From a virus: 24,424 bases of DNA. The notes beneath the pieces are model-generated. The model was not told the origin of the DNA. It was given only the letters and a program-made list of their open reading frames with translations, and made no database searches. Of this stretch, positions 1-24,424 are shown one piece after another. The translations under genes were made by a program, and so were the position numbers. The stretch spans positions 1 to 24,424 of IMG/VR virus record IMGVR_UViG_3300034101_000838, one strand, 5' to 3'. Every line of letters begins with the position of its first letter. Position 1 is the first letter of the stretch.

Positions 1-4
1 AGTT

Positions 5-193
5 TTGGCTAAGGACGGAGAACAAGTTAAGTTGATCCGCTTTGGTCAGCAAGGTGTTAAAGGTTCGCCAAAGAAGGAAGGCGAGTCCGAGTCGTACAAG
101 AATCGCCGTGAGTCCTTTAAGGCACGTCACTCCAAGAACATCGCAAAAGGAAAGATGTCTGCGGCTTATTGGGCAGACAAGGTTAAGTGGTGA
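5..193 (+). CDS. Small basic protein, unknown function
   Basis: A 62-aa Lys/Arg-rich protein with no membrane segment or signal peptide. Its C-terminal half (YKNRRESFKARH, then KMSAAYWADKVKW) resembles short SFxARH...AAYW...W proteins that I remember from other phage genomes, where their function is unknown; this is recall, not a search. The start used is TTG, only four bases into the window, so an upstream in-frame start cannot be excluded and no ribosome site is visible. Its stop overlaps the GTG of the Dps gene (GTGA), so the two are probably one translationally coupled unit. It is one of only two rightward genes here. The basic charge would suit nucleic-acid or virion binding, but that is speculation. 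Confidence 0.7.
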   Translation: MAKDGEQVKLIRFGQQGVKGSPKKEGESESYKNRRESFKARHSKNIAKGKMSAAYWADKVKW

Positions 194-624
194 GCGCTTT
201 TACCAACGATCTAAAGACCCTTTTGGCTGACGTAGTGACTATGTCATTCGTTGCTCAGGGTTACCACTGGAACGTCGAAGGTCCGGACTTCAGCCAATAC
301 CATGCGCTGTTCGGTGAAATCTATGAAGACGTTTACAGTAGCGTAGACCCGATTGCTGAGAACATTCGCAAGATGGATGAATACGCACCATTCACTCTGA
401 GTAAGTTTGTTGACCTACGCACAGTTGAGGCTAAGGAAGTCAGCCCGAATCCAAAGGCTATGGCAGAGGCCCTTCTCAAAGTAAACGAGGACGTTCTTAA
501 GACAATTCGTAAAGCCTTTGAATCGGCGGTCAAGGCTAAGGAAGATGGTATTGCTAACTTCCTAGCGGAGCGTGACGACATGCATAAGAAGTGGCACTGG
601 CAACTAACGGCGAGTACTAAGTAA
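190..624 (+). CDS. dps: Dps-like ferritin (DNA-protection / iron storage protein)
   Basis: A 144-aa four-helix ferritin-like protein. Dps dodecamers oxidise Fe(II) with H2O2, store iron and can coat DNA. The intersubunit ferroxidase ligands are intact: numbering from the upstream GTG at 187, they are H27 (in GYHWNVEG), H39, D54 and E58. Their 12/15/4 spacing equals that of E. coli Dps H51/H63/D78/E82. The C-terminal helix keeps the usual H-K-x-W pattern (MHKKWHWQL). There is almost no N-terminal tail before the first helix, so the Lys-rich DNA-binding extension of some Dps proteins is absent. Two GTG codons in tandem are possible starts; the second overlaps the upstream TGA and is used here. 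The last 21 nt run antisense into the 3' end of the leftward Rossmann/SAP gene. Very likely an active ferroxidase; DNA binding is uncertain. Confidence 0.92.
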   Translation: MSAFTNDLKTLLADVVTMSFVAQGYHWNVEGPDFSQYHALFGEIYEDVYSSVDPIAENIRKMDEYAPFTLSKFVDLRTVEAKEVSPNPKAMAEALLKVNEDVLKTIRKAFESAVKAKEDGIANFLAERDDMHKKWHWQLTASTK

Positions 625-1332
625 ATACTTAATGTCTTCGTCGGTCAAGACGAGCGTCTTATTGATTGCACCATCTTGACCAAAGAACACCGCCACGGCG
701 TTTGTTGACTTAGTCTTAGGTTCTTCGTCAACCTGCTGTACCCCAACAATACGGTCTACCAGTTCAACCTTGGTGTCTGTAGGGGCAGTGTTGAAGCCCA
801 GAGCCTTTATCTGTCGCTTTAGGACGTTGATAGGCATCTCTAACAGTTCTTCTTTGGTGAATGGTTCCACCTCAACTTCGTCTACCTGCACGGGCTTGGC
901 TTCCATATCTTTCACCTTTTCGATCTTGGCTTCTACCGGAACCAGACCATTGTTGAGTTCATAAACCGGGATGTTACGGTCGCTGGCATTTTGAACGATT
1001 TGAGTGGTGGCTTCACTGTCGTCCCACAGCAACAAAAGCGCTCCCTTGTTTTCCTCAAGGTAGTCAAGCATGTCCGTGGTGTGCTCACCGTTAGACTCCA
1101 CAATCTCTGTAGCGTAATCGTGCAGAACCTTTGGTGCGTACATGTCTGCCAGAAGTACATACTCCACTTGGTTGTCCAAGAGCCAGTTGTAGATGACCTT
1201 CTCGGTCTCATTTGATCGGCGCTTACCGATTATGGCAATGCGGTCAAAGTCTTTGAGATCAGCCAATGAATCTTCAATGATCCGTGGTTCCCCACTGCCT
1301 GTACCTAATACCCCATAGATGAGGTGTTTCAT
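604..1332 (-). CDS. Rossmann-like protein with SAP-like C-terminal motif
   Basis: A 242-aa soluble protein. Residues 1-132 alternate hydrophobic strands and helices, with a glycine-rich first loop (YGVLGTGSGE), a second strand RIAIIGKRR and a third ALLLLWDD. This resembles SLOG/nucleotide-binding Rossmann-type folds, without a motif that fixes the ligand. An acidic linker (about 134-157) is followed at 158-197 by a helix-turn-helix pattern, LKRQIKALGF...TKVELVDRI, typical of SAP-type DNA-binding motifs. ATG with AAGGAG seven bases upstream supports the start. It is the last gene of the leftward late block, ten bases after the membrane protein, and converges on dps. I do not recognise a specific function; a nucleotide-sensing or DNA-associated accessory protein is one possibility. 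Confidence 0.8.
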   Translation of the reverse strand: MKHLIYGVLGTGSGEPRIIEDSLADLKDFDRIAIIGKRRSNETEKVIYNWLLDNQVEYVLLADMYAPKVLHDYATEIVESNGEHTTDMLDYLEENKGALLLLWDDSEATTQIVQNASDRNIPVYELNNGLVPVEAKIEKVKDMEAKPVQVDEVEVEPFTKEELLEMPINVLKRQIKALGFNTAPTDTKVELVDRIVGVQQVDEEPKTKSTNAVAVFFGQDGAINKTLVLTDEDIKYLLSTRR

Positions 1333-1342
1333 GTACTGCTCC

Positions 1343-1600
1343 TTATCGAATTACGGATTTGCGCTGGGCGTAATCACCAAGCAAGGTGATTAAACGTAGT
1401 ACACCGTGACACGCTCCTGCAAGCGTAGCCACAGTCAGCCCAGCAACCCACAGGTTATCAATCTGTAGGCCAGCCGCAAACGCATAAGAGATGGCAGTTC
1501 CCATAATTACTTTGACCCAAGGCATGGCTTCTTTAGGAGCCAGTAGATCAAGTATTTGAATCGTTTTGTAAACTGCTAGTGCTCCGATTAGGTAGTTCAT
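1343..1600 (-). CDS. Small membrane protein (holin-like candidate)
   Basis: An 85-aa protein dominated by hydrophobic stretches: YLIGALAVY near the start, VIMGTAISYAFAAG in the middle and WVAGLTVATLAGACHGVL in the last third. It ends in a short basic tail (RKSVIR), consistent with two or three membrane helices. The ATG at 1600 forms an ATGA overlap with the stop of the gpI-like gene and has GGAAAG upstream, so it is preferred over an in-frame start seven codons earlier. The size, helices and charged tail fit a phage holin, which would permeabilise the membrane for lysis, but no endolysin lies beside it. The lytic-type peptidase in this window is in the tape measure. A second holin-like gene lies near 23300, so the lysis role is unproven for either. 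Confidence 0.8.
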   Translation of the reverse strand: MNYLIGALAVYKTIQILDLLAPKEAMPWVKVIMGTAISYAFAAGLQIDNLWVAGLTVATLAGACHGVLRLITLLGDYAQRKSVIR

Positions 1601-3258
1601 GGGTTCTTTCCGGGTATCCAATCAAATAAAACTTGATATTTAGGCGTAACTCCACCTAACAATGTAACTGGAAGTAATTGGGGTAGCAAGCGCTCCACGG
1701 CATCATATGTTTTAACACGGTTTGTTGTGTATACGGAATAAGACTGGCTTTCTGTTCCGGACCAAGTAATATCCTTGTAAGTATTGTTGTACAAAAACCC
1801 TCCGGCATAAGAATTACCATAGAAGAATTCCCCATATCTATAGGGTTCTACCATCCAGTTTCTTAGTGTTATGGATTGGCCTGCTCCTAAATAGAAAGTA
1901 ATAGCAGGGTACCTAGAAGGTGCCTCGTTGTTTAAATCTGTGTTTGGTTCCATTTGCCAAACTGATCGATCTAGCGCTGAACCTCCAGACATTACGGTGC
2001 TGTCGAACACGGTGCTCCAACTTGCCCACACTGAAGCCGCATTAGCCCAACCAGCGCTAAAAGATGCCCCTCCAGAAATGGTGTCAAAAGACATGTAATA
2101 AGGGGTTCCAATTTCGTCGGGACTTGCCAGTTTTGTGACTAAAGCAACTTTTGTACCAGTTCCACCAGCCGTGATTGTTATACCACCAATTGCTGATGCT
2201 GTGGTAGTGCTGTTCTCACTGTACACAGCGTACTGAATACCTCCCCCAGATGTTTCAAACACAGGGTCGGCTATTAAGTTTGATCTTTCAGCGTGTACTG
2301 CAAATGTGTAAAAAGGTGCCGATGCGCTAGTGACTACATCCACTCGGCTGTTTGTTAAAGCAGAAATGTACTCTTTTACAGCAGGTATTGTTCCTTTGCG
2401 ACGACGTAGGTGACCAATGTCCTTTAAAACCGAGCGTACTTTGGAAACACCAACATCTTCGATACCAACTTCTAAGCCCATCATCATGGCTATTTGATTT
2501 AAAGATTCTGCTTCATTTGACTGGGGATCGTAACCAGTCATAACCGAATCAAATAACGTCCGAGTACGGTCTACCTCAAAACCAAATACCTTAACCATTC
2601 TTTCAAGTTGTCCCTTGTATGAACCGTCTTGAAATACAGGCCATTTTGTGTCTTGCTCACGATAGTAAACAGGTATCCGCTTCCAAATTGCATCTTGAGA
2701 GCCTTTATTATCGGGTACTAATTCTTCTAAGTACGCAACACGTTCGTACCAGTAAGACCCGTCTACACCACTTTGGTTATACAAAACAAACAAAGAATAA
2801 TAAGACCATTTGTTTGATTGAACATTTTCATGGTTAAAACGATATGAAACAATACTGCTATTGGGTTCAGATTCAGCAGTGAACTCTAAAAGACTACTGG
2901 CCTCTTTAATGGTCGTTCCATCCAGTACGTTCTCTGGGTACCCGGTGTATGAGTGCACTATGCGTACACCAATTATCTTTGTTTCACCTTCTTCTATGTC
3001 ATTTACGTCAACAACGTCTTCAGTTAACAAGAACTTTAATTTAACTTGTTCGTAGTCGCTGGCACTAGCCTCAAAAAACGAGTTATCTGAAACGGTGGAT
3101 GCAAGAATTAGACCCGTCGACCGTATGGATGAGTCCTGATCAGGAGAAACAACTCCCGTTGATTTTTGTATAGCCGAAGTACCACGGTTAAATGATCCAA
3201 CACCAATTGAATCAGATGTTGCAGTATCTCTACGAAGCCTAAAGGATTGACGAGCCAT
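1597..3258 (-). CDS. Baseplate gpI-like protein with C-terminal receptor-binding-like region
   Basis: A 553-aa baseplate-periphery protein. The central part (about 190-305) matches the P2 gpI / 'phage tail protein I' pattern: an IPVYYREQD entry, helical GQLERMVKVFGFEVDRTRTL, then ESLNQIAMMMGLEV and RRRKGTIPAVKEYI. Family members connect the wedge to tail fibres. About 185 N-terminal residues precede this domain. From about 320 onward the sequence is Ser/Thr/Gly/aromatic-rich and beta-like, as in carbohydrate-binding or fibre-adaptor modules, so this protein could itself contact the host surface. The ATG follows an AAAGG-type site placed just after the gp6/J gene stop. Its third codon positions look more A/T-rich than those of the capsid gene. 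The gpI assignment is firm; the C-terminal role is inference. Confidence 0.85.
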   Translation of the reverse strand: MARQSFRLRRDTATSDSIGVGSFNRGTSAIQKSTGVVSPDQDSSIRSTGLILASTVSDNSFFEASASDYEQVKLKFLLTEDVVDVNDIEEGETKIIGVRIVHSYTGYPENVLDGTTIKEASSLLEFTAESEPNSSIVSYRFNHENVQSNKWSYYSLFVLYNQSGVDGSYWYERVAYLEELVPDNKGSQDAIWKRIPVYYREQDTKWPVFQDGSYKGQLERMVKVFGFEVDRTRTLFDSVMTGYDPQSNEAESLNQIAMMMGLEVGIEDVGVSKVRSVLKDIGHLRRRKGTIPAVKEYISALTNSRVDVVTSASAPFYTFAVHAERSNLIADPVFETSGGGIQYAVYSENSTTTASAIGGITITAGGTGTKVALVTKLASPDEIGTPYYMSFDTISGGASFSAGWANAASVWASWSTVFDSTVMSGGSALDRSVWQMEPNTDLNNEAPSRYPAITFYLGAGQSITLRNWMVEPYRYGEFFYGNSYAGGFLYNNTYKDITWSGTESQSYSVYTTNRVKTYDAVERLLPQLLPVTLLGGVTPKYQVLFDWIPGKNP

Positions 3259-3268
3259 CTATAGACCT

Positions 3269-4837
3269 TTACTCGTAACTGCTTGTAATGCCACCAGTGA
3301 CATTGAAAGTAGGTTGTGATGAATTAAGAATTACTAACATGCTTGAGTCACCAGCAGACACACCTGTAAAACTCCCAGATGAGTCAAGTCCGCTGGCTGT
3401 ACTGGTGGTTCTAAAACGAGTCACTACAACATAATCCACACCAGTTACCGATGCACATGTTCTGTAAAGTTCTCCTAGTGAAACGCTTTTACCAAATGTC
3501 GCATTGTCAAAAGAAAACAAATCAAGAACGGCAGTTGACAGGCTACTAGCCACAGACTCCGTAATATACCCCGGAAGAACATTCACATTAATAGTTATAT
3601 ACACAGGGGTCAACGTAACCGTTGTATTGATGTTCTTTGTTACACCAACTAACTCACGTGGTTCAAGAAAGTTATTTATTGATTCTTCAAGATAGGTAGA
3701 CATAACAATTGATGCCGACGCACCGTAGTTGCCTTGTTCCGAAACGGCGTAAATCTGTACAACACTTGAACCATCAACAAAAGCGGTTGCCCTAGACACA
3801 CCCGGTACTTTAAGAAGTAGGTCTTTATAATCCTGTAGAGAAACTGCACGATCTTGAGTCCTAAACGCCAAAGGTATGTTTAGTTTCATAGACGCCAGTG
3901 ATTCTTCGTCGGCGCCACCAGAAGCAGGTGTACTATTAGGAACAATAATTAAACCATTTCGAGATACACCATTCGGTCCAGTGCCAAGTGAGTTTGTAAA
4001 TGTGGTTATGGAGTTTGCCGATACGTTTCCAACACCACCACGACCTTTTCGGTAGTTAACCGTAATGACAGAGTTTGGAACTGGTATGTGACCGTTGACA
4101 CCATTACCAAATATTACTGTTACAAAGCCATCAGCGTCAGTTTCTAGTGTAAACACATTTTGAGAACCAGTGGATGATGTGAGTCGTGGAACATATTTGT
4201 AAGTTATTGCTGATCCACTAGTTCCTTCGTTAGTTGTAACGACAACAGATGTTGTTACTACATTTTTACTAGAAAGTGTAAATGTTTGAGCAGAGTATGT
4301 TGTTGCATTAAACGTGTCAGTTTTTGGCTCACCCTCTACCAGCGCAACTGTGGCAGATGCGGATGATGGAAACATTGTGTAAGCCACCCCACCGTATTCA
4401 AATGATGCACCGGAAGTATTAATACCAACATTGCTTTCTGATACAAAAACAACTTTAGAAGTGCCTTGTATAAGTGGATTTGCGGAAAACTGAGTGCCAG
4501 CAGGAATTAATACTGGTGATGCATCTGAAGCGGTGGCGCTACCAATTTGAAGCGCAACACTTGTACGTGCTGAGGTACGCCCACCGGGAACATAATCAAG
4601 AAGGTTTGCAATTGCCAAGACACTTTCACGTTGAGTTGCTGTGTCTAAAAAGGACTCACCTGCCGCACGGTCAACATAGTAATGAAGTACATCTCCCATG
4701 TAAGCCCATAGGTCGATGAGCAACGCAACAAAGTCACCTGAGTCTGTAGTTGACCATTCAGGCAACTGCCTGAGCATACGAGTAGTCAGGTCATCTTTAA
4801 TCGTGGTGTAATCACGACTCGTGTAATCAAAAATCAT
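3269..4837 (-). CDS. Baseplate wedge protein, gp6/J family
   Basis: A 522-aa protein of the P2 gpJ / T4 gp6 / Mu gp47 family, whose dimers form the ring that encircles the tube and triggers sheath contraction. The diagnostic N-terminus is present: SRDYTTIKDDL, then DFVALLIDLWAYMGDVLHYY and an AxxESFLDTATQRESVLAIANLLDY-type stretch. The middle is Ser/Thr-rich beta sequence. A typical core follows in the C-terminal half (SLASMKLNIPLAFRTQDRAVS, then LQDYKDLLLKVPGVSRATAF). The start ATG forms an ATGA overlap with the gp25-like stop, and the usual gp25 - J - I order is kept. Full length for the family, with no sign of disruption. Confidence 0.93.
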   Translation of the reverse strand: MIFDYTSRDYTTIKDDLTTRMLRQLPEWSTTDSGDFVALLIDLWAYMGDVLHYYVDRAAGESFLDTATQRESVLAIANLLDYVPGGRTSARTSVALQIGSATASDASPVLIPAGTQFSANPLIQGTSKVVFVSESNVGINTSGASFEYGGVAYTMFPSSASATVALVEGEPKTDTFNATTYSAQTFTLSSKNVVTTSVVVTTNEGTSGSAITYKYVPRLTSSTGSQNVFTLETDADGFVTVIFGNGVNGHIPVPNSVITVNYRKGRGGVGNVSANSITTFTNSLGTGPNGVSRNGLIIVPNSTPASGGADEESLASMKLNIPLAFRTQDRAVSLQDYKDLLLKVPGVSRATAFVDGSSVVQIYAVSEQGNYGASASIVMSTYLEESINNFLEPRELVGVTKNINTTVTLTPVYITINVNVLPGYITESVASSLSTAVLDLFSFDNATFGKSVSLGELYRTCASVTGVDYVVVTRFRTTSTASGLDSSGSFTGVSAGDSSMLVILNSSQPTFNVTGGITSSYE

Positions 4838-5268
4838 GTCGGTGTTTCCTCGGTCATGTTTGAAGGACTAGTAAACACAGTAGCCGCCGCCGCTACCCCA
4901 AACGGTGGTACAGCGTAAATGACATTGGCTGTAACAGTTGAGTTCTCTGGGTCAAAAGCGCTTATGACGCCCTGAATGCGAAGACTACGTATGTTGGCAA
5001 TTCTTACATTTCTAGACAATTCCTGTGAGGCGTCTACTTCATACTCGTGATACAACAAATCGTCAACAGGTTCAAACATTAGTTCTCGAAGATTTGCTCC
5101 GTATCCGGGGAGCATAACCCGTTCACCTTTACTGGTGGTAAGTACATCCAGAATTTGTTGTTCTGCCATTTTTAAGGGATCGCTTGTTGTCGATACCCCT
5201 CCAGAACCATACCTCTGGTTGTTTGGGTCATTTGGCACAATCTCAAATGGTATTTTAATTGTGGTCAT
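4834..5268 (-). CDS. Baseplate wedge protein, gp25/gpW family
   Basis: A 144-aa member of the GPW/gp25 family. It sits in the inner baseplate beside the sheath initiation site and primes sheath polymerisation. The core is clear: GERVMLPGYGANLRELMFEP (residues about 48-67), followed by a helix and the strand pair IRSLRIQGV / STVTANVIYAV. An EPR-type motif is replaced by ERV-LPGYG-LREL, which is common in phage members. The C-terminus has an extra Ala/Thr-rich tail. The start has no strong Shine-Dalgarno (GGGACCC upstream). The next gene, gp6/J, overlaps by four bases, consistent with coupled wedge production. Confidence 0.92.
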   Translation of the reverse strand: MTTIKIPFEIVPNDPNNQRYGSGGVSTTSDPLKMAEQQILDVLTTSKGERVMLPGYGANLRELMFEPVDDLLYHEYEVDASQELSRNVRIANIRSLRIQGVISAFDPENSTVTANVIYAVPPFGVAAAATVFTSPSNMTEETPT

Positions 5269-5298
5269 GGCTGGGTCCCAATAGTAGAAGGTAAGTAA

Positions 5299-6468
5299 TT
5301 AATTATATACATTAAAGAACTCCCTCTCAGAAACCCATCTATCGTTTACCAAAATACTGTTGGGGGGCACTTTGTACGCCTCTTGGTTGATAAGAGTAGG
5401 TTCAGCGGTGTTTTTGGAATCTGTAATGATGTGTAACTCGGTAATAAAGTTAGATCGTGAAACCTTGTGGCAGGCACTGGTGACTAGCCAGTACCCATCG
5501 AATTGTGAGTTGTAGCCGACCACCTTGACAATGGACCCCGGTCCGATCTCTGGAACCCCAGTGACCACAACGTCGGCATGGTAAGGGAAAATAAGGCGCT
5601 TCATAGAATTAGCGTATTTACGAAGAACTTCTAGAGATGTGGCATTGGTAGTGACCACATCTTTAAAACGTGGTGGAACGATCTCACCAAAACTAATATT
5701 GTCCAGTTCAGTTTCTCCTACTATTACTATGTTTCCGTCATTATCTAATGATTGATACTCGTAGGTGTTAGACGATCCTTCTGGAGTTATATCACCGAAT
5801 GTTCCTTTGAACTCCATTATGTTTCCGGGTCTATGTGTCAAGTCCCCAGCGGTGCCTCGAACGGTGACCAGTTCCGCATAGGGCATTGCTCTAGTAATTG
5901 CCTTTAGCGGATCATAAACATGTATGTGAGTTCCGTTAACAACAAGAGAGTAGCCAAGGGAGAGGCAGGCTTTGTTTAAAACATCCCAATCTGACTCGTC
6001 GTGTTGCACAAGGCGAGGGAATACGAAGCCGTCATTTGGTACAGAAAATGAATAACGATGAGTTTCTGCTAGTTGCTCTACTAATTGTGGAATAGTTATG
6101 GCTGTACGAATACGATTGTGTTTTGCTTTCATGTCGTAACTAGAACCAAAGCAATATGCCCTAGCGGTTTGTACTGGGCTTTGGTTAATCAAACCACGCC
6201 TAGTGACCATCTCTGGTTCAATGTAAGCAACATAACCATAAAACTCGTTTACTTGTTCTGGGCCATGGGCTATAGATATAAAAACTGGTTGTCCGGTGTA
6301 ATCCGTGATTGCACTAGGTATTAGACCTACAAATGTAATAATTGCTAGATCGTGCTCGTTAGCGTTGAAATGTACTTCGATATTCTGAATACTGGAATAA
6401 TCAACAGAAGCATTACTAATTACCACCGAGGTATCCGGAGACCCCGGATAGTTACTTTTAAAAATCAT
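5299..6468 (-). CDS. Baseplate hub protein, gp27/gpD (VgrG N-terminal) type
   Basis: A 389-aa protein resembling the tube-capping hub (T4 gp27, P2 gpD, N-terminal half of VgrG/Afp8). Features include the N-terminal beta region, EFYGYVAYIEPEM (adapter strand), a helical segment TIPQLVEQLAETHRYSF, and the WDVLNKACLSLGYSLVVNG motif. That motif is typical of late-control-D proteins that read 'dW..l..la...G'. The C-terminal strands GPGSIVKVVGYNSQFDGYWLV fit the second barrel. I see no OB-fold plus triple-beta-helix extension (gp5/gpV/VgrG spike) and no lysozyme domain, so the needle must be another protein. It starts with an ATGA overlap behind the LysM gene and ends 30 nt before gp25. Confidence 0.85.
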   Translation of the reverse strand: MIFKSNYPGSPDTSVVISNASVDYSSIQNIEVHFNANEHDLAIITFVGLIPSAITDYTGQPVFISIAHGPEQVNEFYGYVAYIEPEMVTRRGLINQSPVQTARAYCFGSSYDMKAKHNRIRTAITIPQLVEQLAETHRYSFSVPNDGFVFPRLVQHDESDWDVLNKACLSLGYSLVVNGTHIHVYDPLKAITRAMPYAELVTVRGTAGDLTHRPGNIMEFKGTFGDITPEGSSNTYEYQSLDNDGNIVIVGETELDNISFGEIVPPRFKDVVTTNATSLEVLRKYANSMKRLIFPYHADVVVTGVPEIGPGSIVKVVGYNSQFDGYWLVTSACHKVSRSNFITELHIITDSKNTAEPTLINQEAYKVPPNSILVNDRWVSEREFFNVYN

Positions 6469-6719
6469 GCTGGTAAGCGGATAACGGTACCAGCAGGAAT
6501 GATATCTGGGAACTTAACCTGTGGGTTGATGTCAGCCACTCTCCAATATTGAGTTGGATCATTGAATATTTTGCTGGCGATCATTTCAAAGGAGTCTCCT
6601 TCTCTGGAGACGTACTTAGAGTATGCCGATGATGGTGCGGACTTTTTACGAACCGCAACCAACTTTTCATCTGATGACGATGCTTGGTAGGTGTACCGAG
6701 ATGATGTTCTAAGAGCCAC
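6465..6719 (-). CDS. LysM-domain tail/baseplate protein (gpX / gp53 / Afp7 C-terminal type)
   Basis: An 84-aa protein with one C-terminal LysM domain (about residues 35-84): YVSREGDSFEMIASKIFND, WRVADINPQV, then the IIPAGTVIRLP ending. In contractile tails such small LysM proteins (P2 gpX, T4 gp53, C-terminus of Afp7/Pvc7) bind the hub rather than peptidoglycan. I use GTG at 6719 because GGAGG lies ten bases upstream, overlapping the stop of the preceding gene. A longer frame from an ATG at 6818 would overlap that gene by about 94 nt with no good site. The domain order (CIS tube-like gene, then LysM) looks like an Afp7 homologue split in two. Confidence 0.85.
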   Translation of the reverse strand: MALRTSSRYTYQASSSDEKLVAVRKKSAPSSAYSKYVSREGDSFEMIASKIFNDPTQYWRVADINPQVKFPDIIPAGTVIRLPA

Positions 6720-6724
6720 TATGC

Positions 6725-8389
6725 TTAATCCTCCGCTGGTCGTTGACGTAAAGTAATAGGTGGATAATCTCCACCCCACGGCTTTAAATCCCGTTGTTCG
6801 GTATAGTTTAAAGTCCATTCACCATAAGCCTGCTGTTCAGCGATTATAGAACCAGCAATGTCTGAAGATACTTCAAAGTCACAAGTAAAAGTAATTTTAT
6901 ATTTTGCATCATTGTCTTCATCCGGAATAGTTAAAGCATTAACTAATCTAGTGGTCTGTAGTTTTAGAGTCCGAGTATCACCATTACTATCAGTTAAGTC
7001 ACCTTTATTAAATCCTGAAGTTGTTTGAGCGTCAACAATTACGCCTAGGTTTTGATATGGATCAGGTTTATAGAAAGCACCCTTTGGTAGCGCTCTTCCT
7101 AGATACTCAATAATTAAACGTGCATTTGCCGTTATGTCAGTTATTGTGCCATTACTTATGTTGTCATCAAGTTCTTGAGTGGCTTTTGTTCTTAAATATA
7201 TAAATTCTGCAAAGTCGTCTCCTGTGTCATCATCGAACCCGTATGTTCCAAAACCAAATGATGACAAACCGATGGGCTTGTTTGTATTCTTTGCGCCGGG
7301 TGAGATGTCGGTGTCCCTCCCCTCTTTAACCCACTGGAATAGGTTTTTACCGAGTTCCTTGGCGGCTTGTGCTTGTTGCTCTTGTAATCCAATAGCCTCG
7401 TCAACAACTTGATCAGCAATCTCAAACGACTTAGTAAGGAACGTATCTTTACGAGCATGTCCAATGTAAAGAGCCTGCATAGTAACGTCTATAAAACATT
7501 GAACTGGAACCATGCTTGGACTGAACTTGTTGAATACAACTTGAGTATTAGTAATGTATCCCTCTACCATAAATAAAGAAGAAAAGACCACACGCACAGG
7601 ATTGGAAATCAAGAAAGCGGCGTTACCAAAGTTGGCATTTAATATGTTGCTTGCTTGATCTGTGTCAAAATCCTGCGGTCTTGGGGGCGCTTCCTCTGAA
7701 TCAGCGTAAGTCAAATCGTATTGCGCTTGACTGTACTTGCGGTACCGTTCAGCACGTGTATTTAAATAGTTAACAAGGTCGCTGTTAATACCTTGACCGA
7801 TAATGCTGTCAAACACCATAACGTCAGCAAGAACGCCAATATCAGTCGCAGATGTATAGTTAATATAGTTGTCACTTGCTTTATTTGTAGAGATGTCTAA
7901 CTCTTGGCTACCTTGTCCAGCATCTACAACAATTTTACTACTAGTGCTGTTATCAAAACTATAAGTACCGCTGTACACATCTGGCTCACGATTAAACAAC
8001 AATCGAAAACCAAAGTTTGAGTCACCCGGAATTGGTTGTGTTAACTGTTCTGGTGATTGGTTCATCCACATTTGGATGTCGTTACGAGCGGTAACGCTTC
8101 TTGTAATAGAGTCGGGATTGAACTGAAAATGTAGGCGCTTGCGCTCCAAAGAGTTATCGGTGATCAAGTCGTTCTTTGGCAAAACCATACGAATATAGCC
8201 ACGCTGTAGTTTTACAGACGTCCCAGTAGCGGAGTTTTTAAGGTACTTAGAAGGATAGATAAAAGGAGGGTTGTCTCCGGCAAGAACTGTTTGCTCTTCA
8301 CCGACGTTAAATACTCCGGACTCGTATTCAGCAAAGTTATAGAAAGTATTAAGGGCGTAACGATCTACTGTTTTCGGGGTGTCTGCCAT
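6725..8389 (-). CDS. CIS tube-initiator-like baseplate protein (Afp7 N-terminal type)
   Basis: A 554-aa protein. Residues about 60-115 read VKLQRGYIRMVLPKND then LHFQFNPDSITRSVTAR. This 'F.FNP.si..s' signature belongs to the CIS tube protein N-terminal domain of Afp7/Pvc7 and related phage baseplate proteins, which start the inner tube on the hub. A second conserved-looking block occurs at FSSLFMVEGYITNTQVVFNKFSPSMVPVQCFIDVTM. The family normally repeats this fold and ends in LysM; here LysM is the separate gene immediately downstream. A long middle segment (about 310-440) is polar, Asp/Gln-rich and probably helical or flexible, making this longer than typical Afp7. The start shares a base with the tape-measure stop (TAATG). 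Confidence 0.82.
   Translation of the reverse strand: MADTPKTVDRYALNTFYNFAEYESGVFNVGEEQTVLAGDNPPFIYPSKYLKNSATGTSVKLQRGYIRMVLPKNDLITDNSLERKRLHFQFNPDSITRSVTARNDIQMWMNQSPEQLTQPIPGDSNFGFRLLFNREPDVYSGTYSFDNSTSSKIVVDAGQGSQELDISTNKASDNYINYTSATDIGVLADVMVFDSIIGQGINSDLVNYLNTRAERYRKYSQAQYDLTYADSEEAPPRPQDFDTDQASNILNANFGNAAFLISNPVRVVFSSLFMVEGYITNTQVVFNKFSPSMVPVQCFIDVTMQALYIGHARKDTFLTKSFEIADQVVDEAIGLQEQQAQAAKELGKNLFQWVKEGRDTDISPGAKNTNKPIGLSSFGFGTYGFDDDTGDDFAEFIYLRTKATQELDDNISNGTITDITANARLIIEYLGRALPKGAFYKPDPYQNLGVIVDAQTTSGFNKGDLTDSNGDTRTLKLQTTRLVNALTIPDEDNDAKYKITFTCDFEVSSDIAGSIIAEQQAYGEWTLNYTEQRDLKPWGGDYPPITLRQRPAED
6730..6734 (-). promoter_or_regulatory. Ribosome binding site deciding the LysM start
   Basis: GGAGG on the minus strand sits inside the last codons of the preceding gene (GCG GAG GAT TAA), ten bases before GTG at 6719. 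It argues for the short 84-aa form and against the longer frame starting inside the preceding gene. Confidence 0.7.
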
Positions 8390-10839
8390 TACGACTTCCT
8401 CATCATTGCTAGTTTCATTTCACGTTCAATAACTTTAACCATTTCTTGAGCAACACGTTTACCGTCAGTGTCTGTGCTACCAGAGGAAGTGATGTGGAAA
8501 GTGGGCGATACCGATATGTTGATATCCCCACTTGTCGTTGTAGTCCCAGCCATTGGATACGGTGTAGTAAATGAATAAGGCTGTGGGTCTCCAATACTCA
8601 TCATCCTCATCTGGTCTCGGTAGTTCATTTGAGAATAGATAGGGATTCTCTTTAATTGTGTTGCCAATGGTTGGTTTGAACTTTGACCAGAAGTCATGTA
8701 TGACGACCCACTAGTTGTTACACTTCTTTTAGATGGTGAACTGCTCGTACCACCAGCAGATGTAATCTGAGTGCCATGGGGTGACACACCAGACGCAAAA
8801 GCCTCTTTTACAAATGGAGATTGGTACGTTTTAGAAGCAGGGTTCTTGGACTTAAATGCTTCATACTGTTCCATACCAGTCTTGGAATAACCCTCAACTT
8901 GACCAAAAATACCAAGACCTGCAAACGAGTCGGGTAACTCAGTTGGTTGGAGGTGCCAATCTTCACCGTTCTCGTCACGGAAATGGCGTAGACCATACTG
9001 TGGGTTTTTGTCAATGAACTCCGCCAGCCTCGCAGTCTCTCCAAACATGTCGATTGCAAAACCAGCCTCGTGCATGGACTGTCCGGGTGGTGCATATGGC
9101 ACAGCACCAGCCTTCAATTTGTAAGGCTTTCCTTCAAAGGTCCAGTCTGCTTCTTCTCCTGCCTTGGCTGGTTGGTAGCGCTTTAGAAATTCTTCTTTTG
9201 AATTGGTTCTATAACCAGTACCAACACCTACGTGAATACCTGACGCTAGTGCATCTCTGAGAAGGTTAGAAACACGTGCTTGCATTGTCGGGTCCATGTT
9301 TCCAAAACTGGACCATTTGTTTAGTTGGCTCAGTGGATATGCCTTTGCAAGACTAAACCCAATCGGAACTTGTGGATCAGGAGTTGAGTACATGCCAGTG
9401 GTGGGTTTAGTGGTGGGCTTAACAGTACCTGCTGGTCTGGTTGACCTTGATCTACCTAATGGTGGGTCACCAAATGTGGCGGCGGCTCCAGCCCCAATTA
9501 CGAATGGAGCAAAAGGAGCGGTTGGTGCGAAGAATCCCATCGCCGCTCCACCAATCATTGCGGCCCCACCAAGAACCTTCTTACCAATATTGAAAAGTGG
9601 ATTATTACGTTGGTTAAGGCGAGCGCCAATAAGACCTGATAGTCGGTCCTCAAGAGCCGCAAATGCGTTGATGAGTCTCTGTGTTTGTTCCTCTAATTTG
9701 GCGTAGTTATCCACTTGCCGACTGTAGAAGCGCTCATTTCTTTCTTGGGACGTCCTTTGGGTCTCTTCAAATTGTGTAGCAAAGTTGTCCTCAATCCCCA
9801 TACGACGACGGTCCGCATCACGGGACGGGTCGTACATTCCAGAGCCACCTTTTTTCTTATAATTAATGTTGGCTTGGGCGTACTGCAAAAGCATGTTCTG
9901 CATGTCTTCCGGCAACCCATATGCGGCTAGACGTGCTCTGGTGACCGATCCAATTTGCATGGCACCTTTAACAACGCTTTCATTGGTAAGACCAGCGCCT
10001 TGAACAATGTCTTGGAATACCTTGAGCATGGGTCGTTGCCCACCACCAATGCCATACATACCAGTACCAAGGGTCATTGTTAGTCGGTTGTTGACCGCAG
10101 GATTAGCCAATGTAGCCATGGCCTGTGTAAGGTCCTGAGCGCTGTACATGTAGCCTGTAGCGGCTCGTAGGGCCGATACAGAGGAAGCCTGATTACTTGC
10201 TAGAAGACCTGTTTGTGCTTGTAACCCTAATAGCGCATTCATTCCGCCTTCGCCAAGGCGCTGGTCGACTAATGGTCGACGTAGTTTGTCAATGTATTGG
10301 CGCTGGCTAATACCCATGGTCTGCTGAAACAAGACAGCAAGACGATCATTGGCAAGCATTTCTCCGTATGCGGAATCAATACGGTTATCAATGGCGCCAA
10401 TGGTTCCGCCAACTATTTTCATAACGCCGTCAGCCGCCGCCATGTAGCCCCCGGCTTTGCCCATAAAGTTTTGGAACTTGCCAGAAGCAGGGGCGCCATC
10501 CGGGGTGGTAGTTCCTTGGGCTTGTACTTTTGTAGTACCAGTTTTATTTACTGTAGAAATTTGATTAGCGGTAGTAGTGGTGGATTTGCTTAAACCAGTA
10601 CCTAAACCAGAAGAGGCTTGACCAGCATCTCCCAGCGCCTTAGCAAGGTCAGAAACTTGGGTGATTACACCATCAAGATTCTTTTTAAGCCATTCAACAT
10701 CGGTGCGTATGGCTTTAAAACCAGTAACGACCTTGTTCATGCCTTCGGCATCAACCTTGAATTTAGTGCGGACGTCAGCCATCTTGCCGCCACTGGAGCG
10801 ACCTGCTAGACCTCCGTCTGACGCACTTTTCTCTGCCAT
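8389..10839 (-). CDS. Tape measure protein with M15 (VanY-type) peptidase domain
   Basis: An 816-aa protein placed, as expected for a tape measure, after tube and chaperone and before the baseplate. The N-terminal part is helical and Gln/Ala/Gly-rich. Residues about 420-460 are a hydrophobic Gly/Ala stretch (GAAMIGGAAMGFFAP...). Residues about 510-640 form a zinc D-Ala-D-Ala carboxypeptidase/endopeptidase of MEROPS family M15. They include VGTGYRT, then SMHEAGFAIDMFG with H590 and D597, and GEDWHLQP with catalytic-type E626 and ligand H629. Tape measures often carry wall hydrolases that open peptidoglycan during ejection. The last about 170 residues are Ser/Thr-rich and end in a charged helix. 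The ATG follows GAGGAAG about ten bases upstream, within the end of the small frame before it. Confidence 0.9.
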   Translation of the reverse strand: MAEKSASDGGLAGRSSGGKMADVRTKFKVDAEGMNKVVTGFKAIRTDVEWLKKNLDGVITQVSDLAKALGDAGQASSGLGTGLSKSTTTTANQISTVNKTGTTKVQAQGTTTPDGAPASGKFQNFMGKAGGYMAAADGVMKIVGGTIGAIDNRIDSAYGEMLANDRLAVLFQQTMGISQRQYIDKLRRPLVDQRLGEGGMNALLGLQAQTGLLASNQASSVSALRAATGYMYSAQDLTQAMATLANPAVNNRLTMTLGTGMYGIGGGQRPMLKVFQDIVQGAGLTNESVVKGAMQIGSVTRARLAAYGLPEDMQNMLLQYAQANINYKKKGGSGMYDPSRDADRRRMGIEDNFATQFEETQRTSQERNERFYSRQVDNYAKLEEQTQRLINAFAALEDRLSGLIGARLNQRNNPLFNIGKKVLGGAAMIGGAAMGFFAPTAPFAPFVIGAGAAATFGDPPLGRSRSTRPAGTVKPTTKPTTGMYSTPDPQVPIGFSLAKAYPLSQLNKWSSFGNMDPTMQARVSNLLRDALASGIHVGVGTGYRTNSKEEFLKRYQPAKAGEEADWTFEGKPYKLKAGAVPYAPPGQSMHEAGFAIDMFGETARLAEFIDKNPQYGLRHFRDENGEDWHLQPTELPDSFAGLGIFGQVEGYSKTGMEQYEAFKSKNPASKTYQSPFVKEAFASGVSPHGTQITSAGGTSSSPSKRSVTTSGSSYMTSGQSSNQPLATQLKRIPIYSQMNYRDQMRMMSIGDPQPYSFTTPYPMAGTTTTSGDINISVSPTFHITSSGSTDTDGKRVAQEMVKVIEREMKLAMMRKS

Positions 10840-10846
10840 TGTCTAA

Positions 10847-11011
10847 TTACTTCCTCGAATTACGCCATTTCCCCATGGCTACCCAATAGTCACGTTGGCG
10901 GACTGTCATCGTTTTGATATCAGCGAGCGTAAAGCCCTTGTAAGACGAGGCGATCAAATCGTATTCCCAATAGGTATCTACAATATTAGCCGAATAAAAG
11001 TGAGACCCAAT
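10847..11011 (-). CDS. Second-frame extension of tail assembly chaperone (probable frameshift product)
   Basis: An open frame of 54 codons between the chaperone and the tape measure, with no ATG, GTG or TTG until two-thirds through. It reads ...TYWEYDLIASSYKG, FTLADIKTM and TVRQRDYWVAMGKWR, a well-formed helical, aromatic-rich peptide rather than noise, ending seven bases before the tape-measure ATG. It lies +1 (equivalently -2) to the chaperone frame. The two frames overlap in the 27 bases from the TAG at 11014-11012 to the chaperone TAA at 10988-10986, which contain the run CTTTTATTC (11000-10992). Tail assembly chaperone pairs (lambda G/GT, Mu, many others) make exactly such a fusion just upstream of the tape measure. 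Slip site and efficiency are inferred; a non-canonical ATT start is the alternative. Confidence 0.6.
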   Translation of the reverse strand: MGSHFYSANIVDTYWEYDLIASSYKGFTLADIKTMTVRQRDYWVAMGKWRNSRK

Positions 11012-11780
11012 CTAAGTACATCGTAAATGGTTCTCCACAATGTGCACAGTGGGCGTTCACCTCCTCAATTTCCGGTCCCGGCTGATTGGCGGTCAGTGCC
11101 GAGACTAGGGCGGACCTATCTGACATGTTCAGTTTCTTTGCCCACAATGCAGTATTTGCTGGGGTTTTTGCGTCACTTTGTTCCCAAACAACACAGCGCT
11201 CAATCAACAAGGTGTTTTGCTCTGGAATAGTCTTGGCTTTTTTAGCAACGTAAATGCTGTCCGCACCAGTAGGTATGCGGAGGCTTATTGTTGAGCCGTC
11301 CTTTAGAGAAACCTTTAACAACTCTTTGGGGTCATGTGAGACTTTACGGTTTTTAAAAGTGCTGGTGTCTACTTGGATGTCATTTGATTCATTACACGCA
11401 CGGCACAGCATCTGATAATCACGTGTTGTGCCGTAAGTGGCGTTTACCACACCAATAAAAAGGGCGTCACGATCTCCAATAATGAGGTTGTCAATGACCT
11501 CTGGGTTATTTGTAATGTTGATTCCACCAATAGAAACCACAGACCTCTTTAACAAAAAGGACATGTATTCGGCGTACAACAGTTTGGTGTCTAAGCCTGC
11601 AAGGGCCTCTTCATCCTCACCAGTAAGTTCCCTGACTAATGCAGTAGTTTCCCACAATGATGTTTCAGGGTTAAAGGCGCCTTTGAACAGTTGTACAACT
11701 GCATCTGGGGTGGGCCTAATTTCTGGCAAGGGTTCAGCAATAGCCTCTGATAAGGCATTGGCTTCAGAAGCCAAATCCAT
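10986..11780 (-). CDS. Tail assembly chaperone / gp26-like protein with Zn-type cysteine pairs
   Basis: A 264-aa protein upstream of the tape measure, the standard chaperone position. It resembles the T4 baseplate gp26-type family found in many myophages, by recall. Two CxxC pairs, C126-C129 (MLCRACNE) and C245-C248 (AHCAHCGEPF), probably form one zinc site joining the middle and the C-terminus. The N-terminal about 70 residues are acidic; the middle holds a helix-rich segment LDTKLLYAEYMSFLLKRS. The start has AGGAG seven bases upstream. The 3' end overlaps a productive frame in +1, so a longer frameshifted form ending in the YW...W peptide is likely. It would bind the tape measure during tail assembly and be absent from virions. 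Confidence 0.75.
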   Translation of the reverse strand: MDLASEANALSEAIAEPLPEIRPTPDAVVQLFKGAFNPETSLWETTALVRELTGEDEEALAGLDTKLLYAEYMSFLLKRSVVSIGGINITNNPEVIDNLIIGDRDALFIGVVNATYGTTRDYQMLCRACNESNDIQVDTSTFKNRKVSHDPKELLKVSLKDGSTISLRIPTGADSIYVAKKAKTIPEQNTLLIERCVVWEQSDAKTPANTALWAKKLNMSDRSALVSALTANQPGPEIEEVNAHCAHCGEPFTMYLDWVSLLFG

Positions 11781-11804
11781 CTTGTTCTCCTAGTTTTATA
11801 TTTC

Positions 11805-12449
11805 TTAGTCGGTAATATCGCTACCGTCCCACGAGATGTAAAAACCCTCGTGGTGAACGGTCAACTGCTGGATCATAATACCATTGTCTCCAGCATTGAG
11901 ACCCGTGAGTGCAAACGCACCGGGCCAGCAGTTATACAGTTTGTATTGCAACATAACCTTACCGGGTACTACGTTACCATTGGTTGAGTTGCTGAGCGTC
12001 CCACCGTCGTAGGCGTAACGTAGTTGTCCGTCTCCGTTGGTTACCTGACCACTTGCGGTGTGGGGGTGATCGTACACCTTGACAACGATGTTACAACGGT
12101 AGTTGTCATCGGTGTTGGCGAGTCCCTGACCTCCGGTTACACCACCGCCGAGCCATGCATGCATGAACTTCTGCCACTTCCACAGTTGATCCTGCTTAGC
12201 AAAAGCACCACGTGTAAAGGAAACAGGAGCAAAGTCTGACTGACCGACCATCTTATGTGGATGGGTGTTCATGCCACCTTCACGGTAAGAGATGATGTCA
12301 TTGGTTACCGAAAGGTCTCCGACCTGAGCAAACCCAATTTCCCCTACACCATTAAGGTAGGAATCAAGGGTCTCACCAATAGGGAGAATAGCCACACGGA
12401 ACTTAAAGTTCCTCAACGGGTCTGTTCTCTGAACGATTGCGTCTGCCAT
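11805..12449 (-). CDS. Tail tube protein
   Basis: A 214-aa inner tube protein of the gp19 / CIS inner-tube type (phage tail region protein TIGR02241-like). The N-terminus DPLRNFKFRVAI leads into GEIGFAQVGDLSVTND. A central helix (KQDQLWKWQKFMHAW) and the C-terminal YNCWPGAFALTGLNAGDNGIMIQQLTVHHEGF fit the family pattern of 'P..f..l.a..n.i.i..l.l.hEg'. Stacked hexamers form the channel for the tape measure and DNA. It sits directly after the sheath gene with a clear AGGAG site, and the full-length fold is intact. The closest recall is to extracellular injection systems and actinobacterial or cyanobacterial myophages rather than to P2. Confidence 0.92.
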   Translation of the reverse strand: MADAIVQRTDPLRNFKFRVAILPIGETLDSYLNGVGEIGFAQVGDLSVTNDIISYREGGMNTHPHKMVGQSDFAPVSFTRGAFAKQDQLWKWQKFMHAWLGGGVTGGQGLANTDDNYRCNIVVKVYDHPHTASGQVTNGDGQLRYAYDGGTLSNSTNGNVVPGKVMLQYKLYNCWPGAFALTGLNAGDNGIMIQQLTVHHEGFYISWDGSDITD

Positions 12450-12465
12450 TAGATTTAACTCCTAA

Positions 12466-14013
12466 TTATTGAAGTCCACCAGAATACTGGCTGATATTGA
12501 TAACGATAAATTCAGCAGGGTTTTGCAAGGCAACCCCAACGTCGATGTTTACAAACCCGTCGTCAATCGATGATTCCGTGTTGTTGGTCGAATCGCAAAC
12601 AATGTAGAAAGCCTCGCCGGGGGTTGCACCCTTAAGACCACCAGACGCCCAGAACGCTGTAAGTGATGCATTCAAACGGTTGTTGATCTTGTCCCACAGG
12701 CGCTGATCATTTGGCTCAAACACTGCAAACTCTGTTTGGTTTTTAAGAACCGTACGGAGGTAGTTAAGTGAACGACGAACAGTGATGAACTTGTCAGGAC
12801 GTACCTTTGAAAGGGTACGAGCACCGTTAATAATTGCTCCAACACCCGGAACAACACGGAACAAGTTGACATGGTCTGAGTTGTACAACTCTCCTTGATC
12901 CGCATCAGAAATGCTGGCGTTCAGTGAAACCACGTTACGGATGTCAAGGGTGTACCCAGCAGGGGCCTTGGCAACGCCACGTGTAGCCTCAGAGCGAGCA
13001 TAAGCACCAGCAACCGCTCCACCAGCGTAGGTGTTGCGGATAGCCGCCGGACCACTACGTGCAGGGTCAACCATCTTAAGAGATGGGAAGTACACCGCAC
13101 CCGAGCCACTTGAGTTGTAACTAGAGATTGTGGACTGAATGTTTGCCTTGCTGGTGTCTGTCAGTGGGCAATCAATGATTACAAAAACGTCACCACGATT
13201 GTCAGCGTATGACAATGCGTCGTTAACAATGGTTGCGGAGGTTTGACCTACGAGGTTCATAACCGCTGGACCGTCGACTGCATCTTGTGCATCAACAGCA
13301 GTAGCCCAGTTTGCAGAAGTAACGGCGCTACCGTTTGCACCACCGGAGAAGGTCAATGAGATGGTGTAGTCTCCAGCCGAAACTCCAGCAACAGCAATGT
13401 CAGAAGAAGCGCTGATGGTAGTTACGCTTCCAGAAACCTTTACGTACTTAGAGAAGTTGTCAAGAACGTCCTTGATAAAACGGCTAGATGTTGGGTCAAC
13501 CGACAGTTCCTGCCAGCGCTCTACCTCTACAGTAGAAGAACCAGTAGTAAGTGACACGATAAGGCTAAAGACCGTTGCCTTTTTAAAGTACGGTGTGCCT
13601 TCTGGGTCTTCAAGGCTGTTCTTATCGAACACGATTTCAACCGACAGATCGTCACCCCAAGTGCCAGTAGACGCCGCTTGAAGCGTAAAAATGGTTGATG
13701 GTCCAGAAGCACCGTCTACGGTTCCTGAAAAGACGGCTGTTGAAGCAACAGAACTGGTTCCAACAACACGGGTGATGTAAGCGTCACGACCACCATTTGC
13801 AAAGAAATGGTAGAGGGCATAACCAAGGTCGATAGTCGTATCAAGTTCGCCAAATACTTGCTTGTACTGGCTCCATGAGTTGATGTAGGTGGGGGTGGTC
13901 GGACCACGGTCTGCGGTTCCGAGGAAGGCGGTTACGGTCTGAGAAACCCGTGTTGCTACAGCAGACGAGATAGGTGTCTCACGAACATACACTCCGGGGC
14001 GTTCGTATGCCAT
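12466..14013 (-). CDS. Tail sheath protein
   Basis: A 515-aa contractile sheath subunit. The N-terminus is classic: YERPGVYVRETP, TAFLGTADRGP, then SWSQYKQVFGEL and LGYALYHFFANGGRDAYITRVVG. The surface-exposed middle is Ser/Thr/Val-rich, as in long phage sheaths. The C-terminal polymerisation domain shows TLSKVRPDKFITVRRSLNYLR, ERLWDKINNRLNASL-type helices (here DQRLWDKINNRLNASLTAFW) and the ending NPAEFIVINISQYSGG that donates the linking strand. It follows AGGAGAAC seven or eight bases before ATG, the strongest type of site in this window, matching its high copy number. Its presence establishes myovirus morphology. Confidence 0.96.
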   Translation of the reverse strand: MAYERPGVYVRETPISSAVATRVSQTVTAFLGTADRGPTTPTYINSWSQYKQVFGELDTTIDLGYALYHFFANGGRDAYITRVVGTSSVASTAVFSGTVDGASGPSTIFTLQAASTGTWGDDLSVEIVFDKNSLEDPEGTPYFKKATVFSLIVSLTTGSSTVEVERWQELSVDPTSSRFIKDVLDNFSKYVKVSGSVTTISASSDIAVAGVSAGDYTISLTFSGGANGSAVTSANWATAVDAQDAVDGPAVMNLVGQTSATIVNDALSYADNRGDVFVIIDCPLTDTSKANIQSTISSYNSSGSGAVYFPSLKMVDPARSGPAAIRNTYAGGAVAGAYARSEATRGVAKAPAGYTLDIRNVVSLNASISDADQGELYNSDHVNLFRVVPGVGAIINGARTLSKVRPDKFITVRRSLNYLRTVLKNQTEFAVFEPNDQRLWDKINNRLNASLTAFWASGGLKGATPGEAFYIVCDSTNNTESSIDDGFVNIDVGVALQNPAEFIVINISQYSGGLQ

Positions 14014-14053
14014 TAGTTCTCCTAAAAATTAAAAACAGGGGTAGAAACAGTGT

Positions 14054-14725
14054 TCACAGGTTGTAATCAATTGTAGTCTGTACAGACTGTACTTGCTTGA
14101 TGCCGAGTAGGTCAGACGAAGGCATTTCTGCCGACATCTGCAACGTATAGATTTTACGGAATATCCTTTTTCGATATCCGGCTTCGGAATCTAAAAGGTC
14201 TGCCGTTGTCCAATCCAGAAGTTCAAACCTTCTAGAGGTATTGTCCGCCGCTACATAAATAGAATTAAATCTGAAGGGCGCAATCTTTGAGAGTATTTTA
14301 GAACTTAATTGACGGTCGTGCAGGGCACTACGGGTATAGGTAGAAACCTGATAAAGAATGTCTACAGGAACAAATTCGTTAGTTTGGAGGTAGATGACAC
14401 CTGCATCTGTAACTCCTGCTGAGGGGTTACTGTTTGTACTGGGCCAGTATTCAATACGGGCTGGGTTGTTGAGTATCCAGTCGTTTTCTCCACCAGACTC
14501 AACATAGGCGTACAACTCGTGGTCAGAATGTTGACGGTTTTTGGCGTGTACGATGTCAATAAGTTCAATGGTGATAAACGGATAATGCTTTTCAGTTTCA
14601 CCGTCTGGGTACCTAAAGAAGACCTGCACTGGTCGTGACGCTTCACGGTCGTCTGACACGGTGATGTCAGAGAACCTAATTTTGATCGCTTCATCTTCAG
14701 CAAGGAGAAACCCGACTCGGCTCAT
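14054..14725 (-). CDS. Neck / tail terminator-like protein
   Basis: A 223-aa protein immediately before the sheath gene, where tail terminator or sheath-stabilising proteins usually lie. It has an alpha/beta appearance: an N-terminal MSRVGFLLAEDEAIKIRF, strands VQVFFRYPDGETEKHYPFITIELIDI, then VPVDILYQVSTYTRSALHDRQLSSKIL and a C-terminal FRKIYTLQMSAEM strand. The pattern 'P.i.i.l.di ... vdi.Y.v..yt......' resembles tail-terminator folds (T4 gp15, lambda gpU class), but I cannot assign a named family with confidence. The start overlaps the preceding stop by ATGA, so it is produced with the 138-aa protein upstream. A role in capping tube and sheath is inferred from position. Confidence 0.65.
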   Translation of the reverse strand: MSRVGFLLAEDEAIKIRFSDITVSDDREASRPVQVFFRYPDGETEKHYPFITIELIDIVHAKNRQHSDHELYAYVESGGENDWILNNPARIEYWPSTNSNPSAGVTDAGVIYLQTNEFVPVDILYQVSTYTRSALHDRQLSSKILSKIAPFRFNSIYVAADNTSRRFELLDWTTADLLDSEAGYRKRIFRKIYTLQMSAEMPSSDLLGIKQVQSVQTTIDYNL

Positions 14726-15138
14726 GCAATGCCCAACTCTTCGTCAAGATATTTCTGAATCCTTCTTTCTAGATAACTAGAACGATGTACTGCCGCAGTA
14801 GTTTGTACACGGGCGGCAGGTTCAGATGGGGTTCCGTATTCGATTTCCCGTGCTCTGTTACCGAGCGCTCCTTCTACAACATAAGTGAATGCTTGTGCTT
14901 TATCATCCCATTCAATATCAAACTTGTTTGTGATCGTGGTGTACTCAACGTGAGACCACTTTAGAACGGTGCGAAGTTCACCCACCTCTTCCGTCAAAGC
15001 CTTATTGACGGCGTTTGCCACAAAAGAGCCGGGGTTTAAAATGATTTCAAAAAGATAATCTAATTGAGACGGAACCCCAGAAACAACGGGTCTAGAAACG
15101 CTTGCGGCAGTGTTTTTGCGTGATGAGGTAGCAACCAT
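14722..15138 (-). CDS. Head-tail connector / tail completion-like protein (HK97 gp10-like)
   Basis: A 138-aa protein. Its middle and C-terminal half (FTYVVEGALGNRAREIEYGTPSEPAAR) match the 'n..a..vEyGt...pa' pattern of HK97 gp10-like neck proteins, which help attach tail to head. The N-terminus is Ser/Thr/Ala-rich and disordered-looking; a short helix SYLERRIQKYLDEEL ends the protein. Upstream is one of the few real gaps in the operon (60 nt), holding an AATAAATA box and a hairpin, so this gene may begin a transcript covering the neck and tail genes. Family assignment is tentative, resting on one motif and on position. Confidence 0.6.
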   Translation of the reverse strand: MVATSSRKNTAASVSRPVVSGVPSQLDYLFEIILNPGSFVANAVNKALTEEVGELRTVLKWSHVEYTTITNKFDIEWDDKAQAFTYVVEGALGNRAREIEYGTPSEPAARVQTTAAVHRSSYLERRIQKYLDEELGIA

Positions 15139-15168
15139 CGGCTTCCTTGCGTTTCTAGGCGTTGTATC

Positions 15169-15186
15169 GTCTGACGCTCATCAGAC
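15169..15186 (-). repeat. Inverted repeat in 5' leader of the neck-gene transcript
   Basis: On the minus strand, GTCTGA and TCAGAC form a 6-bp stem with loop TGAGCG, 31 nt before the 138-aa gene's ATG. On the plus strand the same stem is followed by TTATTTATTTTAT, but no rightward transcript is expected here. It may sit at the very 5' end of an mRNA started at the adjacent AATAAATA box. Confidence 0.35.
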
Positions 15187-15187
15187 T

Positions 15188-15195
15188 TATTTATT
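15188..15195 (-). promoter_or_regulatory. AATAAATA box (late-promoter-like)
   Basis: The minus strand reads AAAATAAATAAG in the 60-nt gap before the 138-aa gene, 49 nt from its ATG. It resembles the T4-type late -10 element TATAAATA. A matching octamer lies 46 nt before the scaffold gene. No -35 element is visible, and A/T-rich gaps can give such matches by chance. Confidence 0.3.
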
Positions 15196-15198
15196 TTA

Positions 15199-15735
15199 TC
15201 AGTTTCCAGAAAGCGTTGAAGGCCACGGAAGGTTCGTAATCCCTAAAGAAGCAGGCCCCGGATCGTTCGGCATCTCTTCGCTGATATAGGTTTCATAACC
15301 TTCGACAACAATGAGGACGTCGTCCCGTGCCCGTCCCCTGACTCGGTAGGACGCAATATTAAAATAACGACCGTCGTACAGGAACATGTCATTGAGGTGG
15401 TGCCTGTACTCGTACGGGTCAGTTACGCCAGCCCGTCTCCAGTCGTCTAGTGAGGCAACAAAACTGGTCAACTCTACGGTCTGGCGACCTTCTGGGATGG
15501 CTCGTCTCTGGTCTTCAGTTTCGGAGATCATCAGCACCGGAACAATGATTCCATCCCGATAGCGCCTACCGTTAGCCCCCTCGGTGCCCTCATCGTAGAC
15601 GTCATCGTACAGAGAGCCAGCGCTGGCAGGGGCGGTGTGTGTCAGGTACTCAAACCAGACAATGGACTCCCCGTAATCACGGTGGTAGTTCCTGTAATGC
15701 CTACGTATGTTATGTAGTTCTCGGCGTACATCCAT
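15199..15735 (-). CDS. Probable neck (head-tail joining) protein
   Basis: A 178-aa protein rich in Arg, Tyr and Asp that I do not recognise by family. Visible parts are a basic N-terminal helix (VRRELHNIRRHYRNYHRDYG) and a Gly/Asp-rich loop (YDDVYDEGTEGANG). Central strands RYRDGIIVPVLMISE and RQTVELTSFVASLDDWRRAG come next, then DGRYFNIASYRVRGRARDDVLIVVEGYE. Such small mixed beta proteins between connector and sheath commonly act as stoppers or joining proteins that close the head after packaging. The start shares a base with the previous stop (TGATG), indicating coupling to the connector-like protein. Function rests on context only. Confidence 0.6.
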   Translation of the reverse strand: MDVRRELHNIRRHYRNYHRDYGESIVWFEYLTHTAPASAGSLYDDVYDEGTEGANGRRYRDGIIVPVLMISETEDQRRAIPEGRQTVELTSFVASLDDWRRAGVTDPYEYRHHLNDMFLYDGRYFNIASYRVRGRARDDVLIVVEGYETYISEEMPNDPGPASLGITNLPWPSTLSGN

Positions 15736-16547
15736 CAGAAGAACGCATTCGTCGTAATACCTTGTGGCGGATACGTGTCAATATAGACGTCGTCTCGTAG
15801 TGTTTCACTTTCGTCCTCAATCTGGATATGCCCAGACTCTGGTTCAATAAAGATGCGCTCCATTGGTCCGTATTCGCCAATCTCTTTACCGAGATACAGA
15901 GGAACATAACGATTGGTCGTTCGAGAAATACGACGTAGATTAAACGTATCTATCTTCTCAGGACCAATGTTGAGGTTGTTAGCGTGACGGCGGTATTCTG
16001 CATCCCACATAGCAACAAGGCTTTGAAGCATGCGGAAACGCTGAGAGCCGGGGATGTGTATGGATTCAGACGTCATAACGTCAATGTCACGGGCATACTC
16101 CGTCATAAGGGCCTGTAGAGCCTCTACAAGGGCACCTAAGCCCACAACGTCGATTACGGCAGGGGTTACCGCAGACAGATCGTATTTGATCGTATTCTGG
16201 TGATAATTGATTGAACGCTGTGCGTAAAACTCTAAATCTGCTGGAAGAATCCACTCGTAGTAATAACCCTCAACCATGATCTTGGACCCAGAAGCAGGGG
16301 TAGATGCCAAACGTAGAACCCCGTTACGGGCGTCTAAGTTGTACTGGGTGGTGGTTAGTTCCGTTGCGCTGGCACCAACTGTCGTGGCAATCCACAAAGT
16401 CGTTGAATCAATGTTGGGCTGTCCCAGTTCGTAGGTGCGCCCGAGACCATCAAAACTAACCTGAAAGAACTTAGGAAAGTCACGAAGGTAGTTTCGTGCT
16501 ACTTCTACGATTCTTGAAAGTGGAGTCAAAGTAGTTGCATGGGCCAT
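15735..16547 (-). CDS. Probable head-tail adaptor/connector protein
   Basis: A 270-aa protein placed first in the neck block. The N-terminal about 95 residues look like a beta module (YELGQPNIDSTTLWI, YNLDARNGVLRLASTP, SKIMVEGYYYEWI). They are followed by a helical domain (LPADLEFYAQRSINYHQNT, LGALVEALQALMTEYARDIDV, RMLQSLVAMWDAEYRRHANNL) and a C-terminal arm ending RNAFF-like (TTNAFF). A helical bundle with an extended arm is what adaptor proteins that dock on the portal look like, but no family name can be given from sequence alone. The ATG lies 9 nt after the 49-aa gene; GGAG is too far away for an ideal site. Confidence 0.6.
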   Translation of the reverse strand: MAHATTLTPLSRIVEVARNYLRDFPKFFQVSFDGLGRTYELGQPNIDSTTLWIATTVGASATELTTTQYNLDARNGVLRLASTPASGSKIMVEGYYYEWILPADLEFYAQRSINYHQNTIKYDLSAVTPAVIDVVGLGALVEALQALMTEYARDIDVMTSESIHIPGSQRFRMLQSLVAMWDAEYRRHANNLNIGPEKIDTFNLRRISRTTNRYVPLYLGKEIGEYGPMERIFIEPESGHIQIEDESETLRDDVYIDTYPPQGITTNAFF

Positions 16548-16556
16548 AATACTATT

Positions 16557-16706
16557 TTACTGATCTCCAGAACCTTCGCCGGGAACGGTGTCCTGTGCAG
16601 GTTGGTTTATTTGGGAATGCTCTTCACGGTGGCGGTGTACAAATGTCCTACGAACACGGGTAATATCCGTAACCGTCCCCTCTGGGAGAGGTAGGTCACG
16701 GGTCAT
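16557..16706 (-). CDS. Small 49-aa protein, unknown function
   Basis: A short gene: MTRDLPLPEGTVTDITRV, then RRTFVHRHREEHSQINQ and a Pro/Gly-rich acidic end (VPGEGSGDQ). Its ATG overlaps the collar-fibre stop as ATGA, and its TAA lies nine bases before the connector start, so it fills the gap exactly as a real coupled gene would. No other frame in this 150-nt stretch looks coding. It has no membrane segment and is probably partly unstructured, with a basic centre. A role in the neck is guessed only from position. Confidence 0.65.
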   Translation of the reverse strand: MTRDLPLPEGTVTDITRVRRTFVHRHREEHSQINQPAQDTVPGEGSGDQ

Positions 16707-18241
16707 TGCTCTGCCTTGATAATCCAGCGAACAGGGTAAGACGGGGGAATTATTGAAAACGCATTTCCGCCACCTGTTGCGTCAGTTGTTGGGGACGCAA
16801 TGGCAGAAGCGGCAGTAGTACCACTAAGTGCCGCACTGTTAACGGTCACAGTTGCAGAGTTGTTTACAGCGGTAGTCGCATCAGTAGAACCAGTACTACG
16901 TGCACCAGAAGTCTTGTTTGAGGTTCCAGTGGAGTCAACCGTTAGGTTTGTTTTGCGAGTACCAGTTTCAATCTTAGTGTTACCAAAAGCATCGGCTTGA
17001 GAACCACCGGAGAAGATATTTAGTGTGTGGGTATGTGACCCAGCAGATGTGGTTTGAGTTGTGTCTCTACCAACTTCTTGAATCCACGTAAAACCAACGG
17101 CGTTATTGCTAGTGTTTCCTGCTGTTGCATAAAATGTGCTGTGAGTGTGCGAACCATTACTAGCCGTGGTGCCATTTACAAAATGATAATGTTGCATCCC
17201 GTGATCGTGGGCGGCCTCAGTTATCTCATGGTCGTGCACAATGTTTGTATTGTGTGTATGGCTATCAGTATGGCTGTGGGCATTCTGAGTATGGTTATGA
17301 GACGCCGTCGTGTGGGTGTGCCCAGCCTCAGACCATGTATGTGTGTGGGCATCGTACGCCGACAAGTCATGGCTATGGGAGGGCAAATTGCTCGTGGTCA
17401 AAGTAGCAGTAGCCGCACCAGCCGAGGCATTAGTTGGTGCACCACCCACTAGGTAATATCCGTTGTAGTTCGGACGATTAAAAGTCGTGGAGTTGTCTCC
17501 GACTCCAAAAGTTGTACCCAATAGGGCGTACAAAGCCGCATAGGTTGTACGGCTAACCGCTTGACCATTACACTCCAACCACCTAGATGGAACGGCAGAT
17601 ACGGGCCATGCAACGATTGCGCCTACTGGGGTCAGTGTTAGTGGATCGTAGGTCGCAAGGTTTTCCCAACCAGTATCATTTTTAAAGTGAAGTGCTGATT
17701 GACCAGTTCCTTCAGAAAAACCAGTACGGAGATAAAACTCTCCTTGAGAACCACCAGATGGTGCCGCTGTACCAGTTCTAACGGTTGGGTTAGATATGAG
17801 AGCACGCTTGTCTACAACTAGTAAGGCACTAGGAGACTCTGCGCTACGAACAAAAACAGCGTGAAGAACTACACAATTGGCTGGTATAGCAGGGAATATT
17901 GCGTTTGAGGCGCTTGCTGTTCCTTTAGCAATTTGAAAGGCTAGGGTGGAAGCGTTTACGCAAATAAGATCAAAACGGGGACTGGCTTCAGCGGCGTCAA
18001 TAGTTACAGTCGCTCCAGACACAGATTTGTATGCGCCCTGAAATACAAACTCAACAGCACTTAGTGTGATATCTAGATAACCGCCACCAGACCCAGCCAC
18101 TACTGTGGTTGTTGCGCCACCAGAAAGAACACCAGATGAGCGGTTACCAAGGATTTGAAAATCAACTGAGTCCGGCTCGGATTGGTCAAGCGCTCTAATA
18201 TTCACGCCAAATTCAACGGCGTTAGGGATGTTAAAACTCAC
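16703..18241 (-). CDS. Tail-collar fibre protein with His-x-His metal-binding repeats
   Basis: A 512-aa fibre-type protein. The N-terminal about 170 residues form a beta module (FDLICVNASTLAFQIAKGTA, PAIPANCVVLHAVFVR). Residues about 200-275 are a phage tail collar domain: GAIVAWPVSAVPSRWLECNG, YAALYALLGTTFGVGD, TFNRPNYNGYYLVGG. Then follow ten HxH motifs (HSH, HTH, HTH, HNH, HSH, HTH, HDH, HDH, HYH, HTH) and an eleventh further on (GSHTHTL). HxH sites in the T4 gp37 tip coordinate iron along a trimeric needle, and gp12 binds zinc in its collar-type head. GTG start with AGGAG six bases upstream. Unusually it lies between capsid and connector genes, far from the baseplate, so it could be a head, neck or tail fibre. 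Confidence 0.88.
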   Translation of the reverse strand: MSFNIPNAVEFGVNIRALDQSEPDSVDFQILGNRSSGVLSGGATTTVVAGSGGGYLDITLSAVEFVFQGAYKSVSGATVTIDAAEASPRFDLICVNASTLAFQIAKGTASASNAIFPAIPANCVVLHAVFVRSAESPSALLVVDKRALISNPTVRTGTAAPSGGSQGEFYLRTGFSEGTGQSALHFKNDTGWENLATYDPLTLTPVGAIVAWPVSAVPSRWLECNGQAVSRTTYAALYALLGTTFGVGDNSTTFNRPNYNGYYLVGGAPTNASAGAATATLTTSNLPSHSHDLSAYDAHTHTWSEAGHTHTTASHNHTQNAHSHTDSHTHNTNIVHDHEITEAAHDHGMQHYHFVNGTTASNGSHTHSTFYATAGNTSNNAVGFTWIQEVGRDTTQTTSAGSHTHTLNIFSGGSQADAFGNTKIETGTRKTNLTVDSTGTSNKTSGARSTGSTDATTAVNNSATVTVNSAALSGTTAASAIASPTTDATGGGNAFSIIPPSYPVRWIIKAEQ

Positions 18242-18242
18242 T

Positions 18243-18482
18243 CTACACTCCTACGGACGAAACCATTTTTGACTTACTCAAAAAGTCGAATAAATCTGTA
18301 GGTACAGTATAGATGCTTCCGTTTTCTAAGGTATAGACGTTGTTATGCCATATTACGTTGTTATTACCAACGGCTTGGCAACGTGTATAGCCGTCAGGAA
18401 CTATGTCCTCGGCAGTTGCACTTTCGATCTCGTCTTCGGGGGTTGGTCCAGACAATGGTTTTGTTTTTTTAGATTTAGCCAT
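18243..18482 (-). CDS. Small capsid-proximal protein, paralogue A
   Basis: A 79-aa protein with a Lys/Glu-rich, disordered N-terminus (KSKKTKPLSGPTPEDE) and a folded-looking C-terminal half: NNVIWHNNVYTLENGSIYTVPTDLF then DFLSKSK. The second half aligns without gaps to the next upstream gene (W-x3-Y-x3-G-x-Y-x-(V/I)P-x2-LF-x2-L), so the two arose by duplication. Position straight after the major capsid gene suggests head decoration or head-completion proteins, but no family is recognised. Weak AGGTAGG site upstream; its stop lies within the ribosome-binding region of the collar gene. Confidence 0.7.
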   Translation of the reverse strand: MAKSKKTKPLSGPTPEDEIESATAEDIVPDGYTRCQAVGNNNVIWHNNVYTLENGSIYTVPTDLFDFLSKSKMVSSVGV

Positions 18483-18496
18483 CGCCTACCTACAGA

Positions 18497-18730
18497 TTAG
18501 AGAGTGTCGTAAATGTTTCCGTATGCCTTAAGGTGATTGAAGAGGCCCTCGGGAATGATGTAGGTTTTGCCATCTTGGAACGGGTAGTTCTTACCGCCCC
18601 AGTGCATGGTCCATGTTCCCTTGATACGTGCTCTCTTGTTACCAGAGGTCACTTCCTGAGCAGGGACCGCAACGGTCTCCTCTTCCTCTACTGGTTCTGC
18701 GAATAATGCTTTAGCAACATTCTTTGCCAT
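18497..18730 (-). CDS. Small capsid-proximal protein, paralogue B
   Basis: A 77-aa protein: an Ala/Glu-rich N-terminus (LFAEPVEEEETVAVPAQE), then a basic strand KRARIKGTWTMHWGGKNYPF and the shared ending DGKTYIIPEGLFNHLKAYG. It is a diverged copy of the downstream 79-aa gene. AGGAGAAC eight bases before the ATG is one of the strong sites of the window, suggesting high expression, as for a decoration or other high-copy virion protein. It follows the capsid gene after a stable hairpin. The role is inferred from position. Confidence 0.72.
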   Translation of the reverse strand: MAKNVAKALFAEPVEEEETVAVPAQEVTSGNKRARIKGTWTMHWGGKNYPFQDGKTYIIPEGLFNHLKAYGNIYDTL

Positions 18731-18764
18731 TTGGTTCTCCTTAAATTAAGTTTTAATGTGGCAA

Positions 18765-18790
18765 TGGGGGTGGCCCGAAGACCACCCCCA
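18765..18790 (-). terminator. Stable UUCG hairpin downstream of the capsid gene
   Basis: On the minus strand TGGGGGTGG pairs with CCACCCCCA; a T-G wobble and a C-G pair extend the stem to 11 bp, closed by a C(TTCG)G tetraloop. It lies 22 nt after the capsid stop. The 3' flank (TTGCCACATTAAAAC) has no T-run, so it may be a weak terminator, an RNA-stability element protecting the capsid mRNA 3' end, or both. Confidence 0.6.
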
Positions 18791-18811
18791 TAACACTAGC
18801 ATTTCCTAGAA

Positions 18812-19921
18812 TCAGGAAATTGCGCCACCGAGAGTGTTTATGATGACACGGGACTCGTGGGTGATTACACCGAAGCCCCAGATTGCGTACCACGAGAGAC
18901 CATGCTCACGACCGAAGTCGATCACACCACCGTCACGCAGTTCAACCGGGAGGGCAATTGCCTGACCAAAGGCATTGTCACCGATCATGATTGCGTTGAA
19001 GGCGTCGGCGTTCTCTTGGAAGCCAGCGGAACCGCTGGTGTCAAGTTCCGAACCGAGGCCGAACAGCGGAGCGGTGCTTGCTGTAGCGTCAAGGCCCTTT
19101 GCCACCTGAGTGGTTTCGATGAACACGACGTCGTAGATACGACCGATTTCACCAAGCATGAAGTTGCCGGGAGCGGCGTACTTCGTGACTTCGATGAACT
19201 CAGGCCAGTCACGGAGCGAACGTGCCTGCGCCGGGTGAACGAAGCAGACGTAGGTGTCGCCAAGACGTGGGATGTTCTGGCTGGCAAGAACTTCAACTGC
19301 GTCCTTAATAGCCGCAGGTGAGAGGTAGCCGGGAGCAGAAGCCGAACCAAGGGTTCCAGCGTCGTATGGGCTGATGGAGCCACGGCTTGCGGCGGCAGTG
19401 CGACCGAACACAACGCTCGGTGCAACAGCGGCACCACCAGAGAACGGAACACCAGCCTTGTAGAGGGTGTTACGAGCCTGAATGTCCATGCTCTGTGCCA
19501 TGTGACGACCGAGGAGACGTGAAGACGAAGCCATGACGTCGTCGAACGATGCGTTGAGCAACAGTTCGGTGACGGCAACAGCCTGACCCTGTTCCTTGAC
19601 GGTGATCTGAATCTGGCTTGCGCTGAGTGCCACAGGCTCCATACGAACACCTTCGGTCAGTTCTGCACCAGTTGACTGGTCGACTGACAAGTTGCTGTAA
19701 CGCACGAAGTTGATTGTGAGACCCGGCATAACGCCAAGTTCAGTCTTCTTAACTGCGAACTGCTCAAAACGAAGAATTGGCATCGCTTGGAACAGGATTT
19801 CCTTAGACCAGATGGTCTGAATTGCTGGGGAGAGGGTTGCATCACTTGAGTAACCTGTCGTGCTGATTGCACTAAGGTCGGCACCAGTGATTGCGCCTCC
19901 TACGGGACCGGGAAGGGCCAT
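18812..19921 (-). CDS. Major capsid protein (N4-gp56-type, HK97 fold)
   Basis: A 369-aa shell protein. The order is that of the N4-gp56 family: an N-terminal DLSAISTTGYSSDATLSPAIQ, the spine-helix region IWSKEILFQAMPILRFEQF, and a strand block LGVMPGLTINFVRYSNLSV. Then come TEGVRMEPVALSASQIQITVKEQGQAVAVTELLLNAS and the long helix SSSRLLGRHMAQSMDIQARNTL. The C-terminal half contains AIKDAVEVLASQNIPRLGDTYVCFVHPAQARSLRDWPEF, typical of the axial/peripheral domain. No delta-domain or obvious cleavage site is seen at the N-terminus. Codons end in C or G more often than in the baseplate genes, consistent with selection for high expression. GGAGG nine bases upstream supports the start. Scaffold precedes it and a stable hairpin follows. 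Confidence 0.92.
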   Translation of the reverse strand: MALPGPVGGAITGADLSAISTTGYSSDATLSPAIQTIWSKEILFQAMPILRFEQFAVKKTELGVMPGLTINFVRYSNLSVDQSTGAELTEGVRMEPVALSASQIQITVKEQGQAVAVTELLLNASFDDVMASSSRLLGRHMAQSMDIQARNTLYKAGVPFSGGAAVAPSVVFGRTAAASRGSISPYDAGTLGSASAPGYLSPAAIKDAVEVLASQNIPRLGDTYVCFVHPAQARSLRDWPEFIEVTKYAAPGNFMLGEIGRIYDVVFIETTQVAKGLDATASTAPLFGLGSELDTSGSAGFQENADAFNAIMIGDNAFGQAIALPVELRDGGVIDFGREHGLSWYAIWGFGVITHESRVIINTLGGAIS

Positions 19922-19959
19922 GGTTCTTTATCCTCCGTGGATAGTGTTTGGTTTTGGGT

Positions 19960-20754
19960 TTAGAAACGACCTCGGTTGGGTCGTGATTGAAGGAGCCTGT
20001 CTCGCATCTTTACATACTGATCCATCGGCATATTGCGGATATCATCCGCTGTCAGAGTTTGGTATTCCGTTTGAGTTTCCATTGGCCCAATGGGGGGTGC
20101 CGTTGGAGACACTCCCCTCAGTCGACCCTGCTGTTGCTGAGTCGCCTGCTGGATAGAATCAATAATAGCAGAACTGCGTTCACGAAGTACTGCGATTGAA
20201 TTTTCAATCTCTTCTTCCGTGTTACCAGAAACTAAATCAATTAACTCTGGAATGATGTTTTCCTGCTCTTCAGACACACGACGACTTGCGTAGGAACTGA
20301 TTTCCTGAAGTCGGCGTTCTTTTTCTAGCAAGGCTTCCTGTTGGGTGCGCTGTGCTTCAATTTCCTCAAAGCGACGGCGGTAATCCTGATCAATTGCCTC
20401 AAGTTTTGAGTTGAACTCGTCCTCACGCTTACGAAGAAGGTCCTTAGCGGACAGTTCTGCTTCCTCACGCTGGCGGATCAATTCCTGCTCATTACGGGCC
20501 TTATCTTCGGCTTCTTTACGAGCGGCCTCTCGCTCTGCGGAGAGTTCTGCCATCTGCTCTTCCATGCTCTTGACACGGACGTCAGCCTCTTCAATGCGCT
20601 TGTAGAGTTTGTCCTTCTCTTGCTGACGGATTCTCTCTACCTCGTCTTCGGTAAAAACCTTGCCCTTGGGCTGTGGGTTTGTTACCTCGTCGTGACCCTG
20701 CTCAAAGGCAGGGACAATTACGATGTCCCCTTCGGGGACGTTGGTCTTAGCCAT
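19960..20754 (-). CDS. Capsid scaffolding protein (coiled coil)
   Basis: A 264-aa highly charged protein between portal and capsid genes. Residues about 35-165 are an almost continuous coiled coil (VERIRQQEKDKLYKRIEEAD, MAELSAEREAARKEAEDKA, LLEKERRLQEISSYASRR). A less charged helix IPELIDLVSGNTEEEIENSIAVL follows, then a Gln/Pro-rich linker and a short C-terminal helix-basic tail (NMPMDQYVKMRDRLLQSRPNRGRF), which in scaffolds typically binds the capsid protein. No protease domain is fused. It has a GTGAGG site and a 49-nt leader with an AATAAATA box. It should guide prohead assembly and then be expelled or degraded. Confidence 0.85.
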   Translation of the reverse strand: MAKTNVPEGDIVIVPAFEQGHDEVTNPQPKGKVFTEDEVERIRQQEKDKLYKRIEEADVRVKSMEEQMAELSAEREAARKEAEDKARNEQELIRQREEAELSAKDLLRKREDEFNSKLEAIDQDYRRRFEEIEAQRTQQEALLEKERRLQEISSYASRRVSEEQENIIPELIDLVSGNTEEEIENSIAVLRERSSAIIDSIQQATQQQQGRLRGVSPTAPPIGPMETQTEYQTLTADDIRNMPMDQYVKMRDRLLQSRPNRGRF

Positions 20755-20800
20755 GTGATTACCTCACTTAGTTGAACTATTACGGACTCTTTTAATTAAC

Positions 20801-20808
20801 TATTTATT
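20801..20808 (-). promoter_or_regulatory. AATAAATA box (late-promoter-like)
   Basis: The minus strand reads GAATAAATAG across the portal stop codon, 46 nt before the scaffold ATG. The same octamer precedes the neck genes at 15188-15195 at nearly the same distance (49 nt). It could drive scaffold and capsid expression, but the evidence is a short A/T-rich match only. Confidence 0.3.
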
Positions 20809-22492
20809 CTTCATTTGGCACACGACGCTGGGCGAACCGAGCACCGTATGCTTTTGAGACAATTTGGTTCATCAGGTTTTCTTCAATTTGGGGGAGTGCC
20901 CCCATGCCGGGGAGTGGACCCTCGTTAGGGTTTCCTTCTCCAGCAGGAGTTACATTACCACTTTCTTGACCTGCTGGTTGAGCACCATTAGGAACCATTC
21001 CGGTGGTCATCATAACTGCCATCTGTATTTGGGCATTGAGCATGTCAAGTGCCCCTTGATCAAGTGCGTCGTCACGAAGTTCCTCAAAGATTTCAAGCAT
21101 CTTCTCGTTCGGGAACTCTTCGCCAAGAGAACGCAGTGCGCCACGCTTGGATTCAAGGCCAAGACCCATCTTCGCTTGAACCTCATTAAGTTTGATAAGA
21201 ACATCGACAGGCAACGGCTCGGGCCAGTGGATTTCTGTTCTGTAAATCAACGGGTCCCGTGGATCAAGTTGTGTCAACTGGTCTGGCTCTGGTTGAGCCG
21301 CAATCATTGGGTTGTACTGCAACATTTCCGGCTTAAATACCGCCGCAGTACGGATAACGATTTCGTTGATTCTTTCTAGACCTTTTGTGAAGTGGATTTT
21401 CTTCATCATGTAGCGGTTCATCAAAGGCTGATATTGAATAGCCAATGCAACGCCTGAAGTGTTGGAAACGGGCTGGAACTGACCTAAGGCGGTCTCGGGA
21501 ACGCCTGTAATTTCATGCATTGTGCGCTTAATAACATTTACGTATTCAAGAGCGCCTGCCATATTGCCCTTAGATTCAAGGTTAAAAACGCTGGCGTCTT
21601 TAGGAAGACCTGCCCAAACCTTCTTAGGACCACGCTCCAACTGACTTGCTTTAGCACCAGTGATGATGGTTACAGGTGCGGCGTGGTAGTTGATGATGTC
21701 AGATACTTCGAGCATCTTTTCGTTCAACTCACGGTTCAGCGGTATTACGTCCCACACGTCGCTTTGTCCCCAAGGGGATGAAGAGATTGTTGTGTTTGGA
21801 ATATGTACTATCGGAATAGTGCCGATGGCGTTCGGGTACTCGTCGATCAACTCATCATTGATGAACTGCTGAACGCTGTCTTCAGAAAGTATTTCAGTAA
21901 AGGTGTATACCTGACGTGTACCTTCAGGAGAAGTTCCCCAAAAACGGTACTTAAGTTTAAACCTGAGCAAACGATCACGGTCGTGTGGGTGGTACTCAGG
22001 GAAGCAGTGCGCCGGGTTCAACGGGATAATACGGATGCGACCTTCGTGACCAAGTCCGATGCTGTCAACGTAAGGCTCTTCGTATGCAACCTTAACGAAG
22101 CAGTCTCCAGTGACTGATGCCAACTGTCCCATTTCCCAAAGGACATAGTGTTTGTTGTTGTCCACTTCCCAGACATTGTGAAGTAGGTGAGGGATGATTG
22201 CGCCATTCTGCTCGGGCACACGGAATTGAATGCCCTTACCAAAACAGAAGTTTGTAATGTAATCCGACAAAGTGCGGACATAGTTCATGTAGAACTGAGA
22301 TTCGCCCATCTCCCTGCGGTACGACCAGTGGTGCCCCAAATACCACGCCCAAGCCGCTGAATAGCGGTTAAGACGGGGGCCGTGGACTTCAAACTCTTCG
22401 TCAGCAAGTTCAACAAGACCAAGAGGGGATATGGCAACGGTGAGGTCACTCGAAGATGCTCGGTATGATGGTGACCAAAAGTCAATAGCCAT
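20804..22492 (-). CDS. Portal protein
   Basis: A 562-aa portal of the SPP1 gp6-like class; the dodecamer forms the DNA entry vertex. Recognisable blocks: AWAWYLGHHWSYRREMG near residue 50, NYVRTLSDYITNFCFGKGIQF, then YVLWEMGQLASVTGDCFVKVAY and RIRIIPLNPAHCFPEYHP. The central helix is preceded by IPIVHIPN and SDVWDVIPLNRELNEKMLEVSDIINYHAAPVTIITG. The crown region follows with MHEITGVPETALGQ, SGVALAIQYQPLMNRYMMKKIHF, WPEPLPVDVLIKLNEVQAKMGLGLESKRGALRSLGEEF. The C-terminus is Gly/Pro/Asn-rich and flexible. Length is normal. It lies just downstream of an unknown 242-aa gene and ahead of the scaffold. Confidence 0.94.
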   Translation of the reverse strand: MAIDFWSPSYRASSSDLTVAISPLGLVELADEEFEVHGPRLNRYSAAWAWYLGHHWSYRREMGESQFYMNYVRTLSDYITNFCFGKGIQFRVPEQNGAIIPHLLHNVWEVDNNKHYVLWEMGQLASVTGDCFVKVAYEEPYVDSIGLGHEGRIRIIPLNPAHCFPEYHPHDRDRLLRFKLKYRFWGTSPEGTRQVYTFTEILSEDSVQQFINDELIDEYPNAIGTIPIVHIPNTTISSSPWGQSDVWDVIPLNRELNEKMLEVSDIINYHAAPVTIITGAKASQLERGPKKVWAGLPKDASVFNLESKGNMAGALEYVNVIKRTMHEITGVPETALGQFQPVSNTSGVALAIQYQPLMNRYMMKKIHFTKGLERINEIVIRTAAVFKPEMLQYNPMIAAQPEPDQLTQLDPRDPLIYRTEIHWPEPLPVDVLIKLNEVQAKMGLGLESKRGALRSLGEEFPNEKMLEIFEELRDDALDQGALDMLNAQIQMAVMMTTGMVPNGAQPAGQESGNVTPAGEGNPNEGPLPGMGALPQIEENLMNQIVSKAYGARFAQRRVPNEE

Positions 22493-22536
22493 TAAATCAG
22501 CCTTTTGTTCCTATAAGAGTTACTAAATTGTATCGT

Positions 22537-22549
22537 ACCTATACTAGGT
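22537..22549. repeat. Palindrome ACCTA-N3-TAGGT before the portal gene
   Basis: A perfect 5-bp inverted repeat with a 3-nt spacer in the 56-nt gap upstream of the portal, touching the previous stop codon. A TTGACC hexamer overlaps it on the minus strand and TACAAT follows 14 nt later, too close for a normal sigma-70 pair. Part of the sequence (ACCTAGTAT) recurs at the 3' end of the Ntn-hydrolase gene. It could be an operator or a transcript-end signal; support is weak. Confidence 0.3.
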
Positions 22550-23277
22550 CAAAACAGAGTAGGCATGGAGACTCTCTCAGTGGCCTTTTTCTTTTCTTGT
22601 CGTTCTTTCCGCTGTGCGGTTGCATTTGATCTTTGCGTTTTCAAGTTCTCTTGACGTTTTGCCTCAGTCTCGTCAATGTTTTCCACCATTCCGGGGAATA
22701 TAAACATCCCTTGCCCAACGCCACCTTCAAGTGCCCGTCTCCCGTTACGGTACGAATAACGTGGTTTAGTTAGGTAACCATAAGAAACATGGGTCCCAAC
22801 TGGTGCATCAGATGCCACGTACTCTTCTGGAGTTTCTCCAATTTCAATACCGTGTCCTAGCACTTTTTGTCGTACTTCAGGCTTTGCAAGGTTTACTTCA
22901 GGAACGCCACGATCAAGGTTCCAAATCGCCCACTGGTCTCCGGACATAGCCGCTGAACGTGCTTGGCGTGACCCTTCAGGGGTATCTTTAAAGTTCTTAG
23001 AAACATCCAGAACTCCAGCATCAAATCCATAGTCCGAAGACCTCCATGTACCTAAATACATGGATGGGTTAGAAAACAAATGTGATCTAGACGGGTTTTC
23101 TACAAACGATTCAACTTTTTGAGAAGTTAATTCGTCAATCGGTACGGGTTGCTCGTGCCCCGGAATTGAAACCATTGTGCCACTTGTTGGCACATCACCA
23201 GTGTCTGGTTGGACCGTAAAGCCTTGATCTTTAGTCTTTTCAACAACCTCTTCGGGGTTGTACTTGCGCCTTGGCAT
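22549..23277 (-). CDS. Unrecognised phage protein upstream of portal
   Basis: A 242-aa soluble protein with no membrane segment. Residues about 70-115 read SMYLGTWRSSDYGFDAGVLDVSKNF followed by TPEGSRQARSAAMSGDQWAIWNL, a 'YLG.W....G...LDVS..f..TpeG..aAr..a...nQ...' pattern I recall from uncharacterised actinophage proteins (recall only). The C-terminal 40 residues are a charged helix (EAKRQENLKTQRSNATAQRK) with a short ending VSMPTLF. The start shares a base with the stop of the holin-like gene (TAATG). An assembly or virion role is plausible from its place beside the portal, but nothing in the sequence fixes it. Confidence 0.7.
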   Translation of the reverse strand: MPRRKYNPEEVVEKTKDQGFTVQPDTGDVPTSGTMVSIPGHEQPVPIDELTSQKVESFVENPSRSHLFSNPSMYLGTWRSSDYGFDAGVLDVSKNFKDTPEGSRQARSAAMSGDQWAIWNLDRGVPEVNLAKPEVRQKVLGHGIEIGETPEEYVASDAPVGTHVSYGYLTKPRYSYRNGRRALEGGVGQGMFIFPGMVENIDETEAKRQENLKTQRSNATAQRKERQEKKKATERVSMPTLF

Positions 23278-23561
23278 TACTTCTTCTTAGGGGCAGTCTT
23301 TTTGGTAGCGGCCTTAGCCTTGACTACTTCTTTTTCTACTTCCTCAATAATCTTTGGTGCTTCTTTAGCAATCTTGGCAAGGAAGGAAGCGACGTTCTTG
23401 TCACCAACCATGGTGCTGGCGTAAGCAAGACCTGCCGTAATAATCGGGATAATCGACGCCTGAATAGCAGGGTCAACATTGCCTTTGGCAAGGAAGTAAG
23501 CAACGGCGCCTACAACGACGCCCTTAATAGTCTGGTCAGTTACCTGTGAACCTTTGTTCAT
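23277..23561 (-). CDS. Small two-helix membrane protein (holin-like candidate)
   Basis: A 94-aa protein with two hydrophobic segments (TIKGVVVGAVAYFLAKG and ASIIPIITAGLAYASTMVG). A charged helix (SFLAKIAKEAPKIIEEVEKEVVKA) and a very basic end, TKKTAPKKK, follow. This layout matches class II holins, with a short N-terminus, a hairpin of two helices and a Lys-rich tail. ATG at 23561 is chosen because GGAG lies five bases upstream; the GTG one codon earlier would be only two bases from it. It sits between the Ntn-hydrolase and the 242-aa gene, without an adjacent endolysin. Alternatives are an inner-membrane head-assembly factor or a minor virion protein. Confidence 0.78.
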   Translation of the reverse strand: MNKGSQVTDQTIKGVVVGAVAYFLAKGNVDPAIQASIIPIITAGLAYASTMVGDKNVASFLAKIAKEAPKIIEEVEKEVVKAKAATKKTAPKKK

Positions 23562-23594
23562 CACAACTCCTGTATTAGGGATAAATCAATAATA

Positions 23595-24200
23595 CTAGGT
23601 TTGTATGAATGTGTTAAAAGGCGCTCCTGTGAAAGGATCGAACTTAGAGGCGATCTGAAGGGCTTTAAGGACCGCTGTTTTGGTCTGAGACTGTTGGGGC
23701 TTCTTAGTACCAATTAATACTGATAACGCCCCCAGAGCGTACATAGACCCCGATCCGGTGGCGTATAGGCCAGTGGCGTCGGTGGTCCACGAGTAGTCTC
23801 CGTCAATTATGTAGATGTGCTTATTTACAACTACCAACACCGACGAACTGTGTTGGGCAATGTGCTCTTTGTCTTCCTTACCATCTGGTAAAGAATACCC
23901 CTGAGAATCAAAACAACTTCTAAGAGCCGGGATGAACTTGTTAGCGATGAATGCGTCAAGTTTCTTGCCCTTTGTATTGGGCGGTGGAACTGGTGGTTGG
24001 AACACGTGGTGAAGGATATTGATAGCCCTCATATCACCAGCGGCTCCTAGAAGGTACTTGCCGTTTAGGGCAACCTTGCTAGTTCCTGACCCCATGGACA
24101 TGATCTGGTAAGGGACACCAGACTCATCGGTATAGGAAATACGGGTGTCACACCCTACGACAACAAAACCGTCTCCCTGAACCGCCACCAAGGTAGTCAT
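23595..24200 (-). CDS. HslV/20S proteasome beta-like Ntn-hydrolase
   Basis: A 201-aa N-terminal-nucleophile hydrolase. ATG at 24200 (TGATG overlap with the upstream stop) gives M-TTLVAVQGDG. Removal of Met would expose Thr1, exactly as in HslV (M-TTIVSV), with no propeptide. Counting from Thr1, Asp17 is conserved (VVVGCDTR). The Lys33 equivalent is likely at 41 (TSKVALNGKYLLGAAGD) because of an 8-residue insertion. The late signature YATGSGSMYALGALSVL (GSG at 148-150) is typical of proteasome subunits. It should be a Thr protease or amidohydrolase that assembles in rings. It lies upstream of portal, scaffold and capsid, where a prohead protease is usual, and no other protease candidate is seen there. 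No partner ATPase is visible in this window. Confidence 0.88.
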   Translation of the reverse strand: MTTLVAVQGDGFVVVGCDTRISYTDESGVPYQIMSMGSGTSKVALNGKYLLGAAGDMRAINILHHVFQPPVPPPNTKGKKLDAFIANKFIPALRSCFDSQGYSLPDGKEDKEHIAQHSSSVLVVVNKHIYIIDGDYSWTTDATGLYATGSGSMYALGALSVLIGTKKPQQSQTKTAVLKALQIASKFDPFTGAPFNTFIQT

Positions 24201-24424
24201 CAATCACCAAAGACTTTGCCCTTGTAGAACATCTTTCCGTCATGGATGCAGAGCATCTCAGGGTGAAATGGTCCTTCACCCTCCTGATAATGGATGATGC
24301 CCAATCCTTGTTGCCAGTCTTCTACGCAGGTAATGGGGCGACCGTCAAGATCGATGCCACCCTTAGTGGACGGGACTGCACCGTCTACACGAGCAAGGCA
24401 ACCGAACGAGATAGCGGCAATGGT
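24200..24424 (-). CDS. C-terminal part of an unrecognised protein (5' end outside window)
   Basis: The frame is open from the window edge to a TGA that overlaps the Ntn-hydrolase ATG (TGATG). The 74 visible residues include AISFGCLARVDGAVPSTKGG, then DLDGRPITCVEDWQQGLGII and a C-terminal MLCIHDGKMFYKGKVFGD. This looks like a small mixed beta-sheet protein end; no motif of terminase, protease or other head protein is recognised. The coupling suggests it is co-translated with the hydrolase and may be functionally related. No start is visible here, so its length is unknown. Confidence 0.65.
   Translation of the reverse strand, partial: TIAAISFGCLARVDGAVPSTKGGIDLDGRPITCVEDWQQGLGIIHYQEGEGPFHPEMLCIHDGKMFYKGKVFGD

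Follow-up and report, generated by a model that had tools for sequence, protein, structure and literature searches.

A proteasome-like threonine hydrolase with an intact active site, probably an optional accessory peptidase of actinobacteriophages

Main finding

We analyzed a 24,424-base virus record (the window), which ends at the side of a metallophosphoesterase gene and a hydrolase gene. The hydrolase is a new and abundant member of the phage proteasome homologues already described in 2021. We consider it probable that it is a threonine peptidase of the proteasome family, with its active site intact, that serves actinobacteriophages as an optional accessory and acts in the infected cell. 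We call it optional because it is absent from closely related phages whose heads are almost identical. The first-pass annotation of the window had assigned the protein to the HslV/proteasome-type Ntn-hydrolases and had proposed it as a substitute prohead protease or, alternatively, as an enzyme that may act on host proteins. The class assignment is supported by sequence, residues and predicted fold, and the proposed role is addressed below.

The hydrolase gene and its surroundings

The open reading frame is complete, from its ATG to the stop codon after 201 amino acids (Table 1). Its N terminus reads Met-Thr-Thr, so that Thr2 corresponds to Thr1 of the mature protein. Mature numbering was taken from an alignment to the proteasome beta subunit of Thermoplasma. 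In this numbering, Asp18 is the equivalent of Asp17, Lys42 is the equivalent of Lys33 displaced by 8 residues, and Gly149-Ser150-Gly151, where the Ser129 equivalent falls, occupies 148-150. A threonine directly behind the initiator methionine, Asp17, a GSG signature near 148-150 and a plausible shifted lysine had all been pointed out in the first-pass annotation, and all four hold. The protein furthermore has Asp188 (Asp166) and Thr191 (Ser169), which that annotation had not named. Among 106 distinct relatives, Thr1, Lys33, the G-S/T-G signature and T/S169 are retained in every one, with no loss of Thr1, and Asp17 (one E) and Asp166 in 105 each. Compared to its nearest relative (L005), the gene gave a dN of 0.040 and a dS of 0.99 (dN/dS 0.04), indicating strong purifying selection far beyond chance.

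Table 1. Features of the window and, in the last line, the family found in the place of the hydrolase in relatives
Feature	Position	Strand	Evidence or remark
Dps/ferritin-like gene	187-624	(+)	strand opposite to tail genes
816-aa tail protein with internal VanY D-Ala-D-Ala carboxypeptidase domain	8389-10839	(-)	likely a wall-cutting tail part
Major capsid protein, PHROG 1357	18812..19921	(-)	no long N-terminal extension
Scaffold-like protein	19960..20754	(-)	position and coiled-coil look; homologous place annotated as scaffold in Alone3
SPP1-type portal protein	20804..22492	(-)	profile matches
242-aa protein of unknown function, PHROG 3170	22549..23277	(-)	variably present in this stretch
95-aa protein, next downstream of the hydrolase	23277..23564	(-)	looks like a membrane protein or holin; no match to any family
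Proteasome-like threonine hydrolase, 201 aa	23595..24200	(-)	Thr1, Asp17, Lys33, Ser129, Asp166 and Thr169 equivalents present
Calcineurin-like metallophosphoesterase, C-terminal end, cut by contig end	24200..24424	(-)	sequence
98-149-aa slot family	L072:6493-6792, L090:4419-4715, L080:3211-3633 and 18 more loci

The gene upstream of the hydrolase is present in full in L005, where it matches PHROG 20266 and Pfam Metallophos. On the basis of these matches, we rejected its identification as an endolysin of a lysis cassette. Its TGA stop (24202-24200) shares one base with the ATG of the hydrolase, and the two genes are therefore probably translationally coupled. Dps-like genes, of which the window has one, also occur in six related loci (L045, L047, L050, L051, L054 and L056), at a distance of about 9-10 kb on the downstream side of the hydrolase.

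Predicted fold and closest known systems

An AlphaFold2 monomer model built with 35 natural relatives as input (pLDDT 91.8, pTM 0.88) displays the alpha-beta-beta-alpha fold of the proteasome-like Ntn-hydrolases. Its best match among solved structures is BPH, the betaproteobacterial proteasome homologue (5ovt; Z 19.9, rmsd 2.5, 174 residues), with residue 2 of the model superposed on Thr1 of BPH. The archaeal 20S beta subunit, HslV and other proteasomes follow at a Z of about 18-19.5. The structure prediction and superposition suggested by the first-pass annotation thus bear out its choice of fold. Scores less than 1 apart are ties, and therefore the fold alone cannot pick among BPH, HslV and 20S beta. 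The model has helices at 57-65 and 78-99, followed by a charged loop of about 20 residues (100-119, from H2 to the next strand), which is its least certain part.

At the sequence level, the protein matches PHROG 1040, "peptidase HslV family", over its whole length (E=8e-21), this being its family within the phage library. It also scores above the cut-off of Pfam PF00227 (Proteasome; 27.9 bits, cut-off 22.4), and has the N-terminal threonine nucleophile, Asp17 and Lys33 of that class. Against the NCBIfam HslV models it reached 30.9-31.5 bits, below the cut-offs of 157.75 and 137. The fold and the catalytic residues are shared with HslV (ClpQ), but the NCBIfam match is weak, the pore loop is short in HslV and longer here, and there is no hslU neighbor. 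Indeed, a profile search of five genomes of the window's lineage (G012 and G041-G044) gave no AAA_2 match for an hslU partner. We therefore ruled out HslV proper, with its scores far under the cut-offs and its partner missing. The same lack of AAA_2 in the hydrolase-carrying genomes of the lineage speaks against a dedicated unfoldase. Two carriers of 200 kb do have a gene for an AAA+ ATPase of the Clp type (AAA_2 match, E about 1e-54; L269, G009:163000-167000, and L270, G004:45500-49500), tens of kilobases from the hydrolase, and in these two only it is a possible unfoldase partner.

BPH (5ovs/5ovt) resembles the hydrolase in more than the fold, since its Thr1 is likewise exposed after the methionine, it has a long loop between H2 and S7, and it is without a known unfoldase. 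However, the two share only about 20-22% identity, and BPH is a cellular, stress-linked protein with a very acidic loop. For BPH, no ATPase partner has been found and model substrates were not cleaved in reported assays, and its Thr1 binds peptide inhibitors.

Phage proteasome homologues (PPH, AAH, CPH and others) have been described without function or partners (Fuchs, Alva and Lupas 2021; PMC8665760). AAH and the other group I phage homologues, PPH and CPH, are like the hydrolase in their compact subunit, in Thr1-Asp17-Lys33, in the absence of a propeptide, and in being carried by tailed phages without an AAA+ partner (PMC8665760). PPH differs in lacking helix H2 at about 140 residues, whereas the hydrolase has H2 and 201 residues and is not a PPH. 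Distant relatives of the hydrolase occur on rhizobial and Streptomyces plasmids, a taxonomic pattern as expected for AAH. Nevertheless, the carriers here are actinobacteriophages, and no AAH was found in any Actinobacteria-specific phage (Fuchs, Alva and Lupas 2021; PMC8665760). A search of the open literature for HslV-like proteases of phages whose role had been tested found none.

Patchy presence within one head lineage

We examined 80 contigs that had been picked by similarity of the capsid and not of the hydrolase. In 53 of them, with capsids 77-90% identical, the region preceding the portal gene can be seen and hence assessed. With the portal-scaffold-capsid order the same throughout, the hydrolase was present in 26 of the 53 and absent from 27, the latter calls resting on IMG/VR contigs of unproven completeness. 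Protein and profile searches of four hydrolase-less records of 92.8-95.6 kb detected no copy anywhere; hydrolase-carrying records of the window's lineage reach 91.8-97.1 kb.

Most of the contigs without the hydrolase keep the metallophosphoesterase and the portal gene, and the slot between them is filled by a protein of 98-149 amino acids from another family. This family, with the motif W.DAFDGP.GW ... GW and no PHROG or Pfam match, was found at 21 loci without the hydrolase and at none with it, so that the two never occur together. Two contigs (L090 and L100) lack nothing but the hydrolase and retain the portal, the capsid, the 95-aa gene and a metallophosphoesterase 79% identical to its L005 counterpart. 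The 95-aa gene is also often retained alongside the hydrolase.

On the capsid tree, presence and absence of the hydrolase require 3 changes of state, and the nearest capsid relatives of the window, L005 excepted, lack it. No fixed capsid difference separates phages with and without the hydrolase. Besides the hydrolase, three gene families are in 4/4 genomes with it and 0/4 without it, which is most simply explained by shared ancestry. Whenever present in this lineage, the hydrolase adjoins the portal gene, and this constant adjacency could mean that it is expressed late.

The hydrolase is probably not required for head maturation

The S78 and other phage prohead proteases are unrelated to the hydrolase in fold and nucleophile. 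They resemble it in having their gene near those of portal and scaffold, a likeness that applies only within the window's lineage. The first-pass annotation had suggested that the hydrolase may stand in for such a serine protease and trim scaffold, capsid or both, and had observed that no conventional prohead protease is visible up to the capsid gene. This observation is correct, but equally so in the relatives without the hydrolase. S78 and S49 proteases gave no match over cut-off in the genomes of the lineage, whether with or without the hydrolase. Streptomyces phage Alone3, whose portal, scaffold and capsid are annotated and of the same type, gave none either. The search for S14 covered the first genome set, which includes two lineage members, G001 and G012. 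A hidden conventional head protease was thus dismissed for the S78 and S49 types, and lacking a protease characterizes the head type as such. The phages SPP1 and P22 assemble with a scaffold and without a protease. By analogy, the head type of the window seems to need none either.

A location close upstream of the portal, scaffold and capsid genes and a lineage devoid of S78 and S49 would fit a maturation enzyme. However, such an enzyme is expected in all phages with the same head, and 27 of the 53 assessable contigs, with capsids 77-90% identical, are without the hydrolase. The records of complete size without any copy and the lack of fixed differences between the capsids also argue against this role. 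Furthermore, the hydrolase coexists with annotated head proteases in other phages. In DSL-LC01, genes annotated as capsid maturation proteases lie immediately before the capsid gene, and the hydrolase is about 30 kb away. Pantoea phage AAS21 has a prohead protease annotated next to its capsid gene, and its hydrolase gene is flanked by those for thymidylate synthase and RNase H. S78 matches over cut-off were also obtained in further IMG/VR carriers. Since the hydrolase is patchy within one head lineage, coexists with head proteases elsewhere and lies mostly outside head regions in other phages, its distribution marks it as dispensable, and we rejected the proposed prohead role as highly improbable.

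Other carriers and genomic contexts

We next considered 113 distinct copies of the hydrolase. Of these, 45 are beside a portal gene, a share that is inflated by the capsid-based sampling, 24 are near WhiB genes, 39 are elsewhere and 5 are cut. The survey of neighborhoods proposed by the first-pass annotation hence confirms the placement beside portal genes for part of the family and contradicts it for the many copies that lie by WhiB or nucleotide-metabolism genes, far from the head genes. In Microbacterium phage Pumpernickel, the hydrolase is next to ThyX, in Tunturi_5 it is near DNA ligase and helicase genes, and in D'Alembert, Arthrobacter phage Pitbull and MTATph1 it lies within arrays of small unknown genes. 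One contig of 267,766 bases (IMGVR_UViG_3300042868_009074) carries two different copies (L012 and L018).

The hydrolase of the window groups with copies from the WhiB context (SH-aLRT 90), whereas its capsid places it in the head lineage. This conflict suggests, with moderate support from the sequence trees, that the hydrolase may have reached the window phage separately from the head genes. WhiB neighbors, together with Streptomyces phages as nearest relatives in capsid and portal, point to actinobacteria as hosts. Similarly, DSL-LC01 was described in its paper as a likely actinobacteriophage on account of its WhiB genes, with no mention of HslV.

A pattern scan of viral metagenomes yielded at least 593 confirmed stretches with the hydrolase. 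The same kind of scan gave one match in about 85,000 species genomes, with two short patterns that distant cellular relatives would escape. This sole match (L157, JAURLY010000091.1) is a contig of a gammaproteobacterial MAG carrying a metallophosphoesterase, the hydrolase and an actinobacterial WhiB, and is probably a misbinned phage.

Proposed function

The best reading of the hydrolase is a probably ring-forming, self-compartmentalizing peptidase similar to BPH and AAH, with putative peptidase activity. Host methionine aminopeptidase would remove Met1 and free Thr1. The subunits may then assemble into a single or double ring that encloses the active sites, as in BPH, and loop 100-119 would line the pore, again as in BPH. 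In this lineage, the enzyme presumably works without a dedicated phage unfoldase, and within the infected cell it would act on proteins of the host or on early proteins of the phage, and not on scaffold or capsid.

As a special case of this accessory peptidase, the hydrolase might be a counter-defense or host-takeover protease that destroys a host defense or regulatory protein, the slot beside the portal being a site of exchangeable accessory genes. The strong constraint on a patchy and apparently exchanged gene, the mutually exclusive alternative in the slot and the WhiB host-control genes that accompany many relatives are consistent with such a role. Against it, PADLOC found no match to a defense-system family, and patchiness alone does not prove defense; we thus regard it as rather unlikely.

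A non-proteolytic Ntn-hydrolase, an amidase or ligase that cleaves or joins an amide bond in a small molecule or a single peptide, was also considered. Connectase, a member of the proteasome-like family, is a ligase, and non-proteases are numerous in the wider Ntn clan; some relatives of the hydrolase lie among nucleotide-metabolism genes, and the inactivity of BPH in the reported assays would be in agreement with this alternative. It is nonetheless improbable, as the full set of proteasome-type residues, D166 and T/S169 among them, is retained, and the fold falls in the group of BPH, HslV and 20S beta, with Thr1 of BPH binding peptide inhibitors.

Returning to the accessory peptidase, we tentatively hypothesize, as a possibility short of an expectation, that a widespread, horizontally exchanged and unfoldase-independent phage proteasome homologue targets proteins of the actinobacterial host and acts as a takeover or counter-defense tool in the slot beside the portal.

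Significance

The present analysis removes a tempting but wrong reading, that of a new kind of prohead protease. The value of the family lies in its number, its intact active site and its natural pairs of phages with and without the gene. Indeed, as the active site is intact and the gene is patchy among close phages, a clean comparison of both kinds of phage and of a T1A mutant is possible. If true, the targeting of host proteins would be the first function for phage-encoded proteasome homologues.
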